Source: Lachnospiraceae bacterium (GTDB taxonomy: Bacteria; Bacillota; Clostridia; Lachnospirales; Lachnospiraceae). From it: a DNA stretch of 64,000 nucleotides. The notes below the pieces were generated by a model that was not told where the DNA came from, did not search any database, and worked only from the letters and a program-made list of their open reading frames with translations. The stretch covers positions 145,969 through 209,968 of the forward strand of contig JAAUZE010000003.1 in assembly GCA_014804755.1 (NCBI GenBank), in the 5' to 3' direction. Both the position numbers and the translations under genes were made by a program. Positions 1-64,000 of this stretch are shown piece after piece (the first letter of the stretch is position 1; each line of letters begins with the position of its first letter).

Positions 1-95
1 CGGGAGCGGGCAGGGAATGGGACATGCCGTTCCATGTCGGCAGGGTAGTACCGGGTACGACGTTCCCGGAGTTTGAAAGAGAGGATGAAAAGGAC

Positions 96-1274
96 ATGTC
101 GGAGAAACAGCAGAATACGGTGCAGAATCAGGCCGTTCAGAATGAAAAAAAGAATAACCCCCAGCTGCGTTTGATCGTATTTTTGATCGAGCTGATCGTT
201 TTGATCGCGGCAATTGTGGGAAGCGTTGTATTGGTGAAAAGCTATAATGATCCAAAGCGGGTTGCGGATAGTTATTTTAACGCGTTAAAGACAGGCGACT
301 ATGCGACCGCATACAGCTATCTTCAGACGGAGGACGGCATGGAGACGTCTGCGTTCTTAAATGCGGATGTATATGCGTCGGTCATGGAGAAGTACGGATT
401 CGCGGATGAAACAGCGAATGCTGACGTCAGCATAGAAAAAGGGTATGGCGAGACCTACTATGTGTTGGATGCAGGGAAGGGCACACATGCGATACAAGTG
501 GTGGAGACCGGAAAAAAGAACTGGTTTTTCTTTCAGGAATATGAGGTGCGCCCGTACGATTTCTATGCTGAGGATGTGTATATCACGGCACCGAAGGTAA
601 TGACAGTTTCCGTCAACGGAGTCGAATTAAACAGTGGCAATTCCACGAGAGATGATCATTCCAATGAGGTGTATCTCAGCGCGTATGAGACTGCATACAA
701 GATTGACAGGATGTTCGTGGGCGATTACCGGATTCAGGTGAGCGGAGACATTTTTCAGACCTATACCGAGGATGTGACAGTCAATCCGTATTATAATGTA
801 TTTATGATGGAAATCCCCGTTCTGAAGGAGGGCACTCTTGAGCGGATCGCACAGACGCTGCCGGATACGATCCAAAGCTTATATCAAAGCGCGCTGAACG
901 GCGACGATGCACAGACTGCGTTTGCGGCGGCAGGACTGCATGAGCCGTCCGAGACCGAGGCTGAACGCTATGAAATCCTGGTGGATGATTTTTACTTGGG
1001 CGACGACGGATACTTTACAGAGGTCACGTTGTCTGAATTTGAAGCGGATACCTATGGCGGCTATTTTTACTGGGAGACAGGAGAATACCGGTCCAATATC
1101 ACGATGGATTTTAACATTGCATACAGCTATGATATTCTTGACTGGTGGACGGAATCGTATTATGAGTCAAAAGAGAGCGAAGCCTATGGCTATTTTAGCT
1201 GTGATCTGATCTATCTGGATGGTGAGTGGGTATTGGAAGAGATTTATATCAGTTCCGGTGTATATGCATGGTAG
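96..1274 (+). CDS. TcaA-like membrane-anchored protein (start uncertain)
   Basis: The frame is open to the left edge of the window, so the true start is uncertain. In-frame ATGs occur at 24 and 96; 96 is chosen because a short charged, Gln/Asn-rich cytoplasmic tail then precedes one strong membrane segment at about residues 25-48. After it comes a region beginning SYNDPKRVADSYFNALKTGD, typical of the NTF2-like domains of TcaA/YvbJ-type cell-surface proteins, and then a long extracytoplasmic part rich in Tyr, Asp and Glu. No catalytic motif is visible. It lies 33 bp before an SH3-domain membrane protein with the same topology, so the two may be co-transcribed and act at the envelope. The TcaA assignment is by motif memory; the role is not known. 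Confidence 0.6.
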   Translation: MSEKQQNTVQNQAVQNEKKNNPQLRLIVFLIELIVLIAAIVGSVVLVKSYNDPKRVADSYFNALKTGDYATAYSYLQTEDGMETSAFLNADVYASVMEKYGFADETANADVSIEKGYGETYYVLDAGKGTHAIQVVETGKKNWFFFQEYEVRPYDFYAEDVYITAPKVMTVSVNGVELNSGNSTRDDHSNEVYLSAYETAYKIDRMFVGDYRIQVSGDIFQTYTEDVTVNPYYNVFMMEIPVLKEGTLERIAQTLPDTIQSLYQSALNGDDAQTAFAAAGLHEPSETEAERYEILVDDFYLGDDGYFTEVTLSEFEADTYGGYFYWETGEYRSNITMDFNIAYSYDILDWWTESYYESKESEAYGYFSCDLIYLDGEWVLEEIYISSGVYAW

Positions 1275-1307
1275 GAATGACGGCGCAGAAAGCGGAAAGG
1301 AGTGCTT

Positions 1308-1790
1308 ATGAATAAAAATACATTGACGGCAATTCTGATGGGATTTGTGATCTGCCTCGGAATTGTGGTGATCTTCCTGAGCGTGAAGCTGAGCATCCGT
1401 CCGAAAGCGGAGCCTGAGCCGGATTTAAGCGCTGCTTCCAATGTGTTTGTGGACAATACGAATCCGACGGATACACCGACGCCGGAGGCGACACCGGAGC
1501 CGGTCACGGAACCGGCGGTGACAACAGTGACGGTGCAGATGGTGCGGACAACGACGTCGGTGAATGTCAGGTCAGAACCTTCTGCAAGCGGAACAAAGCT
1601 CGGAACGGTCGTAAAGGGTTCTGAGTTTGTGATGATCGAGGAAGTCGGCGAAGGGGATAATAAGTGGACCAAGATTGAATACGAGAGCGGCGAGGCTTAT
1701 ATCAAGAGCTCCTATTTAGAGCAGTTTGAGAAGGAAGTTGAGGTAACGCCGACACCGGAACCGGAAGACGGCGGCGAACCGACACAATGA
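1308..1790 (+). CDS. Membrane-anchored bacterial SH3 (SH3b) domain protein
   Basis: The start at 1308 is set by AAAGGAG at 1296-1302; a GTG two codons upstream lies inside this ribosome site and is unlikely. The 160-residue product has an N-terminal membrane helix (about residues 3-25) and a Thr/Pro/Glu linker (TPTPEATPEP). An SH3b domain follows, recognised by SVNVRSEPSASGTKLGTV and a closing YIKSSYLE, and the protein ends in an acidic TPTPEPED tail. Such domains usually bind peptidoglycan or other wall material outside the membrane. No enzyme domain is attached, so a scaffolding or sensing role is more likely than hydrolysis. It is followed at once by a strong terminator. Confidence 0.8.
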   Translation: MNKNTLTAILMGFVICLGIVVIFLSVKLSIRPKAEPEPDLSAASNVFVDNTNPTDTPTPEATPEPVTEPAVTTVTVQMVRTTTSVNVRSEPSASGTKLGTVVKGSEFVMIEEVGEGDNKWTKIEYESGEAYIKSSYLEQFEKEVEVTPTPEPEDGGEPTQ

Positions 1791-1809
1791 TCACAGATGT
1801 ATGAGACGC

Positions 1810-1846
1810 AAAAAGAGGTACGGTCTTTAGGACCATACCTCTTTTT
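1810..1846. terminator. Bidirectional Rho-independent terminator
   Basis: AAAAAGAGGTACGGTC and GACCATACCTCTTTTT form a long hairpin with one G-U pair and a 5-nt loop, with A-runs and T-runs on both sides. It ends the SH3 gene. Confidence 0.85.
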
Positions 1847-1890
1847 GTGTGGGAACTCTTTTTTTACCTTATAATAAATTTCGCAGCCAA

Positions 1891-1938
1891 AAGAATTTGC
1901 CTATGGCAAATTCTTTGAAAGAACGCGAAGCGTTCTTT
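1891..1938 (-). terminator. Tandem hairpins after the PBP gene
   Basis: Two adjacent perfect hairpins read on the minus strand directly after the PBP stop codon: AAAGAACGC/GCGTTCTTT with a 3-nt loop (1918-1938) and AAAGAATTTGCC/GGCAAATTCTTT with a 3-nt loop (1891-1917). They probably end transcription of the PBP gene. A related hairpin built on AGAATCGC recurs at 8604. Confidence 0.6.
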
Positions 1939-4778
1939 TATTGACCGCCCCCGGCGGCCTCGGTGCCCCCGCTTACCGCACCGTCCTCCGGCAGCGACGG
2001 ATTCGTGTTATCGTCGGGCGGAAGGATCGGAATGACTTCTCCGCCGCCTTCATCGGGAATGACGGGCGGCTGTGTTCCGTAGCCGATGAGATCGCGGAAA
2101 TAATCGGAAGGGCTTGTAGCCAGTATCGCCTGCTGTTGTTCCGGTAGCAGGGATAACCACTGCTGCACCAGAATTGCATCGCAATCCGGCTGGGCGAAAA
2201 ATTCCGCCGTGTGCTGGCACATATTGGTGGTGGAGGCAGTTGTTACAGTACCGTCGGCATTTACCATCGTGGAGCCGCGGAGCAAGGATTCATGCTCAAC
2301 CGGAAGCAACTCCAAAATACCCTCAATTTGGAACGGACAATTCTCGTTCGCGGGCAGGACATCCGCACAGCAGACGGAACCGGAATAATGAACATCACAC
2401 AGATCGGTTGGCTGCGTGCCGTTTTCAAAGTATTCTGTCTTCAAATGCCCGTCGCATAGACCGGCAATCGGCAGCTTGCCCGATCGGCTGCATACCGTAC
2501 AGGTTGTAATACCGCTTGGCATGGTAAACGCCTGATAAGGAAGATTCTCATGGATCTTGGACATCACCAATCGCCACAGGTTCTTGGAAAGATTTCGTTC
2601 CCCATTACCATTGCTTAGGAATGTCGTGGAATTTCGGTTATCGTAGCCGGTCCATACGGCACAGGTATAATAAGGGGAAAAGCCTGCAAACCATACATCG
2701 CGGTAAGCGGTTGACGTTCCTGTTTTTCCGGCAAGTGCCTGACCGGTGAAGTTTGCCGCGGTTCCGGTAGGAGAAACGATACCGCTTCCGCCGCCGGTGA
2801 GCACATCCTCCATTGCATTGATCAGAAGATAGGCGGTCGTTTCTTTGATCACTTGATGCGATTCCTGATTAACGGTATTGTCAAGGATGACATTGCCGCG
2901 AGAATCAATGACCTTTGTATAGAGGATCGGTTCCATATAAGTACCGTTGTTGGCGATGGCGGCATATGCCGCGCAAAGCTCATAGTTTTTGACGCCGGTT
3001 GTCAGACCGCCGAGCGAAAGCGACTGCGTGACGTCCGACAGGATTTTGGTACCGTCGTAATTCGGTGCGCTTTCCACCAAAGTGGAGAAGCCGAAATTCT
3101 GTGCATAGTTAAAGCCGAGTACCGGAGAAATTTCGGTTATTGTCTTTGCGGCAAGTACGTTGATGGAACCTAAAATACCGTCCCGAACGGATAAAAGTCC
3201 ATGATACTGTTGGTCGTAATTTCTCACCGGTGTTCCATCATCATAGTTAAACGGCGCGTCGTTATAGACGGAGGCAAGCGTTTTTAGACCATTGTCCAGT
3301 GCGGGTGCATATGCTGCAATGATCTTGAAAGTAGAGCCGGGCTGACGCTGTACGGAGTAGGCGCGGTTTAAGGTTCGGCTGCCTTCTTTTTGTCCGCGTC
3401 CGCCGACCATTGCGAGAACATGTCCCGTGTGCTGATCCATGATCGTCATGGATATCTGAGGCTGCGGTGTTAAGGAAATCGTTTCTGAGACGAACGTATC
3501 CCGTTCTCCCATTACATATTCCTTGTAGGCTTCGATTGCGGCATAAGCCTCCTCTTCCGAGGAATAGAGCATCTTAAAGTTTCTGTTGCTTTCTTTAAAA
3601 TAGGCGGTAAAGGACTCTGAACCATAATTTTCATAACTTCCGTCCGGTTTCTCGATCGTGAGCTGATAGGAAAGCTCATATCGGACGCTTTCGGGGTAAT
3701 TTTCGGGATTTGAGCAGACCTCATCCGCGATCGCCTGTATGGTACGGTCCTGTGTGGAATAAATACTAAGCCCGCCGCTGTAGAGCAGGTTCTTTGCCTG
3801 CGTGGGGCTGTATCCGGCTTTTTCCTGCAGATCGCGCTCTAACTGACTGACGAGGGCATCCTCAAAATAAGTATAAACGGAAGAGTCGATGATATTTTGG
3901 TTAACGATCTGAATGCGGGAATAGACATCGTCTGCCATTGCCTCTTCATATTCTGCCGGGGAGATCCAACCTTGTTCGAGCATCCTGTCCAGTACATCCT
4001 TGCGGCGTTCCGCATTCTGCTCAGGGTAGATGATGGGATCATATTGAGACGGATTCTGCGTAATACCGGCGATGACCGCGCATTCCGATAGTGTCAGCTC
4101 ATAGACCGGCTTATCAAAATAGCGCAGGGATGCAGCCTGAACGCCGAGTGTGGAGTGTCCGAGATTGATCGTATTCATGTAGTATTCGAGAATCTGCTCT
4201 TTGTCCATATGTTTTTCAAGCTCGATGGCAAGATACTGCTCCTGAATCTTACGCTTTAAGCTTTCGATAAACGTGCGTTCCGTTACCCAGCCGTCAAATA
4301 CGTTATTTTTTAAGAGCTGCTGTGTGATGGTACTTGCACCGGATGTAAAGTGCCCGCCGTTCTTCAATCCGGTGAATGCGGCGCGCAGGATTCCCTTAAT
4401 ATCAATACCGTTGTGCTGATAGAAGCGTTGATCCTCGATGGCGACAAACGCGTGCGCCAGGTCTTCCGGAATCAGATCCATGGTGACGGGAGTCCGGTTG
4501 GAGCCTTCCTCAACGAGCTTGACCATCTCATGTCCCTCGTTGTCGTAGACGATACTTGCATAGCTTGTGGGAATGACGTCCTCAACGCTGATGTCAGGGG
4601 TGGCGTTTAGGATCCCCCGGAACATACCAAGCACGAGCGAGATACCGAGTACGATCATCGTGATGAAGCATACAAGGATCGCCTTGAGCATCGTGACGAG
4701 GATCATCTTTTTCAGCTTTGTTGTTTTAGAGGTAAGCGCGCGTTGTCGTTTTCGCGTGCCGTATTTGCCGTAATTCAT
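1938..4778 (-). CDS. ponA: Class A penicillin-binding protein (PBP1A-type)
   Basis: This bifunctional peptidoglycan synthase polymerises lipid II (glycosyltransferase GT51) and cross-links stem peptides (transpeptidase). After a basic cytoplasmic tail and one membrane helix, the GT51 domain shows EDQRFYQHNGID, STITQQLLKN and KEQILEYYMNTINLG. The transpeptidase shows PGSTFK (nucleophile Ser), SIN and GKTGTS. The C-terminus is Cys-bearing and then Gly/Pro-rich. The start is placed at 4778 (MNYGKYG) because GGAAGG lies 11 nt upstream, whereas the ATG at 4802 has no ribosome site. An extended -10 (TGGTATAAT, minus strand, -10 at 4836-4841) lies upstream. The gene is monocistronic and intact. Confidence 0.93.
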   Translation of the reverse strand: MNYGKYGTRKRQRALTSKTTKLKKMILVTMLKAILVCFITMIVLGISLVLGMFRGILNATPDISVEDVIPTSYASIVYDNEGHEMVKLVEEGSNRTPVTMDLIPEDLAHAFVAIEDQRFYQHNGIDIKGILRAAFTGLKNGGHFTSGASTITQQLLKNNVFDGWVTERTFIESLKRKIQEQYLAIELEKHMDKEQILEYYMNTINLGHSTLGVQAASLRYFDKPVYELTLSECAVIAGITQNPSQYDPIIYPEQNAERRKDVLDRMLEQGWISPAEYEEAMADDVYSRIQIVNQNIIDSSVYTYFEDALVSQLERDLQEKAGYSPTQAKNLLYSGGLSIYSTQDRTIQAIADEVCSNPENYPESVRYELSYQLTIEKPDGSYENYGSESFTAYFKESNRNFKMLYSSEEEAYAAIEAYKEYVMGERDTFVSETISLTPQPQISMTIMDQHTGHVLAMVGGRGQKEGSRTLNRAYSVQRQPGSTFKIIAAYAPALDNGLKTLASVYNDAPFNYDDGTPVRNYDQQYHGLLSVRDGILGSINVLAAKTITEISPVLGFNYAQNFGFSTLVESAPNYDGTKILSDVTQSLSLGGLTTGVKNYELCAAYAAIANNGTYMEPILYTKVIDSRGNVILDNTVNQESHQVIKETTAYLLINAMEDVLTGGGSGIVSPTGTAANFTGQALAGKTGTSTAYRDVWFAGFSPYYTCAVWTGYDNRNSTTFLSNGNGERNLSKNLWRLVMSKIHENLPYQAFTMPSGITTCTVCSRSGKLPIAGLCDGHLKTEYFENGTQPTDLCDVHYSGSVCCADVLPANENCPFQIEGILELLPVEHESLLRGSTMVNADGTVTTASTTNMCQHTAEFFAQPDCDAILVQQWLSLLPEQQQAILATSPSDYFRDLIGYGTQPPVIPDEGGGEVIPILPPDDNTNPSLPEDGAVSGGTEAAGGGQ

Positions 4779-4835
4779 TGTGATACATGCCTTCCCTTCC
4801 ATGAAAGTTCTAGTTTGAAAGAAAATTATCTATTT

Positions 4836-4844
4836 ATTATACCA
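4836..4844 (-). promoter_or_regulatory. Extended -10 promoter of the PBP gene
   Basis: On the minus strand TGG-TATAAT lies about 57 nt before the chosen PBP start. A weak TTTATT -35 sits 17 bp upstream. This is a visual match only. Confidence 0.45.
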
Positions 4845-4982
4845 AAAGCCGAATGGTAAATAAAGGATTTTCTGATGTTTTTATGATTGTTCACAATTCC
4901 ATACATTTTATACGGGAGAACGGGCGGCGCACGGATATCGGGAATTGCGCGTTGATGTGGGGTGGGGTATTGTGGTATGCTA

Positions 4983-5013
4983 AAAAAGAATTCTCCTGTT
5001 GAGGAATTCTTTT
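4983..5013. terminator. Terminator-like hairpin between ponA and yigZ
   Basis: AAAAGAATTC and GAATTCTTTT form a stem around a 10-nt loop, with A/T runs on both sides. It lies in the divergent intergenic gap with no obvious gene ending there, so it may be a relic or an attenuator ahead of yigZ. The rest of 4803-5099 holds only the PBP promoter and nothing else recognisable. Confidence 0.45.
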
Positions 5014-5099
5014 AGCTTGAAAGACGATGGGGCGAAAGGAATGTAAAGAGTTCCTTACGAGATTGGCATATGTAAAACGGCACGGATAAGGAGGGCGCA

Positions 5100-5756
5100 A
5101 TGGCGCAGGAGACACGGGAAGGGTATCGCATCATGCTGGCGGGCGGAAGCGGGGAAATTGAGGAGAAAAAATCACGTTTTATCGCCACGCTGCGTCCGGT
5201 TGAGACGGAAGAAGAAGCTGTCGCGTTTATTGAGGAAATGAAAAAAAAATACTGGGACGCAAGGCATAACTGTTCGGCGTATGTACTCGGAGAGCGGGGA
5301 GAGGTCATGCGCTACAGCGACGACGGCGAACCGGGCGGAACAGCGGGCAGACCGATGTTGGAGGTGCTGCTTGGAGACGGGGTCCGCAACGCGGCGGTCG
5401 TCGTCACACGCTATTTCGGCGGCACACTTTTGGGTACGGGCGGGCTCGTGCGCGCATACACGCAGGCGGTGCAGGAGGGGCTGAGGCATTGCACAATGGG
5501 AAGGCGGATTGCCGGTGTGCGGCTTTTGGTTACGACGGACTATCATACGATAGGGAAAATTCTTCATTTGCTCGGACAGAAGGGGATTTCGCCCGAGGAC
5601 AGCAGCTATGAGGAGAACGTCAGACTCCGCCTTGTCGTACCGGAGACGGCGTCGGAACAGCTCTGTGCCGAGCTGACGGAGGCCGCAGCGGGAAAGGCGG
5701 CGATCGAGGAGCTGGAACGACTTTTCTATACAAAAGAAGAGGAAGCGGTATTTTAG
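5100..5756 (+). CDS. yigZ: YigZ/IMPACT family protein
   Basis: A full-length (218 aa) YigZ-type protein. The N-terminal UPF0029/IMPACT domain is recognised by KKSRFIATLRPVETEEEA, ARHNCSAYVLG, RYSDDGEPGGTAGRPML and VVVTRYFGGTLLGTGGLVRA. A smaller ferredoxin-like C-terminal domain (DUF1949) follows at about residues 140-205. The family is linked to translation or ribosome regulation in eukaryotes, but its bacterial role is not settled. The start has a good GGAGG at 5090. It stands alone between divergent ponA and convergent typA, and shares a bidirectional terminator with typA. Confidence 0.88.
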   Translation: MAQETREGYRIMLAGGSGEIEEKKSRFIATLRPVETEEEAVAFIEEMKKKYWDARHNCSAYVLGERGEVMRYSDDGEPGGTAGRPMLEVLLGDGVRNAAVVVTRYFGGTLLGTGGLVRAYTQAVQEGLRHCTMGRRIAGVRLLVTTDYHTIGKILHLLGQKGISPEDSSYEENVRLRLVVPETASEQLCAELTEAAAGKAAIEELERLFYTKEEEAVF

Positions 5757-5790
5757 CGAGGAATATCCTTACTCCTTCTGCAAATAATAA

Positions 5791-5846
5791 AAAGAAGTAT
5801 CCCATGCCGGACAGCGAAAACATGCCCTGCATGGGATACTTTTTTA
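5791..5846. terminator. Bidirectional terminator between yigZ and typA
   Basis: AAGTATCCCATGC pairs with GCATGGGATACTT around a 21-nt loop and is followed by a T-run on the plus strand and A-rich sequence on the other side. The converging genes yigZ and typA both end here. Confidence 0.8.
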
Positions 5847-5856
5847 TAGGTTCTTC

Positions 5857-7689
5857 TCACGCTTTTTTAAAAGAGGCGCGCTTTCTCAGCGTCGGGTCAA
5901 GAATCTTTTTGCGGATGCGCAGGCTTTTCGGCGTGACCTCCAAAAGCTCGTCCGTGTCGATAAATTCCAGACATTGCTCCAGACTCAAAATCCGCTTCGG
6001 CACAAGTCGCAGCGCATCATCCGCACTGGAGGAGCGCGTGTTGGTCAAATGCTTTGTCTTGCAGACATTGACCTCAATGTCCTCGGCTTTTCCGGTCTGC
6101 CCGACGACCATGCCGGAGTAGACCTTTTCGCCCGGTCCGATAAAGAGCGTTCCGCGCTCCTGCGCGTTAAACAGTCCGTAGGTGATCGCCTCGCCCGCCT
6201 CAAAAGCGATGAGGGAGCCCAGCTTGCGGTATTGAATGTCGCCCTTATAAGGACCGTAGCCGTTAAAGATCGTATTCATGATGCCGTTGCCCTTCGTATC
6301 GGTCATGAATTCCCCGCGATAACCGATCAGACCGCGGGAGGGAATAGAGAACTCTAAACGGGTATAGCTTCCGGTCGCCTGTGTCATATTGAGCAGTTCG
6401 CCCTTGCGCTCGCTCAATTTTTGGATGACGGCGCCGGAAAACTCCTCCGGCACGTCAATATAGGCAAGCTCCATCGGTTCCAGCTTTTTACCGTTTTCAT
6501 CGGTATGATAGAGCACCTCCGCCTTGCTGACGGCAAACTCGTAGCCCTCGCGCCGCATATTCTCGATCAGAACAGATAAATGCAGTTCGCCGCGTCCCGA
6601 TACCTTAAAGGAATCCGTTGAGTCGGTTTCTTCGACGCGCAGGGAAACGTCCGTATTTAATTCGCGCATCAGACGATCCTTGATGTGGCGGCTCGTGACG
6701 AATTTTCCTTCCTGTCCGGCAAGCGGGGAGTCGTTCACGATAAAGTGCATCGCGATGGTTGGCTCGCTGATTTTTTGGAACGGGATGGGAGTCGGATTGT
6801 CGGGAGAACACAGGGTATCTCCGATGTGAAGATCCGCAATCCCTGAAAGCGCGACGATGGAGCCGATGTCCGCGCTTGTTACTTCTACCTTATTTAATCC
6901 GTCAAACTCATAGAGCTTGCTCACTTTTACTTTTTTGAATTTATCCGGCTCGTGGTGGTTGACGATAACGACTTCCTGATTGACCTTGACGGAGCCGTTA
7001 TCCACCTTGCCGACGCCGATCCTGCCGACATATTCGTTGTAGTCGATCGTGCTGATCAGGATCTGCGTGCCTGCGTCCGGGTCACCCTCGGGCGCGGGGA
7101 TGTGGGAAAGAATCGTGTCGAACAGCGGCGTCATATCCTTATTTTTTACGGTAAGATTCAAGGTTGCCGTGCCTGTTTTGGCGGATGCAAAGACAAAGGG
7201 GCAGTCCAGCTGGTCGTCGTTGGCGTCCAAATCCAAAAACAGCTCTAAGACCTCATCCACGACGTCCTCGGGACGTGCCTCGGGGCGGTCGCATTTATTG
7301 ATGCAGACAATGACTGCAAGATTCAATTCCAGTGCTTTTTTTAACACAAACTTCGTCTGCGGCATCGGACCCTCAAAGGCGTCTACGACGAGGATGACGC
7401 CGTTTACCATTTTTAAGACACGTTCGACTTCGCCGCCGAAATCCGCGTGTCCGGGCGTGTCGATGATATTGATCTTCGTCCCCTTATAGGTGACTGCCGT
7501 ATTTTTGGAGAGAATCGTGATGCCGCGCTCACGCTCAATGGCGTTGGAATCCATGACGCGCTCGGCAACCTCCTGATTTTCACGAAATACGCCGCTCTGC
7601 TTTAAGAGCTCGTCCACCAGCGTTGTCTTACCGTGATCGACATGAGCGATAATGGCGACGTTTCTGACATCTTCACGAATCTGATTCAT
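5857..7689 (-). CDS. typA: Ribosome-associated GTPase TypA/BipA
   Basis: A translational GTPase of the EF-G/LepA superfamily that binds ribosomes and supports 50S assembly and stress growth. The G domain carries AHVDHGKTT (G1, residues 15-23), DTPGHADFGGEVER (G3), NKCDRP (G4) and SAKTG (G5). The C-terminal half has the TypA signatures GRGELHLSVL and RGLIGYRGEF. The length of 610 aa is normal for the family. It is monocistronic, reads leftward and ends at a terminator shared with yigZ. Confidence 0.96.
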   Translation of the reverse strand: MNQIREDVRNVAIIAHVDHGKTTLVDELLKQSGVFRENQEVAERVMDSNAIERERGITILSKNTAVTYKGTKINIIDTPGHADFGGEVERVLKMVNGVILVVDAFEGPMPQTKFVLKKALELNLAVIVCINKCDRPEARPEDVVDEVLELFLDLDANDDQLDCPFVFASAKTGTATLNLTVKNKDMTPLFDTILSHIPAPEGDPDAGTQILISTIDYNEYVGRIGVGKVDNGSVKVNQEVVIVNHHEPDKFKKVKVSKLYEFDGLNKVEVTSADIGSIVALSGIADLHIGDTLCSPDNPTPIPFQKISEPTIAMHFIVNDSPLAGQEGKFVTSRHIKDRLMRELNTDVSLRVEETDSTDSFKVSGRGELHLSVLIENMRREGYEFAVSKAEVLYHTDENGKKLEPMELAYIDVPEEFSGAVIQKLSERKGELLNMTQATGSYTRLEFSIPSRGLIGYRGEFMTDTKGNGIMNTIFNGYGPYKGDIQYRKLGSLIAFEAGEAITYGLFNAQERGTLFIGPGEKVYSGMVVGQTGKAEDIEVNVCKTKHLTNTRSSSADDALRLVPKRILSLEQCLEFIDTDELLEVTPKSLRIRKKILDPTLRKRASFKKA

Positions 7690-7919
7690 AAATAAATACC
7701 GTACCTTTCTTTATTCAAATGCATATAGTATAGCACTGCAAAGGCGGAATTGCAAATAAATACGGGGTTATGGCAGTCCTGAAGCGAGACCGGAGGCAAA
7801 GGTGCGCGATGACTAACATGACACAGAACGGGAATTTTGTTATATCATAGGAGATGACCTCATATAATGTAGTACAATACAGGGAAAAAATTCTTTAAGG
7901 TAAGAAGGGAGAACAAGGT

Positions 7920-8573
7920 ATGACGGATAAGGTAATTGAAAACAATCAGGTGATGGTGGTCGGACAGATCGTGAGCAATTTTGAGTACAGTCACGAGATT
8001 TTCGGGGAGGGGTTTTACATGGCGGAGGCGCAGGTTATGCGGCTTTCCGACTCCTGCGACATCATTCCGCTGATGGTTTCGGAGCGGCTGCTTGATATGA
8101 GCGGGGATTATGTGGGGCGCTACATCAGCGTGGCAGGGCAATTCAGGTCCTATAACCGCCATGAGGAACACCGGAATCGTCTGGTATTGTCGGTGTTTGT
8201 GCGCGAGCTGGATTTTCTGGATGAGGAAGAATTTGAGCGCTATGCGGGAGAAAATTCTAAGACAAATCAGATTTTTTTGGACGGCTATATCTGCAAGGAA
8301 CCGATTTATAGAAAGACGCCGCTTGGCAGGGAAATCGCAGATCTCTTACTTGCGGTCAACAGGCCGTACGGGAAGTCGGATTACATACCCTGCATCTGTT
8401 GGGGAAGAAATGCGCGTTATGCGTCGAATTTCAAGGTGGGAATGCAGTGTGCGGTGTGGGGAAGGATCCAGAGCCGTGAATATATGAAAAAATTATCGGA
8501 GGAGGAGGTCGAGAAGCGTATCGCCTACGAGGTGTCGGTCAGCAAGCTGGAGCTTTTTGAGGGAGAAGAATAA
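7920..8573 (+). CDS. SSB-like protein with two OB-type domains
   Basis: The 217-aa product has two similar halves that resemble the single-stranded DNA-binding OB fold. The first starts at NNQVMVVGQIVSNFEYSHE; the second has NQIFLDGYICKEPIYRKTPLG, followed by ADLLLAVNRPYGKSDYIPCI and WGRNARYA. The second half matches SSB proteins (VxLxGxxxxxPxxRxTpxG, then a core strand with NRP). It differs from canonical SSB in having no acidic DDDIPF tail, so it is probably a second, SSB-like protein rather than the main replication SSB. The ATG at 7920 lies close behind AGAAGGGAG. It is monocistronic and two hairpins follow. Confidence 0.7.
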   Translation: MTDKVIENNQVMVVGQIVSNFEYSHEIFGEGFYMAEAQVMRLSDSCDIIPLMVSERLLDMSGDYVGRYISVAGQFRSYNRHEEHRNRLVLSVFVRELDFLDEEEFERYAGENSKTNQIFLDGYICKEPIYRKTPLGREIADLLLAVNRPYGKSDYIPCICWGRNARYASNFKVGMQCAVWGRIQSREYMKKLSEEEVEKRIAYEVSVSKLELFEGEE

Positions 8574-8603
8574 AAACGAGTGGCGCGAGTGCGCCAATCG
8601 TTC

Positions 8604-8626
8604 GAAGAATCGCTACGCGATTCTTC
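8604..8626. terminator. Hairpin after the SSB-like gene
   Basis: GAAGAATCGC and GCGATTCTTC form a perfect 10-bp stem with a 3-nt loop. A smaller GGCGC/GCGCC hairpin lies just before it (8582-8595). There is no long T-run, so the pair may act as a processing or mRNA-stability element. Confidence 0.5.
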
Positions 8627-8726
8627 CGGGATATAGAAATCATCCAGAAATCATCCCGGCTTGCATTTGGATGGAGAATATGCTATGATAGCGGAAAAAA
8701 TGGCACAAAAGCGGAGGAAACCTTTT

Positions 8727-9218
8727 ATGCAGGATGGACAGATTCAGATTTATTGCGGGGAAGGGCACGGAAAAAGCGCCGCAGCTCTCGGTCATGCCGT
8801 TGCCGCGGCAGGAGAGGGAAAGCAGGCGTTCATCATAAAATTTCTGAAAAATCTGGACGATTCAGAGCTGATCCGGCGTTTGGAGCCGGAGGTCAAAGTG
8901 TTTCGCTTTGAAAAGTCCGATCGGAATTTTGAGGGATTAAACGAACAGGAGCAGCAGGAGGAAATACAGAATATCCGAAACGGTCTCAATTTTGCAAAAA
9001 AAGTATTGACGACCGGAGAATGTGATCTGCTGGTGTTGGACGAGGTGCTCGGACTGATTGACAATCATATTATTGAGGCGCAGGAGCTTAGGGCGATCTT
9101 GGAGATGAAATCGGAAGGACAATCCATTATCTTAACGGGAATCCGCTTAAATGATGAGACCTGTATCGTGGCGGACGAGGTGTATACGATCGAACCGATG
9201 CGGTTCAAGGTGTTTTAA
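8727..9218 (+). CDS. Cob(I)alamin/corrinoid adenosyltransferase, BtuR/CobO family
   Basis: Predicted to transfer adenosyl from ATP to a reduced corrinoid, making the coenzyme form of B12. The P-loop at the N-terminus reads YCGEGHGKSAAALGHA. The Walker B-like strand is CDLLVLDEVLG, and the family-typical LTGI...DEVYTIEPM region closes the protein. The start at 8727 is chosen because GGAGG lies 8 nt upstream. Longer in-frame extensions begin at TTG 8661 or ATG 8700 but lack comparable sites. The length of 163 aa is slightly short for the family. The P-loop has His where CobA usually has Lys or Asn, so substrate details may differ. No other cobalamin gene is nearby. Confidence 0.78.
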   Translation: MQDGQIQIYCGEGHGKSAAALGHAVAAAGEGKQAFIIKFLKNLDDSELIRRLEPEVKVFRFEKSDRNFEGLNEQEQQEEIQNIRNGLNFAKKVLTTGECDLLVLDEVLGLIDNHIIEAQELRAILEMKSEGQSIILTGIRLNDETCIVADEVYTIEPMRFKVF

Positions 9219-9241
9219 CTGATCAGGGAGAAAAGAATAGT

Positions 9242-9293
9242 CATAGCAATCATGCCATTGACAGGAATGGGCGTGAGTGCTATGATTATTTTT
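9242..9293 (+). terminator. Terminator after the adenosyltransferase
   Basis: CATAGCA (9242-9248) pairs with TGCTATG (9278-9284), with an inner CCATT/AATGG helix, and ATTATTTTT follows. It separates this gene from the riboswitch region. Confidence 0.65.
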
Positions 9294-9328
9294 GACTTAA
9301 AAAAAGTCGTGAAAAGATACATAGAGGA

Positions 9329-9546
9329 ACGGGTAGAGGTTGCGTTTTTCATCAGTACGTTTCCGGACGCGTCAGGCGCGGATGAGGGGAACGGAAAGGG
9401 GAACACGCCGAAAGAGGAGATTTCCTGCGGGTCGAATCTTGGGCATACAGTGAAGAACTGTATGACTGTCATCTGTAACAGATGGGGCGCTATCGCATGT
9501 CAGCTTTTTTGAGGGAACCGGTGCTGTGCGTGCGGGTTCTTTTTTC
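9329..9546 (+). promoter_or_regulatory. Lysine riboswitch (L box) with terminator, upstream of dapA
   Basis: The aptamer spans about 9329-9495 and shows the conserved blocks in order: GGTAGAGGTTGCG, CAGTA, GGGGAACACGCCGAAAG, a variable arm, then GACTGTCATCTG and GATGGGGCGCTATC. These match the L-box blocks of Bacillus lysC. The expression platform follows: GGGAACCGG and CGGGTTC pair to make a hairpin ending in TTTTTT at 9510-9546. Lysine binding should favour termination and so lower dapA expression. A possible promoter is TTGACT at 9292 with a weak -10. Short frames on both strands across this stretch are not genes. Confidence 0.9.
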
Positions 9547-9628
9547 ACCTGTAAGGGGCTTCGTAAAAAGGCGGAGCATACTTCTGCGTGTAAGAGTCTT
9601 TGGCGCGGTATGAGGAAAGGAGAAACAA

Positions 9629-10513
9629 ATGGCTATTTTTCAGGGCGCGGGTGTCGCAATCGTCACACCCTTTCATGCAAACGGAGAGGTAAACTATGAG
9701 CAGTTTGCAAAGAACATTGACTGGCAGATTGAAAACGGTTCGGATGCGATCATTGTCTGCGGTACGACGGGCGAGGCGTCAACGCTTTCGCACGAGGAGC
9801 ATCTGGATGTGATCCGCTATTGTGTGGAGCATACAAACGGACGGGTGCCGGTCATTGCGGGAACCGGATCGAACAGCACGGAGACGGCGGTCTATCTTTC
9901 CGTGGAAGCCGAAAAGGCGGGGGCGGACGGGCTGCTTTTGGTGACGCCTTATTATAACAAAGCGACACAGAAGGGACTGTATGAGCACTTTGCACGAACG
10001 GCAAAAGCAGTAAAGATCCCCGTGATTCTTTATAATGTACCGTCCAGAACAGGGTGCAATATTCAGCCGGAGACGATCGTGAAGCTGGTAAAGGAAGTGG
10101 ATAACATTGTCGGCGTAAAAGAGGCGAGCGGGGATATTACCCAGATCACAAAGCTTGCGTATCTGGCGGACGGTTGTGTGGATATTTATTCGGGAAACGA
10201 CGATCATATCACACCTGTTCTCGCGCTCGGCGGAATCGGTGTGATTTCCGTCCTGTCCAATATTGCGCCGAAGCAGACGCATGATATTGTGGAGACCTAT
10301 TTATCGGGCAATGTAAAAGAATCGACGCGTTTGCAGCTTGAGGCGTTTCCGCTGATCAAAGCGCTGTTTAGTGAGGTGAATCCGATCCCGGTGAAAAAAG
10401 CAATGAATCTCATGGAACTCGGTGCGGGACCGCTGCGTCTGCCGCTCACCGAGATGGAGGAAGCGAACGCTGCAAAGCTGGAAGCGGAAATGAAAAAATA
10501 CGGAATTTTATAG
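9629..10513 (+). CDS. dapA: 4-hydroxy-tetrahydrodipicolinate synthase
   Basis: Condenses pyruvate with aspartate semialdehyde, the first committed step of diaminopimelate and lysine synthesis. The TIM-barrel enzyme has the pyruvate-binding CGTTGEAST (Thr46-Thr47), catalytic Tyr135 and Arg140 in LYNVPSRTG, and the Schiff-base Lys164 in VGVKEASGD. The length of 294 aa is normal. The ribosome site GGAAAGGAG stands before the ATG. Expression is probably set by the lysine riboswitch upstream. dapB lies 1.7 kb downstream, separated by an LRR lipid-less secreted protein gene and its own promoter. Confidence 0.97.
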   Translation: MAIFQGAGVAIVTPFHANGEVNYEQFAKNIDWQIENGSDAIIVCGTTGEASTLSHEEHLDVIRYCVEHTNGRVPVIAGTGSNSTETAVYLSVEAEKAGADGLLLVTPYYNKATQKGLYEHFARTAKAVKIPVILYNVPSRTGCNIQPETIVKLVKEVDNIVGVKEASGDITQITKLAYLADGCVDIYSGNDDHITPVLALGGIGVISVLSNIAPKQTHDIVETYLSGNVKESTRLQLEAFPLIKALFSEVNPIPVKKAMNLMELGAGPLRLPLTEMEEANAAKLEAEMKKYGIL

Positions 10514-10522
10514 GCACATGGG

Positions 10523-10545
10523 GAGGGACGGCATAATCGTCCCTC
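10523..10545 (+). terminator. Hairpin after dapA
   Basis: GAGGGACG and CGTCCCTC form a perfect 8-bp stem. The downstream T-run is weak, so the terminator may be leaky. Confidence 0.5.
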
Positions 10546-10638
10546 TCATCATATTGGCATATCAACGCAGTGCCGCAGAATACTTTACGCACGCTCATCA
10601 TGCAGGAGGCCGTCTGGGTTAGGGGGGATCGGGTTTTT

Positions 10639-12135
10639 ATGAAGAAAAGAATAATCTCATGCTCTGTCATGATGATCATGCTCTTTTTTCTGCTGGTGAC
10701 GGCGGTAAAAAGCGGTGATGGTTCTGAGGATCGCGCACCGGCATTTTCCGCGGCGGATTTTGTAAAGGAGGAAGGGAACCCGGCGCTTGCCGCAGCGGAA
10801 AGTGGCGAAGGCGGCGGAGAGGATCAAGCGGATAAAGGCGGCGAAGGGGATCAAGCGGACGCAGACGGCAAAGAGGAAGAAGGGGAAAAGCCCTTGGAGG
10901 AGGAACTTGACGAATCGGACGAAGAAGAGTCCATAAAGGCAATTCCTGCCGTGCCGGATCCGGCGTGCTTTACCTATGAGGAGCTCGCGGACGGAACCCT
11001 GCGTCTTACGGGGTATGATGAGAGCAAAAATACACAGAATCCCTATCAGGTCATTCTTCCGTCTTCGATTGACGGAAAAAGAGTTTCCACGCTTGGGACG
11101 GGGTGTCTTGCTTGTTCGGATCAATACTCGAATCATCTTTTGGAGCTTACAATACCGGAAGGAGTTACCACACTGGAAGCCAATGTGAGCGAGCATGCTT
11201 ACGAGATCAGTCTTGTCACGGTGCCGGACAGTGTATCGTGGATGGATGAGAAAGCCTTTTGGAGAAATGATTACCAGCAGAACCTTGTGCTTGCATGCCA
11301 TGATACATCCTATGCTTATCAGTATGCAAAGGAAAACGATTTTTCGTGCAGGGTTTTGGAGCCTGTGCTGCCGGAGAATGCGTTTCTTTCCGAATATGCG
11401 GAGGGTCCGGAGACGGGACTTCCCTACTTTGGTCATCATTGGACGGAAGGCACACAATATGACTATATTTCCATGGAATACCGGGACAATCAAATTGAGA
11501 GGCGTCTGGAGGGAGAAATGGTATATCCTCTTTACACAAATGAGTTTTTGGTTCTGGTTCTGGAGAAAGATTCCGGGGATGTCTGCCAATGCATTGATTC
11601 TTCCTGTATCTATTCGGAGCATATACCCTTTTATTCGGTTTCCGGCGTGACCTGCAAATACTTTCTGTCTCTTGAGGACTGGAATTTTGACGGAATGGAG
11701 GATCTGTCCTGTTGGAAGGGTACTTTCGTTACGGGTCCGGCTTATTTTGCGGAGTTATTTCTTTATGATAAAGACAGTGGGTTATATGTGTATGAGAGAA
11801 AATTTTCGGATATTAACAGTCCCAGTTTGCGGGAGAATAAGCAATGTATTTACGGATTTTCCAGAGGCGGCGCGGGTTATCATTCTGTGGACCGCTATGA
11901 ATATGTGGACGGGGTATTAACGGAAGTGGCGCATCTGAGCATGGTGGGGACATTGTCCGAGGACAGAGTGGAGGGCATGGAGATTACGGATGAAAGACTG
12001 ATTGACGGAGAATGGCAGGTCTATCGGCATGAAATTTTCTGGGCGCAGGACATGTCGGCGGAGGATTCCCTGCAGGATGCCGGTGAGCAGTCGGAGGTTT
12101 TGTATGTCAACGACGGATATTGGGATTTATGGTGA
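10639..12135 (+). CDS. Secreted protein with BspA-like leucine-rich repeat and C-terminal FG-GAP-like region
   Basis: The start at 10639 gives a clear signal peptide (MKKRIISCS followed by a hydrophobic MMIMLFFLLVTAV core). An in-frame GTG or ATG upstream would only add a non-signal tail. A long acidic low-complexity linker (many EGE, GGE, EEE) at about residues 40-110 follows. Next come one or two LRR_5-type repeats (LELTIPEGVTTLE, VTVPDSVSWMDEKAF). The C-terminal half carries EDWNFDGMEDL, the Asp-rich calcium-loop pattern seen in FG-GAP and XAC2610-type domains. Probably an exported or surface protein of unknown role. Segments of it read as open frames on the other strand because of its base composition; those are not genes. 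Confidence 0.75.
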   Translation: MKKRIISCSVMMIMLFFLLVTAVKSGDGSEDRAPAFSAADFVKEEGNPALAAAESGEGGGEDQADKGGEGDQADADGKEEEGEKPLEEELDESDEEESIKAIPAVPDPACFTYEELADGTLRLTGYDESKNTQNPYQVILPSSIDGKRVSTLGTGCLACSDQYSNHLLELTIPEGVTTLEANVSEHAYEISLVTVPDSVSWMDEKAFWRNDYQQNLVLACHDTSYAYQYAKENDFSCRVLEPVLPENAFLSEYAEGPETGLPYFGHHWTEGTQYDYISMEYRDNQIERRLEGEMVYPLYTNEFLVLVLEKDSGDVCQCIDSSCIYSEHIPFYSVSGVTCKYFLSLEDWNFDGMEDLSCWKGTFVTGPAYFAELFLYDKDSGLYVYERKFSDINSPSLRENKQCIYGFSRGGAGYHSVDRYEYVDGVLTEVAHLSMVGTLSEDRVEGMEITDERLIDGEWQVYRHEIFWAQDMSAEDSLQDAGEQSEVLYVNDGYWDLW

Positions 12136-12168
12136 TGCCGCGGATCGGAGGAGCCTTGGGAGTGGTTC

Positions 12169-12197
12169 TTGAAGTACCGGGGAATTTTATATATAAT
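12169..12197 (+). promoter_or_regulatory. SigA-type promoter of dapB-fbp
   Basis: TTGAAG (12169-12174), a 17-bp spacer and TATAAT (12192-12197) lie 34 nt before the dapB ATG. Confidence 0.75.
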
Positions 12198-12230
12198 GGA
12201 TAAAAGGTCATAGGAAAGGCGGGAAAAAGA

Positions 12231-12986
12231 ATGGTCAGAATTATTATGAGAGGCTGTAATGGCAGAATGGGACAGGTGATTTCAAGTCTGGCTGCGGAGG
12301 ATCAGGAGACAGAAATTGTTGCAGGAGTGGACTTATCGGATCATATCACGAATCCCTATCCGGTATTCAGAACCATCGAGGAGTGCGATGTGGAGGCGGA
12401 TGTGGTGATTGATTTTTCCAGTGCGGCGGATGTGGATGCGCTGCTTAATTACTGCGGCGAAAACAAGCTTCCGCTTGTTCTGTGTACGACGGGGCTTTCC
12501 GAGGAGCAGCTTGCCCATGTGAAAAAGATTTCCGAAAAGACGGCGATTCTTAGATCCGCCAATATGTCAATCGGAATCAATCTACTGCAAAAGCTGTTGA
12601 AGGAAGCGGCGGGCGTGCTTGCGCCTGCGGGGTTTGATATCGAGATCGTGGAGAAGCATCACAATCAGAAGCTGGACGCACCGAGCGGAACAGCGTTAGC
12701 GCTGGCGGATTCCATCAACGAAGAGATGGATGGCGCGTATGAATATGTCTATGACAGAAGTCAGGTACGGCAGAAAAGAGAAAAAAAGGAAATCGGTATC
12801 AGCGCCGTGCGAGGGGGAACTATAGTAGGGGATCACGATGTGATCTTTGCCGGAGCGGACGAGGTGATCACGTTTTCTCACAGAGCCTATTCCAGAGCCG
12901 TATTCGGCAAGGGCGCGCTTGAGGCGGCAAAATTCCTTGCAGGAAAGCCAGCGGGCATGTATGATATGAGTGATGTGATTGGATAG
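12231..12986 (+). CDS. dapB: 4-hydroxy-tetrahydrodipicolinate reductase
   Basis: Reduces the DapA product with NAD(P)H in the diaminopimelate/lysine pathway. The N-terminal nucleotide-binding loop is GCNGRMG. The catalytic block EKHHNQKLDAPSGTA holds the conserved His pair and Lys, and the tail has the SHRAYSRAVFGKGAL pattern. The length of 251 aa is usual. A clean promoter lies just upstream, so dapB is not strictly tied to the lysine riboswitch of dapA. Only 13 bp separate its stop from the fbp start, so the two form an operon. Confidence 0.96.
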   Translation: MVRIIMRGCNGRMGQVISSLAAEDQETEIVAGVDLSDHITNPYPVFRTIEECDVEADVVIDFSSAADVDALLNYCGENKLPLVLCTTGLSEEQLAHVKKISEKTAILRSANMSIGINLLQKLLKEAAGVLAPAGFDIEIVEKHHNQKLDAPSGTALALADSINEEMDGAYEYVYDRSQVRQKREKKEIGISAVRGGTIVGDHDVIFAGADEVITFSHRAYSRAVFGKGALEAAKFLAGKPAGMYDMSDVIG

Positions 12987-12999
12987 GGGGAATTCCTTC

Positions 13000-14958
13000 A
13001 TGGACGCATATGAACTGAAATTTTTAAGGAGTCTGGCGAAGCAGTATCCGACGATCGCGGCGGCTTCGACGGAGATCATCAATCTGCAGGCAATCTTAAA
13101 CCTGCCGAAGAGCACGGAACATTTTTTAACGGATATTCACGGAGAGTATGAGCAGTTTCATCATGTGCTGAAAAACGGCTCCGGTTCCGTGCGCAAAAAA
13201 ATCGATGAGGAATTTGGCAACACGTTGAGCGTGCGGGACAAAAAGAGTCTGGCGACCCTCATTTACTATCCGAAGGAAAAGCTGGAGCTTGTGATGCAGG
13301 AAGAAGATAATCTGGAGGATTGGTATAAGATCACGCTCCACCGGCTTGTACAGATCACAAAGCGTGTTGCATCCAAATATACGCGTTCGAAGGTACGCAA
13401 GGCGCTGCCGCAGGATTTTGCTTATATTATTGAAGAGCTGATCACTGAAAAAGAAGAGATTCAGGACAAGGAAGCATACTATAACGGTATTATCCATACC
13501 ATCATCGAGATCGGCAGTGCGCCCGGTTTTATCGTTGCGATGTGCAATCTCGTGCAGCGGCTTGTCATCGACCATCTCCATATCGTCGGGGATATCTATG
13601 ACAGAGGACCGGGGCCGCAGGTCATCCTTGATACGCTGCGGGAATACCACAGCGTCGATATTCAGTGGGGAAATCACGATATTGTATGGATGGGGGCGGC
13701 GGCGGGAAGTCTTGCCTGCATCGCCAATGTGATCAGGATGAGCGCGCGCTACGGCAATCTTGACACCTTGGAGGAGGGCTACGGCATCAACCTGATCCCG
13801 CTGGCCACCTTTGCCATGGAGCATTACAGTGAGACGGATTGCAGCTGCTTTGCCATCAAATATAACACGGATTACAATACGAAGGATTTGAGCCTTGACA
13901 TGAAAATGCACAAGGCGATCGCCGTTCTGCAATTTAAGCTGGAAGGGCAGATCATGATGCGCCGCCCGGAATTCGGCATGCAGAATCGGATGCTGCTTGA
14001 TAAGATCGATTACGAAAAAAAGACCGTGACGGTGGACGGCGTTGTCTATCCGATGAGGGATACGGATTTTCCGACGGTCTCTCCCGAGCATCCCTATGAG
14101 CTCACGACGGAGGAGACGGAGGTTATGGAGCGTCTGCGGCAGGCGTTTGAGCGAAGCGATAAGCTCCAGAAGCATGTTCGTTTTTTGTTTGCCAAGGGAA
14201 GTCTTTATAAAATCTATAATTCCAACCTGCTCTATCACGGCTGTGTGCCGATGGACGAGGATGGGAATTTCAGCAGGGTCAACATTTTTGGAAAAGAATA
14301 TGCGGGAAAGGCGCTGTATGATGTGTTGGAAGGTTATGCGCGCAAGGCGTATTATTCCAAACAGGATATGGGCGAGAAAAAAAAGGGGCAGGACATTATC
14401 TGGTATATTTGGACAGGCCCCAATTCCCCTGTGTTCGGTAAGGATAAAATGACGACCTTTGAACGGTATTTTATCGAGGATAAGGCGACGCATACAGAGA
14501 CGAAAAACAGCTATTATCGGCTAAATGACAATGAGGAGATTTTAAATCGCATCTTAACGGAATTCAGTCTGGATACGGAACATTCCCACATTGTCAATGG
14601 GCATGTTCCGGTCGAACTCAAAAAAGGGCAGACGCCGATCCGCTGTAACGGCAAGCTTCTCATTATCGACGGCGGTTTTTCCAAAGCTTATCAGGGAAAA
14701 ACAGGAATCGCGGGTTATACGCTTGTCGCCAATTCCTACGGCATGCGTCTTGTTGCGCATGAGACCTTTGAAACGACGGAGGCGGCGATCAAAAATGAAT
14801 CCGATATTTTTTCCGATTCGATCAATGTGGAGTCCTACGCGCATAGGCGGCGTGTGGCGGATACCGATGTCGGCACGGAGATCAAGGAGAGAATTCGCCA
14901 GTTGAAAGAGCTTTTGCAGGCATACCATGAGGGACTTATCATAGAGAAAGACAGATAG
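13000..14958 (+). CDS. fbp: Fructose-1,6-bisphosphatase, class III (Firmicutes type)
   Basis: Hydrolyses fructose 1,6-bisphosphate in gluconeogenesis. Class III is recognised by the N-terminus (LTDIHGEYEQFHHVLKNGSG) and by metallophosphatase motifs GDIYDRGPGPQ and WGNHD, which bind two metal ions. IVNGHVPVE and LIIDGGFSKAYQ lie near the C-terminus. The start is set to ATG 13000 because AGGGGG at 12985-12990 gives the right spacing; an upstream in-frame TTG overlaps dapB. The 652-aa length is typical for the class. It is the second gene of a dapB-fbp operon and ends at a terminator. Confidence 0.96.
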   Translation: MDAYELKFLRSLAKQYPTIAAASTEIINLQAILNLPKSTEHFLTDIHGEYEQFHHVLKNGSGSVRKKIDEEFGNTLSVRDKKSLATLIYYPKEKLELVMQEEDNLEDWYKITLHRLVQITKRVASKYTRSKVRKALPQDFAYIIEELITEKEEIQDKEAYYNGIIHTIIEIGSAPGFIVAMCNLVQRLVIDHLHIVGDIYDRGPGPQVILDTLREYHSVDIQWGNHDIVWMGAAAGSLACIANVIRMSARYGNLDTLEEGYGINLIPLATFAMEHYSETDCSCFAIKYNTDYNTKDLSLDMKMHKAIAVLQFKLEGQIMMRRPEFGMQNRMLLDKIDYEKKTVTVDGVVYPMRDTDFPTVSPEHPYELTTEETEVMERLRQAFERSDKLQKHVRFLFAKGSLYKIYNSNLLYHGCVPMDEDGNFSRVNIFGKEYAGKALYDVLEGYARKAYYSKQDMGEKKKGQDIIWYIWTGPNSPVFGKDKMTTFERYFIEDKATHTETKNSYYRLNDNEEILNRILTEFSLDTEHSHIVNGHVPVELKKGQTPIRCNGKLLIIDGGFSKAYQGKTGIAGYTLVANSYGMRLVAHETFETTEAAIKNESDIFSDSINVESYAHRRRVADTDVGTEIKERIRQLKELLQAYHEGLIIEKDR

Positions 14959-15009
14959 ACCGTCAGGAAGTCCAAAAGTAAAACAGAGGAATGACTCGCA
15001 TCTGAAAAG

Positions 15010-15057
15010 AAAAAAGAATTCCCGCCCGTGATACAGACCGGACAGGAATTCTTTTTT
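15010..15057. terminator. Bidirectional terminator between fbp and a lipoprotein gene
   Basis: AAAAAAGAATTCC pairs with GGAATTCTTTTTT. It serves both convergent genes. Confidence 0.8.
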
Positions 15058-15072
15058 GCCTAGGAGAATTGC

Positions 15073-15552
15073 TTATCTGCGTGCGCCTGTGCTGCTGCTT
15101 GTTCCGTTGTTATTTGTGCCGTTTGCGTTGTTCGCAGTCGTGTTGTTGCCGTTCGTGCTGTTGCTGTTTGCGCCGTTTGTGGTGCTGTTATTTGCGGTGC
15201 TGCTGTTGCTGTTTGCGCCGCTTGTGGTACCGTTGTTTGCGGTGCTGCTGTTGCTGTTTGCGCCGTTTGCGGTGCTGTTATTTGCGGTACCGTTTGTTGT
15301 TCCGTTCGTAGTGCTGTTATTGTTCGTACCGGTCGTGTTGTTTGCAACACTGTTATTTTTGTCTGTTCCGGTAGAACTGTTCGTACCCGACGCGCTGTTG
15401 TTCTTGTCGGCTCCGCTCGTTACACTGTTGACATTGCTGTTGTCTGTCATGTCGTTTTTATCCATGGGATTGTCGCCCGAGCCGCATGCGGTCAACATGG
15501 AAATGGCAAGAACGCAGGCAAACATGGAAAGAAGCTTTTTTGTTTTTTTCAT
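15073..15552 (-). CDS. Asn/Thr/Ser/Gly-rich repeat lipoprotein
   Basis: The 159-aa product starts with a classic lipoprotein signal (basic MKKTKK, hydrophobic core, LTAC lipobox with Cys23). The mature part is almost wholly Asn, Thr, Ser, Gly and Ala. A unit close to NGANSNSSTANNGTTS is repeated, imperfectly, at least three times near the middle. There is no folded domain, charge cluster or enzyme motif after residue 60. It is probably a flexible surface-exposed stalk, spacer or glycosylation substrate on the membrane. The underlying DNA is a GTTRTTTGC/GCTGTT-type tandem repeat at about 15160-15290, so copy number may vary. The complementary strand reads as a long Leu/Val/Phe frame, which is an artefact. 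Confidence 0.8.
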   Translation of the reverse strand: MKKTKKLLSMFACVLAISMLTACGSGDNPMDKNDMTDNSNVNSVTSGADKNNSASGTNSSTGTDKNNSVANNTTGTNNNSTTNGTTNGTANNSTANGANSNSSTANNGTTSGANSNSSTANNSTTNGANSNSTNGNNTTANNANGTNNNGTSSSTGARR

Positions 15553-15642
15553 AATATTGTTTCCTCCGTTATTTTGAAAGTTATCGAACTTACAGCAATA
15601 GTGTGTGCGGTCATATAAAATTTATACATGGACATATTTTGA

Positions 15643-15671
15643 ATGACAATTTGAAATTTTTATGCTATAGT
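15643..15671 (+). promoter_or_regulatory. Promoter of hisA
   Basis: ATGACA (15643-15648), a 17-bp spacer ending in TGC, and TATAGT (15666-15671) form an extended -10 promoter 42 nt before hisA. Confidence 0.65.
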
Positions 15672-15712
15672 GATGGCAGAATTTTTGTGAACAAACGAGG
15701 AGAGATCATACG

Positions 15713-16495
15713 ATGCAGTTTCGTCCTTGTATTGATATTCATAACGGTATGGTGAAGCAGATCGTCGGCAGCAGCCTGCGGGATGCGGGAGATCAGGCGG
15801 CGGAAAATTTTGTCGCTGCGCAGGATGCTTCTTTTTTTGCGGAAATTTATAAAAAAAATGAGATTGAGGGCGCGCATGTCATTTTATTAAACGGCAAGGA
15901 CAGTCCTTATTATGAAAAAACAAGGCGGCAGGCGTATGCGGCGCTTGCCGCTTATCCGGGGCATATGCAGGTCGGGGGCGGTATCACGCTTGAAAATGCG
16001 CAGGATTATCTCGACGCAGGGGCGGATAAGGTGATCGTGACCTCCTATGTGTTCAGGGACGGCAGGGTATGTGAGGAAAATCTGAAAAATCTGTCCGGAG
16101 CGATCGGAAAAGAGCGCCTGGTGCTGGATGTAAGCTGCAGGGAAAAGGACGGCAGCTATTATATTGTGACGGACAGATGGCAAAAATATACGGACGTTAA
16201 GCTAAACGGAGATACGCTTGATTTTTTTGCGGAGTATTGCAGCGAGTTTTTGGTGCATGCGGTGGATGTGGAGGGAAAGAGCGGCGGGATAGAGGAGCGT
16301 CTGGTTACGCTGCTCGGAGCATGGAATCGGATTCCGATCACCTATGCGGGCGGCGTGCACTCTTATGAGGACTTACAGAAGCTTTACACGCTCGGCGGCG
16401 GCAGGATTCATGTGACGATCGGCAGCGCGCTTGATCTATACGGCGGGAAAATGCGGTTTGAAGAGGTTTTGGAGTGGTGCAGGAGCAGGGTGTGA
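15713..16495 (+). CDS. hisA: Eukaryote-type HisA (ProFAR isomerase)
   Basis: Phosphoribosylformimino-5-aminoimidazole carboxamide ribotide isomerase of histidine synthesis. The TIM-barrel begins FRPCIDIHNGMVKQIVG, has GAHVILLNGKDSP, VGGGITLENAQDYLDAGADK, and ends with TYAGGVHSYEDL and GGGRIHVTIGSALDLYGG. These features match the yeast HIS6-like subfamily rather than usual bacterial HisA. The gene stands alone with its own promoter and terminator. No other his gene lies in this window, so it is either an orphan or the rest of the pathway is elsewhere. Confidence 0.88.
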   Translation: MQFRPCIDIHNGMVKQIVGSSLRDAGDQAAENFVAAQDASFFAEIYKKNEIEGAHVILLNGKDSPYYEKTRRQAYAALAAYPGHMQVGGGITLENAQDYLDAGADKVIVTSYVFRDGRVCEENLKNLSGAIGKERLVLDVSCREKDGSYYIVTDRWQKYTDVKLNGDTLDFFAEYCSEFLVHAVDVEGKSGGIEERLVTLLGAWNRIPITYAGGVHSYEDLQKLYTLGGGRIHVTIGSALDLYGGKMRFEEVLEWCRSRV

Positions 16496-16559
16496 CGTGA
16501 CGGAAAGGCCGACGAGGCGAAGAAAGAGCAATATGACAGGAAAAGCCGACGAGGCAAAC

Positions 16560-16592
16560 AAAAAACCGATGTATGAATACACCGGTTTTTTT
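16560..16592 (+). terminator. Terminator of hisA
   Basis: A stem CCGATGTAT/ATACACCGG with one mismatch is preceded by an A-run and followed by TTTTTTT. Confidence 0.85.
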
Positions 16593-16710
16593 GTTCACCT
16601 TTTGCGCATTTAATCCGTTAAAACAATATTACTGAGTCTAAGTAATCTATATAAGTAGAAACTAAAGAACAGGTACATTGATAACTGAGATTAAAATGTT
16701 TCGTCATAAG

Positions 16711-16727
16711 CCCGCATGAAAAGCGGG
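16711..16727 (-). terminator. Hairpin after the cold shock gene
   Basis: On the minus strand CCCGC and GCGGG pair around a 7-nt loop, 7 nt past the csp stop. No T-run follows, so it may stabilise the 3' end rather than terminate. The remaining bases between 16593 and 16710 show nothing recognisable. Confidence 0.45.
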
Positions 16728-16733
16728 AGGTTC

Positions 16734-16934
16734 TTATAACTTCGTTACGTTAACTGCCTGAGGGCCTTTCTCGCCGTTTACTACATCATACTCTACAGCA
16801 GCGCCTTCTTCGAGAGACTTGAAGCCTTCCATGTTAAGACCTGTGTAGTGTACGAATACGTCGTTACCCTGCTCGTCAGAGATGAATCCGTAACCCTTCT
16901 GGTTGTTGAACCATTTAACTGTACCTTTGTTCAT
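16734..16934 (-). CDS. Cold shock protein, CspA family
   Basis: A 66-aa single cold-shock domain that binds RNA and ssDNA. It starts [18 protein letters not shown] and carries RNP1 (KGYGFIS) and RNP2 (VFVHY). The start at 16934 has GGAGG 8 nt upstream; a longer in-frame reading to 17024 would add residues with no homology. About 90 nt of AT-rich leader precede the start, which could carry a temperature-responsive 5' UTR as in other csp genes, though no specific structure is claimed. Confidence 0.93.
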
Positions 16935-17107
16935 TGTGATACCTCCAAAAAAATTGAAATATATGTTGTTTACAACACTACAAGCATAGCACCAGTTACG
17001 GAAAATGTAAAGAAAATTATTCAAATTTTCATAAAAAAATAACGCAGTTGCATGGAGACGATGCGGACGCGGTAAAAGTATAGGACAAACAGGCTGCCGT
17101 TCGTCCG

Positions 17108-17398
17108 CTATTTGGTATTCAGCCGCTGAAAAATCAGCTCATAACCGTCGCTTCCGTAGTTTAAGGAGCGATTGACGCGGCTGATCGTTGCCGTGGAAGC
17201 CCCTGTTTTTTCTGCAATCTCAAGATACGTCTTGCCTGCCTTCAGCATGGAGGCAACCTCAAAGCGCTGGGAAAGCGACAGCAGCTCGTTTACCGTGCAG
17301 AGATCCTCAAAAAAGCTGTAGCATTCTTCTTTTGACTGTAATGCCAAAACCGCGTCAAACAGCTGATCGACAGCGGGTGTTTTGATTTTTTTATTCAT
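17108..17398 (-). CDS. YerC/YecD family TrpR-like transcriptional regulator
   Basis: A 96-aa all-helical DNA-binding protein of the TrpR-like YerC family. The helix-turn-helix is [20 protein letters not shown] at about residues 57-76, followed by [11 protein letters not shown]. The N-terminal helices have [15 protein letters not shown], which is also typical. The start at 17398 ([12 protein letters not shown]) has AGGAG 9 nt upstream. Its targets are not known and the neighbours do not reveal them. Confidence 0.85.
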
Positions 17399-17532
17399 TG
17401 CCATACTCTCCTGAACTATTACGAAATTCACATATCTGCATTTTATCACACGAAAGTGATAAAGTAAAGTCGCACGTAACCGTTTGGCCGAATGGGCAAA
17501 GCGGGGAAAGCAGTGCAGATTCTTTTTTTGGG

Positions 17533-17561
17533 TTTACAAGTAGTATTGAATACTATATAAT
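17533..17561 (+). promoter_or_regulatory. Promoter with palindromic spacer ahead of the DUF1836 gene
   Basis: TTTACA (17533-17538), a 17-bp spacer and TATAAT (17556-17561). The spacer contains a perfect palindrome AGTATTGAATACT (17542-17554), a likely operator. Confidence 0.7.
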
Positions 17562-17612
17562 GAGATGCAGAGAAATAGTCTAGCAAAGATCATAAAACTG
17601 TTGGAGGTATGT

Positions 17613-18380
17613 ATGACGATCGACACAGAAGATTTATTGAACAGCATATTAGGAAGCCTTGACCGGATCAGTCATATTCCGTCTGAGGATATTCCCAATA
17701 TTGATTTATATATGGATCAGGTGACAACATTTATGGATAAGCGGCTGCGGAATACGACGCGCAATCCGAATGAAGATAAGATCCTCACGAAGACAATGAT
17801 CAATAATTATGCCAAAAACGATCTTCTGCCGCCGCCGATTAAAAAGAAATATACGAAAGATCATATGATCATGCTCATTTTTATTTATTATTTCAAAGGA
17901 ATCTTGAGCATCAATGATATTCAGGCGATTCTGGGACCTTTGGCGGAGCGGTTTTTTCATGCGGACGGCAGGATGAATATGCAGAGTATCTATGACGAAG
18001 CGTTCGGGATGGAAGAGGAGCATGTGCGGGCACTGAAGGAGAGCATTGTGGGCGATTACCGGATCGCGCAGGGGACATTTGCGGACGCAGCGGATGAGGA
18101 CAAGGAGTTTCTGCAGCTTTTTTCGTTTATCAGCCTGCTGAGCTATGATGTGTATGTAAAAAAGCTGTTGGTTGAAAAAATGATAGACGGCTATGCAGCA
18201 AGACGCAAAGACGCCGCGGCAGCCGAAAGTGAAGGCGCGGCAGGAAAGAGGAGTGAGAGCGCAGCCGGAAAGAAGAACGATGGCGCGGGCAAAGCCGAGA
18301 AAGCGGATGCGGCGCCGACAGCGCAGGACGAGCAGGCAAAGCGTGTAAAATCCATGCTGGAAGCGCAGACTAAAGTGTGA
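17613..18380 (+). CDS. DUF1836 domain protein, putative regulator
   Basis: The start at 17613 has GGAGG 5 nt upstream; an upstream in-frame ATG at 17565 overlaps the promoter. The first 190 residues match the DUF1836 family (PNIDLYMDQVTTFMDKRL, KTMINNYAKNDLLPPPIKKK, LIFIYYFKGILSINDIQ). That stretch resembles a MerR-like DNA-binding fold: helix-turn-helix plus a wing-like KKKY segment. The last 70 residues are Ala/Lys/Glu-rich low complexity (AAAAESEGAAGKR and similar) and look disordered. It may be autoregulated at the palindrome in its own promoter. Its function is not known. Confidence 0.8.
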   Translation: MTIDTEDLLNSILGSLDRISHIPSEDIPNIDLYMDQVTTFMDKRLRNTTRNPNEDKILTKTMINNYAKNDLLPPPIKKKYTKDHMIMLIFIYYFKGILSINDIQAILGPLAERFFHADGRMNMQSIYDEAFGMEEEHVRALKESIVGDYRIAQGTFADAADEDKEFLQLFSFISLLSYDVYVKKLLVEKMIDGYAARRKDAAAAESEGAAGKRSESAAGKKNDGAGKAEKADAAPTAQDEQAKRVKSMLEAQTKV

Positions 18381-18475
18381 AAACGGCTCAGCCTTTTGGC
18401 AGGCTGACCCCATTATCAAAAATATTCTCCGCACGTTGAAGTTGCGCGATTCAAAAAGTAGCGCATATAAGTTGG

Positions 18476-18504
18476 TTGAAGCTTGTCCGGGAAAATACTA
18501 TACT
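18476..18504 (+). promoter_or_regulatory. Promoter of the XRE/GyrI regulator
   Basis: TTGAAG (18476-18481), a 17-bp spacer and TATACT (18499-18504) lie 44 nt before the start codon. A hairpin CAGCC/GGCTG at about 18388-18406 lies between this and the DUF1836 gene. Confidence 0.65.
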
Positions 18505-18547
18505 GACAATGCGGCGCGGCGCAAGAAAATGATAAGGAGAATATTTT

Positions 18548-19216
18548 ATGAGCTTCGGAAAAAATTTGCAGTTTTTAAGAAATCTGAAAGGGAATATGAC
18601 GCAGGAGGATCTGGCTGAAAAAATGAATGTCAGTCGTCAAACCATATCAAAATGGGAGCTGGATACAGTGCAGCCCGAAATGGAAAAGGCGATAGAACTT
18701 TGCAGGCTTTTTAACTGTTCGCTGGACGATTTGTTCCGCGGTGACATGGTCACTTGCAGCGAAGCGTATACAAATCTGCGTGTCGAGACCGTTCCCGCTT
18801 TCCGATATATAAAGCATGCCGTGATAAGCTCAGAGCCTGAGGGGGACGCTATCGACAGAGTATTTTCCATTGCCCGCAGCTGCGGCGTGGATAAACCTCG
18901 TGTCATTGGCTGGAATTTTCCCAATGTATCACAGGAGCAGATCAATGTTTTCAATATGCACGGCTACGAAGCGGCATGGATACTGCCTGATGGGGTCATC
19001 CATCCTGACATTGAAATACATGAGCAGGCAGCCCACAGGTATGCAGCCCTACACATTGAAAAGCCTTTTGAAAACCCTTTTGTGATCATTCCTAACGCCT
19101 ATAAAGCGCTTATGGAGTATATGAGCGTGAACGGTTTGGAATGCACGGAAAAGGACGTTATTCCCTGCTTTGAAACCGATGGGGAGAGTATGGATATTTA
19201 TATTGCCTGTAAGTAG
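18548..19216 (+). CDS. XRE-family regulator with GyrI-like effector domain
   Basis: A 222-aa protein with an N-terminal XRE helix-turn-helix (TQEDLAEKMNVSRQTISKWE, residues about 18-37). The C-terminal region is a GyrI-like/AraC effector-binding domain (EAYTNLRVETVPAFRYIKHA, WNFPNVSQEQ, HRYAALHIEKPFENPF). Such domains often sense small amphipathic or cationic molecules. GGAG stands before the ATG. It has its own promoter and terminator and is not clearly tied to either neighbour. Confidence 0.85.
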   Translation: MSFGKNLQFLRNLKGNMTQEDLAEKMNVSRQTISKWELDTVQPEMEKAIELCRLFNCSLDDLFRGDMVTCSEAYTNLRVETVPAFRYIKHAVISSEPEGDAIDRVFSIARSCGVDKPRVIGWNFPNVSQEQINVFNMHGYEAAWILPDGVIHPDIEIHEQAAHRYAALHIEKPFENPFVIIPNAYKALMEYMSVNGLECTEKDVIPCFETDGESMDIYIACK

Positions 19217-19220
19217 CTTG

Positions 19221-19251
19221 AAAGATTGGCGTGAACGTGCCAATCTTTTTT
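19221..19251. terminator. Terminator between the XRE regulator and UPF0340
   Basis: AAAGATTGGC and GCCAATCTTT pair around an 8-nt loop and a T-run follows. It serves the plus-strand gene and possibly the convergent UPF0340 gene. Confidence 0.8.
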
Positions 19252-19260
19252 GGGTTCTGC

Positions 19261-19836
19261 TTATACTGAATATACGGCGCGTTCTCCGCCGATATATTTT
19301 GGACGTGTTCTCGCACAGACCACATGCGCGCTGCCGATGTTTGCAAGCGATGTGCGTACGGGAACGGCGACGGGAACTAAGTGCATGCCGATGAGCGTAT
19401 CGCCGATGTCGATGCCCGCCTGTGCGCGTATCGTCTCAACAGCGACGGGCTGTGCCATACAGCGGTAGGCGGCAGCGGCAAACGAACCGCCTGCTTTTAA
19501 TTGCGGGATCACGTTTACGATGGGATAGCCACAGCGTTTTGCCGTTTCTTTTTCCACGATCAGCGCGCGGTTTAAGTGTTCACAGCATTGCGCGGCAAGC
19601 GAAATCTCATGCTCGGAAGCAATGTCCTGAAGTGTCCGAAAAATCGCCTCTCCGATCTCGGCGCTCGAATAAGAGCCGATGCGGTGCGCGGCAACTTCGC
19701 TGGAGGAGCAGCCGATCACAAGGATGTCCTGCTTTTCCAAGTGCGCCTGTTCTAATAATTCCATACAGATCTGTCTGGTCTGCGCGATGATCTCGGTCAG
19801 ATTTTCGTCCGTTTTTGGTGCGATTCCGTCTCCCAT
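19261..19836 (-). CDS. UPF0340 family protein (YwlG-like)
   Basis: A 191-aa conserved protein of the UPF0340/TIGR01440 family. Family blocks are DILVIGCSSSEVAAHRIGSY, AAQCCEHLNRALIVEKE and KAGGSFAAAAYRCM. ARAGIDIGDTLIG-like and MHLVPVAVP segments follow. It contains several conserved Cys. The function is not established. It is monocistronic, and a hairpin-rich intergenic region lies upstream of its start. Confidence 0.85.
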   Translation of the reverse strand: MGDGIAPKTDENLTEIIAQTRQICMELLEQAHLEKQDILVIGCSSSEVAAHRIGSYSSAEIGEAIFRTLQDIASEHEISLAAQCCEHLNRALIVEKETAKRCGYPIVNVIPQLKAGGSFAAAAYRCMAQPVAVETIRAQAGIDIGDTLIGMHLVPVAVPVRTSLANIGSAHVVCARTRPKYIGGERAVYSV

Positions 19837-19854
19837 GCGGCATGTCCTTCTTTC

Positions 19855-20165
19855 TTTCCTTTTGATGTGGTGTAATGGCGCAGAAAAATCAAATGCTCAC
19901 TTCGTCTTGGGCGCAAGCTCGAAAATTCAGCCGCTTCGCGTCTGCCGCGCTTCGCGCTCATAATTTTCTCGCTATCATGTCAGGTGAAATCAAATGCTCA
20001 CTCCGTTCGCGCTTGATTTCCTGCTGACATCCATGAATGTATCTAACCTCGCAAACCCGCGCTGTCGCGCTTCCTGCCCGGCAAAGCCGGGCGTTTGCTC
20101 GGTAATGGCGCAGAAAAAACAAATGCCCGCTTCGCGGTCGCTTGTTTTTTCTCTGCGCCAATTAT
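19855..20165. repeat. Hairpin-rich intergenic repeat cluster
   Basis: This 300-base gap holds no gene. It carries diverged copies of one unit: TGGCGCAGAAAAATCAAATGC at 19875, GAAATCAAATGCTCACTCCG at about 19986, and TGGCGCAGAAAAAACAAATGC at 20106. The last pairs with TTGTTTTTTCTCTGCGCCA ending at 20160, making a very long hairpin. Other GC-rich dyads (CCGCTTCGCG, GCTGTCGCGCTTC) lie between. It looks like a REP-type intergenic repeat. Confidence 0.6.
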
Positions 20166-20293
20166 ATCATACCTAGTATGGACCGGAAAGTGGGAAACGA
20201 TTGCTTTTTTTTGAAAAGCGTGAGAGAATGTATAGGGATGACGGAGCTTTTGGCGCAGAAACTGCCGAAATAAAGCATCGGGAGGAAAAAACA

Positions 20294-20815
20294 ATGAGGC
20301 TGCATAAGATTACGGCTTTTGACGGCTTGGATACGCGAAAACTGATGGACGTCTATCGGGAGTCCAATACGGGAAATATTGATTATTTCTATCCGGAAAT
20401 GACGGACAGGCCGCTGGCACTGCAAAAGGTCGAGCAGCGTTTCCTTGATTTTATCAAAACGGATTTTTTCCCAAAAGAAGGGAACGAATATTGCATTTTG
20501 GAAGAAGAGGGTATTTGGGTCAGCGCGCTCAGGCTCTATCGGATCGAAGAACAGCTGTATTATATCGAGGCGTTGGAAACGCACCCCGAATTCAGAAAGA
20601 AGGGCTGTGCCTCGCGGCTGTTAAACAGCGTCATTGAGGATTTAAAGCAGCAAGGTTCTTTTAAGCTGTGCGACTGTGTCGGAAAAAGAAATACAGCATC
20701 TATCAACACTCATAGAAAATGCGGGTTTGAGATCGTCCCCGGACAGGCGTATGATTATATCAGAAAGGAACCGGATGAGGATTGCTGCGGTATGCAGTAC
20801 ATTTTTGAAAAATAG
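20294..20815 (+). CDS. GNAT-family acetyltransferase
   Basis: The start at 20294 (MRLHKITAFDG) is set by GGGAGG upstream; in-frame upstream codons fall in non-coding sequence. The 173-aa product has the acetyl-CoA binding signature at EALETHPEFRKKGCASRLLN (motif A, R/Q-x-x-G-x-G/A), followed by motif B with GKRNTASINTHRKCGFE. The substrate is unknown. It lies directly upstream of the IS110 element, whose insertion has not broken it. Confidence 0.85.
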   Translation: MRLHKITAFDGLDTRKLMDVYRESNTGNIDYFYPEMTDRPLALQKVEQRFLDFIKTDFFPKEGNEYCILEEEGIWVSALRLYRIEEQLYYIEALETHPEFRKKGCASRLLNSVIEDLKQQGSFKLCDCVGKRNTASINTHRKCGFEIVPGQAYDYIRKEPDEDCCGMQYIFEK

Positions 20816-20936
20816 TCTGCAAATAAAAAGTCAAGTAAAAATTGATGAACTTTGAAAATTTTATACGGGTTGAAAAATAGGTACTACAAAAAGACCACCG
20901 TAGGACGCTGGTCTGCTGGGAAAGTGAGGGTATTCT

Positions 20937-22154
20937 TTAGATTTCTTCGGCTTCTGCAAGCGTAGAAAGATATTCCTTCACCCGTCCGTAATAAATGCGT
21001 AGGAACTTGTTTGCACCGGCAGTCATGTAGACGTAATAAGGTTTGCCCTGCGCCCGTTTTTTGTCCATGAAAGCATAAACGGCATCGTCATCAGGGGAAC
21101 GCTTGATTAAGCCGTCCATGATCTGGAAAAGAGTTTTGCGCAGACATGGCGATCACTTCTTGGTTGTAGGTACACTTTTCTGGATATGCTGTCCGGAATC
21201 GTTCTTTCCGGGGTCAACACCGGCAAAAGCGGTCAGTGCCCCGCGGTGCGTGAAACGTGTCACATCCCCGATCTCGGCCATGAGCTGTGGGCCAAGGGTA
21301 GTGCCAACGCCGTTCATTGCCATGACAACAGGATATTCCGGCAGCAGGGAAGCGGTCTCGTCCATCCTGAGCCGGAGGGATTCTACGGTTGCGGATGCAG
21401 TATTCAGCATTGCCACAGCCTGCCGTATCAGCAGTTTTGTGCCATCATCCTTTGGGAATACGGCGATCAGATCAGAGGAGAACTGATAGATATTCTCCGC
21501 TTTCTGAGCGCTGAAGTTATAACCCTTGCGTCTGCACCAGTTCTGATAGTGCTCCGTAAAAGCATCCAGAGACTTGTAGCGCACACAGTCCACATGCCAG
21601 TAGGTATGGACGAAGTCCACCCATTTCTGGCTGCCGTCACTGCGTGAAGGACTGTCAAAGAAGTCATTGGCACCCGGATAGGTTTGGTCAAGCAGGGCAA
21701 TGAGGTTGTTCTTCATGGAGGTCTTCTGTGCCATGTAGAAACCGAACTGGCGGTTCATGGTTTTTAGTTGGTTGCGTGTTTTATCCATGCTTCCATACTG
21801 CTTCAGTTTTGCCCAGCGGTCAAGGGTATAACGAGCGATTTTTTTAGAATCAGCCTTGTCGGTTTTGGGAGTACGCAGGGAATCATCACCGAAATCTCGG
21901 ATGAGGATAGGATTTACGGCGCTGACAAAGATACCAGCGTCAGAAAGCCAAGTGGCAACAGGCTCGTAGTATCTTCCGGTGTGCTCCATGCAGACCCTGG
22001 TCTCCCCGTCTAGGTTCCTGATCTGTTCGATCAGGTCATTGATCGCGGACTGTATGTGGGGAATGTCATGTGGAGGCATGATGACAACATCACCGGGTCT
22101 GCGGATGGTGACAGTGCTCTTACCTTTGGAGACATCAATACCAACAGCGTTCAT
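20937..22154 (-). pseudogene. IS110-family transposase, interrupted by an in-frame TGA
   Basis: The start at 22154 (MNAVGIDVSKGKS) follows AAAGGAG. The N-terminal DEDD RuvC-like domain shows GIDVSKGK, MEHTGRYYEP and TPKTDKADSKK. The C-terminal Transposase_20 domain shows MNGVGTTLGPQLMAEIGD and FAGVDPGKNDSGQ. At 21153-21155 the frame reads ACC AAG AAG TGA TCG CCA; the usual continuation is TTKRGSP, so one or two base changes turned Gly into a stop. The same frame then runs on as LRKTLFQIMDGLIKRSPDDD to 20937. The catalytic Ser lies before the stop, but about 70 C-terminal residues are lost unless read-through occurs. It is probably inactive. Confidence 0.85.
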
Positions 22155-22184
22155 AACAGATACTCCTTTAAAAAGAATTAGCAA

Positions 22185-22400
22185 CGGTCAATACCAGATT
22201 TACTCATTGCCTGTTCAATCTACTGGGTGTCACACGAACGCCTTTGGGTTCAACCTGCGTAAAACGAATGCTGCGAATGAGGGCTGGTTGGCTGACTATT
22301 TTACGGACGTAAAGTCCTGGGAGGATTCGGCCAGACCTATTGCCTTACTCATTCTAACAGCTTAAGCAACAAGATGGATAATTCCTTACTGGCTGTAAGG
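22185..22400 (-). ncRNA. Candidate IS110 bridge RNA region
   Basis: The non-coding end upstream of the transposase is where IS110-group elements encode the bridge RNA that guides recombination. In this stretch the minus strand has a short stem TTTACG/CGTAAA with a 2-nt loop (within 22298-22315). It also has two similar segments (ATGAGTAAGGCAATAGGTCTGG and GGCAATGAGTAAATCTGG-like). The claim rests on position and family knowledge; the ends and fold are not determined. Confidence 0.35.
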
Positions 22401-22440
22401 GGTATTAACCATAAATACATTGTAGTAGGAGGATATTATC

Positions 22441-23430
22441 ATGTATGAGGCAGATGAAAAGCGGTATGATACCATGAAATATCACAGATGCGGGAACAGC
22501 GGTCTGATGCTCCCGGCAGTTTCTTTAGGTCTGTGGCACAATTTCGGCTCCAACGGGAATTTTGACAATATGCAGATAATGTGTTACACCGCGTTCGATC
22601 ATGGCATTACCCACTTTGACCTTGCGAATAATTACGGACCTGTCTACGGCGCTGCGGAAGAAAATTTCGGACGCATTTTGAAAAAAGGACTAGGCAGATA
22701 TCGCGATGAGATTGTTTTGTCCACGAAAGCCGGCTATGATATGTGGCCGGGACCGTACGGCGATTGGGGGAGTAAAAAATATCTTGTGGCAAGCTTAGAT
22801 CAGAGCTTAAAGCGGATGGGGCTGGAATATGTGGATATTTTTTATCATCACCGGCCGGACCCTGAAACGCCGATCGAGGAGACGGCACGGGCGTTGGACG
22901 GGATCGTAAGGAGCGGAAAGGCGCTTTATGTCGGAATCTCCAATTATAACAAAGAGCAGACAATCGCGATCGCAGCGCTTTTTCAGGAAATGGGCACGCC
23001 GTTTATCATTAATCAGAGGCGTTATTCCATGCTGGACAGAACCATGGAGCGGGATGGACTGAAGGATTATGCCGCCGTCCATGGCATCGGCATTATTACG
23101 TTCTGCCCTCTGGAGCAAGGCCTGCTTACCGACCGCTATCTGCACGGCATTCCGGAAGACAGCCGCGTCCGCAGGGACGGGCGGTTTCTACAGGAGAGTG
23201 CAATCACTGAAGATAAGCTGGCGAAAATTCGGGCGTTAAATGAACTGGCGACACAGAGAGGCCAGTCCCTGGCGCAGATGGCGCTGGCGTGGATTCTTCG
23301 CGACGGCGATATTACCAGCGTACTGATCGGAGCGTCAAAACCCTCGCAAATCCTTGACAATATCGGAATGCTTTCGAAGCTCGGCTTTGACGAGGAGGAG
23401 CGCAAAAGGATTGATGCGATTTTGGCGTGA
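22441..23430 (+). CDS. Aldo/keto reductase, YghZ/Kv-beta-like
   Basis: A 329-aa NADPH-dependent aldo/keto reductase close to YghZ (L-glyceraldehyde 3-phosphate reductase) and Kv-beta subunits. The N-terminus has HRCGNSGLMLPAVSLGLW. The catalytic tetrad residues appear as Asp and Tyr in THFDLANNYGP, Lys in STKAGYDMWPGPYG and His in IFYHHRPDPETP. The NADP-binding end has SVLIGASKPSQILDN. GGAGG stands 9 nt before the ATG. The IS110 non-coding end lies directly upstream, so the native promoter may be displaced. Confidence 0.9.
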   Translation: MYEADEKRYDTMKYHRCGNSGLMLPAVSLGLWHNFGSNGNFDNMQIMCYTAFDHGITHFDLANNYGPVYGAAEENFGRILKKGLGRYRDEIVLSTKAGYDMWPGPYGDWGSKKYLVASLDQSLKRMGLEYVDIFYHHRPDPETPIEETARALDGIVRSGKALYVGISNYNKEQTIAIAALFQEMGTPFIINQRRYSMLDRTMERDGLKDYAAVHGIGIITFCPLEQGLLTDRYLHGIPEDSRVRRDGRFLQESAITEDKLAKIRALNELATQRGQSLAQMALAWILRDGDITSVLIGASKPSQILDNIGMLSKLGFDEEERKRIDAILA

Positions 23431-23539
23431 TACCTGCTTTGGCGGACACCTATGCGTATACGATTTGTTACAATGCACCCAAGTATGACCTTGGGTGCAT
23501 TTTTGACTAACTTATTTTTCTGTGAATATGGGGGTGATT

Positions 23540-23695
23540 ATGGCAACAGGAACTACGAATATAGGATTCGAAGAGAAGTTGTGGCAGGCGGAAGATAAAC
23601 TACGCTCTAATATGGATGCAGAAGAATATAAGCATGTAGTATTAGTGAAAGATCGGATACAAGTACTTTATCTTCTGAATATCTTATATTTGTGA
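23540..23695 (+). pseudogene. Relic of the 5' end of hsdM
   Basis: Reading from ATG 23540 gives MATGTTNIGFEEKLWQAEDK, then LRSNMDAEEYKHVVL, which is the start of a type I restriction HsdM (N-terminal helical domain). After about 35 codons the homology stops where the expected GLIFLKYISD should come. The frame ends at 23693 after 16 unrelated residues, which are the start of rhuM read out of frame. So almost all of hsdM has been deleted. GGGGG stands before the start, so the fragment could still be translated. Confidence 0.7.
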
Positions 23696-24421
23696 TCGCC
23701 ACAGAAGATTGTGACAGTAGTTATGAGATGCGCTACGAGGATGAAAATATATGGCTGACGCAAAAAATGATGTCAGTGCTATATGATGTTTCAGTTGTCG
23801 CTATATTTTGGCATATCAAACGTATTTGTGAGGATGGAGAGTTGACACCGGAGGCAACTATTAAGAAATACTTAACAGTTCAAGAGAAAGGAACTCGTCA
23901 GGTTTCAGGCAACCTGGATTATTATAATCTCCAAATGATTATCGCTGTCGGATTTCAGGTAAATAACCAGCGGGCTGTTCAGTTCAGAAAGTGGGCGGGA
24001 CAAATTGTTATGGATGATACGATTCAGGGCTGGACAATGGACAAAGAGCGCTTGAAAAACGGTTCAGAACAAAGTGCATTTTGCCGTTTACAGACATACC
24101 GCGGTGGAACTTATTGTGGAAAGGGCAGATGCCGGTAAAGAACATATGGGCTTGTCAACATGGAGAAACACACCGGATGGAAAGATTATCAGGGCGGATG
24201 TTACAATTGCAAAAAACTATTTAAACGAAAAAGAAATGTCTTATTTGGAAAGAATTGTAACTCTTTATTTTGACTACGCCGAGCTTCAGGCTGAGAGGCA
24301 TATTCCTATGAGAATGGAAGATTGGGCAAAACGTTTGGATGGATTCCTCGAATTTAATGGAAATAAACTGTTGATAGGAGTGGGGAAAATTAGCACGGAG
24401 CAAGCGAAACTTCATGCATGA
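23641..24421 (+). pseudogene. RhuM-family gene broken by internal deletion and frameshift
   Basis: RhuM-like proteins commonly sit inside type I restriction loci. The first part reads SSEYLIFVIATEDC and DENIWLTQKMMSVLYDVSV through GWTMDKERLKNG (to about 24060). There the sequence jumps to VQNKVHFAVYRHTAVELIVE in another frame, continuing through EHMGLSTWRNTPDGK and MEDWAKRLDGFLEFNG to 24421. Roughly 80 residues around the junction are missing and the frame is shifted. The start is also fused out of frame to the hsdM relic. It is clearly non-functional as a full protein. Confidence 0.75.
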
Positions 24422-24534
24422 ATGTTCCCTGCAATTTTTTGAACGACAATAAATATTATATCGGAAAAAACGAAAATGTATGATATAATGTCTGAGAGAA
24501 TTAAAATAAACATAAAATTTTTAAGAGGAGCAAA

Positions 24535-24969
24535 ATGGAAAATAATTATCAAAATTTACAATATACAGATGATGAAAAAGCAGTAGCTTATGTTAAGGCA
24601 ATTATTAAAGCAGTAGACATGACACATCAAGTGGCAGAAAAATCAAAAATAAAGAGCAAAAAAGCAAGAGAAGCGATTGAAACCAAGGATAAAGAATTTA
24701 TGTGGAATACGCTGCAGGAATATCTGCATGATTACAAAGAATTTATAAATACGACAAATACCATGCGCACATGCAGCGTTGGAATGGACTTTTACAATCA
24801 AGTCACTGTAACGGAAATTGAGCGGCAGTTAAAAATAATGATTGGCGTTATTTATGACTATGAAGCGAAGCATTGTCTTCACAACGAGGCAATAAAGCAG
24901 TGCCTGAAAAAATTGTTAAAGGCAAGTGGTGTATTTACAGACAAAGAAATAGAGCTTCTTTTATTATAA
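24535..24969 (+). CDS. Small helical protein of unknown function upstream of the R-M genes
   Basis: A 144-aa Lys/Glu-rich, probably all-helical protein with no recognised domain. It begins MENNYQNLQYTDDEKAVAYV and ends in Leu-rich EIELLLL. AAGAGGAG stands 5 nt before the ATG, and a -10-like TATAAT is visible at about 24482. It is AT-rich like the restriction genes that follow 32 bp later, so it may belong to the same operon. A regulatory or modulating partner role is possible but unproven. Confidence 0.55.
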   Translation: MENNYQNLQYTDDEKAVAYVKAIIKAVDMTHQVAEKSKIKSKKAREAIETKDKEFMWNTLQEYLHDYKEFINTTNTMRTCSVGMDFYNQVTVTEIERQLKIMIGVIYDYEAKHCLHNEAIKQCLKKLLKASGVFTDKEIELLLL

Positions 24970-25001
24970 AATTTTTTACTATTAGAAGGAGAAAAAGACA
25001 A

Positions 25002-26955
25002 ATGAGTAGGATTTTAGCTGATATTATTGAAAAATCAGATTATAAATTGACGCAGTTTGATGACAGCGCGGTAGATGCCATTGAACAAAATGTTGTAGAG
25101 AAAAATGGGAAGGTGTATATAAAGTGCCTTGTTAGGAATAAAGATGTGAAGCTGACGCCGGAGGAGATTGTCAGACAGTTATATATTTATAAATTAGTGT
25201 ATCGAACGCATGGAGCTTGAGAGAGTCATTACATTTGGAAGGGAAAAGAAACGTGCGGATATTGTTGTCTTCAATAAAACCCACGTTACATCTGAAGAAA
25301 TAATTGTAGAGCTGAAAAAACCCAAGTTAAAAGACGGCAAGGAGCAGCTTAAATCTTATTGTAATGCAACGGGGGCAATTATTGGCGTATGGACGAATGG
25401 CAACCAGATTTCCTATTATCATAGGAAAGACCCGAACTTTTTTGAGGATATCCCCGATATACCGAAAGAAAATCAGAAATTAAAGGATATTTTGACGGAA
25501 CGCTGGACGATTGATGATTTGATTGCAAAGGACAAGCTAGTAAGTGAGAAAAAATCCTTAAAGGGCTTGATTGAGGAAATGGAAGATGAGGTTCTTGCCA
25601 ATGCCGGCGTTGACGTGTTTGAAGAAGTGTTCAAATTGATTTTTACTAAACTTTATGACGAGATGGAAAGCGGCAGGGACAAGTCAAGAACTTTGGAATT
25701 TCGCAATTACGGAGATACAGACGAGGATTTGAAAAATAGTATGCAGGAACTGTTTAATAAGGCTAAGAAGAAATGGGTGGGCGTGTTCAATGATGATGAA
25801 AAAATTGCGTTGACGGCATCTCATTTAGCAGTTTGCGTAGCCAGCCTACAGGATGTCAAGTTGTTCAATTCCAATCTTGATGTTGTGGATGATGCTTTTG
25901 AATATTTGATGAGCAAATCACAGAAAGGTGAGAAAGGGCAGTATTTTACACCGAGATATGTGATTGACATGTGTGTAAAAATGCTCAATCCAAAGAGGCA
26001 TGAAAAAATGATTGACACTGCAGCAGGGAGCTGCGGTTTTCCGGTACATACCATTTTTCATGTATGGAAAAGTATTCTTGCAGAAAAAGGAATACCACAG
26101 AGCCATCTTTTTACACTGGAGAAAAAGCCGCCAGAATGTGAAGATTATGTAAGAGATCATGTTTTTGCAATTGATTTTGACACAAAAGCAGTACGTGTCG
26201 GCAGGACGCTGAATTTAATTGCTGGTGATGGCAGGACGAATGTCATGCATTTGAACACGCTGGATTATGATAGATGGGATGACTTTACAAAGGATGAAGA
26301 GTGGGCAGACATTTATTATGAGGGCTGGAAGGGTCTTCGGAGTATGCGCAGGACAAAAAACCAGAACAGGGATTTTGAGTTTGATGTCCTTATGGCAAAT
26401 CCGCCGTTTGCGGGGGACATTAAGGAAAGTCGCATTATATCAAAATATGAGCTTGGCAAAAATGCACAGGGAAAATACCAGTCTAAGGTAGGCAGGGACA
26501 TTTTGTTTATCGAAAGAAATTTATCTTTCTTAAAAGACGGGGGCAGGATGGCGATTGTTCTGCCGCAGGGCAGATTTAACAACGCTTCGGACAAATATAT
26601 CCGTGACTTTATTGCGGAACGGTGCAGGATACTTGCGGTTGTCGGGCTGCATGGAAATGTTTTTAAGCCGCATACGGGGACAAAGACGTCGGTTCTGTTT
26701 GTTCAAAAATGGGACGATGAATTGTGCCCTAAAAAAGACGACTACCCGATTTTCTTTGCCACAATGAGAGAACTGAGCAAGGACAATTCTGGGGATAAAA
26801 TTTACCGTGTGAATTCGGACGGTTCTTATATGTTGGATACGCATGACCACTTAATCGTAAAGCATGATTTGTATAACCATGACGGACTGACGGAAGATGG
26901 GATTGCCGAAGCGTTTATTGAATTTGCAAAAAAGGAGCATTTGAGTTTTTTTTAG
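25002..26955 (+). pseudogene. BcgI-like fused nuclease/N6-adenine methyltransferase with frameshifting deletion
   Basis: The N-terminal HsdR_N-type PD-(D/E)xK nuclease domain shows RADIVVF and IIVELKKPK. A linker follows, then an HsdM-type methyltransferase with motif I DTAAGSCGFPVHT and motif IV MANPPFAGD. The gene starts at 25002 behind AAGGAG and reads EEIVRQLYIYKLV, then frame-shifts and stops at 25220. The remainder reads on from 25201 as IERMELERVITFGREKKRAD in another frame. Homologs have NEYGYP between LV and (V/I)ER, so about 17 nt are missing. The 581-aa downstream piece (25210-26955) still has both catalytic parts but no good ribosome site. Together with hsdS it resembles BcgI: nuclease plus methylase in one chain and a separate specificity subunit, with no helicase. 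Confidence 0.7.
26946..26955 (+). promoter_or_regulatory. T8 run and stop: possible -1 frameshift site
   Basis: T TTT TTT T followed by TAG ends the methyltransferase frame. A -1 slip gives TTA GAT GAC and enters the hsdS frame, which is open from 26922. Confidence 0.45.
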
Positions 26956-26966
26956 ATGACCCATCT

Positions 26967-28397
26967 GTGACGGAGTTTGATGAGGTTTATTATGAGAAGT
27001 TATTGGATGGGTTAGAAATTCAGGAAATATTGTATTCAGAATTAGAATTTTCGGGAAGAATAGATGCAGAGTATTATCAGAAAACCTATCTTGCATACGA
27101 GGAAATTATACATAAATGCAGGAACGACAGATTGCATCATTTGGCAGATTTTCTTATCGGTCCTTTTGGTTCTGCATATGATACAAATAACTATACAGAT
27201 GTGCCGGATTTCAGATATGTGAGAGGACAGGACGTAAAGCCGTTTGTATTAAAGGATACAGAAGCAAGATATATGACAGAAAAAGATTTTAATAGATTGT
27301 CGAAATATTCTCTAAAAGCTGATGATATACTGGTATCTGTTGTCGGAACGCTTGGTAATGCGTGCATTGTCAGAAAAAAAGATATACCAGCAATTTTTAG
27401 CTGTAAAAGTACAGTGATTAGAACAAATGTTGTAAATCCTTATTTTTTAACTGCTTATCTTAATTCAAAATATGGCAGGAATTTATTACTGCGTAAAGAG
27501 AGAGGAGTAATACAAAAGGGACTTAACTTGGATGATTTAAAAATGCTGGATGTTCCCTTGTTTTCAAATAAATTTCAGAATGTTTGTGAAAAGTTTATAA
27601 ATGAAGCATGGGAGCTCATGGATGCGTCAGCTGATGTTTATAAGAAAGCGGAAGAATTATTGATAGAAAAATTTGGATTAAAAAATTTTGCCCCTCAAAC
27701 TGAAAGATTTTCTGTAAAATCATTTAAAAATTCTTTTGGGGATGTGGGAAGACTGGATGCGGAATTTTATCAGAAAAAGTATGATGATTTATTTGTAAGG
27801 TTAAGTAAATTTAATTGCAAGAAATTAGGTGATATAGTTACAATGAAAAAATCAATAGAGCCAGGTAGCGATAGTTATTCTGACACGGGCATACCTTTTG
27901 TCCGAGTGAGCGATATAACGAAATACGGGATCACAAAACCAAAAATAAAATTACCTCATCAGTTGGTAGAAAATATGCAAGATTTATTTCCTGCAAAAGG
28001 AACCATTCTACTGACAAAAGACGGGAGTGTGGGAATTGCATATAAAGTAGAAGAGGATAAGCATTTTATTACGTCAAGTGCGTTGCTGCATTTGCATGTA
28101 TTGGACGATAATGAAGTCAATCCCGATTATTTGACGTTGGTTCTTAACTCGAAAGCAGTGCAGATGCAGGCGGAGAGAAATGCGGGAGGCTCTATTATAC
28201 AGCACTGGAAGCCGTCTGAAATTGAGGATGTTATTATTCCTATTTTGGATACGGACATTCAAAATAAAGTCTCAGACAAAGTGAGAAAGTCATTTATATT
28301 AAGAAAAGAATCTCAAATACTATTAGGTCGGGCAATTACACTTGTTGAAACTGCTATTGAGCAAGGAGAGGATGTTGCCTTGAAATTGTATGTATGA
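26967..28397 (+). CDS. hsdS: Type I-like specificity subunit HsdS
   Basis: A 476-aa DNA-recognition subunit with two target-recognition halves, each opening with a similar block (RIDAEYYQKTYLAYEEI; RLDAEFYQKKYDDLFVR). HsdS-type strands such as DDILVSVVGTLGNACIV and KGTILLTKDGSVGIAYKV occur in the two halves. The two halves point to a bipartite recognition site. No ATG opens the frame: the only standard start is GTG 26967, and it has no ribosome site. It begins just past the methyltransferase stop, so it may rely on translational coupling or on a -1 frameshift at the T8 run. It would direct both methylation and cleavage by the fused enzyme upstream. Confidence 0.85.
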   Translation: MTEFDEVYYEKLLDGLEIQEILYSELEFSGRIDAEYYQKTYLAYEEIIHKCRNDRLHHLADFLIGPFGSAYDTNNYTDVPDFRYVRGQDVKPFVLKDTEARYMTEKDFNRLSKYSLKADDILVSVVGTLGNACIVRKKDIPAIFSCKSTVIRTNVVNPYFLTAYLNSKYGRNLLLRKERGVIQKGLNLDDLKMLDVPLFSNKFQNVCEKFINEAWELMDASADVYKKAEELLIEKFGLKNFAPQTERFSVKSFKNSFGDVGRLDAEFYQKKYDDLFVRLSKFNCKKLGDIVTMKKSIEPGSDSYSDTGIPFVRVSDITKYGITKPKIKLPHQLVENMQDLFPAKGTILLTKDGSVGIAYKVEEDKHFITSSALLHLHVLDDNEVNPDYLTLVLNSKAVQMQAERNAGGSIIQHWKPSEIEDVIIPILDTDIQNKVSDKVRKSFILRKESQILLGRAITLVETAIEQGEDVALKLYV

Positions 28398-28814
28398 CAC
28401 TAGGCTTTTATAAAAGAGGAAAATATTATAATTATAATATAGAAATGATATTAATTGCATATTGCAAAAAAACGCAGGATAGAGATAATTTTTTTGATAT
28501 AAAACATAGAACCACATCCAGAAGTGACTACCGAAATTCATTATTTCTGGGAATAAAAGCCTCGCGATGTGTGGAAACTATTGTCGAATAAACGGAAAAA
28601 TGCAACGATAAGAGCAATGTCAAAGCTTGATATTTCATGCGTTTTTTGACATTGCTTTCTGTAATTTTGGAGACTTTATAGTTCCTTTTTAATTTTCCCT
28701 AATTTTCATAGTCATAAAATCAGAAATGGAAATATATATCAGAAAAAACTCAAAAAAGATTCTTGGAAGATATGTATATGGAAAATCAGAGAGGACAGTG
28801 GAAGGGCTAAATGA
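28398..28814. other. AT-rich gap after hsdS
   Basis: No convincing gene. A perfect 12-bp inverted repeat AGCAATGTCAAA (28613-28624) / TTTGACATTGCT (28645-28656) could terminate hsdS transcription or the RelE operon. A 65-codon frame that overlaps the hsdS stop (28394-28591) has no ribosome site and no homology that I recognise. Confidence 0.5.
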
Positions 28815-29150
28815 CTATTCCATATCCATTTGTGATAATTGACGGAGTTGATTACGTTTTTCATAGATTACAGCGGTTATCTGGACTCTCAAATTATCTT
28901 CGTCAATCCAAAAATATACAAGGAAATTCTTTACTGGCAGACGGTGGATGCCCTTTGTACGCCATGGTTCTTCAGCGATCAGGGCCACACGTTGCGGAAA
29001 ATGTGCGAGCGATAAAAAAGCATCTTCCAGCGTATCCAGTAAATGAAGGGCAGCTGCAGGAGCTTTCAGTTCATAAGCTATATAGTGGATGATTTCTTGT
29101 ATTCCATTTTCAGCCTGGGGAGTGGCTTTTACAGTATAAGTTTTATCCAT
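28815..29150 (-). CDS. RelE/ParE-family toxin
   Basis: The toxin of a type II toxin-antitoxin pair, 111 aa. It has the family pattern AENGIQEIIHYIAYELKAPA, a mid-protein LEDAFLSLAHFPQRV, and closing strands KNFLVYFWIDEDNLRVQITA then VIYEKRN. RelE proteins cleave mRNA on the ribosome, whereas ParE proteins poison gyrase; the YEKRN ending alone does not decide between them. Its ATG overlaps the antitoxin stop (TAATG), so translation is coupled. Confidence 0.88.
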   Translation of the reverse strand: MDKTYTVKATPQAENGIQEIIHYIAYELKAPAAALHLLDTLEDAFLSLAHFPQRVALIAEEPWRTKGIHRLPVKNFLVYFWIDEDNLRVQITAVIYEKRNQLRQLSQMDME

Positions 29151-29452
29151 TATTGTAACCCCTGTCTTAAATCCGCAAATACATCAGCAACAGGGCGTGA
29201 CTGATCAGATTTGGCTTGTGATAATCCCTTTTCCATGATGGAGTTAAATTCTTCTGTAGTCATGGAGTCTAGTGTGGCAGGTTCTTGTGGCAGAGACAAC
29301 GAAAAAGGGATGCTCTTGGTCATAATGATCTGTTTGTATAATGCATTTATAACAACAGAAGCAGGTAATCCAAGTTTTGACATGATTGATTCTGCCTGTT
29401 CCTTGACTTCCGGCTCGACACGGGCGAGTACATTTGCACTTTTAGTAGCCAT
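29150..29452 (-). CDS. RelB/DinJ-family antitoxin
   Basis: A 100-aa antitoxin with an N-terminal ribbon-helix-helix (NVLARVEPEVKEQAESIMSK, then LGLPASVVINALYKQI). The C-terminal tail is probably flexible and wraps the toxin (FSLSLPQEPATLDSM). It is the first gene of the operon and should repress the promoter through its RHH domain. GGCGG lies before the start. Confidence 0.88.
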   Translation of the reverse strand: MATKSANVLARVEPEVKEQAESIMSKLGLPASVVINALYKQIIMTKSIPFSLSLPQEPATLDSMTTEEFNSIMEKGLSQAKSDQSRPVADVFADLRQGLQ

Positions 29453-29484
29453 AGTGATACCGCCTTTCTTTACTTTTTGGTATT

Positions 29485-29513
29485 ATTATATCGAGTTGTA
29501 TAACTATTAGCAA
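29485..29513 (-). promoter_or_regulatory. Toxin-antitoxin promoter with operator palindrome
   Basis: On the minus strand TTGCTA, 17 bp, TATAAT. The spacer holds AGTTATACAACT, an AGTT-N4-AACT inverted repeat (29494-29505) fit for an RHH dimer. Confidence 0.65.
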
Positions 29514-29779
29514 TACAAAAATGATAAAATTCATTTATGTATGGTGGAGAGGGTTTCCTAATTTAGAAAATTTAATTGTTTAGGAATTGTAATAGCTAAA
29601 TGCGCTGCATATTTGCTCCTGATCCTATGGTATCAAATGATTTTTGGGGCAATTTGAGCAACTTGGGGTGGGCGCTTAGTAAAATGTTGATATTAGATGA
29701 TTTTACACTTTAGTAATTGAATATTGATAAAGGACATGATATTATTTCCCTATCATTGTAGGTGGGGGGGGGAATTATT

Positions 29780-30637
29780 ATGCAAAGCAAAGATTTTCCA
29801 AAAGTGCGCTTAAGAGGTGGATTCTCGGATAGGAATAGAATTAAAAGTGAGAATACACAAATGCAATATAAAGATTTTGATGATCATACAAGGGTTTGCA
29901 TTGTAAATCTAATTAATAGTATATATAATGCTGTATATCACTACGATTACGACTGCAAGCATCAACTATTCTTAAAGCAAATATTATCCGATGTTTATAT
30001 GGAAAAAGTTGAATTCTCGGAACACTATAAGTATGATCAAAATAAAATATTTGATCTTATAAATATTACTTTATTGCAAGATGAATATGACAGTGTTTTA
30101 ACATTAGTTGAATTTATTTGCCAGAAATTATCTGACGCTGCACATACAGATTGGAGTACAGAATTTAATAGTATTTTTCAACAAGAGTATGTTGGTTATA
30201 GATTTATAAATAGAATAATCGTTCCAATAACAGATGAAAATGAAATAAAATCTATTGAAGATGCAATGAACACTCAACATGAAAACATTAATAAGCATCT
30301 AAAAAAAGCAATTGGTTTATTGTCTGATAGAAAAAATCCAGATTATGAGAATTCTATTAAAGAAAGTATTAGTGCTGTGGAGGCAATGTGCGTTTCCATA
30401 ATTGGAAAGGGAGCGACATTAGGGGAGGCACTTAAAAAACTTGAAAAAAATGGAGTAGTTATTCATCCAAGTTTGAAGTCTGCATTTGAAAAATTATACG
30501 GATACACAAGTGATGCAAAGGGGATTCGTCATGCGGGAAATATCGGGGGAGCATCTTCAACATTTGAAGAAGCAAAATTTATGTTAGTGTCATGCTCCGC
30601 TTTTATTAATTATCTTATAGGAGTATTAGCTGATTAA
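29780..30637 (+). CDS. AbiJ-NTD4/HEPN-type abortive infection protein
   Basis: The start at 29780 follows a long G-run; an upstream in-frame GTG at 29762 is inside it. The 285-aa product begins with a FSDRNRI block like the AbiJ-NTD4 domain. Its C-terminal part has YENSIKESISAVEAMCVSII, HPSLKSAFEKLYGYTSDAKG and IRHAG, as in AbiJ-like HEPN proteins. Such proteins act in phage defence, probably by RNA cleavage with cell arrest. The DNA is very AT-rich. It leads a three-gene AT-rich group with a zinc-ribbon protein and a membrane protein. Confidence 0.72.
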   Translation: MQSKDFPKVRLRGGFSDRNRIKSENTQMQYKDFDDHTRVCIVNLINSIYNAVYHYDYDCKHQLFLKQILSDVYMEKVEFSEHYKYDQNKIFDLINITLLQDEYDSVLTLVEFICQKLSDAAHTDWSTEFNSIFQQEYVGYRFINRIIVPITDENEIKSIEDAMNTQHENINKHLKKAIGLLSDRKNPDYENSIKESISAVEAMCVSIIGKGATLGEALKKLEKNGVVIHPSLKSAFEKLYGYTSDAKGIRHAGNIGGASSTFEEAKFMLVSCSAFINYLIGVLAD

Positions 30638-30667
30638 AATATATATTTTTAGACTTTAGGAGGAAAT

Positions 30668-30871
30668 ATGTTTACAATTCAAGATCCTAGCCATTGTCCC
30701 AAATGTCAAAGTAAAAATATTTATTTAGAACCAAGGTTATATAAAAAAGATAATTTTGGAAAAGACACTGATATTGTTATTCTTGGTATGTGGTTATGCT
30801 CTGAATGTGGAAATATACTGGGAAGAAAAATGAATCAGTATGAAAATGATATAGATGCTAATAGCATTTGA
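30668..30871 (+). CDS. Small zinc-ribbon protein
   Basis: A 67-aa protein with two CxxC pairs (CPKCQSKN, CSECGN) that should bind one zinc ion, in the manner of rubredoxin-like ribbons. GGAGG stands 5 nt before the ATG, so the gene is real. It sits 30 bp after the AbiJ-like gene and 34 bp before the next gene, suggesting an operon. Whether it acts with AbiJ is not known. Confidence 0.72.
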   Translation: MFTIQDPSHCPKCQSKNIYLEPRLYKKDNFGKDTDIVILGMWLCSECGNILGRKMNQYENDIDANSI

Positions 30872-30925
30872 AAGAATAGTGAGTATTGAGTGATGTGATG
30901 CTATATGAAAAGAGAGGCTATAGCG

Positions 30926-31456
30926 ATGTCAAATATAATAATAGAAGTGATTTCTATTTTAGCTGGTTTTATTACTATAGGAATTAATGAATATCTTACA
31001 CATAAGAGAGATATAAAACATAAGAAAGAGGAATTATTGCTTACCCATTTGAAAGAAATGCTAGAGTGGTTAAGCATTATGCAACAAGATATATTTAGGA
31101 TATCAAGACTTCTTATTACAGCGATTGGCATTTATAGTGATCAAGAAAGAAAAAAACAATTGCAAGCAGATTTTAAAATTGAGGTAAATGAAATAATTGA
31201 AAGAAGTATTGTGTTTTGTAATTCTTACGCAGAAGTAAATAATAGTATAGGAATTGATTTAGAATTAAGTGAATTAAATAAAGCAGTTGGACAGTATGCA
31301 GATAAACTTCGTGATATATTAAAAAAATATCCTTTTCCTGATATGGATGACAAGGATTTGAATATTGTGAATGAAAGAACCTCAATAATTCAAAAACAAA
31401 TCAAAAAGCGTATTTTGGTTATAACAAAAGAGATAAGTAGTTTACTGAATATATAG
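30926..31456 (+). CDS. Single-pass membrane protein with cytoplasmic helical domain
   Basis: The start at 30926 is favoured by AGAGAGG 8 nt upstream; an ATG at 30905 has no site. The 176-aa product has one N-terminal membrane helix (NIIIEVISILAGFITIGINE). A long, Lys/Glu-rich helical region with coiled-coil character follows. No known family is recognised. In an AbiJ-led operon a membrane-anchored effector or partner is possible. The composition (AT-rich, many Ile and Lys codons ending in A/T) matches the whole AbiJ module. Confidence 0.6.
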   Translation: MSNIIIEVISILAGFITIGINEYLTHKRDIKHKKEELLLTHLKEMLEWLSIMQQDIFRISRLLITAIGIYSDQERKKQLQADFKIEVNEIIERSIVFCNSYAEVNNSIGIDLELSELNKAVGQYADKLRDILKKYPFPDMDDKDLNIVNERTSIIQKQIKKRILVITKEISSLLNI

Positions 31457-31984
31457 ACTTATTAAATAACTGTCAGAAAGTACTAAATCTGTGATATAAA
31501 GGGAAGTAAGAATCTTGCCAGCCATCAAAATTAAAAACGGTGACTGGTAATTTTTTAGATCGATAATCAAACGTAAGTTCGTTACGAATGTAGATGCGGA
31601 ACAAATGTTCTGGATTTGCAAAACACTTTATTGTATTGGCAGTACATGGATTGCAAAACTGAAATGTCAAGATAGTGTCAAGCTTTTCTCTGGAACATTC
31701 AAGATGGCTTGCCGCATTTGCCCGTATATGACATAGGCGAGTGTAGCAAATTATCAAAACATTTGCATACAACCAATCCTGTTAAATCCATATTTGCGCG
31801 AGTAGCGAAGAATAAGGAAACGCTCGCATTTCCTTGTGAAGAGCATCGCGACAGCCGCCAGACGTTCAAGGAAAAAATCCCACAATTAACATTTCAGAAA
31901 CAAAACTTGAAAATTTCAAAAACATTCAGAAGATAACATACAGATAACAATAAGAGATTATTAAAATGAATGGAGGTATTTATC
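31457..31984. other. Unassigned stretch after the AbiJ module
   Basis: About 530 bases with no clear gene. A 99-codon frame on the minus strand (31473-31772) has several Cys residues (FCNPCTANTIKC) but no ribosome site, and no family is recognised. It could be a relic. The last 40 bases carry the GGAGG of the next gene. Confidence 0.4.
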
Positions 31985-32353
31985 ATGAAAAAGAAAGATT
32001 TTGTCACTCTCATCCTCAGTGTTGTCGGAGGACTGCTGTTTTCACTCGGTATGTGTATGGCGCTGGTTCCGGAAATGGGAACAATCACACAGGGCGTTGT
32101 ACTTGGCGTAGTCGGACTGATCGTATTGCTGGCAATGGTAATTGTACGCCGGAAGATGGACGGCAAACCCGCCATCACATTTAACGGCAGAGCTATCGGG
32201 ATTACTCTTTACAGCATTTTCAGTACGGCCGTATTCGGAGCAGGAATGTGCATGGTTCTTGTTTCGAGCCAGATGGTATGGGGAATCGTTGTCGGAATTG
32301 TCGGCATTGTCCTTCTGCTCGGACTGATTCCGATCTGTAAAGGGCTCAAGTAA
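31985..32353 (+). CDS. Four-helix membrane protein with internal duplication
   Basis: A 122-aa hydrophobic protein made of two similar halves. Each half has a helix with a Gly-x-Met-Cys-Met core (GLLFSLGMCMALVPEM; AVFGAGMCMVLVSSQM) and then a Gly/Val-rich helix (GVVLGVVGLIVLL; GIVVGIVGIVLLLGLIPI). The same pattern occurs in the protein at 35823-36203. GGAGG stands 9 nt before the ATG. It is the first gene of a likely operon with a 38-aa peptide, the EFLHTKG repeat protein and a two-component system. The function is unknown. Confidence 0.72.
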   Translation: MKKKDFVTLILSVVGGLLFSLGMCMALVPEMGTITQGVVLGVVGLIVLLAMVIVRRKMDGKPAITFNGRAIGITLYSIFSTAVFGAGMCMVLVSSQMVWGIVVGIVGIVLLLGLIPICKGLK

Positions 32354-32366
32354 AGGAGGCAGCAGC

Positions 32367-32483
32367 ATGAAAAAGACGCTCATTACTGCCGCATGTGTTA
32401 CCGGTATCACTGGTATCGCGGCTGTCATCACGATAATGATCCGCAGAGTAAGAACTGACAGTAAAATAAAAAAATGTTTATAA
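32367..32483 (+). CDS. 38-residue membrane peptide
   Basis: A very short gene: MKKTLITAACVTGITGIAAV continues into ITIMIRRVRTDSKIKKCL. It has one hydrophobic helix followed by a basic tail. GGAGG lies 8 nt before the ATG, and it fits tightly between two genes with no other reading across it. It could be a small membrane regulator or a former signal-like peptide. Confidence 0.6.
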   Translation: MKKTLITAACVTGITGIAAVITIMIRRVRTDSKIKKCL

Positions 32484-32500
32484 ATCGGAGGTAATATAAA

Positions 32501-32989
32501 ATGGAAAATCAGGTAAAAACACAGGCACAGATCGAACAGGAAATGCTTGAACTGAACAAGCAGTTTGGTGAATTCCTTCATACAAAAGGAATTACGGCAA
32601 AATGCAAGCTGGCATTCTCCAATATGGGAGATTCGGCAAGAAAGCAGCATGAAGCAGACAAAGCGCAGTATGAGTCTGTCAAGGCCCAGTCGTCAGAGGA
32701 AAACGCGGAATTTGTAGAGTTCCTTCACACCAAGGGACTCAAAGCAAAATTCAAGCTTGTTGTGGAGAACATCAAGAAAGGTGCTGAAGCTGCACCGCAG
32801 AGAACGACGGAGAGCATTGCGAAGAGTGCGGCACATGCACATGCCCCGGTGAATCCCTACGCGGGCGCTCATGCAGCCCACGGACATTACACAGCAGAAT
32901 CGCTTTCCAAAGAATTCAATGAATTTCTTAAAATGAAAGGTCTTGATACGCAATACACGGTTGAGATCAAGGGCAGCGACGAGGACTGA
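32501..32989 (+). CDS. Triple-repeat (F-x-EFL-x-x-KG) protein
   Basis: A 162-aa soluble protein with three copies of one motif: QFGEFLHTKGITAKCKL (residues 21-37), EFVEFLHTKGLKAKFKL (70-86) and EFNEFLKMKGLDTQYTV (138-154). The spacers are charged in the first part and His/Ala-rich in the second (SAAHAHAPVNPYAGAHAAHG). There is no signal peptide. The repeats look like short amphipathic helix plus strand units. I do not recognise a family name. Its position directly before a response regulator and between small membrane proteins suggests a role in the same envelope-response unit. Confidence 0.7.
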   Translation: MENQVKTQAQIEQEMLELNKQFGEFLHTKGITAKCKLAFSNMGDSARKQHEADKAQYESVKAQSSEENAEFVEFLHTKGLKAKFKLVVENIKKGAEAAPQRTTESIAKSAAHAHAPVNPYAGAHAAHGHYTAESLSKEFNEFLKMKGLDTQYTVEIKGSDED

Positions 32990-33155
32990 TATTGAGCAGC
33001 AGGTAGAAGCGCACGAACCGCTTTTTCATTTGACCCGCACTGCCGGAATGGGAGTGCGGGTTAAATCTTTTGTAAAAAAGTGCGAAATAAAGAAAACATA
33101 AACAAAACTTTAACATTTCCGTGTTATAATGAAAAAAACATGGGAGGGTCATTCT

Positions 33156-33827
33156 ATGTTCAAGATTTTAGTGGTTGAGGATGATAACGAATTAAACCGC
33201 ACTGTTTGTTCTTTTCTGAATGAAAGCGGATATGAAGCAACCGGCAGCTTAGATGCCAATGACGCGTATCATGTTATGTATAACAACACATTCGATCTGA
33301 TCGTGTCCGATATTATGATGCCGGGCATAGACGGCTTTGAATTTGCAAAAAACGTGCGGGAATTGAATGAGGATATTCCGATTCTGTTTATGACTGCACG
33401 GGATGACTTTGCTTCTAAGCAGCGGGGCTACCGGATTGGGATTGACGATTACATGGTAAAGCCCATTGATCTGGATGAGTTGTTTCTGCGGATCGGCGCA
33501 CTTCTCAGACGGGCGAAAATCGCAAGCAGCCACCGGCTGGAAATCGGTGGGCTGGCACTGGATGCTGATGAACGTACGGCTGTCTTAAACGGCGAAGAGA
33601 TTTCCCTTACGTTGCGGGAGTTTAATATTCTTTATAAGCTGCTTTCCTATCCGAAAAAGACCTTTACCCGCACACAGCTCATGGATGAGTTTTGGGACGC
33701 GGAATCCAACACCGCGCCGAGAGCGGTCGATGTTTACATGACAAAACTGCGCGACAAATTCTCCGGGTGCGAGGACTTTGAGATCGTCACCGTTCACGGA
33801 CTTGGTTACAAGGCGGTGGTGAAATGA
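33156..33827 (+). CDS. OmpR-family response regulator
   Basis: A 223-aa two-domain regulator. The receiver begins MFKILVVEDDNELNRTV, with acidic pocket Glu8-Asp9 and the phospho-acceptor Asp52 in DLIVSDIMMPGIDGFE. A Lys in YMVKPIDLDEL completes the active site. The winged-helix DNA-binding domain has LTLREFNILYKLLSYP and APRAVDVYMTKLRDKF. The start at 33156 has GGGAGGG upstream; a -10-like TATAAT at about 33123 suggests its own promoter. Its stop overlaps the kinase start by 4 bp. Confidence 0.95.
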   Translation: MFKILVVEDDNELNRTVCSFLNESGYEATGSLDANDAYHVMYNNTFDLIVSDIMMPGIDGFEFAKNVRELNEDIPILFMTARDDFASKQRGYRIGIDDYMVKPIDLDELFLRIGALLRRAKIASSHRLEIGGLALDADERTAVLNGEEISLTLREFNILYKLLSYPKKTFTRTQLMDEFWDAESNTAPRAVDVYMTKLRDKFSGCEDFEIVTVHGLGYKAVVK

Positions 33828-34930
33828 TTCGGCACAGTAAAGCTGCAAGAAGAAAACGACTGTTCGCAAGCGTTCAACGCTATATGGTCTTTTTTCTGTT
33901 CATGGCCTTTATTATCACCTGCTGTATGATTCTTTTTTTCTCCTTAATGGAGGAAACGGGATTCCATCTTACAAAAGAGAATATCAGACCAGCAGCGATT
34001 TTGACTTTTGGTAATGTGGTGCTGTTAAGTGGGATCTGCACCGTGATTGACGGGATTCGGCGTAAATATATGGTTGAGCGTCCTGTGAAAAGGATTATCG
34101 ACGCCGCCCAAAAGATCATGAGCGGGGAATTCTCTACAAGGATTGAATTATTTCCCGGTATTTATGATGCGGATGGCTTCAATACCATAATCCGGTACAT
34201 TAACAAAATGGCGGAGGAGCTTTCCGGTACGGAAACGCTTCGGACCGACTTTATCGCGAATGTATCCCATGAGCTGAAAACGCCGCTTGCAGTGATACAA
34301 AATTACGGAACCATGCTGCAAGCATCCGATTTGACGAAAGAAAAAAGATTGGAATATGCAAAAGCCATTACGGAAGCGTCTCGCAGGCTGGCGGATTTGA
34401 TCACCAATATATTGAAATTGAATAAGCTGGAAAATCAGCAAATCTATCCGAAACGGCAGACCTATAATCTCGGGGAACAGCTTTGCGAGTGTCTTTTGAA
34501 TTTTGAAAGCACTTGGGAGAAAAAAGAGATCGGGATCGACACAGACATTGAGGAAGAAGTTTTTGTAGAATCCGACGCAGAGCTTTTGACACTGGTATGG
34601 AACAATCTGTTTTCCAACGCCATGAAGTTTACCGAAGCGGGAGGAACCATATCTCTGACGCTGAAAGCGGACGGTGATTTTGCCGTTGTGCAGGTAACGG
34701 ATACCGGCTGCGGGATCAGCCCGGAGGTCGGCAGGCACATTTTTGAAAAGTTTTATCAGGGAGATACCTCCCACTCCACACAGGGCAACGGTCTGGGGCT
34801 TGCTCTGGTGAAACGGGTAATCGATATTGTAGACGGGGATATCTCCGTCAGCAGCGAAGTCGGAAAAGGCAGTGTATTTACCGTAAAGATCAGGAGAAAA
34901 GACGATGGAGAAATGCAAGCAGATTCTTAA
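33824..34930 (+). CDS. Sensor histidine kinase
   Basis: A 368-aa membrane kinase with two helices (about residues 20-43 and 55-78) and a very short outside loop. A HAMP-like linker, the H-box FIANVSHELKTPL (phospho-acceptor His149), N-box NNLFSNAMKF, G1 DTGCGIS and G2 GNGLGLALVKR follow. The short sensor loop is typical of intramembrane-sensing kinases that detect envelope stress or work with a transporter-like partner. It overlaps the regulator before it (ATGA) and the membrane protein after it by 26 bp. Confidence 0.95.
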   Translation: MIRHSKAARRKRLFASVQRYMVFFLFMAFIITCCMILFFSLMEETGFHLTKENIRPAAILTFGNVVLLSGICTVIDGIRRKYMVERPVKRIIDAAQKIMSGEFSTRIELFPGIYDADGFNTIIRYINKMAEELSGTETLRTDFIANVSHELKTPLAVIQNYGTMLQASDLTKEKRLEYAKAITEASRRLADLITNILKLNKLENQQIYPKRQTYNLGEQLCECLLNFESTWEKKEIGIDTDIEEEVFVESDAELLTLVWNNLFSNAMKFTEAGGTISLTLKADGDFAVVQVTDTGCGISPEVGRHIFEKFYQGDTSHSTQGNGLGLALVKRVIDIVDGDISVSSEVGKGSVFTVKIRRKDDGEMQADS

Positions 34931-35816
34931 AAAAATCTTTTTTTTGCCGCCGTTTCCGACGGTTTTGCTTGCCCTGTTCGGTTATGGGTTTGTCCTTGCG
35001 GTCGCAATCTTTGAGATTGCGATTCCGATACTGCAATACCTCTCCTATATCAGCTCCGCCTATGCCTTGATCATTACGATCACAGGTTTTCCGTATGTTA
35101 TCGCCTTTTCGAAGTCGGTCAAGCGGTATATCAACGAACATTCGTTGATGAAAAAGCTGCAAAGCACCGCTATCGGCGAGCGCTTTTTCAATGACGTCCG
35201 GTTCCGCACGGAAATATCGCTGTATCAGGGGTTGTTTATTAATCTGCTGTATATTGCAATGAAACTGTTTTCAGGAATATACTACCGCTCGGTCTGGTTT
35301 ATTTCTTTGGCGGTATATTATATTCTGCTTGCGGTAATGCGTCTTCTGCTTCTGCGCCGCGGAAAAAGAAAAACGGACAAAACCCCGATGGAAATTGAAA
35401 TTCACCGTTACCGGCTGTGTGGAATGATGCTTCTGATCATGAATCAGGCTCTTGCCGGTATTGTTATTTTCATGGTACATCAGAACAAGGGCTTTGATTA
35501 TCCGGGATTGCTGATCTATGCAATGGCATGCTACTCCTTCTACTCGATCATTACGGCCGTTATCAAGCTGGTTAAATTCCGAAAGCACGGCAGCCCCATA
35601 CTTTCCGCAGCGAAGGCAATCAACCTCGTTGCGGCGATGGTATCGATTCTGTCGCTGGAGACAGCGATGGTGGCGCAGTTTGGCGGTGATGACGACCCGT
35701 TTTTCCGAAAAGCCATGACAGCCGCTACGGGGGGCGGTGTCTGCACCATTGTTATCGGTATGGCAATCTTTATGATATGGAAATCTGCAAAACAGATGAA
35801 ACATCAAAAGGAGTGA
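34905..35816 (+). CDS. Polytopic membrane protein co-translated with the sensor kinase
   Basis: A 303-aa protein with about eight predicted membrane helices (for example PTVLLALFGYGFVLAVAIF, GLFINLLYIAMKLF, ACYSFYSIITAVIKLV). A basic loop follows helix 4 (LLRRGKRKTDKTPMEIE) and the tail is Lys-rich. No transporter family is recognised. The start lies inside the kinase gene (26-bp overlap), which argues for tight translational coupling and a partner role in sensing. Confidence 0.7.
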   Translation: MEKCKQILKKIFFLPPFPTVLLALFGYGFVLAVAIFEIAIPILQYLSYISSAYALIITITGFPYVIAFSKSVKRYINEHSLMKKLQSTAIGERFFNDVRFRTEISLYQGLFINLLYIAMKLFSGIYYRSVWFISLAVYYILLAVMRLLLLRRGKRKTDKTPMEIEIHRYRLCGMMLLIMNQALAGIVIFMVHQNKGFDYPGLLIYAMACYSFYSIITAVIKLVKFRKHGSPILSAAKAINLVAAMVSILSLETAMVAQFGGDDDPFFRKAMTAATGGGVCTIVIGMAIFMIWKSAKQMKHQKE

Positions 35817-35822
35817 AACATT

Positions 35823-36203
35823 ATGGACGAAAAGAAAGAAACATTCCACTATACTTACTCCGCCTCACAGCAGGTAGAAATAAAGAGTATCCGTGAAAAG
35901 TATATGCCGCCTACGGAAGAGGAGGATAAAATGGAACGGCTGCGCAGGCTGGATCGGAGCGTGACCAAAGCCGGCGGAGTTATTTCACTGACGGTCGGTA
36001 CGGTCAGCTCGCTGATCCTTGGCGTTGGTATGTGCTGCACAATGGCTTGGGCAAGCAGTCTCTTTATTCCCGGTATTGTGATTGGAATAGTTGGCATTGC
36101 CGGTATCATTGCCGCCTACCCCATCTATGCCCACATGGTCAGGAGAAGGCGGAAAAAGCTGGCGCCGGAAATTTTGCGGCTGACGGATGAATTGATGAAA
36201 TAA
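35823..36203 (+). CDS. Two-helix membrane protein of the GMC(C/M) family
   Basis: A 126-aa protein with a soluble, charged N-terminus (EIKSIREKYMPPTEEEDKME-like). Two membrane helices follow (TVGTVSSLILGVGMCCTMAW; IVIGIVGIAGIIAAYPIYA), then a basic tail. The helix pair matches each half of the internally duplicated protein at 31985. It is the last gene of the two-component operon and ends before a terminator. Confidence 0.7.
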   Translation: MDEKKETFHYTYSASQQVEIKSIREKYMPPTEEEDKMERLRRLDRSVTKAGGVISLTVGTVSSLILGVGMCCTMAWASSLFIPGIVIGIVGIAGIIAAYPIYAHMVRRRRKKLAPEILRLTDELMK

Positions 36204-36265
36204 AATAGGATGCCTCCACGAGAAGGGTGCTGTTCCGTTCCGGGATTCCGCAAAAATCAAATGCA

Positions 36266-36302
36266 TTAAATGCCGCTCCATGTTATATGGAACGGCATTT
36301 AA
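36266..36302 (+). terminator. Terminator of the two-component operon
   Basis: TTAAATGCCG and CGGCATTTAA pair, with an inner TCCAT/ATGGA helix. Confidence 0.75.
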
Positions 36303-36394
36303 TTGTATTTTACCCATTCATGTGTTAGAATGAAACAGAATTACCTGGCAGAGAAAAAGCACATTTGAACGAATGAAAAAACGGAGAAACAAAG

Positions 36395-38122
36395 ATGAAC
36401 GGGTCTGGAACAAAAAACAGAAAGAAAAATAACAGGATTTACCAGATTGCTTATGCCGTTATGCTTGCATTTTTTTGTGTTATGATCGCGGGGGTGGCGG
36501 TGGCAAACCGGGGGCAGTCTCCGGCGAAACTGCTTTCGGAAGGCAATATCGCCTTTGACGAAGGGTGGTATCTGGAGGACGGCGGCGAGGCGGATGTCAG
36601 CCATTTGAATAAGATTTCCTCTGTGACACCCTATCAGGAGCAGAGCGTTTATCACAGACTGCCCGACGATCTGGAAGAAGGGCTTTCCTTGTGTTTCCGC
36701 TCAAAAAACATTGATTATCAGGTTTATGTGGACGGAGAGCTGCGCTATGAGCCGGTGCGTCGGGAGAGCAATATTTATAATAAATCCCTTGGAAATCGGT
36801 GGAATTATATTCCGCTTTACAGCAGCGACGCCGGAAAAATTGTGGAAGTGCGTTTTCATACCGTGTATGAGGGCGGCCGGGCATGCATAGACCATCTCTG
36901 CATAGGCTCCGCAGCCGGGGAGATCGTCAGCACATTTACCGGTAAAGCGGTGGCTTTTTCTACCTGTATGCTCATATTGTTTGTCGGGCTGCTGCTGATC
37001 GTGGCGGATATTCCGGCCAATCAACAGATGCATAAAAATCACGAGCTGCTTTATCTCGGTCTGTTTGCCATAAGCATTGCACTCTGGTGTCTGGCGGAGA
37101 CAAGTCTGCTGCAGTTTTACACGAGCGACAGCAGGCTTATTCAGCTGATGTCCTGCTGCGCTCTGATCATGATCCCGATTCCTTTGGTGCTTTATCTGGA
37201 TGCGGCGTTCGGCTTTAAAAGGAGGGTGGTTGTCCCGATTATGTGCGGACTGTCCGTGGCGGAGTGTGTCATTCGTACTGTCCTGCATTTCACCGGGGTG
37301 ATGGACTACCATGAGACACTGACTTTTTCCCACATTATATTGGCAATCTCGGCGGCTTTGCTGCTGTATGCTATCCTGAAAAACGCGTTTCGGGAGGGAA
37401 AAAGCAAGACAAGGAATGTTTATAAGGTATTGCGCACCATCGGATTCATGGGGCTTGCCTTTGCCGCAGTGATAGATATTATAAGATATTATAGAGGCAG
37501 CACTAACGACAACGCGATGTTTGTGCGCATCGGTCTGCTGATTTTCATATTGTGCTATGGAAGCTCCAGCCTGGAGAAAACGATCAATGCTGTAAAGCTT
37601 GGGGTGCAGTCAGAATTTGTCAGCCAGCTTGCCTACCGGGACGGACTGACGGGCATCGGCAACCGGACGGCTTTTCAGGAGCAGCTGGCGGAGCTGGAGA
37701 AAGAAAAGAAGCAGCTTTCCGGAATCGCGATCATCATGTTCGATGTAAACGACCTGAAGCTGATAAACGACAATCAGGGTCATCAGAAGGGAGATCAGCT
37801 GCTGCTGTGCAGTGCGGAAATTATCAGGACAGCGGCGGAATCCGTGAAAGGCATCTGCTACAGGATCGGCGGCGACGAGTTCGTATGCATTATAAGCGGA
37901 GAGGATGTGTCCGGCCGCTGTGAAAAGGCGATCGTCTGCTTTCAAAAGGCTATGGACGACTACAACGCTGTGAAAGGACAGCCGTTCCGCATCAGTATCG
38001 CCAGCGGTTATGCGGTCTACGACAAGCTTCAGGAAAATGAAATGCTGATGGACGTATACCAGCAGGCGGACGTCCGCATGTATGAAAATAAAAAACAGAT
38101 CAAAGCAAATGGTATCCGCTGA
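36395..38122 (+). CDS. Membrane-bound diguanylate cyclase with outside sensor domain
   Basis: A 575-aa protein: one N-terminal helix, an extracytoplasmic domain of about 150 residues (including SKNIDYQVYVDGELRYEPVR, as in 7TMR-DISM or galactose-binding-like folds) and seven further membrane helices. A C-terminal GGDEF domain follows with the intact signature RIGGDEFVCI and DGLTGIGNRTAFQE upstream. It should make cyclic di-GMP. The RxxD inhibitory site is absent (SVKG stands at that position). No EAL domain is present. It is monocistronic and ends at a terminator. Confidence 0.88.
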   Translation: MNGSGTKNRKKNNRIYQIAYAVMLAFFCVMIAGVAVANRGQSPAKLLSEGNIAFDEGWYLEDGGEADVSHLNKISSVTPYQEQSVYHRLPDDLEEGLSLCFRSKNIDYQVYVDGELRYEPVRRESNIYNKSLGNRWNYIPLYSSDAGKIVEVRFHTVYEGGRACIDHLCIGSAAGEIVSTFTGKAVAFSTCMLILFVGLLLIVADIPANQQMHKNHELLYLGLFAISIALWCLAETSLLQFYTSDSRLIQLMSCCALIMIPIPLVLYLDAAFGFKRRVVVPIMCGLSVAECVIRTVLHFTGVMDYHETLTFSHIILAISAALLLYAILKNAFREGKSKTRNVYKVLRTIGFMGLAFAAVIDIIRYYRGSTNDNAMFVRIGLLIFILCYGSSSLEKTINAVKLGVQSEFVSQLAYRDGLTGIGNRTAFQEQLAELEKEKKQLSGIAIIMFDVNDLKLINDNQGHQKGDQLLLCSAEIIRTAAESVKGICYRIGGDEFVCIISGEDVSGRCEKAIVCFQKAMDDYNAVKGQPFRISIASGYAVYDKLQENEMLMDVYQQADVRMYENKKQIKANGIR

Positions 38123-38150
38123 TTTTATATGAAATAATCATAAAAAATGA

Positions 38151-38188
38151 AAAACTTCTTTAACACAAATTGTGTTTTGAGAAGTTTT
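38151..38188 (+). terminator. Terminator after the diguanylate cyclase
   Basis: AAAACTTCT and AGAAGTTTT enclose a nested ACACAA/TTGTGT helix, and TTTTTTG follows. Confidence 0.85.
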
Positions 38189-38289
38189 TTGTTTTTGCCT
38201 GGTAAGCGGCAATCCCTTGCAAGGTCCGATGTTTTCTGATAATATACGCATATGATATTGCAGTAATAAATACATAGGGAGGAAGCAGA

Positions 38290-39045
38290 ATGGAGACCGG
38301 AAGAAAAAGAACAAAGATAGAGGTTGTATTGATGGCATTGGTGCTGTTGTCGATTGTGCGGCAGTTTTTTTTGGGAAATTATCATAATATGTTTCTGGGA
38401 ATCTTGACACTGATTCTTTTTTCACTACCCAAAATCATTGAGAAGAAACTGAGGGTAAGCATTCCGGGGGGTCTGCAGGCGATTATTTTAATCTTTATTT
38501 TTTCAGCGGAGATTTTGGGAGAAATTCATGCGTTTTATGTAAAGATTCCCGTGTGGGATACCATGCTGCATACGACGAACGGATTTCTGATGGCCGCAAT
38601 CGGATTTGCCATGATTGATATTTTTAATCGAAGCGAGAAGTTTTCGATTAAAATGTCCCCTTATTTTGTAGCTTTTGTAGCCTTTTGTTTTTCGATGACG
38701 ATCGGCGTGCTGTGGGAATTTTATGAATTCGGTATGGACTGGTTTTTCAAGACAGATATGCAGAAAGACTGGATTTTACCGGTCATCAGCTCGGTGAAAT
38801 TGGACCCGAATGGAGCGAATGAACCGGTGAAGGTTGCTATTGATTCCGTAGTGATCAATGGGCAGGAATGGAACTTGGGAGGTTACCTGGATGTGGGCAT
38901 TGTGGATACGATGAAGGATTTGATGGTAAATTTTGCGGGAGCAGTTGTATTTTCTATTGTAGGAATTTTATATTTGAAGCAGAGAGGAAAAGGAAAGCTG
39001 GCCGCATCTTTGATTCCTCAGGTGAATGAGAAAACCGAAGAATGA
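38290..39045 (+). CDS. DUF2238 (YjdF-like) membrane protein
   Basis: A 251-aa polytopic membrane protein with the DUF2238 signatures VWDTMLHTTNGFLMAAIGFA, GVLWEFYEFGMDW and DTMKDLMVNFAGAV. The conserved Asp, His and Glu in these helices resemble those of membrane phosphatases or hydrolases, but the family role is not known. Its end overlaps the possible early start of the cardiolipin synthase, so the two are an operon. That pairing suggests a lipid-related job. Confidence 0.82.
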   Translation: METGRKRTKIEVVLMALVLLSIVRQFFLGNYHNMFLGILTLILFSLPKIIEKKLRVSIPGGLQAIILIFIFSAEILGEIHAFYVKIPVWDTMLHTTNGFLMAAIGFAMIDIFNRSEKFSIKMSPYFVAFVAFCFSMTIGVLWEFYEFGMDWFFKTDMQKDWILPVISSVKLDPNGANEPVKVAIDSVVINGQEWNLGGYLDVGIVDTMKDLMVNFAGAVVFSIVGILYLKQRGKGKLAASLIPQVNEKTEE

Positions 39046-39088
39046 ATATAGGTCGGATCAAGATAATAAAGATAAGGAAACTGGGATT

Positions 39089-40663
39089 ATGCAGACAGAT
39101 CAAAGCAAAGGGCTTTTGCTCTTAAAAAAGGGAAAGAAGGGCATTTTTCATGTGGTATTCAGCCGTATTGGCTTGATACTGATTTTATTGGCATTACAGT
39201 TTTTCTTTCTGTTTGGAGTTCTTCGATGGTTTGGGAGATTTTTACCGCACATTTTGGGTGGAAACATACTGTTTGCGTTTATTATCGTTCTTTGCATTTT
39301 AAACAGCAGAATGGATCCTTCGGCAAAAATTACGTGGCTGATTGTCATTATGCTTGCGCCGGTGTTTGGCGTGCTCTTATTTGCGTATACGCAGAGTGAT
39401 ATTGGGCACCGTGTCTTGAAACGGCTTGTCCATCAGATGATTATGGATACGAAAGAGTGCATTCCCCAATCGGAGGACACCATGAAACGGCTGGCTGCAG
39501 AGAATAGGGGAGTGGCGACGCTGGCAAACTATATGCGAAGAAGCGGCTGTCATCCGGTGTATGAAAACACGTCTGTCACATATTTTCCTTTGGGTGAGGA
39601 AAAGTTTGCGGAAATGTTAAGGCAGCTTGAGGCGGCAGAGCATTTTATTTTTATGGAATATTTCATTGTGGATGAGGGATCGATGTGGGGACAGATTTTG
39701 GCGATCCTTGCACAAAAGGCAGCGGAGGGCGTCGATGTGCGCGTGATGTATGACGGAACCTGTGAGCTTTCACTGCTGCCGCATGATTATCCGAAGCGTT
39801 TGAAGGCATTGGGAATTCAATGTAAAATATTTGCTCCGGTGTCGCCCTTCGTTTCCACGCATTATAATTATCGGGATCACAGAAAGATTTTGGTGATTGA
39901 TGGGCATACGGCGTTTAACGGCGGTGTGAACCTTGCGGACGAGTATATTAATCAGATAGAGAGGTTTGGACACTGGAAAGATACTGCCGTCATGTTAAAG
40001 GGTGAGGCGGTGAAAAGCTTTACCTTAATGTTTTTGCAGATGTGGGGGCTTCATGGGAATAAGGACGAGCTGGAACGGTTTCTTTCCTGTCCATCATTGC
40101 CAGCCGAAAATGCCGGCGGATTTGTCATTCCTTATGGTGACTGCCCGGTGGACGATGATAAGCTGGGCGAGCGGGTGTATATGGACATCCTGAATCGTTC
40201 ATTGGAGTACGTACATATTATGACGCCGTATCTGATTTTAGATGGGGAGATGGAAACCGCATTGAAGTTTGCGGCGGAACGGGGCGTTGATGTGGTTCTG
40301 CTGCTGCCGGGAATTCCCGACAAGGCAATACCGTACGCGCTTGCAAAGACGCATTATGCGTCGCTGCTGAAATCCGGCGTGAAGATTTATGAATATACGC
40401 CGGGGTTTGTTCATGCGAAGGTTTTTGTCAGCGACGGGGAGGAAGCGGTTGTGGGAACGATCAATTTGGATTACCGCAGCCTGTATCACCATTTTGAGTG
40501 TGCTACGTATCAGTACCGCACAGCTTGCATTTCTGATATTGAGGCAGATTTTCAGGAAACGCTTGCAAAATGCAGGCAGGTTACGATGGATACCGTTCGT
40601 CATGAAAAGTGGAATGTAAAACTGATAGGGAGATTGATGAAGGCATTTGCACCATTGATGTAA
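39089..40663 (+). CDS. cls: Cardiolipin synthase (phospholipase D type)
   Basis: The start at 39089 (MQTDQSKG) is favoured by AAGGAAA 9 nt upstream; an ATG at 39026 overlaps the gene before it. The protein has two N-terminal membrane helices (VVFSRIGLILILLALQFFFL; ILFAFIIVLCILNSR) and then two PLD HKD motifs (HRKILVIDGHTAFNGGVN; VHAKVFVSDGEEAVVGTIN). It joins two phosphatidylglycerol molecules to make cardiolipin and glycerol. The 524-aa length is usual. It follows the DUF2238 gene and comes before a MATE exporter. Confidence 0.92.
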   Translation: MQTDQSKGLLLLKKGKKGIFHVVFSRIGLILILLALQFFFLFGVLRWFGRFLPHILGGNILFAFIIVLCILNSRMDPSAKITWLIVIMLAPVFGVLLFAYTQSDIGHRVLKRLVHQMIMDTKECIPQSEDTMKRLAAENRGVATLANYMRRSGCHPVYENTSVTYFPLGEEKFAEMLRQLEAAEHFIFMEYFIVDEGSMWGQILAILAQKAAEGVDVRVMYDGTCELSLLPHDYPKRLKALGIQCKIFAPVSPFVSTHYNYRDHRKILVIDGHTAFNGGVNLADEYINQIERFGHWKDTAVMLKGEAVKSFTLMFLQMWGLHGNKDELERFLSCPSLPAENAGGFVIPYGDCPVDDDKLGERVYMDILNRSLEYVHIMTPYLILDGEMETALKFAAERGVDVVLLLPGIPDKAIPYALAKTHYASLLKSGVKIYEYTPGFVHAKVFVSDGEEAVVGTINLDYRSLYHHFECATYQYRTACISDIEADFQETLAKCRQVTMDTVRHEKWNVKLIGRLMKAFAPLM

Positions 40664-40705
40664 GACAGAAATAAAAGGAACAAGATCAGGGGTAGAATTT
40701 TGCGC

Positions 40706-42046
40706 ATGAACGAATTATTTTCGGATAAGGAATTAAAAAAGATGATTGTTCCCCTGTTTTTGGAACAGCTTTTGGTGATGTTCGTCGGTCTTGCCGATAC
40801 GCTGATCATCAGCTATGCGGGGGAAGCGGCCGTTTCAGGTGTTTCGCTGGTCAATCAGTTTAATACCATATTCATTTATCTGTTCACGGCGCTCTCTTCC
40901 GGCGGAGCCGTTGTCATCAGTCAGTATATCGGCAGACAGGAAAGGGAGCGCGCCGGAGAGTCGGCAAGCCAGCTTTTGCTGTTTTCCACGCTGTTTTCCG
41001 TTGTTGTGATGGCGGCGGTGCTGATCGGGAACGAGGCGATGCTTAGGCTGCTGTTCGGAAAAGTGGAACAGCCGGTCATGGACGCCTGCATCACGTACTT
41101 AAGAATTTCGGCATACTCGTATCCGGCGATTGCTGTTTATAATGCCGGTGCGGCTGTTTACCGCAGTCTGGGAAAAACGAATGTGACGATGTATCTGTCG
41201 GTTATTTCCAACGCGATCAATGTGATCGGCAATGTGATCGGCGTGTTTGTACTGCGTGCGGGAGTGGCGGGAGTCGCATGGCCTTCTTTCCTTGCACGTG
41301 TATTTTCCGCGGTCGCGATCACCTTCCTCTGCTTTCAGAAAAAGAATGAGGTGGTATATCGGAAGAAGTGGATATTTCGCTGGAATAACGGGTTGATGAG
41401 AAGTATTTTGAACGTTGCCGTGCCAAATGGGGTGGAAAACGGGATATTCCAACTGGTAAAGGTCGCATTGAGCAGTATCGTAGCGCTGTTCGGCACGTAT
41501 CAGATCGCCGCAAACGGTGTGGCGCAAAGTATCTGGTCAATGGCGGCGCTGGCAGGCGTGGCGATGGGACCGGCTTTTATCACCGTGATCGGGCAATGCA
41601 TGGGAAACAGCGATATCGAGGGAGCGGAATATTATTTTAAGAAGCTTACGAAACTGACGCTCTTCATCTCGGCGGCATGGAATCTTTTGATCTTCCTTCT
41701 GACGCCGGTCATCCTGCTTTTTTATTCGCTGTCGCCGGAAACGAAGCGGCTTGTCATTCTTCTGGTGCTGATCCACAATGTGTTTAATGCCGTGGCATAT
41801 CCGTTCTCGGGCGCGCTCAGCAACGGACTTCGCGCCGCGGGTGACGTGAAATACACGATGGTGGTTTCCGTTGTTTCCACGATCGCAATACGGCTGCTCC
41901 TGTCGTATCTGTTGGGGATCGTGATGCAGATGGGCGTTGTCGGCATCGCGCTTGCCATGGTGTGCGATTGGGTGATACGGGCGATTCTCTTTATTCGAAG
42001 GGAAAAATCGGGAACGTGGAAGAAGTTTCAGGTGATCAAATCTTGA
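40706..42046 (+). CDS. MATE-family efflux transporter
   Basis: A 446-aa transporter of the multidrug and toxin extrusion family with twelve predicted helices. It begins MNELFSDKELKKMIVPLFLE, with GLADTLIISYAGEAAVSGVS in helix 1-2. The second half has a parallel GTYQIAANGVAQSIWSMAAL pattern. It should export cationic or other drugs in exchange for Na+ or H+. A TTG two codons upstream is a less likely start. Terminator follows. Confidence 0.93.
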   Translation: MNELFSDKELKKMIVPLFLEQLLVMFVGLADTLIISYAGEAAVSGVSLVNQFNTIFIYLFTALSSGGAVVISQYIGRQERERAGESASQLLLFSTLFSVVVMAAVLIGNEAMLRLLFGKVEQPVMDACITYLRISAYSYPAIAVYNAGAAVYRSLGKTNVTMYLSVISNAINVIGNVIGVFVLRAGVAGVAWPSFLARVFSAVAITFLCFQKKNEVVYRKKWIFRWNNGLMRSILNVAVPNGVENGIFQLVKVALSSIVALFGTYQIAANGVAQSIWSMAALAGVAMGPAFITVIGQCMGNSDIEGAEYYFKKLTKLTLFISAAWNLLIFLLTPVILLFYSLSPETKRLVILLVLIHNVFNAVAYPFSGALSNGLRAAGDVKYTMVVSVVSTIAIRLLLSYLLGIVMQMGVVGIALAMVCDWVIRAILFIRREKSGTWKKFQVIKS

Positions 42047-42079
42047 AAGCCGGTGGGCAGAGGAAATTTACGATAATGA

Positions 42080-42126
42080 AAAGAAACGCGGTGGGATGCG
42101 TGGTTGCTTCCTGTCCGCGTTTCTTT
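42080..42126. terminator. Bidirectional terminator between MATE and the binding protein
   Basis: AAAGAAACGCGG and CCGCGTTTCTTT form a 12-bp stem, with a T-run on the plus strand. Confidence 0.85.
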
Positions 42127-42165
42127 TTTTACCTAATAAAAATGTTCTGTTTACGGCGCGTCAGA

Positions 42166-43167
42166 TCACTCTGCCGATTTCTCTGCATATTCCGTGGTGA
42201 CAAGCTCCTCGTAGGGAACACGTTCAGGAAGCTCGCCGGACTCTTCCAGAATATTCTGTAAAAGCAGGAAGGCGTCCTCGGTAAAGATCAGATCAGTCTT
42301 CCAGGTGTCCTGTGTCAGATAGCGGTTGACGATGGTCGTGACGGTGTCAAGCTCCGTTTCCGCAAACTGCGGCGCGATCACGGCGGCAATCTCCTCCGCG
42401 GTGTGGGAGTTTACATAATCCATTCCCTTTTGAAGTGCGTCGGTAAACGCCTGCACGGTATCGCTGTGCGCATCCAGATAGCTCTGCTTTGCAAAAAATC
42501 CGGTGTAGGGAACATAGCCGGAATCCACACCGAGGGAAGCGACAATATAACCGTCGCCCTTTTGTTCCAAGCCGGTCGCATGCGGTTCAAACTCAACGCT
42601 GAAGCTGCCCTGCCCGCTTGAGAACGCAGCGGCAGTGGAACCGAAATCAATGCTTTGGTCAATGTTTACCTCGGAAGGCTGAATGCCGTTTTTTCTCAAA
42701 ATGTATTCAAATACCATTTCCGGCATGCCGCCCGCGCGTCCGCCGAGTACGTCCTGCCCAATGAGCATATCCCAGGTGAAGTTTTCGATCGGTTCGCGGG
42801 AAACAAGGAAATTGCCCGCGCGCTGGGTAAGCTGCGCAAAATTCACGATCTTGTCGGACGCGCCTTCCAAATAAGTATAAACAGTCGCTTCACAGCCGGC
42901 AAAGCCGATTTCCGCCTCGCCTGAGAGTACGGCCGCCATGACCTTGTCGGCGCCGTATCCGGTCACGAGCGTAACGTCCAGTCCTGCCTCCGTGAAGTAA
43001 CCGTTTTCGATCGCCACATACATCGGCGCGTAGAAAATGGAGTGTGCCACCTCGTTTAAGGTGAGTTTTGTCAGACCGGACGGTTCTTTTGTATCCTTGC
43101 CGCAGCCGCACAGGGTGCAGGCGAGCAGTGCTGTAATCAGAAGAAGCGTGGATAATTTTCGTCGCAT
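42166..43167 (-). CDS. NMT1/SsuA-like substrate-binding lipoprotein
   Basis: A 333-aa solute-binding protein with a lipoprotein signal (MRRKLSTLLLITALLACTLC, then Gly-Cys). The binding domain has the NMT1/THI5-like opening LNEVAHSIFYAPMYVAIENG, YFTEAGLDVTLV, VLSGEAEIGFAGCEATV and the LGGRAGGMPEMVFEYILRKN hinge. It should capture a small molecule such as a thiamine precursor, sulfonate or taurine-like compound for an ABC importer. No permease or ATPase gene is next to it, so it either shares one elsewhere or acts as an orphan. The ribosome site is weak (GAAGAAA). Confidence 0.88.
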   Translation of the reverse strand: MRRKLSTLLLITALLACTLCGCGKDTKEPSGLTKLTLNEVAHSIFYAPMYVAIENGYFTEAGLDVTLVTGYGADKVMAAVLSGEAEIGFAGCEATVYTYLEGASDKIVNFAQLTQRAGNFLVSREPIENFTWDMLIGQDVLGGRAGGMPEMVFEYILRKNGIQPSEVNIDQSIDFGSTAAAFSSGQGSFSVEFEPHATGLEQKGDGYIVASLGVDSGYVPYTGFFAKQSYLDAHSDTVQAFTDALQKGMDYVNSHTAEEIAAVIAPQFAETELDTVTTIVNRYLTQDTWKTDLIFTEDAFLLLQNILEESGELPERVPYEELVTTEYAEKSAE

Positions 43168-43318
43168 ATTTTTTTCTTCGGGCGGGAAGCCCGCAACGTT
43201 TTTCTTAGTCTATTATATTGCGGGAGACAAAAACGGTGACAGCGCAACCTATGGTTGCAGTGCGGAATGGGGGCGGTTGCAACAGTACTTTTTTATGGAA
43301 ATATTGTCTGACTCATCA

Positions 43319-43347
43319 TAGACAGGCGGAGAAATTTCGTATATAAT
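43319..43347 (+). promoter_or_regulatory. Promoter of pspA-ydjI
   Basis: TAGACA (43319-43324), 17 bp, TATAAT (43342-43347), 80 nt before the pspA start. Confidence 0.7.
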
Positions 43348-43426
43348 AGAGTCGTAACGCGTCCGGATGCCGGATGGAAAATGCGGCGTCAAGGCGACGC
43401 ACAATACAGGAGGAGGATATTACAAT

Positions 43427-44113
43427 ATGGGTATCATTTCAAGATTTAAGGACATTATGGCGGCAAATTTCAATGCACTGTTGGACAAATGTGAGAATCC
43501 GGAGAAAATGATCGATCAATACTTACGTAATTTGGAAAATGATATGGCGAAGGTAAAAGCGGAGACCGCTTCCATCATGGCTGACGAGAAGGCGGCAAAG
43601 AGAAAGATGGACGACAACGCCGCAGAGATCGCAAAGATGGGCGAGTATGCAAAGAAGGCTGTTGCAAGCGGCAATGACGACGAGGCACGCAAGTTCTTAG
43701 AGAAGAAGGCGGAGCTTACGGCAACGCAGGAAGTACTCGTAAAGCAGTATGAGCTGGCATGCGAGAATTCCAGGAAGATGCGCGAGATGCATAATAAGTT
43801 AGAGAGCGATATTTCCACGCTGCGCTCCAGACGCGAGATGATCAAGGCAAAGATGAAGGTTGCCGAGACGCAGAAGAAGATCAATCAGATGGGCAGCGGC
43901 GTTGCGGATGCTGGCAGCAATATTGCAGCATTTGAGCGTATGGAAGCAAAGGTTGACAAGATGCTTGACGAGGCGGACGCGATGGCAGAGCTGAATGCGG
44001 ACAGCGCAAGCAATGATGTGGAGAGCCTGACCAAGAAGTATGACGCAAGCAACCGTTTGAGCGATGTGGATGACGAGCTGGCGGCATTAAAGGCAGAGAT
44101 GGGCATGCAGTGA
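43427..44113 (+). CDS. pspA: PspA/IM30 family envelope-stress protein
   Basis: The start at 43427 follows GGAGGAGG; an in-frame ATG at 43367 lies in the leader. The 228-aa product is nearly all coiled coil, with the family opening MGIISRFKDIMAANFNALLD and NPEKMIDQYLRNLENDMAK. Ala/Lys/Glu heptads and a late EAKVDKMLDEADAMAELN follow. PspA proteins bind stressed membranes and form ESCRT-III-like polymers that protect them. It forms an operon with the SPFH/zinc-ribbon gene after it, like the ydjFGHI cluster of Bacillus. Confidence 0.9.
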   Translation: MGIISRFKDIMAANFNALLDKCENPEKMIDQYLRNLENDMAKVKAETASIMADEKAAKRKMDDNAAEIAKMGEYAKKAVASGNDDEARKFLEKKAELTATQEVLVKQYELACENSRKMREMHNKLESDISTLRSRREMIKAKMKVAETQKKINQMGSGVADAGSNIAAFERMEAKVDKMLDEADAMAELNADSASNDVESLTKKYDASNRLSDVDDELAALKAEMGMQ

Positions 44114-44190
44114 GACGCAGGTGAAGCGGGAAAGCTGCACGGCAGCGGACGCAGAATCGCGTGATAGAATCGTATAAAAAGGAGACCGAT

Positions 44191-45165
44191 ATGGGACTTT
44201 TTTCAAAAGAGTTATCCAATGTGGTGGAGTGGAAGGAAAATCAGCCGGAGGTATTGTTTTGGAAGTGGAGCAATTCTGAGATCAAAAAAGGCTCCGTGCT
44301 CATTATCCGTCCGGGACAGGATGCCATCTTTTTGTATAACGGACGCGTGGAAGGAATTTTTACTGACGAGGGACAGTTTGATATTGAGTCGCAGATCATT
44401 CCGTTTCTCTCTACCTTAAAGGGTTTTAAGTTCGGCTTCAATTCGGGTCTGCGTGCGGAGGTGCTCTTTATCAATACCAAAGAGGTACTTTGCAAGTGGG
44501 GAACGAAAAATGCCATTAATCTTCCGGCAGCGGGCTTACCGGGCGGTATGCCGATCCGGGCGTTCGGTACCTTTAACTGCCGGATCGCCGATACGATGAC
44601 GGTGATCGATAAGCTGGCGGGCATCCGTCAGATGTACACGGTCAGCGATGTCAAGGAGCGTATTGTCGCAAGCTTAGACCAGCTTTTGATGTCATGGATC
44701 TCAAAAGAAGGCCACGATATGTTCAATCTGCAGGCGGATGCACGAAACATCGCGAAGGGGATTGAGTCCGATCTTGATATGGACATGAGAAAGATCGGTA
44801 TCGGGATTGAGGATTTTAAGATCGAGAGCTTTTCCTATCCGGAAGAAGTCAAGAAGATGCAGGAGAAAGCGGCGGCACAGTCCATGATTGGCGATGTCAA
44901 CCGTTATCAGCAGCTTGCGGCGGCGAATTCCATGGAAAAGGGCGGCGCAAGCGGTGCCGGCGTCGCGGGACAGATGGTTGGCATGCAGATGGGTATGGCG
45001 CTCGGACAGCAGATGGTGAATCAGATGAACTTAGGGCAGCAGAATGCGCCTGCGGCAAACGCGGGAACGCTTCCGACCACAAGCCCGAAGTTTTGTCCGA
45101 ACTGCGGCACGGCGACGACCGGATCGAAGTTCTGCGGTAACTGCGGAACGCAGCTGTTTCAGTAG
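44191..45165 (+). CDS. YdjI-like SPFH-domain protein with C-terminal zinc ribbon
   Basis: A 324-aa protein that starts MGLFSKELSNVVEWKENQPE behind AAGGAG. The SPFH-like (virion core/YdjI) domain carries WKWSNSEIKKGSVLIIRPGQ, FGTFNCRIADTMTVIDKLAG and SYPEEVKKMQEKAAAQSMIG. A Gly/Met/Gln-rich linker and a two-CxxC zinc ribbon follow (FCPNCGTATT, FCGNCGTQLF). YdjI-type proteins recruit PspA to the membrane under stress, and the pairing with pspA here supports that role. Confidence 0.88.
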   Translation: MGLFSKELSNVVEWKENQPEVLFWKWSNSEIKKGSVLIIRPGQDAIFLYNGRVEGIFTDEGQFDIESQIIPFLSTLKGFKFGFNSGLRAEVLFINTKEVLCKWGTKNAINLPAAGLPGGMPIRAFGTFNCRIADTMTVIDKLAGIRQMYTVSDVKERIVASLDQLLMSWISKEGHDMFNLQADARNIAKGIESDLDMDMRKIGIGIEDFKIESFSYPEEVKKMQEKAAAQSMIGDVNRYQQLAAANSMEKGGASGAGVAGQMVGMQMGMALGQQMVNQMNLGQQNAPAANAGTLPTTSPKFCPNCGTATTGSKFCGNCGTQLFQ

Positions 45166-45302
45166 GCGGCACGCAGGCAGTGCATAGAAATCCTTGCAGG
45201 CGCAGCCGGTACATACAGGAGCAGTATGCGGGAGCGGGCGAATCAACCGGAAAACGAGACAACAGGCATGTGAGAGCATGCATGGAAAGAAAAAACAGGA
45301 AC

Positions 45303-45328
45303 AGCAAGGGCGGGGAACTGCCCTTGCT
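45303..45328 (+). terminator. Terminator of pspA-ydjI
   Basis: AGCAAGGGC and GCCCTTGCT pair around an 8-nt loop; TCTTTC follows. The rest of 45166-45348 shows no gene. Confidence 0.75.
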
Positions 45329-45366
45329 TCTTTCACCTATAGGAAAATTTGCAATCTGGAGACGGT

Positions 45367-47895
45367 ATGAATAAATATGATACTTTGAATGAAGCGCAGA
45401 GAGAAGCGGTCTATACAACGGAAGGACCGCTGTTATGCTTAGCGGGAGCGGGCAGCGGAAAAACGCGGATGATCACGCACCGCATTGCCTATCTGATCGA
45501 GGAGTGCCAGGTGGATCCGTGGAACATCATGGCGATCACCTTTACGAATAAAGCGGCGGGAGAAATGCGGGAGCGCGTGGATCAGCTTGTCGGAATGGGG
45601 TCGGAAAGCATCTGGGTGACGACGTTCCATTCGAGCTGTGTGCGGATTCTGCGCAGGTACATAGACAGGATTGGTTATGATAATCGTTTTACGATCTATG
45701 ATACGGACGATTCCATAAGCGTGATGAAGGACATCTGCAAGAGTCTCCAGATCGATACGAAAATGTTAAAAGAGCGCGCGATCCTCTCGGCGATTTCCTC
45801 TGCCAAAAACGAGAATATTTCCTGCACGGAGTATGCGCTCGGCGCGCAGGGAGATTTTCAGAAGCAGAAGATATCCCGCGCGTATACCGAGTATCAGGAG
45901 CGGCTGCGCAAGAATAACGCGCTCGATTTTGATGATCTTTTAATGAAAACGGTGGAGCTGTTTACGACCTGTCCCGAAGTATTACAGGCGTATCAGCGGC
46001 GGTTTCAATATATCATGGTGGACGAGTATCAGGACACGAATACGGTGCAGTTCATGCTGATCAAACAGCTTGCCGGGTCGAAGCATAACCTGTGCGTGGT
46101 CGGCGATGATGACCAGTCGATCTATAAATTCCGCGGCGCGAATATCCGGAATATTCTTGACTTTGAACAGTATTTTCCCGAGGCAAAGGTCGTGAAGCTT
46201 GAGCGGAATTATCGTTCCACGCAGAATATTTTGCATGCGGCAAACGCGGTCATCAGTAATAATAGAGGAAGAAAAGAAAAAAGTCTCTGGACGGAACAGG
46301 AGGGCGGCGCGCTGCTGCATTTCCGGCAGTTTGATACCGCGTATGAAGAGGCGGAGTTTCTTGCGGACGATATTTGCCATAAAAGAAGAAAAGGGATTTT
46401 AGATTACGGGGATTGTGCCGTGCTCTACCGCACGAACGCGCAGTCCCGCCTGATCGAGGAGCGGCTGGTCGTGGAGGGAGTTCCGTATCTGCTCGTCGGC
46501 GGACAGAATTTCTATGCGAGGCGAGAGATCAAGGATATCCTTGCTTATTTAAAAACGATCGACAACGGGCAGGATGATCTGGCGGTCAGGCGTATCATCA
46601 ACGTCCCGAAGCGGGGAATCGGAGCAACGACGATCGTGCGGATACAAGAGTATGCTGCGGCGCATGATATGAGCTTTTTTGACGCGCTGTGCGAGGCGGA
46701 CCGGATTGATACGATCGGCAGGAGCGCCGCGAAGCTGAAACCGTTCGTACTGATGATACAGACGCTTCGGACAAAGCAGCGGGAAGGTTTTCATGTGGAC
46801 GAGCTCATCCGTGAGGTGATCGATACCACCGGATATGTGCGGGAATTGGAGGCGTCGGATGAGGAAGACGCGAGAGACCGGATCGGCAATATTGACGAGC
46901 TGATCAGCAAGGCGGTCGCTTATGAGGATACGCACAATGAATCAAGTCTGAGCGAGTTTTTGGAGGAGGTCGCACTGGTCGCGGAGGTTGACAATGTAAA
47001 TGATGACAACCGTGTGCTCATCATGACGCTCCACAGCGCAAAAGGACTGGAGTTTGACCATGTGTATCTTGCGGGCATGGAGGACGGTGTATTTCCCGGC
47101 GGCATGGCCATCTATGATGATAATCCGGCAGAGTTAGAGGAGGAGCGCAGGCTTGCCTATGTCGGGATCACGAGGGCAAAAAAAGAACTGACGCTCACCT
47201 GTGCAAAGCAGCGCATGGTGCGCGGTGAAACACAGTACAATGATGTCAGCCGCTTTGTCAGGGAGATTCCGCAGGAGCTTTTGGACAACCGTCCGCTCAA
47301 GACACGGGGCTGGGGCGACCACGGTGACGATAGCTACGGGGAAGATTCCTTTGGCGGGCGCGGCTTCGGCGGTGGTTTTAGTAAAAATGGCTTTGACAGC
47401 AGCTTCGGAGGAAGCAGCGGTGATACCGGCGGCATGTCCGCGGCGTCTTTTGTGGAACGGTATCAACAGCAGGAGCGTGAGCGGCAGAACAGGACGGGAG
47501 CGAATGAACAATCCGGACGCTCGGGAACCGGTGCGGCCGATTATAGAAGGAGATGGCAGCAGGGCCGGGTATACGGCGATAATGTGTTTGACTTAAAAAA
47601 GCCGAAAGGCAACGCAGGCGATTCCCGATTAAAGGAAGTATATGGCATCGGCAATGCCGCAAAAACGGCAAGGCCCCTGTTCGGAGCAGGCAGCGGTATT
47701 CAGACGGGCGCATCCATGTCGGGAACGGGCGGTGTGGATTACGGCGTCGGCGACAGAGTCCGCCATATGAAATACGGGGATGGAACGGTCATAAAGCTGG
47801 AGAAAGAGCCGAAGGACTACAAGGTAACGGTCTCCTTTGACGGCGCCGGAACGAAGATCATGTATGCCGGATTTGCGAAGCTGAAAAAACTGTAA
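45367..47895 (+). CDS. pcrA: ATP-dependent DNA helicase PcrA/UvrD
   Basis: A superfamily 1A 3'-5' helicase of 842 aa, acting in repair and in clearing proteins from DNA. The start at 45367 (MNKYDTLNEAQREAV) follows GGAGA. Motifs: I AGAGSGKTR, Ia AITFTNKAAGEMRERV, II VDEYQDTN, III GDDDQSIYKFRGAN, IV ERNYRSTQNIL, V MTLHSAKGLEFDHVYLAG, VI RLAYVGITRAKKELTL. After the helicase core comes a Gly/Ser-rich stretch of about 100 residues (RGFGGGFSKNGFDSSFGGSS). A tudor-like C-terminal domain (GDRVRHMKYGDGTVIKLE) then binds RNA polymerase in PcrA homologs. Confidence 0.96.
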   Translation: MNKYDTLNEAQREAVYTTEGPLLCLAGAGSGKTRMITHRIAYLIEECQVDPWNIMAITFTNKAAGEMRERVDQLVGMGSESIWVTTFHSSCVRILRRYIDRIGYDNRFTIYDTDDSISVMKDICKSLQIDTKMLKERAILSAISSAKNENISCTEYALGAQGDFQKQKISRAYTEYQERLRKNNALDFDDLLMKTVELFTTCPEVLQAYQRRFQYIMVDEYQDTNTVQFMLIKQLAGSKHNLCVVGDDDQSIYKFRGANIRNILDFEQYFPEAKVVKLERNYRSTQNILHAANAVISNNRGRKEKSLWTEQEGGALLHFRQFDTAYEEAEFLADDICHKRRKGILDYGDCAVLYRTNAQSRLIEERLVVEGVPYLLVGGQNFYARREIKDILAYLKTIDNGQDDLAVRRIINVPKRGIGATTIVRIQEYAAAHDMSFFDALCEADRIDTIGRSAAKLKPFVLMIQTLRTKQREGFHVDELIREVIDTTGYVRELEASDEEDARDRIGNIDELISKAVAYEDTHNESSLSEFLEEVALVAEVDNVNDDNRVLIMTLHSAKGLEFDHVYLAGMEDGVFPGGMAIYDDNPAELEEERRLAYVGITRAKKELTLTCAKQRMVRGETQYNDVSRFVREIPQELLDNRPLKTRGWGDHGDDSYGEDSFGGRGFGGGFSKNGFDSSFGGSSGDTGGMSAASFVERYQQQERERQNRTGANEQSGRSGTGAADYRRRWQQGRVYGDNVFDLKKPKGNAGDSRLKEVYGIGNAAKTARPLFGAGSGIQTGASMSGTGGVDYGVGDRVRHMKYGDGTVIKLEKEPKDYKVTVSFDGAGTKIMYAGFAKLKKL

Positions 47896-48013
47896 GTTTC
47901 TAAAATTTTTCACAATTAATCGTAGTAAAACAAAAAAATAAGTGGTATAATGTGCAAAGGGATAGTTTTAAGGATTGATGATAGATTGAAAATATAGAAA
48001 AGGGGTAAGGGAC

Positions 48014-48301
48014 ATGAAAAAAGAAAAACTGGAAGAACTGATCAGTGCAATCAAGGTTGGCGAGCTGCTTGGTAAGAAAGAGCCGGAGCCTGAACCGGAG
48101 AAAAAGAGTAATGTGCTTCTTTGGGTGCTTGCGATCATCGGTGTGATCGCGGCAGTCGCTGGAATCGCTTATGCGGTATATCGCTATTTTACACCGGATT
48201 ACCTTGAGGATTTCGAGGACGATTTCGACGATGAATTTGAAGACGAGACAGAGGACGAGGAAGATAAGGATGATGCGGCTGAGGAGAAGGCCGACGAGTA
48301 A
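48014..48301 (+). CDS. Small acidic single-pass membrane protein
   Basis: A 95-aa protein: a basic/Glu N-terminus (MKKEKLEELISAIKVGELLG), one membrane helix (VLLWVLAIIGVIAAVAGIAY) and a very acidic tail (DFEDDFDDEFEDETEDEEDK). GGGGTAAGGG precedes the ATG, and an extended -10 (TGGTATAAT, about 47944) suggests its own promoter. No named family is recognised. It is common beside rlmD in this group as far as I can tell from memory. Confidence 0.7.
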   Translation: MKKEKLEELISAIKVGELLGKKEPEPEPEKKSNVLLWVLAIIGVIAAVAGIAYAVYRYFTPDYLEDFEDDFDDEFEDETEDEEDKDDAAEEKADE

Positions 48302-48328
48302 GCATTCTATCACAAAAAAATGGAGGGA

Positions 48329-48356
48329 AGCGGGATGTAGTCATCCCGCTTTTTTA
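48329..48356 (+). terminator. Terminator between the small membrane protein and rlmD
   Basis: AGCGGGATG and CATCCCGCT pair with a 4-nt loop; TTTTTTA follows. The rlmD start is only 7 nt later, so rlmD may rely on read-through. Confidence 0.85.
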
Positions 48357-48362
48357 TATCAT

Positions 48363-49853
48363 ATGAAAAAAGGACAGGTTATAGAGGGAATCGTTACAAT
48401 GGTGAATTTTCCCAATAAAGGTATTGTGGAAGCAGAGGGAGAACGGGTGGAAGTGAAGGGCGTGCTGCCGGGGCAGAAGGTTTCCGTCGCCGTGCAGAAG
48501 GTCCGGCACGGAAAGGCGGAGGGACGCTGCCTTTCCGTGTTAGCGCGTGCACCCTATGAAATAGAGGCACAGTGTCCGCATGCGGGGGAATGCGGCGGAT
48601 GCAGCTATCAGACCATGCCCTATGAGGAACAGCTCAAGCTGAAGGAACAGCAGGTGCTTGCGCTCATGCAGCCGGTTTTTGAAAGGCAGGGGGAGAATTT
48701 ATATGAGGGAATCAAGAAGAGCCCCCGGCAGTTTGGATACCGCAACAAGATGGAATTTACGTTCGGTGACGAATATAAGGACGGGCCGCTGACGCTCGGC
48801 ATGCATAAAAAAGGAAGCTTTTATGATATTGTTCCGGTGACGGAATGCTGCATTGTCGATGAGGATTATCGGAAAATCCTGCGCGCGGTCATGGAGTTTG
48901 CGCGGGAAAAGGGATTGCCCTTTTATCACAGACTGCGTCATGAGGGGTATCTGCGCCATCTGCTTGTGCGGAAGGCTGTGCGCACAGGGGAGCTGCTGAT
49001 CGCAATTGTGACGACAACGCAGGAAGAGCACACAATGGAGCTGAAATCGCTTTGTGAGCGGCTACTGGCATTGTCGATTGAGGGGAAAATAGCAGGAATT
49101 GTACATACCAGTAATGATTCTCTGGCCGATGTGGTGCAGAGCGATGCGACGGAAGTACTCTACGGACAGGATTATTTTTATGAAGAACTGCTGGGACTGC
49201 GCTTTCGCATTTCCGAGTTTTCTTTTTTTCAGACAAACAGCCTCGGCGCGGAGGTGCTCTATGAGACCGCACGGGAATACATCGGGGAGATTCATACGAA
49301 AAGCGGTCGAAAGCCTGTCATTTATGACCTCTATTCGGGTACGGGAACGATCGCGCAGATGATGGCGCCGGTGGCGGAGCGGGTGATCGGTGTGGAGATC
49401 GTGGAGGAAGCGGTTCACGCCGCGCGGGAAAACGCGGCATTGAATGGTTTACATAACTGTGAATTCATTGTGGGCGACGTGCTGAAGGCGCTCGACGAGA
49501 TCGAGCAACAGCCGGATTTTATCATCCTTGATCCGCCGCGTGACGGAATTCATCCGAAGGCATTGAAAAAGATCATCGCTTACGGCGTGGAACGGTTGGT
49601 CTACATTTCCTGCAAGCCGACAAGCCTTGCAAGGGATTTGGAGGTATTTCTGGATATGGGATACCGCGTGGAGCGCATGTGCTGCGTCGATATGTTTCCG
49701 GGCACGGTGCATGTGGAGACGGTTGCGCTGCTTTCCCACAAAGCGCCGGACAGTACAGTCGATATCACGGTGGAATTTGGAGAAGGAGAAGGGAAAGTTC
49801 CGTCAGGTAATATCGATAAGAGGGCGGAGCTTATAAGTCGAGGGAAAGAGTAA
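48363..49853 (+). CDS. rlmD: 23S rRNA (uracil-5-)-methyltransferase, RlmD/RumA family
   Basis: A 496-aa S-adenosylmethionine-dependent enzyme that makes 5-methyluridine in 23S rRNA. The N-terminal TRAM domain reads GQVIEGIVTMVNFPNKGIVE. An iron-sulfur Cys cluster (CPHAGECGGC) and the MTase core follow (YDLYSGTGTIAQMMAPVAER; DPPRDGIHPKALKKI; YISCKPTSLARDL with the catalytic Cys; then PGTVHVETVALLS). The start is ATG 48363; a longer in-frame reading would overlap the gene before it. After VEFGEGEG the last about 20 residues (KVPSGNIDKRAELI) look like the start of a C-terminal extension that has been cut by a frameshift. Confidence 0.92.
   Translation: MKKGQVIEGIVTMVNFPNKGIVEAEGERVEVKGVLPGQKVSVAVQKVRHGKAEGRCLSVLARAPYEIEAQCPHAGECGGCSYQTMPYEEQLKLKEQQVLALMQPVFERQGENLYEGIKKSPRQFGYRNKMEFTFGDEYKDGPLTLGMHKKGSFYDIVPVTECCIVDEDYRKILRAVMEFAREKGLPFYHRLRHEGYLRHLLVRKAVRTGELLIAIVTTTQEEHTMELKSLCERLLALSIEGKIAGIVHTSNDSLADVVQSDATEVLYGQDYFYEELLGLRFRISEFSFFQTNSLGAEVLYETAREYIGEIHTKSGRKPVIYDLYSGTGTIAQMMAPVAERVIGVEIVEEAVHAARENAALNGLHNCEFIVGDVLKALDEIEQQPDFIILDPPRDGIHPKALKKIIAYGVERLVYISCKPTSLARDLEVFLDMGYRVERMCCVDMFPGTVHVETVALLSHKAPDSTVDITVEFGEGEGKVPSGNIDKRAELISRGKE
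49739..49790 (+). repeat. Direct repeat, copy 1 (inside the rlmD 3' end)
   Basis: A 52-bp stretch beginning CAAAGCGCCGGACAGTACAG and ending GGAGAAGGAGAA is repeated exactly at 52081-52132. Less similar sequence that still codes V-E-T-V-x-L-L-S lies just before both copies. Confidence 0.85.
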
Positions 49854-50120
49854 CCTATCAGAGAATATGGTAGAGGAATTAAAACAGTCGAGGAAGCATC
49901 TGAAAGATATTATTAGATTTTGTCTGTAATGAAAAAATATTGAGATTATATAAAAAGTGGCAGAAAGTATTTATATGCATATCCGAATTGTATCAAGTTT
50001 TATATTGAAGCGTATCGGGAGAAGTGGGAAGATGAAAAATGATTGCTCGGAGGGATTTTTCAGAACAGAGTAGAAGTTAAGGCATTTGAGAACGATTGTT
50101 ATTATGATGCAGGAGGAAGA
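49791..50120. other. Relic of an RlmD C-terminal extension and AT-rich gap
   Basis: After the rlmD stop the sequence still reads V-T-Y-Q-R-I-W one frame over (49851-49871). It then reads VEELKQSRKHLKDIIRFCL (49871-49930). Both match, from memory, the start and end of a long C-terminal extension seen in some clostridial RlmD proteins. The stretch from 49930 to 50120 is AT-rich with only the GGAGG of the next gene. Confidence 0.5.
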
Positions 50121-50975
50121 ATGGGGAAAATAATCAAGGACATAATTCATGCAAATGGAATAGATATTGGAATTTATACGCAGGATTTTGAAAATGAATT
50201 TATTTCATTGACAGATATAGCCCGATATAAAAGCGATGACCCAACAGCGGTCATACAAAATTGGATGAGAAATCGAGATGTGATAGAATTTTTGGGATTA
50301 TGGGAAAAACTTCATAATCCAGATTTTAACCCCCTCGAATTCGAGGGGTTTAGAAAACAGGCAGGGGCAAATGCATTTACAATGTCACCAAAGAAATGGA
50401 TAGAAGCTACTGGAGCAATAGGGATTGTTTCAAAAGCAGGACGTTATGGTGGAACATATGCTCATAGTGATATTGCGATGTCCTTTGCAACTTGGATTTC
50501 TCCAGAATTCCAGTTATATATTATGAAAGATTATAGGAGATTAAAGACGGATGAGAATAGTCGGTTATCTTTGAATTGGAATTTGAATAGAGAAATTTCC
50601 AAGTTAAATTACAGGATACATACAGATGCAATTAAGGAAAATCTTATGCCACCAGAATTAACATCTGTACAGATCGCTTATACATATGCTAACGAAGCAG
50701 ATATGTTAAATGTTGTTTTATTTGGAAAAACAGCAAAGCAATGGAAAGATGAAAATCCCACGGTTAAAGAAAATATGAGAGATGGGGCGACATTAAGCCA
50801 ATTGTTAGTACTTGCAAATTTGGAAAGTTATAATGCTGTACTGATAAAGCAAGGCAAAAATCAGAAAGAGCGCATGGAACTGCTTCGGCAGTTGGCGGTA
50901 CAGCAGTTGCAGACATTGGATATGGTAAGTTTGAATAGTTTATCCAAATTAGGAGTTAACCAAAAGAAGAATTAG
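50121..50975 (+). CDS. KilA-N domain protein
   Basis: The start at 50121 (MGKIIKDIIHANGID) follows GGAGGAAG; an in-frame TTG at 50043 lacks a site. The 284-aa product has a KilA-N DNA-binding domain (FISLTDIARYKSDDPTAVIQ, NWMRNRDVIEFLGLWE, MSPKKWIEATGAIGIVSKAG, FATWISPEFQLYIMKDYRRL) and a helical C-terminal part. KilA-N proteins come from phages and mobile islands and are often transcription regulators or antirepressors. The gene is AT-rich and lies between two copies of the rlmD 3' end. It contains a perfect palindrome at 50331-50348. Confidence 0.85.
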   Translation: MGKIIKDIIHANGIDIGIYTQDFENEFISLTDIARYKSDDPTAVIQNWMRNRDVIEFLGLWEKLHNPDFNPLEFEGFRKQAGANAFTMSPKKWIEATGAIGIVSKAGRYGGTYAHSDIAMSFATWISPEFQLYIMKDYRRLKTDENSRLSLNWNLNREISKLNYRIHTDAIKENLMPPELTSVQIAYTYANEADMLNVVLFGKTAKQWKDENPTVKENMRDGATLSQLLVLANLESYNAVLIKQGKNQKERMELLRQLAVQQLQTLDMVSLNSLSKLGVNQKKN

Positions 50976-51034
50976 GTGGTATGAAAATGCCTTATATTAA
51001 ACGAAGAAAGTAGAAGTAATGAAAGGAAAATTCC

Positions 51035-51988
51035 ATGGGAAATGATGCATTTGTACATATTGCAAAAAAGAAGTATTCAAAAAAAATGATAGAAACTTTA
51101 TTGCAAATGATGGATTATAAAAAATATGGAGAGGTGTTTTATTGTGGAAATGATGCGGAATATAAATATTATTCAGGAATTAGAGTGTGGCAATGTGATG
51201 AAGACGAGAGCGAAGTAGTGTATTGGATACGAACCCAAGCATTTGCTAGCGGCTATGATATTAAAAAGCAAAATGATACTATCAGATATTTAAAAAAGTA
51301 TTGTCAAGCTAATTTTGAGAGTGATATTGGGAAAAATAGATATTTTGAAATAGGTAGATTGATTAAAGGAGCAGAAAGCGGATGTTATTTTGCTATCCAG
51401 AATTTGGATAATCATTTTACACTATTAAGTCATTCATTGAGTAAGTATCCTGATGATTTTGAGGCTGAAAAAAATATGGTTGAATTTGGATTGCCAACTC
51501 CAAGTAGCTTTAATGCAAATGTTTATTTATCGTATTTATGCTCTTTGATAGAGGAGTTTTTTAGAGCGACATATATTGCTTTGCTTAAGTATTCTGATAA
51601 AAAAGCAAAGATATTAAATATGAAATTTTCTCCATATGACATGGTGGATATTAGCGAAGGAACGAAAACTGTTGAAGAAGTATATGCAAGAACACTATCG
51701 TTTCAGAATATAGAAAAAGTTACTTCAAATTTTAAGGCACTAAATAGTAAATTAGATATAAGTAAACCGCTTAAAGAGCCTTACCATAGGAGAAGAGAAA
51801 ATTTGTATGAGCAAATTGATAAAATTCTTGAGCGTAGGCATGGAATGATTCATAGGATGGAAATTGATATAAATTATTCAACTCAAGAGTTAGAAAAAGA
51901 TATAGAAGATGTTAAAGTTGCACTAAAGAGGGTGTATTTATATGTTTGTGAACAGTATAATTGGGAGCCGGAAAAAGTTATTATTTAA
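51035..51988 (+). CDS. HEPN-like protein of unknown function
   Basis: A 317-aa AT-rich gene with AAGGAAA before the ATG. The N-terminal half (MGNDAFVHIAKKKYSKKMIE) is of mixed composition with Cys and aromatic residues. The C-terminal half is helical and has CSLIEEFFRATYIALLKYSD and ERRHGMIHRMEID. The latter contains R-x4-H, the catalytic motif of HEPN ribonucleases. No named family is recognised. Next to a KilA-N gene and inside a repeat-bounded module, a phage-defence or toxin role is the likeliest reading. Confidence 0.6.
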   Translation: MGNDAFVHIAKKKYSKKMIETLLQMMDYKKYGEVFYCGNDAEYKYYSGIRVWQCDEDESEVVYWIRTQAFASGYDIKKQNDTIRYLKKYCQANFESDIGKNRYFEIGRLIKGAESGCYFAIQNLDNHFTLLSHSLSKYPDDFEAEKNMVEFGLPTPSSFNANVYLSYLCSLIEEFFRATYIALLKYSDKKAKILNMKFSPYDMVDISEGTKTVEEVYARTLSFQNIEKVTSNFKALNSKLDISKPLKEPYHRRRENLYEQIDKILERRHGMIHRMEIDINYSTQELEKDIEDVKVALKRVYLYVCEQYNWEPEKVII

Positions 51989-52080
51989 GATTTAAAGGGA
52001 AATTCTTACGCAGGCAAGATTGATTAGGAAACGTTTTTGGGAAAAAGGCAATACGTGGAGACGGTGTGCTTACTTTCCCG

Positions 52081-52132
52081 CAAAGCGCCGGACAGTACAG
52101 TCGATATCACGGTGGAATTTGGAGAAGGAGAA
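52081..52132 (+). repeat. Direct repeat, copy 2 (orphan rlmD 3' end)
   Basis: Identical to 49739-49790. Just upstream, 52055-52080 reads as V-E-T-V-C-L-L-S-R, the usual RlmD tail. The copy runs into a TAA stop right after it. The rest of that rlmD gene is absent. Confidence 0.85.
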
Positions 52133-52138
52133 TAACTT

Positions 52139-52324
52139 ATGGATCCAATGGACTTGATAAGGGACAAGTTTTCACAGGACTGTACGATTGAAACAGTCCT
52201 GCATCTGCTCATGGCGCATTTTCATCTGGCTGAGGAAGAAGCACGGGCTAAGATCAATGAGTACTTTGAACTCGTGGATATGATCGATGAGGAACGCAAG
52301 AAAGCGGAAAGGGAAGGCAAATGA
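52139..52324 (+). CDS. Small protein paired with a YunG-like gene
   Basis: A 61-aa acidic/helical protein (MDPMDLIRDKFSQDCTIETV, ending EERKKAEREGK). GGAGAAGGAG from the repeat provides its ribosome site. Its stop overlaps the next ATG (ATGA), so the pair is co-translated. Function not recognised. Confidence 0.65.
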   Translation: MDPMDLIRDKFSQDCTIETVLHLLMAHFHLAEEEARAKINEYFELVDMIDEERKKAEREGK

Positions 52325-52770
52325 AGGAATACAGATTTTATGGCTGGGAAACAGCCGATATAAAGGATGCAAACGGCCTGACACCGAGGGATTATTACGA
52401 TATCTTGTCCAACATCTGGTGTGCTGACACCTGCGCACCGCGGATGAGGAACGAGTGGAGCGTCCATAATCCTACGCTTGGACAGTGTTCGATCACAGCG
52501 TTCCTGATGCAGGACTTCTTCGGCGGCAAGGTTTACGGTATTTTGAGACCCGGCGGAAATTACCACTGTTTCAATGTGGTAGATGGCTGTGTGTTTGACC
52601 TGACCAGTGAGCAGTTCGGAGATGAAGTGCTGGATTACAGCAGCTGTCCGGAACAGTTCAGGGAGACACACTTTGCCAAGGAGGAAAAGCGGCTGCGGTA
52701 TGAATATCTGCGGAAACAGCTTCTGAGCAAGCCGCCGTTTTATTCAATCTCGCACAGTGGAGCAGTTTAA
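52321..52770 (+). CDS. YunG-like protein
   Basis: A 149-aa protein resembling Bacillus YunG: EWSVHNPTLGQCSITAFLMQ, DFFGGKVYGILRPGGNYH and VVDGCVFDLTSEQFGDEV. The Cys in GQC and the His in NYH could form a papain-like or transglutaminase-like active pair, but this is inference. It is translationally coupled to the 61-aa gene. No known role. Confidence 0.65.
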   Translation: MKEYRFYGWETADIKDANGLTPRDYYDILSNIWCADTCAPRMRNEWSVHNPTLGQCSITAFLMQDFFGGKVYGILRPGGNYHCFNVVDGCVFDLTSEQFGDEVLDYSSCPEQFRETHFAKEEKRLRYEYLRKQLLSKPPFYSISHSGAV

Positions 52771-52879
52771 GAAAGATGGATTCGTTGACCGTCTATCGGC
52801 AGTATTTCTTTTGTGGGCTAAAGAAATGCGTTTGCACTGATGTCCCAATAATCTATCTGAGAAGGAGCACAAAACCGTT

Positions 52880-53626
52880 ATGACAGGAAATAGGGAAAGC
52901 AAGAAACATAAAAAAATACATTTTCGTATTGTCAGGAAATGGGCTTTCGCCGGAGCGCTTCTTCCTTATAAATTGTATATCAACGGAGAATATGCAGGTT
53001 TACTGACAAACGGAAAGACATTGGACCTGGATGTTTCGAAATCGGATATCTATTTTATTGATGAATTGTTTGCACCGTATGACGGGAATGCGATTATTTG
53101 TGCATCTGATATGGAAAATTCCGACCTTATTTCTGTTGAAATACGTCGTGCCGGAGGATGGAAAACAAACTCTTATAAGGAATTCTTCGTTTATAAAAAC
53201 GGCGAATATGTCACTTTGCCATCGTTTGATTACACGCATTACGTCCATGTCGGTCATAATGATACCATTCGTTCGGGCTTAACAGAGCAAGAGAAACGAT
53301 TCGCGCGTTGTTTGGAGTTTCGCGAAGCAGTGTCAGATGCAGCAGATGTTTTATGCAGTGAGATCTTGTTTGATATGTTGGATGCGATTAAATGCATCGG
53401 TGCAAAGCAGTACACGATAGCATTTGATACAATCTTGGAACAGTTATTTGCGGGGATCGCCTTGCCGCTCGATGATAACATGCGAAATAATAAAGACATT
53501 GCCGCCAAAATTGAGAAGGCCAATCATATTGTCAGGGATTGCGTAAAATTGAACGGAGCAATGGAAGAACTGCATAAATGTCTTGTAACCTATATCATTG
53601 AACATTTGACGGACAGCCATTCATAA
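52880..53626 (+). CDS. Two-domain protein of unknown function
   Basis: A 248-aa protein. The first 110 residues look like beta-strands (PYKLYINGEYAGLLTNGKTL, ICASDMENSDLISVEI). A stretch resembling a PEGA-like domain is possible. After residue 140 it is helical (EKRFARCLEFREAVSDAADV; AFDTILEQLFAGIAL). GAGAAGGAG stands upstream. No family is named with confidence. The lower GC and neighbours suggest an accessory gene. Confidence 0.55.
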   Translation: MTGNRESKKHKKIHFRIVRKWAFAGALLPYKLYINGEYAGLLTNGKTLDLDVSKSDIYFIDELFAPYDGNAIICASDMENSDLISVEIRRAGGWKTNSYKEFFVYKNGEYVTLPSFDYTHYVHVGHNDTIRSGLTEQEKRFARCLEFREAVSDAADVLCSEILFDMLDAIKCIGAKQYTIAFDTILEQLFAGIALPLDDNMRNNKDIAAKIEKANHIVRDCVKLNGAMEELHKCLVTYIIEHLTDSHS

Positions 53627-53845
53627 CTTATGTTGTTAGGGAAATATTTTCCTGCTTTGAATGGAACAATAGCGTTAGAGAGTAACGACATAAACTTTAA
53701 GTTAAGTTTTATTCTATTTAGGTCAACGTCTGCTTTATGGATTTACCTATTCTGCTGTGGCATAATATGCTCAGAAAGGTGATGCGGTGAGGACTGCAAC
53801 AGGAAACGCGAACCTTTCATCACAAAAGAATATAGGGGAAAGGAC

Positions 53846-55090
53846 GTGAAAATGATGTTTGATAGTTACAAAGCAGGAAAACAGATCGCTTTTTTGCGAA
53901 AGAGCAGGGGCATCACACAGGAGGAACTGGCGCAGAGGCTTTCGGTGAGTCCGCAGGCTGTCAGCAAGTGGGAGAATGGCCACACGATGCCAGAAGTATC
54001 CATACTGGTGGAATTGTCAGAAATTTTAGGCGTGACGATTGATGAGATTCTTTTGCCGACAGGCATCATACCGACTCATGCAAACTTTGAACATGTTTTA
54101 CTGCCATATGATGAAATAGCAGACTTTTCGGGAAGAAAATGGCCAAGAAGTATAGCGTGGCCCGCAATTTTATCGGCAATTAAGCTATTCATGGGGTTAG
54201 AATGTCATAGAGACGCCCAAAAACGACAAATAAATGATGATACGGAATATATCTTACAGTCTGCTTTTATTTCCACCAGTTTCGGTTATTCCTGGGGACA
54301 GGAAATGTCTGAGAAAAACTGTTTGGCAGTATATGGATTAGCCTGTGATGTTTATGACAGTGAGCAGTACACTGCCGAGACACTGATCCGTTTTGCAACA
54401 GAAAATATATTAAAAGGATATCCGGTCATCGTTGAGCCCAAAGAATATGAAGACATTATTTTGGCGTCTGGTTTTTCCCAAAACGGAAAAGTATTGAAAG
54501 GGATACCGTTTTTGGATGGCGATGATGATAAGAATTCGGTTATGTCTTTTAAGCAGCTATATGACTTTCCGGGTTGGTATAAGAAAAAAGGAAAGCTGAT
54601 TCTGATCAAGCAGTCGGCGGATAAGATGAGCGTTGAAGACGCATGTAAAGAGGCTCTGCGTGAAGGATATCGGCTGCTCAGTAATGAAATTCATCAGTTT
54701 GATCAGCCGCTTGTCGGATATGGACTGGTTATATATGATAATTGGAGAAATGAGCTCAGGCTGGAGAATGAAAGAAAACTGGAAACGATAGAGTGTCGGT
54801 TTCCGCACATTTTCATACACTACGAGAATAAGATGCTTATCAAACAATTTTTAGAACTTTGTATTCATACTGTTACCGGGATTGACAAGGAATCGCTTGA
54901 AGCAGCCATAGCAAAATATGGCGAGCTGATCGATCTGTTTGAAAAAGCAATGAATGATTGGCTTAATGAAGAACCAAAAGATATTGCTGCGGCAAAGCAT
55001 GTGCGTCAGGGATTTGACGATATTTTGCGCAGAAGCAGGGGGCTTGAAGCACAAGCATTAAAGAGTTGGGCATCAGCGATAAAGGCTTAG
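53846..55090 (+). CDS. XRE-family regulator with large C-terminal domain
   Basis: A 414-aa protein whose first 70 residues are an XRE helix-turn-helix (KSRGITQEELAQRLSVSPQA, SKWENGHTMPEVSILVELSE). The remainder is a long alpha/beta domain (AFISTSFGYSWGQEMSEKNC, YPVIVEPKEYEDIILASGFS, LIKQSADKMSVEDACKEALR) similar to BtrH-N-like or cysteine-peptidase-like ligand domains found with such regulators. The ligand is unknown. The ribosome site GGAAAGGA lies before the ATG, and ATG 53852 is an alternative start. Confidence 0.78.
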   Translation: MKMMFDSYKAGKQIAFLRKSRGITQEELAQRLSVSPQAVSKWENGHTMPEVSILVELSEILGVTIDEILLPTGIIPTHANFEHVLLPYDEIADFSGRKWPRSIAWPAILSAIKLFMGLECHRDAQKRQINDDTEYILQSAFISTSFGYSWGQEMSEKNCLAVYGLACDVYDSEQYTAETLIRFATENILKGYPVIVEPKEYEDIILASGFSQNGKVLKGIPFLDGDDDKNSVMSFKQLYDFPGWYKKKGKLILIKQSADKMSVEDACKEALREGYRLLSNEIHQFDQPLVGYGLVIYDNWRNELRLENERKLETIECRFPHIFIHYENKMLIKQFLELCIHTVTGIDKESLEAAIAKYGELIDLFEKAMNDWLNEEPKDIAAAKHVRQGFDDILRRSRGLEAQALKSWASAIKA

Positions 55091-55108
55091 AATCACTTTG
55101 AGTGAAAT

Positions 55109-55579
55109 CTACTCCCATTTTTCGGTCAATCGTTTTACATCCACCATACGAGAGCGTATTTCCTGCATATCTTTCGGAATCTCTTTGGTTGGCATATTGT
55201 CATGGATTGACATGGTTCCTGCTTTTTGAGCAGTCTGATAGTACCAAACCTTATATTTTACAGCATCGATGCATTCCTGCAAGCGTATCATTTCTTTTTC
55301 CAGTACCTGTTGTTTCTCGATAAAGAGATTCAAACACTGATTGATATTTTGGTCCCCTTCTAAAAGCCATTCCATATATTGTCGGATTTCGCTGATCGTC
55401 ATACCGCAGCGTTTCATACATTCGATAATATATAATGATTCGATGTTCGTTTTGTTGAATAGTCTTGTTCCGTTCGAATCCCGCTCGATGGAAGGAAATA
55501 AGCCCTCGCGCAGATAATATCGAATGGTATAAGGAGAAAGCCCTGTTTTTTGAGAAACTTCTTTCACTGTATAAAGCAT
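55109..55579 (-). CDS. MerR-family regulator
   Basis: A 156-aa regulator with the MerR helix-turn-helix MLYTVKEVSQKTGLSPYTIR, YYLREGLFPSIERDSNGTRL and IIECMKRCGMTISEIRQYME, plus a long dimer helix. The minus-strand frame stays open upstream through the divergent aldo/keto reductase gene, but the start is ATG 55579, where the family begins. It lies divergent to the reductase and probably controls it by twisting a promoter with a 19-bp spacer. Such regulators often respond to electrophiles or redox signals. Confidence 0.88.
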   Translation of the reverse strand: MLYTVKEVSQKTGLSPYTIRYYLREGLFPSIERDSNGTRLFNKTNIESLYIIECMKRCGMTISEIRQYMEWLLEGDQNINQCLNLFIEKQQVLEKEMIRLQECIDAVKYKVWYYQTAQKAGTMSIHDNMPTKEIPKDMQEIRSRMVDVKRLTEKWE

Positions 55580-55608
55580 ATCGGTCTCCAAAATATGTAA
55601 AAATAGTA

Positions 55609-55649
55609 TTGACTGATAGTATACTGTCAAGCTTATGATAGTACTATCA
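55609..55649 (+). promoter_or_regulatory. MerR-type promoter and operators for the aldo/keto reductase
   Basis: TTGACT (55609-55614), a 19-bp spacer and TATGAT (55634-55639). An imperfect dyad TTGAC...GTCAA lies in the spacer (55609-55630) and a perfect palindrome TGATAGTACTATCA overlaps the -10 (55636-55649). Confidence 0.8.
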
Positions 55650-55705
55650 ACAAGAAAAATCAATGTTGAGTTTGTAATCATAATGAAAGAAGAAGGGAGA
55701 AAAAT

Positions 55706-56854
55706 ATGGCACTGAAAAGTAATCTTGGGTTTGGTATGATGAGGCTTCCTGTTAAAGATGGGAATCCAACGGATTTTGATTATGAGCAGTTGTTTCAGAT
55801 GGTGGATACCTACATGGAAGCAGGCTTTCATTACTTTGATACCAGCTATGTGTATCATAATGGAAAAAGCGAAGAAGCAGCAAGAAAAGCCGTAGTAGAA
55901 AGATATCCCAGAGATCAATTTACGGTTGCGACCAAATTTCCTACTTTTAATTTGAAAAAGGAAGAGGAGATCGAACCAATTTTTGACAGTCAGCTCAAAA
56001 ATCTTGGGGTAGATTATATTGATTATTATCTTTTGCACAATTTTCAGAATGTCTATTATGACGGGATTGATGGGAAAGGCGGTGTGGTAAAGACCTGTCA
56101 TCTTTTTGATCATGCTCTGAAATGGAAGGAGGAAGGAAAGATCCGTCATCTTGGATTTTCTTTTCATTCCTCTGCAGCGCTTCTTGATCGGATTTTGACA
56201 GAGCACCCGGAAGTAGAATTTGTACAGATAGCACTGAATTACATTGATTGGGAGAGCGAATTTGTACAGGCAAAAGAATGTTATGAAGTGATACGAAAGC
56301 ATGGGAAGCTGGTTATTATTATGGAACCCGTCAAAGGCGGCGGTCTTGCAGCGGTACCGGCAAGCGTTGAGAAAGCACTAAAAGAGATGAATCCGGATGC
56401 GTCTGTCGTTTCGTGGGCGCTGCGTTTCGCAGGCAGTCTGGATGGTGTACTCTGCAATTTATCCGGCATGTCTACGGTTGACCAGGTGAAAGAGAATATA
56501 CGGTCAGTCAATGACTTGGATCCACTCACGGAGGAAGAGAAAGTAAAACTCCGTGAAATCGTAAGAATCTACAAGGATGCAGGACCGATCGGAGCAGATT
56601 TGAGTCGTTTTGATGGGCTAAAGCTGCATGGTGCTCCTGTTACCGGAATCATGGAGGCTTATAATATGTGCCAACTTCAACCGGACCCGGGCTTTTCGGA
56701 TGATAACAACTATCTGAAGAACGTGATCGCGGAGCAGGCGCATCTGGATTGTTTTGGGGAGCTGCCGGCTGAGAACGTGATTCTTGCAGATGGAACAGAT
56801 GTGACGGAGGAAGTCCTGAAGGCAGAGAAATGGCTGATTGAGCACAGCTTTTAA
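55706..56854 (+). CDS. Aldo/keto reductase, MerR-controlled
   Basis: A 382-aa aldo/keto reductase with GFGMMRLPVKDGN, tetrad Asp and Tyr in HYFDTSYVYHNGKSE, Lys in VATKF and His in YYLLHNF. The C-terminal region has DGVLCNLSGMSTVDQVKENI in the nucleotide-binding position. It lacks the 4Fe-4S tail of the closest class. GAAGAAGGGAG precedes the ATG. Directly downstream is an epimerase gene, and the two likely form an operon that is turned on by MerR. Confidence 0.9.
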   Translation: MALKSNLGFGMMRLPVKDGNPTDFDYEQLFQMVDTYMEAGFHYFDTSYVYHNGKSEEAARKAVVERYPRDQFTVATKFPTFNLKKEEEIEPIFDSQLKNLGVDYIDYYLLHNFQNVYYDGIDGKGGVVKTCHLFDHALKWKEEGKIRHLGFSFHSSAALLDRILTEHPEVEFVQIALNYIDWESEFVQAKECYEVIRKHGKLVIIMEPVKGGGLAAVPASVEKALKEMNPDASVVSWALRFAGSLDGVLCNLSGMSTVDQVKENIRSVNDLDPLTEEEKVKLREIVRIYKDAGPIGADLSRFDGLKLHGAPVTGIMEAYNMCQLQPDPGFSDDNNYLKNVIAEQAHLDCFGELPAENVILADGTDVTEEVLKAEKWLIEHSF

Positions 56855-56874
56855 GTTGGGAAGGAGGACTCAAA

Positions 56875-57885
56875 ATGAAAGCATTGATCATCGGCGGAAC
56901 AGGAACGATCAGCAGCGCGGTGGTGCGCAGACTTCTTGAAAAGAAATGGGAGGTCTATGTCATCAACAGAGGCACGAAACCGCTGCCGGAGGGCGTGATT
57001 TCTATCATTGCAGATATGAATGACGAGCAGCTTGTCGCAGAAAAGATCAAGGGTATGACCTTTGATGTTGTATGCGAATTCATCGGTTTTGTTCCCGCAC
57101 AGGTGGAGAGGGATTATAGACTGTTTGCCGGCAAAACAAACCAGTATATTTACATCAGTTCCGCTTCGGCATACCACAAGCCCGCAAGCAATTATATCAT
57201 CACTGAGGGAACGAGCCTGGCCAATCCTTACTGGCAGTATTCAAGAGATAAGATTGCCTGTGAGGAATTCCTCATGAAAATGTATCGCGAGAGCGGCTTC
57301 CCTGTGACAATTGTTCGTCCCAGCCATACATATGACGAGAAAAATATTCCTTTGGGTGTACACGGCAAAAATGGCTTTTGGCAGGTGATCAAGCGTATAC
57401 AGGCCGAGAAACCGGTTATCATTCAAGGTGACGGTACTTCGCTGTGGACGCTGACCTTCAATGCAGATTTTGCGGTTGGTTTTGTAGGGCTAATGGCAAA
57501 TCCTCATGCGATTGGCGAGGCATTCCACATCACCTCGGATGAATCTTTAAGCTGGAATCAGATTTATGAAACAATTGCGCAGGCGCTGGGCGTTAAGCTG
57601 TACCCATACCATGTTGCTTCAGAATTTCTAAACAGTGTCGGACCTGACTATGATTATGAAGGCAGCCTGACAGGCGATAAGTCAGTATCGGTCGTATTTG
57701 ATAACAGCAAGTTGAAAAGAGCGGTTCCCGAATTTAAGCCTGTGATCAGCTTTGCAGAAGGCGTGAGAATTGCGCTGGATTATGTGTTGGCTCATCCCGA
57801 GTGCCAAAAAGATGATTTGGAATTTGACCGGTGGTGTGATAAGGTAATTGATACACTCGAAAGGGCAAAAGCAGAATTCAAGTAG
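56875..57885 (+). CDS. NAD(P)-dependent epimerase/dehydratase (extended SDR)
   Basis: A 336-aa Rossmann enzyme with GGTGTISSAV at the N-terminus (TGxxGxxG-like with variations), VCEFIGFVPAQVERD, and the SDR Tyr/Lys pair in YWQYSRDKIACEEF. The GDGTSLWTLTFNADFAVGFV patch also fits the family. The substrate is not predicted. Only 20 bp separate it from the aldo/keto reductase, and GGAGG stands before the ATG. A hairpin follows at 57921-57952. Confidence 0.88.
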   Translation: MKALIIGGTGTISSAVVRRLLEKKWEVYVINRGTKPLPEGVISIIADMNDEQLVAEKIKGMTFDVVCEFIGFVPAQVERDYRLFAGKTNQYIYISSASAYHKPASNYIITEGTSLANPYWQYSRDKIACEEFLMKMYRESGFPVTIVRPSHTYDEKNIPLGVHGKNGFWQVIKRIQAEKPVIIQGDGTSLWTLTFNADFAVGFVGLMANPHAIGEAFHITSDESLSWNQIYETIAQALGVKLYPYHVASEFLNSVGPDYDYEGSLTGDKSVSVVFDNSKLKRAVPEFKPVISFAEGVRIALDYVLAHPECQKDDLEFDRWCDKVIDTLERAKAEFK

Positions 57886-57920
57886 ATAAAAAAGAAAGTA
57901 CAGAAAGCAAATCCCAATAG

Positions 57921-57952
57921 AATTCCCCGTCGGGTAATCCCCACGGGGAATT
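57921..57952 (+). terminator. Hairpin after the epimerase
   Basis: AATTCCCCG and CGGGGAATT form a 9-bp stem with an inner loop; a short T-run follows. The gap 57953-58142 shows no gene. Confidence 0.6.
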
Positions 57953-58142
57953 TGCAATGAATAGGATAATTCAAGGGATAATACCGCCTTCGAGCGCTGT
58001 ATTGATATTATGAGCAGATTGATAATGAAATACGGACCGGATATGTTGGAAAAACGGAATCGAGACAATATATGACATACGCGTTGCGAAGAATCTCATC
58101 ATGTGATATGATATATATCGCAATGCGTGGAGGAATAAAAAT

Positions 58143-58304
58143 ATGGATATAGCAAAAAGAATAACGGAACTTCGTGAAGAGGCGGGCGACAACAGGAGAG
58201 AATTTTCGATTCATGCGGGGCATCTGCGGAGATATCGTTCATACCCAAATTTGATGTGGAGAATGAATAATGATATATGCCAATGTATCTCAAATTATCT
58301 TTAA
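58143..58304 (+). pseudogene. Truncated copy of the small HTH gene
   Basis: The frame begins MDIAKRITELREEAGDNRRE just like the gene at 58837. After HAG it diverges into unrelated residues and stops at 58304. GGAGG stands before the ATG. The first 80 bp (58141-58220) are nearly identical to 58835-58914. Confidence 0.75.
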
Positions 58305-58740
58305 AAATAGGCAGAATATACCTTGGAATGAGGTTGAGCAATATCTGAAAAAATACATAGGAAAATCATTTGTGGTAAAAGAGTACGGGGATGTGATTCA
58401 CATTGCTGGAGAATTTCCGGACGAATTCACGGAATCGCAATATACGAAAAAACTTCGAGGCGGACTCGCGAAAGCAAAAGCAAACTCTGGACAAGTTATT
58501 GGTGAAATGATTGAAAATGCCCAAAATAGGCGTTGGATAGAGAATAAGGATGAAAAGCATAAAAAAGAAGCAAGTGGCGGTTGGTACAGATATGATGTGG
58601 CATTCATGATACCTATAGATGATGCCGGAACCATGCGGAGGAATGCATATCAGGCAACAGCAGTTGTCAGAATTAAGAAAGATAAGCTCTACTTATATGA
58701 CGTCATAAACATAAAAAAAGAAGCGAGTACGCCGCTTTAG
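58270..58740 (+). CDS. LPD3-like protein from a mobile element
   Basis: A 156-aa protein recalling the C-terminal (LPD3-like) domain of large polyvalent phage or ICE proteins: EYGDVIHIAGEFPDEFTESQ, KLRGGLAKAKANSGQVIGEM, and the closing LYLYDVINIKKEASTPL. The family name is from memory and carries low certainty. GGAG lies 9 nt before the ATG. It lies between two partial copies of the small HTH gene, so it is probably foreign cargo. It is not clear whether the toxin-like or the binding role applies. Confidence 0.55.
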   Translation: MIYANVSQIIFKNRQNIPWNEVEQYLKKYIGKSFVVKEYGDVIHIAGEFPDEFTESQYTKKLRGGLAKAKANSGQVIGEMIENAQNRRWIENKDEKHKKEASGGWYRYDVAFMIPIDDAGTMRRNAYQATAVVRIKKDKLYLYDVINIKKEASTPL

Positions 58741-58836
58741 TCCGAAGACCGTACGGTAAAAACCGCTTCCCTTTTAAACGAGATTATCATGAAGTTTATC
58801 TGATGTCAAGAAAATTTTAAAAGGAGCAACAGCAAT

Positions 58837-59028
58837 ATGGATATAGCAAAAAGAATAACGGAACTTCGTGAAGAGGCGGGCGAGAACAGGAGAGAATTTT
58901 CTGTTCATACGGGGATACCTGTCCGCACATTGGAAGACTGGGAAGCGGGGCGGCGTACTCCGCCGGAATACATTCCGCGGCTGATAGAGTATCAGATGAA
59001 GTATGAGAAGTTGGCGAATAAAAAGTAA
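58837..59028 (+). CDS. Small HTH-like protein
   Basis: A 63-aa protein. Residues 15-40 (ENRREFSVHTGIPVRTLEDW) fit an XRE-like helix-turn-helix, with a conserved DWEAGRRTPPEYIP tail. AAGGAG stands before the ATG. Its first 25 codons are repeated upstream at 58143. It could be an element-borne regulator or part of a plasmid-type repressor. Confidence 0.72.
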   Translation: MDIAKRITELREEAGENRREFSVHTGIPVRTLEDWEAGRRTPPEYIPRLIEYQMKYEKLANKK

Positions 59029-59127
59029 TTTTAACCGTATCGGATTCGATACGGTTAAAGAAAGGAATGTAAAGTTATCGAATTTATAAACGATTTCAAA
59101 GCGATGAAATCGAGAGGGAACTTCCTG

Positions 59128-59907
59128 ATGAAGAAGAATAAATTTGAATGTGTAAGAGAAGGCTTAACGATTCGTGGTATGGAATTTAGACCGCAGGGCG
59201 ATCACCTGCCGATCGCGATCATTTGTCATGGTTTCATGGCGAATCACAAAACGGTTGTGCATTATGCAAAAGCATTTGCCGAAGCAGGATATGCTTCTTA
59301 TTGTTTTGATTTTATCGGGGGCTCCGTAATGATGAGTAAAAGCGACGGAAAAACCACGGACATGTCGGTCATTACGGAGACACGAGATTTGGAGAGCGTG
59401 ATTGAATATACCCAAAATCTTGAATATACCGATGAAAAAGAGATTGTCCTAATGGGGTGCAGTCAGGGCGGTTTTGTAGCGGCGTTAACAGCGGCTAAAT
59501 TAAAAGAAAAGATAGCCAGACTCATATTATTTTATCCTGCGCTGTGTATACCCGATGACGCCAGAGCGGGCAAAATGATGTTTGCGAAATTTGATCCGGC
59601 GAATGTGCCGGACACGTTTTATTGCGGACCGATGAAACTGGGAAAATGTTACGTCTCCGATGTGTTGAACATGGATCCGTATGAGGAAATCAAAGAATAT
59701 GCAGGACCGGTCTTAATAGTTCATGGATCCAATGATAAAATTGTGAAAACGGACTATATTGAAAGGGCCTGTGAAGTATATCGAAAGAGAGATTCAAAAG
59801 AAGAAGTGAGATTACATATAATCGAAAAAGGAAATCATGGGTTTACCAAAAAACACGATCAGATTGCGATCGGTTATATAAAGGAGTTTATAGGTGACAT
59901 GACATAG
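59128..59907 (+). CDS. Alpha/beta hydrolase
   Basis: A 259-aa serine hydrolase of the dienelactone/acyl-esterase type. The nucleophile is in MGCSQGGFVAAL (G-x-S-x-G), the acid in VHGSNDKIV and the His in KGNHGF. ICHGFMANHKTVVHYAKAFA carries the oxyanion HG motif. The start at 59128 (MKKNKFECVREG) follows GAGGGAAC; an in-frame ATG at 59104 is a weaker choice. No neighbour suggests a substrate. Confidence 0.88.
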   Translation: MKKNKFECVREGLTIRGMEFRPQGDHLPIAIICHGFMANHKTVVHYAKAFAEAGYASYCFDFIGGSVMMSKSDGKTTDMSVITETRDLESVIEYTQNLEYTDEKEIVLMGCSQGGFVAALTAAKLKEKIARLILFYPALCIPDDARAGKMMFAKFDPANVPDTFYCGPMKLGKCYVSDVLNMDPYEEIKEYAGPVLIVHGSNDKIVKTDYIERACEVYRKRDSKEEVRLHIIEKGNHGFTKKHDQIAIGYIKEFIGDMT

Positions 59908-59953
59908 TGATTCTATTTTTTAACATTATTAGCTGATCGGAGACAATGGAATC

Positions 59954-60757
59954 GTGAAAGAAGAGAAATTGGATTTGGATGATCATAAGGTTTTAGAGGC
60001 TGCCATGGAGGCGGGGCATATCCTGCTGGAAAACGGAGCGGAGATCGCCAGAGTAGAAGAGACTATGGAGCGGATATGCCAACATTTCGGCGTGGAGTAC
60101 GAAGATTTTTTTGTACTAAGCAATGGTATTTTTACGACAGGAAGCCGGAATCCGAATAGTCCGGGCGGACAGTATGCAAGGGTTCAGCATATTCCGGTGA
60201 AAGGGACACAGCTTGATAAGGTCGTGGCGGTCAATCAGCTTTCCAGGGAAGTGTCAGAAGGGCATTATAGCATTGAGCAGACGAAAGAGGGACTGGAGAA
60301 AATACGCCGCATGCCGGGAAAAAGTTTTCACATGCAGGTACTGGCATCAGGAGTGGGCAGCGCCTGTTTTTGTTATCTTTTTGGCGGAAGTCTGACGGAC
60401 AGCGTGGTGGCATTTGCGGCGGGAGTTGTATTATATGTATTTGTTTTGCTTGTCGGTACATCCCGCATGTCCAAGATTACGAAAAATATATGCGGCAGTG
60501 CATTGGCTACCCTTATCTGTATCCTTAGTTATTGGCTGGGACTGGGAGAAAATCTCAGCCATATGATCATAGGCTCGATCATTCCATTGGTACCCGGAGT
60601 CCCGTTCACCAATGGAATCCGTGACATTGCAAACGGAGATTATATTTCCGGAGCTGTGCGGCTTTTGGATGCAACTTTGGTGTTTTTGTGCGTGGCAATT
60701 GGCGTAGGTGTGATGTTTCTTATTTATCATCGCGTTTTTGGAGGGCTGCTGTTATGA
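59954..60757 (+). CDS. ThrE-type exporter, large subunit
   Basis: The N-terminal half of the two-part ThrE (threonine/serine) exporter. The soluble part has LEAAMEAGHILLENGAEIARVEET and RICQHFGVEYEDFFVLSNGI. Five membrane helices follow with GSIIPLVPGVPFTNGIRDIA, the family signature. It starts at GTG 59954 behind CGGAG. The small-subunit gene follows with a 4-bp overlap. The pair should export amino acids or a related small compound. Confidence 0.9.
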   Translation: MKEEKLDLDDHKVLEAAMEAGHILLENGAEIARVEETMERICQHFGVEYEDFFVLSNGIFTTGSRNPNSPGGQYARVQHIPVKGTQLDKVVAVNQLSREVSEGHYSIEQTKEGLEKIRRMPGKSFHMQVLASGVGSACFCYLFGGSLTDSVVAFAAGVVLYVFVLLVGTSRMSKITKNICGSALATLICILSYWLGLGENLSHMIIGSIIPLVPGVPFTNGIRDIANGDYISGAVRLLDATLVFLCVAIGVGVMFLIYHRVFGGLLL

Positions 60758-61212
60758 TCGGTCAGATGATTGCCGCTGTTTTTGGAACGGTAGCGTTTTC
60801 GGTTCTTTTTGGCGTGCCGCGGCAATATTATATTTATTGCGGTTTTGTGGGCGGGGCGGGCTGGGTGCTTTACTCGCTCCTGACCGTATATGCCCATTGT
60901 ACGGCCACGGAAGCAACATTTTTTGCGGCGTTTTTGGTGGTGCTGTTGTCCCGTTTTCTGGCAGTCTGGGAGAGGTGCCCGGCGACCGTGTTTTTGACTA
61001 CCGGGATTTTTCCGCTGGTGCCGGGCGCAGGAATTTATTGGACGGCATATTATCTTGTGACGGACCGTTTGGCGGAGGCTGCAGACAATGGGTTTGCGGC
61101 GATCAAGGCCGTTTTTGCGATCGTGTTGGGAATTGTGTTGGTATTCGAGGTGCCGGACAGCTTTTTTAAGTTGAAAAAAGAGAAGACAAATCTGCCGGAA
61201 AAGAGAAGTTGA
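60754..61212 (+). CDS. ThrE-type exporter, small subunit (DUF3815)
   Basis: A 152-aa membrane protein with five helices, GTVAFSVLFGVPRQYYIYCG near the start and the matching FPLVPGAGIYWTAYYLVTDR signature. It begins at ATG 60754, which overlaps the large-subunit stop (ATGA). Together they equal full-length ThrE. Confidence 0.9.
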   Translation: MIGQMIAAVFGTVAFSVLFGVPRQYYIYCGFVGGAGWVLYSLLTVYAHCTATEATFFAAFLVVLLSRFLAVWERCPATVFLTTGIFPLVPGAGIYWTAYYLVTDRLAEAADNGFAAIKAVFAIVLGIVLVFEVPDSFFKLKKEKTNLPEKRS

Positions 61213-61232
61213 TCAAAACTTTTTGGATATAA

Positions 61233-61267
61233 AAAGCAGTTGCTGCAAAATCCGCAGCAACTGCTTT
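61233..61267. terminator. Bidirectional terminator
   Basis: AAAGCAGTTGCTGC and GCAGCAACTGCTTT form a 14-bp perfect stem, for thrE on the plus strand and the repeat-protein gene on the minus strand. Confidence 0.85.
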
Positions 61268-61284
61268 ATGCGATTTCCGTTGTC

Positions 61285-61839
61285 TTACTGCCTGTGATGT
61301 CGTCCACCGTGTTGCCCACGGTCAGTCCGGTCCTTGCAGAAAGCCGTTTCGCAGGAACCGTCGCAATAACCATATTTATGGTCGTATCCGCAGTATTCAT
61401 AGCCGTCGTGAGAGTGCCGTCCGTATTCGGCGCATTCGTCTACCGTGCAGGGAGGACAGCCGTATCCGTTATATTCACAACCATCGTGAGAGTGCCGTCC
61501 ATATTCGGTGCATCCATCTACCGTGCAGGGAGGACAAGCATATCCGTAATATTCACAACCATCGTGAGTATGCTGTCCGTATTCGGTGCATCCGTCTACC
61601 GTGCAGGGCGGACAAGTGTGTCCGTTATATTCACAACCATCGTGAGTATGCCGCCCGTATTCGGTGCATCCATCCACTGTACAGGGCGGACAGTCAGGCT
61701 CCGTGGCAGATGAATACCCGTCAGATTCGTGATGTCCCCCATTCCCGTCATGCCCGTGATGGGCGGAGACCGGTATGGTAAAAAGGACGAAAACCAGCGC
61801 GGCAGTCATTGTCGCAGCAATCAATTTTTTAAAACGCAT
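61285..61839 (-). CDS. Secreted Cys/His-rich tandem-repeat protein
   Basis: A 184-aa exported protein: signal peptide (MRFKKLIAATMTAALVFVLF, then VSAHHG), a His/Gly spacer, then four tandem 26-residue repeats at residues 50-153. Each repeat reads close to CPPCTVDGCTEYGRHTHDG, then CEYNGHT. Each carries C-x2-C-x4-C, H-x-H and one more Cys. The tail is also Cys/His-rich. The repeats look like metal-binding or disulfide-knot modules. The underlying DNA is a 78-bp tandem repeat at about 61380-61690. The opposite strand reads open across it but is an artefact. Confidence 0.85.
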   Translation of the reverse strand: MRFKKLIAATMTAALVFVLFTIPVSAHHGHDGNGGHHESDGYSSATEPDCPPCTVDGCTEYGRHTHDGCEYNGHTCPPCTVDGCTEYGQHTHDGCEYYGYACPPCTVDGCTEYGRHSHDGCEYNGYGCPPCTVDECAEYGRHSHDGYEYCGYDHKYGYCDGSCETAFCKDRTDRGQHGGRHHRQ

Positions 61840-62034
61840 GGCGCGTACCTCCTTTTGAATGAAACAAAGAAGTCGGTTACATTTTTATAATATATTAGTA
61901 TAGCATGCAACGGGGGTCTATTCAAGAATTGCAGGAAAAATCTTTCCTTAAAATTTGGCATTGTTTCGCTTCCGCGCGTTTTATGCTATCATAGGATCAA
62001 TGATTTGTTTTTTTATCAGAAGGGATGATTTCTT

Positions 62035-62559
62035 ATGGAAAAGACGATGACGGTAAATCAGACAGAGTACACGATCGTAAAACTCCTTGGACACGGAAAG
62101 GGCGGATATTCTTATCTGGCATGCAGGGATGGGGAACAGGTTGTGCTGAAGCAGATTCATCATGAGCCTTGCGCGTATTATACGTTCGGAAATAAGATCG
62201 AAGCGGAGCAGAACGATTATCAGCGTCTCCTTTTAACGGGAATCCGCATACCGAAGCTGGTGGATGTGGACGTTCCGAATGAGAGGATCGTGAAAGAATA
62301 TATTGCGGGACCGACGCTGTCCGAACTGATCAAACAGGATATGCCGATCGATCCGTATCTGCCGCAGGTCAGGGAAATGGCGGAGCAGGTGCGCGCCCAC
62401 GGACTGAACATCGATTATTTTCCGACCAATTTTGTGGTACAGGAGGAGCAGGTCTATTATGTGGACTATGAATGCAACCCCTATTCGGAGGAGTGGAGCT
62501 TTGAGAACTGGGGAGTGACGTGCTATTCGAAGCAGGCGCTCAGTAAAGAGAAGGCGTGA
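62035..62559 (+). CDS. Small kinase-like protein
   Basis: A 174-aa protein with a protein-kinase-like fold in short form: glycine-loop LLGHGKGGYSYLACRDGEQV, the ATP-contact Lys in VVLKQIHHEP, a catalytic-like NIDYFPTNFVV and a metal-binding-like YYVDYECNPY in place of DFG. It resembles small bacterial Ser/Thr or aminoglycoside-type kinases; the substrate is unknown. AGAAGGGATG is upstream. Its 3' end is partly repeated at 63409. Confidence 0.7.
   Translation: MEKTMTVNQTEYTIVKLLGHGKGGYSYLACRDGEQVVLKQIHHEPCAYYTFGNKIEAEQNDYQRLLLTGIRIPKLVDVDVPNERIVKEYIAGPTLSELIKQDMPIDPYLPQVREMAEQVRAHGLNIDYFPTNFVVQEEQVYYVDYECNPYSEEWSFENWGVTCYSKQALSKEKA
62530..62549 (+). repeat. Direct repeat, copy 1 (kinase gene 3' end)
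   Basis: AAGCAGGCGCTCAGTAAAGA differs at one base from 63409-63428. Confidence 0.75.
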
Positions 62560-62574
62560 GATTTCCGATGGGTG

Positions 62575-62961
62575 TTAAACTAAATATTTTTGTATCACTT
62601 CAATAATATACTCGGCGGATTCCAACTGCTTTTCTGTTTCTTCCAAGGAAGCGATGAAAAAATCATCATAATCGCTGTTTTCCCGTTTTCGCTGTAAATG
62701 AGCCAGCTTTTTACCAACCTCTTTTGGAAGCTTTCCTGTTGCAATATAGTGTTTGTTAAAATAGGAGACGACATCTTTATGGCGCTTAAAATCCACTGCT
62801 TCTAATGCGAGCACTGCCTTTGCAGCATAAAAAGCCGCATAATAGCAGCGATTAATAGCGTCTTTATAATGTTTGTTGGAGACACACCACTTTGCAGTTT
62901 CCAAGGTTTCTAAGGCACTGGCAATTCGATATTGGCATAGGTCTTTTTCCTTGCTATCCAT
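62575..62961 (-). CDS. HEPN-domain toxin-like protein (HepT-type)
   Basis: The start at 62961 follows GAAGGAG; longer in-frame readings overlap its partner. The 128-aa HEPN (PF05168-like) protein has DAINRCYYAAFYAAKAVLAL and a RENSDYDDFF block in the place where other HEPN toxins have R-x4-6-H. In HEPN/MNT pairs the HEPN protein is the toxin or the nuclease, and the MNT partner adds AMP to block it. The gene overlaps the MNT gene by 8 bp. Confidence 0.85.
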   Translation of the reverse strand: MDSKEKDLCQYRIASALETLETAKWCVSNKHYKDAINRCYYAAFYAAKAVLALEAVDFKRHKDVVSYFNKHYIATGKLPKEVGKKLAHLQRKRENSDYDDFFIASLEETEKQLESAEYIIEVIQKYLV

Positions 62962-63289
62962 TGATCTCAACTCCTTCATTTCGGACAGTGCGGTAAAATG
63001 GTAAGACATCTGCCCAATATTCGAATTGATTTTCGTTTTTGATGATCGGTGAAATATGGATTCCATGCTCTAACTCAATATCAAAAGCCAGATCAAAGAT
63101 GGAGCTTTCGAAATGCTCTATCTTTTCGGGGGACAATTTCACCAAGATCATTACATCTACGTCTGAATTTTCTTGAAAATCACCTCTGGCATAAGATCCG
63201 TAAAGAATGATTTTGGATAAATCTTTTCCTAATAATCTTTTTAATTGTATAGAAAATCCATATAGGATACTTCTGATCGCATTTGGCAT
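62954..63289 (-). CDS. MNT-type nucleotidyltransferase antitoxin (MntA-like)
   Basis: A 111-aa minimal nucleotidyltransferase with GSYARGDFQENSDVDVMI, which matches G-S-x10-D-x-D. The third Asp may be in the later strand (FDIELEHG). The start at 63289 follows GGAGG. It is the first gene of the pair with the HEPN gene. Confidence 0.88.
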   Translation of the reverse strand: MPNAIRSILYGFSIQLKRLLGKDLSKIILYGSYARGDFQENSDVDVMILVKLSPEKIEHFESSIFDLAFDIELEHGIHISPIIKNENQFEYWADVLPFYRTVRNEGVEING

Positions 63290-63408
63290 ACGAACCCTCC
63301 ATGTTGCCAACAGCCTGTGAATTTAATGTGAACAACGTTCGCGTTTTATGCTTATATTATATCCGTTTTTCAAAGAAATGTCTATATGGCGCAAATTGGT
63401 GACGGTAT

Positions 63409-63428
63409 AAGCAGGCGCTCAGCAAAGA
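63409..63428 (+). repeat. Direct repeat, copy 2 (kinase 3' end)
   Basis: AAGCAGGCGCTCAGCAAAGA mirrors 62530-62549 with one mismatch and lies just upstream (in MNT orientation) of the HEPN/MNT module. A short stretch before it (GTGACGG) also resembles the kinase gene. Confidence 0.7.
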
Positions 63429-63429
63429 A

Positions 63430-63460
63430 GAGGGAGTTATCCAAAGCGGATAACTCCCTC
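63430..63460 (-). terminator. Hairpin after the SOD-like gene
   Basis: GAGGGAGTTATCC and GGATAACTCCCTC form a perfect 13-bp stem with a 5-nt loop, past the SOD-like stop. Only a weak T-rich stretch follows on the minus strand. Confidence 0.7.
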
Positions 63461-63494
63461 GAAAGCATTTTAACGGGTGATGGCAGCCGTTATC

Positions 63495-63986
63495 TCATCG
63501 GCATCTGCTCCGGATGATCCCGCATCCGATTTTGGCGCCCGCGTCTCCCGACGGCTGTGTGTGAAAATCATCACTCATTCTGTGGATGATGACGGCTCTG
63601 CCCAAAATCTCATTGACGCGGAAGCGGTCGGTCATAAACGCTAAAAACGCTCTGCCGCCCGCACCAAAGAGCGGCGGCATATCGCCCGCATGATAGGGAT
63701 GCGGACAACGGCAGGGATTATAGTGTCCGCCTGCGTCGGCAAAGGGATCGCTGCAGTCTCCCGCGCATTCCATCCCTTCGTGAATATGAAAGCCGAAGAT
63801 CAGCTCATCGCAAGGCTGATCCTCGATCGGCAGCCCCTCGATTTCCGCAACGACCATTACATAGCCGCACATTTGATAAAAACGCACCGTTCCGCTTACG
63901 TCCGGGTAGCTGCTGCTGCCTGAGACAAAAGCCATTGCGTCGGGATTTTTGCGAAAAATAGATTGAAATTGATCAGAATAACTCAT
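63495..63986 (-). CDS. Cu/Zn superoxide dismutase-like protein
   Basis: A 163-aa member of the Cu/Zn SOD fold. Metal ligands are all visible: His67 and His69 in GFHIHEG, His88 in GGHYNP, His96, His99 and Asp102 in PHPYHAGDM, and His142 in DDFHTQPSG. A conserved disulfide fits Cys78 and Cys155. There is no signal peptide, so it is probably cytoplasmic. The active-site Arg of classic SODs (near DAG-x-R-x-x-C) is Lys152 here. GGAGG lies before the ATG, which completes the gene inside the window. Confidence 0.85.
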   Translation of the reverse strand: MSYSDQFQSIFRKNPDAMAFVSGSSSYPDVSGTVRFYQMCGYVMVVAEIEGLPIEDQPCDELIFGFHIHEGMECAGDCSDPFADAGGHYNPCRCPHPYHAGDMPPLFGAGGRAFLAFMTDRFRVNEILGRAVIIHRMSDDFHTQPSGDAGAKIGCGIIRSRCR

Positions 63987-64000
63987 AAATCCTCCGATTC

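Follow-up and report, generated by a model that had tools for sequence, protein, structure and literature searches.

In the 64,000-nt stretch of Lachnospiraceae DNA analyzed here (the window), the end of rlmD occurs twice, on either side of an integrase-less block of 2.3 kb. How did this block come to split the 3′ end of a 23S rRNA methyltransferase gene? The original prediction was that cargo had entered at this end much as islands enter tRNA genes. The features of the locus are listed in Table 1.

Table 1. Features of the rlmD locus in window coordinates.
Feature	Positions	Strand	Basis or remark
rlmD body up to attachment core, left chromosomal arm	48363..49712	+	23S rRNA uracil-C5 methyltransferase
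Left core (attL) GTGGAGACGGT, codons V-E-T-V	49713..49723	+	Also in right copy; identity to G302 stops here
Replacement rlmD end: tail A residues 1-39, short out-of-family end, stop	49713..49853	+	tblastn
Tail A remnant, out of frame, NMVEELKQSRKH	49864..49896	+	Three-frame translation against L118 tail A
91-aa ORF remnant, residues 65-89	49962..50036	+	tblastn, E 1e-8, 80% identity
KilA-N gene, PADLOC candidate defence family PDC-S22	50121..50975	+	Pfam and PADLOC
HEPN gene in the variable cargo slot; RNase-type effector (predicted)	51035..51988	+	
Right half-site: serine integrase gene 3′ end, FWEKGNT in integrase frame	52033..52054	+	Comparison with L119 integrase gene
Right core (attR) GTGGAGACGGT	52055..52065	+	Repeat comparison; G302 junction
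Old rlmD end VETVCLLSRKAPDSTVDITVEFGEGE with stop codon, displaced; right chromosomal arm	52055..52135	+	Peptide matches end of G302 integrase frame, same site
Right chromosomal flank: 61-aa ORF and YunG gene	52139..52770	+	Collinear in G302 and G300

The repeated rlmD end and its attachment core

The rlmD body matched TIGR00479 (308 bits, cut-off 183.55) and is 96 and 97% identical in amino acid sequence to its counterparts in the genomes G302 and G300, respectively; the YunG gene of the right flank matched PF24585 (E 2.1e-34). The exact 52-bp repeat of the rlmD end that had been predicted (49739-49790 and 52081-52132) is present and forms the last part of a longer repeat of 78 bp with 91% identity (49713-49790 and 52055-52132), in which all 7 mismatches lie within the first 26 bp. 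Both peptides had been read correctly, V-E-T-V-A-L-L-S-H in copy 1 and V-E-T-V-C-L-L-S-R in copy 2. The GC content of the island is 0.332 compared to 0.528 in rlmD and 0.440 downstream, in agreement with the predicted AT-rich cargo. A chance repeat is ruled out by the 52 exact bp, an assembly chimera by the collinearity of both flanks with G300 and G302, and a tandem duplication of the whole gene by the lack of a second rlmD body before copy 2.

The same-genus genome G302 carries a 13.9-kb element at the matching rlmD position. On either side, the codons GTG-GAG-ACG (V-E-T) mark the point at which identity between the window and G302 is lost: at the left junction it is at least 0.85 per 20-bp bin up to the core and then falls to 0.65 and 0.35, and at the right junction it stays at or below 0.50 until the core and is 0.90 or higher in each 20-bp bin thereafter. 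The shared attachment core is about 11 bp long, and the long repeat is not the core; similarity extends beyond it since the incoming tail is of the same tail family as the displaced chromosomal end. The V-E-T-V codons bear tails in other rlmD genes as well. The genome has a further RlmD-like gene, which ends in a third copy of the repeat (91%) and is likewise followed by foreign-looking genes.

The G302 element terminates in a large serine integrase gene, the frame of which crosses the core into the copy-2 peptide, that is, the old rlmD end. Copy 2 is therefore the chromosomal end that was there originally, and copy 1 is the replacement tail borne by the island. This bears out site-specific entry of cargo at the rlmD 3′ end with displacement of the old end to the far side. 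The gene end is not restored as at tRNA genes, however; the incoming end swaps in another C-terminal tail. We also rejected a tRNA-type island, as a search of the window gave no tRNA gene and a serine integrase is encoded by the G302 element at this site. The G302 element shows that the enzymes of this site belong to the large serine integrases. Two copies without size variation in related genomes, which had been named as a refutation, were not what we observed: the right copy is common to both, and the cores are 13.9 kb apart in G302 and 2.3 kb apart in the window.

The comparison of related rlmD loci proposed in the original prediction thus revealed a site of varying size, but not a clean, cargo-free allele with one copy of the repeat. 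The predicted empty-site junction joins rlmD directly to VCLLSRKAPDSTVDITVEFGEGE. In G300 (locus L009) rlmD ends VETVCLLSK and is separated from the matching right flank by 2.5 kb of other content, and is therefore no clean empty site. No natural allele with the predicted empty-site RlmD end was seen among the 120 protein matches listed out of 7970, where such an allele could be hidden because the protein collection was clustered at 90% identity. The lack of a clean empty site counts against an inserted cassette.

One could instead imagine that the rlmD end was duplicated within the genome, with gene conversion between the copies, and that the cargo arrived by ordinary recombination. The copies are indeed identical at 52/52 bp, and the G302 sequence corresponding to copy 2 has 3/52 differences. 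The breakpoints, however, fall at the same codons as those of the G302 integrase element and of many other rlmD genes, and on the right the block ends in an integrase half-site, which makes this origin very improbable. Gene conversion between the two copies after insertion is plausible.

Contents of the 2.3-kb block

Between the cores we found only the KilA-N and HEPN genes and remnants of other sequences. As predicted, the block lacks an integrase; no integrase, transfer or mobilization genes were present among its ORFs. Complete versions of tail A occur in L118, L057, L065 and others, and the 91-aa ORF, which sits between tail A and the KilA-N gene in intact cassettes, is intact in L118, L013 and L121 (L016 and L121 are one locus, and the KilA-N gene of L013 is cut). 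The window copy is decaying: its tail A and 91-aa ORF are broken and its attR is short of one base at the core. A Pfam search with three tail families and the 91-aa ORF gave nothing above cut-off, and the predicted tail fold is helical, with a mean pLDDT of 63.6, which is too weak for a structure search.

Pfam confirmed the KilA-N gene (PF04383, E 6.6e-19). Its product also fits the PDC-S22 profile (E 4.9e-131, 433.9 bits), a candidate defence family for which the available literature text gives co-occurrence only. The second gene had been predicted from a HEPN R-x4-H motif, and this is supported by a match to PF18735 (E 1e-4, under the curated cut-off), by R268 and H273, which do not vary among 33 aligned sequences, and by moderate similarity in fold to HEPN toxins. 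This similarity covers residues 115-305 and concerns the HEPN toxins of HEPN-MNT pairs (7ae2, 7ae6, 7ae8, 7ae9, 8xeh), with which the R-x4-H motif is shared; the window protein differs from them in about 108 extra N-terminal residues of a ferredoxin-like type, and there is no MNT partner in the block. Foldseek alone gave no match for the protein at E 0.001 or better and PADLOC gave none; among the 299 family genomes the gene was found in one, its own. We predict that the HEPN protein is an RNase effector and that both genes may act in anti-phage defence.

The right half-site and the KilA-N cassettes of other genomes

The 22 bp ahead of the right core resemble the end of a serine integrase gene. 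Compared to the integrase gene of L119, the window attR lacks one nucleotide at the core and has two substitutions. The integrases of G025 and G047 end LLWEKGNT directly before VETV, where the window arm reads FWEKGNT. Twelve integrase-less right ends were 0.83 identical to the integrase gene over 22 bp and 0.26-0.32 beyond, a comparison in which only the fall beyond 22 bp is unbiased, because most of these ends were found via a motif inside the 22 bp. The integrase frame runs into the core in 20 of the 30 integrase loci examined (of 53 listed); two of the 30, L255 and L256, have no core, which counts against the proposed site.

KilA-N relatives were sampled in 299 genomes of the family and scored as linked when rlmD, its tail or the linked small ORF lay just upstream. 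Linkage followed KilA-N identity and was seen for 14/15 close, 2/10 intermediate and 0/15 distant relatives. Genes of the window type are also found behind rlmD or its tails in other genera, and the half-site seen in the window terminates 9 of the 15 close copies as well. The KilA-N gene of L200 (87% identity) adjoins neither rlmD nor a tail, which counts against this association. The similarity of the KilA-N genes exceeded that of rlmD in 28/28 pairs and that of pcrA in 10/10. In several genera we found the order tail, 91-aa ORF, KilA-N and half-site with differing single cargo genes, the gene between KilA-N and the half-site being variable or absent. Some cassettes lie in tandem with other elements (L115, L119, L122, L123, L195). 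The L201 locus sits on the rlmD paralogue.

We consider it likely that the block is a non-autonomous, CIME-like defence cassette, probably inserted by a serine integrase at the known rumA site. The inserting enzyme would have been a large serine integrase acting from outside the block, borrowed from an element of the same site type. Both attachment halves are present in the window block: attL is composed of rlmD, core and tail A, and attR of the terminal ~22 bp from an integrase gene, core and the old rlmD end. The cassette family would comprise tail A, the 91-aa ORF, KilA-N, one exchangeable gene or none, and the 22-bp half-site. We infer that these cassettes are moved in trans by integrases of related elements, or they may move in cis after tandem accretion.

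A Recombinase domain was found at four places in the cassette's own genome. A helper integrase there was rejected: against the rlmD-type integrase this genome gave one C-terminal remnant and otherwise matches of 27-34% identity. An intact integrase of the right family was not found in it, which counts against movement in trans. Since no close relative other than the remnant is present, the window block is probably fixed now. The second island of this genome retains an integrase C-terminus.

The block could also be the relic of a full serine-integrase element (ICE or IME) in rlmD that later lost its integrase and transfer genes, a CIME by deletion that never moved as a separate unit. L031, which retains integrase residues 422-546 ahead of the right core, the C-terminus kept in the second island and the decay of the window copy itself are all consistent with this. 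Deletion does not fit as well with the fixed order of parts in several genera, where the single cargo gene differs, or with integrase sequence that ends about 22 bp from the core in 12 of the 12 ends compared. Further, no KilA-N gene was detected in the 20-kb stretches read of the elements with WEKGNT integrases in L117 and L119, the former without its left end. We regard a decayed element as unlikely.

Relation to known elements

ICEs and IMEs with a single serine integrase have been described in streptococcal rumA (PMC4701971, PMC5357655), and CTn5 in rumA of C. difficile (PMC4320837). Their repeats lie in rumA and in the integrase gene, and the 3′ ends of both are exchanged, which alters the C-terminus; for CTn5 a hybrid RumA is described (PMC4320837). 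The G302 element, which has its own serine integrase, fits this pattern. The window block shares the target gene and the insertion in its 3′ part with exchange of the gene end, but differs in having neither integrase nor transfer genes, and in consisting of 2.3 kb with KilA-N and one cargo gene.

CIMEs are defined as cis-mobilizable elements (PMC5704250). As in these elements, genes for integration and transfer are lacking in the window block, and relatives of it lie in tandem with integrase elements. An attL and an attR are both present, attR with the deletion at the core and the two substitutions relative to the L119 integrase gene. It differs from CIMEs in its location at a serine-integrase site and in the recurring fixed architecture and sharp 22-bp right half-site, which suggest a unit of its own rather than a one-off deletion.

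The SCC and the enterococcal cassette chromosome use large serine recombinases and carry variable cargo in the 3′ region of the methyltransferase gene rlmH (PMC6222049). Type I restriction genes in the cargo, as in G302, are a further likeness. In contrast, the target in the window is rlmD, the block has no ccr recombinase and the recombinase family is different: the best NCBIfam match of the related integrases was CcrB, with 244.5 and 220.4 bits, less than one third of the cut-off of 900. The papers listed in our literature search included no description of such cassettes in Lachnospiraceae.

The locus joins three subjects that are usually separate, the rumA/rlmD serine-integrase attachment site, integrase-less islands flanked by att sites and single-gene defence candidates. 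More tentatively, the V-E-T-V codons of rlmD and its paralogue may form a cassette-array site of Lachnospiraceae, to which small integrase-less defence cassettes, each with a replacement tail, the 91-aa ORF, a constant KilA-N gene, one exchangeable effector and the half-site, are added in tandem by the serine integrases of visiting elements; this is possible, though we hold it with some doubt. Such an array would serve the chromosome as a loading dock for immunity genes, at which the C-terminus of an rRNA methyltransferase is swapped with each insertion. Swapped element ends could also explain the variable RlmD C-termini in these genomes. If the cassettes move in trans, the site would exchange immunity genes much as SCC cassettes do at rlmH, and new defence genes could be sought with the right half-site as a simple motif. 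Among 20 chosen cargo proteins of other such islands 14 had a PADLOC match, compared to 3 of 10 ordinary neighbor genes.

Two copies of the rlmD end and the same site in the genus

A 78-bp stretch from the end of rlmD occurs a second time in the window with 91% identity; its seven mismatches are confined to the first 26 bp, and the final 52 bp match exactly. Between the copies lie a KilA-N gene and a HEPN gene, with a GC content of 0.332 vs 0.528 in rlmD. Searching the entire assembly (98% complete, 3.9 Mb) revealed a third copy on a different contig, where a second RlmD-like gene ends; foreign-looking genes follow there too, including an AbiH-like one and one for a PDC-S21-like protein (PADLOC).

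The genus comparison covered four further genomes, G299, G300, G301 and G302. The rlmD gene of G302 is 96% identical to that of the window. After the V-E-T codons it continues with tail C, one of three alternative RlmD C-termini (A–C), followed by cargo in which PADLOC identifies type I restriction genes and by a large serine integrase with Resolvase, Recombinase and Zn_ribbon_recom domains (Pfam), 13.9 kb from core to core. The integrase frame crosses the same core and terminates in VETVCLLSRKAPDSTVDITVEFGEGE, the peptide encoded by window copy 2, and the genes downstream of the core are the same in both genomes. In 20-bp bins, the two share an identity of ≥0.85 as far as the left core, with 0.65 and 0.35 in the bins that follow; bins ahead of the right core do not exceed 0.50, and those past it reach 0.90 or more. 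Because of this integrase frame and these breaks in identity, sequence comparison identifies copy 2 as the original gene end, displaced, and copy 1 as having arrived with the island. The core common to both sides is only ∼11 bp; the similarity extends further because the displaced end and the tail that came in are both members of a single tail family, which is also present on the paralogue in the same genome and in G300. The 52 bp are exact within the genome and G302 differs at 3/52, which hints at gene conversion after insertion.

Among the best 80 of 469 rlmD loci, the closest named relative is a Lachnospiraceae MAG (L009, from G300; 97%). Its rlmD ends in VETVCLLSK and is followed by other content and then the same right flank; a 644-aa gene, whose N-terminal part appears ferredoxin-like by eye, stands there in place of a cassette. 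The rlmD of G301 carries tail B, and the contig stops 49 bp past the gene. A search of G299 for an rlmD orthologue found only paralogues.

The right end and the serine integrase gene

Intact serine integrases from two other genera (G025, G047) end in LLWEKGNT, followed by VETVVLMSRKDK or VETVCLLSRK. In the integrase frame, the right arm in the window reads FWEKGNT, with one base missing at the core and two substitutions. Twelve integrase-less right ends matched the integrase gene with an identity of 0.83 in the 22 bp at the core, 0.32 in the next 18 bp and 0.26 further out (0.81, 0.32 and 0.26 after removal of two ends sharing flanks with others); as most of them were located via a motif within the 22 bp, only the drop beyond is unbiased.

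Relatives of the rlmD-type integrase (E 1e-100 or better) are found in 47 of 299 family genomes. Loci were read for 30 of 53 listed places, and 20 run in frame into the strict core. Seven of the other ten have near-variant cores (e.g., IETV, NETV, VETVVG, VETGRLL), in one (L243) a stop within the matched stretch precedes the core, and two (L255, L256) show no core. This arrangement agrees with the streptococcal rumA elements, for which PMC4701971 describes repeats in rumA and in the integrase gene and exchange of 3′ parts, and with CTn5 in C. difficile rumA (PMC4320837).

Four integrases (in L245, L254, L115 and L123) are fused in frame to an rlmD-type tail A; in L115 the frame breaks towards the end of the tail. 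Such fusions are as expected from a second element landing in the right core of a first, or from a circular form. Other integrase-less islands at rlmD have a second class of right arm, with GGGGATATGTTTTAATTTGGTACACAT adjoining the core in small variations.

A recurring cassette without an integrase

One of the three tail families follows the V-E-T codons in 23 of the best 80 of 469 rlmD loci from public genomes; 15 of the 80 loci have less than 400 bp of downstream sequence. KilA-N relatives occur in 64/299 family genomes, and we inspected 40 of 81 listed neighbourhoods. Within the 1.5 kb upstream of KilA-N, an rlmD, tail or 91-aa ORF is present in 14/15 cases at ≥79% KilA-N identity, 2/10 at 67–78% and 0/15 below 60%; the half-site, the last ∼22 bp before the right core, lies within 2.5 kb downstream in 9/15, 0/10 and 0/15, respectively. 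A minimal cassette (L118) spans 1.6 kb core to core and consists of rlmD with full tail A, the 91-aa ORF, KilA-N and the half-site. Between KilA-N and the half-site is a slot for a variable gene. Tandem arrays, in which the right core of one element precedes the tail of the next, are seen at L115, L119, L122, L123 and L195. The 91-aa ORF, which intact cassettes carry between tail A and KilA-N, has no match in Pfam or NCBIfam; its role is perhaps linked to the cassette ends.

Across eight loci that have both genes at rlmD, the similarity of KilA-N exceeds that of rlmD in 28/28 pairs (means 82.6% vs 62.0%), and it exceeds that of the neighbouring pcrA in 10/10 comparable pairs (80.5% vs 64.8%). 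We interpret this as transfer between hosts.

Features at rlmD-type sites in the window and in compared loci
Feature	Locus	Position	Description
rlmD	window	48363-49853	TIGR00479, 308.1 bits
Repeat copy 1	window	49713-49790	
Repeat copy 2	window	52055-52132	
Slot gene	window		HEPN
Slot gene	L195, L115		AbiN-like
Slot gene	L199		DUF3644-like
Slot gene	L121		PDC-S14-like with DUF4357
Slot gene	L196, L202		proteins without PADLOC match
Slot gene	L120		338-aa ORF, start resembles L196 protein
Slot gene	L118, L122		none
91-aa ORF	L118 (and relatives)	10566-10841	
Same-site element, G302	L158	1638-15506	complete-looking type I restriction system, 1213-aa Upx-like protein, PDC-S02 gene, serine integrase
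Gene in place of a cassette, G300	L009	9378-11941	
Integrase–tail A fusion	L115	14188-16152	
Integrase–tail A fusion	L123	7489-9576	
Second right-arm class	L011	13067	
Second right-arm class	L012	13690	
Second right-arm class	L021	11808	
Second right-arm class	L122	16489	
Second right-arm class	L195		528 bp before KilA-N
Second RlmD-like paralogue and island, own genome (contig C27)	L089	8497-17224	
rlmD2 with tail C and foreign genes, G299	L162	1654-5991	
rlmD2 with tail C and foreign genes, G301	L164		

Already known are the attachment site, the swapping of gene ends, islands that lack an integrase but are flanked by att sites (covered by the CIME definition, PMC5704250) and cassettes in rlmH (PMC6222049). 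Among the open-licence papers listed in literature searches, none was seen to describe a recurring integrase-less defence cassette at rlmD.

State of the window copy and the second paralogue

In the window, 39 residues of tail A are in frame and the continuation is out of frame; the 91-aa ORF is reduced to residues 65–89, and attR, the right core junction, has lost one base. A search of the same genome for close relatives of the integrase found only a C-terminal remnant, which lies in the second island. The KilA-N and HEPN reading frames are open. We read the window copy as a resident, probably immobile cassette with a predicted role in defence. We infer that such cassettes may move in trans and serve in defence.

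On contig C27, the second RlmD-like paralogue carries a tail of the same kind together with an AT-rich island of 7.3 kb. This island contains the AbiH-like and PDC-S21-like genes, the decayed C-terminal part of an integrase, a right half-site and the remnant of a KilA-N gene. A paralogue with tail C and foreign genes (rlmD2) is also present in G299 and G301, and in G299 the foreign genes include a KilA-N gene.
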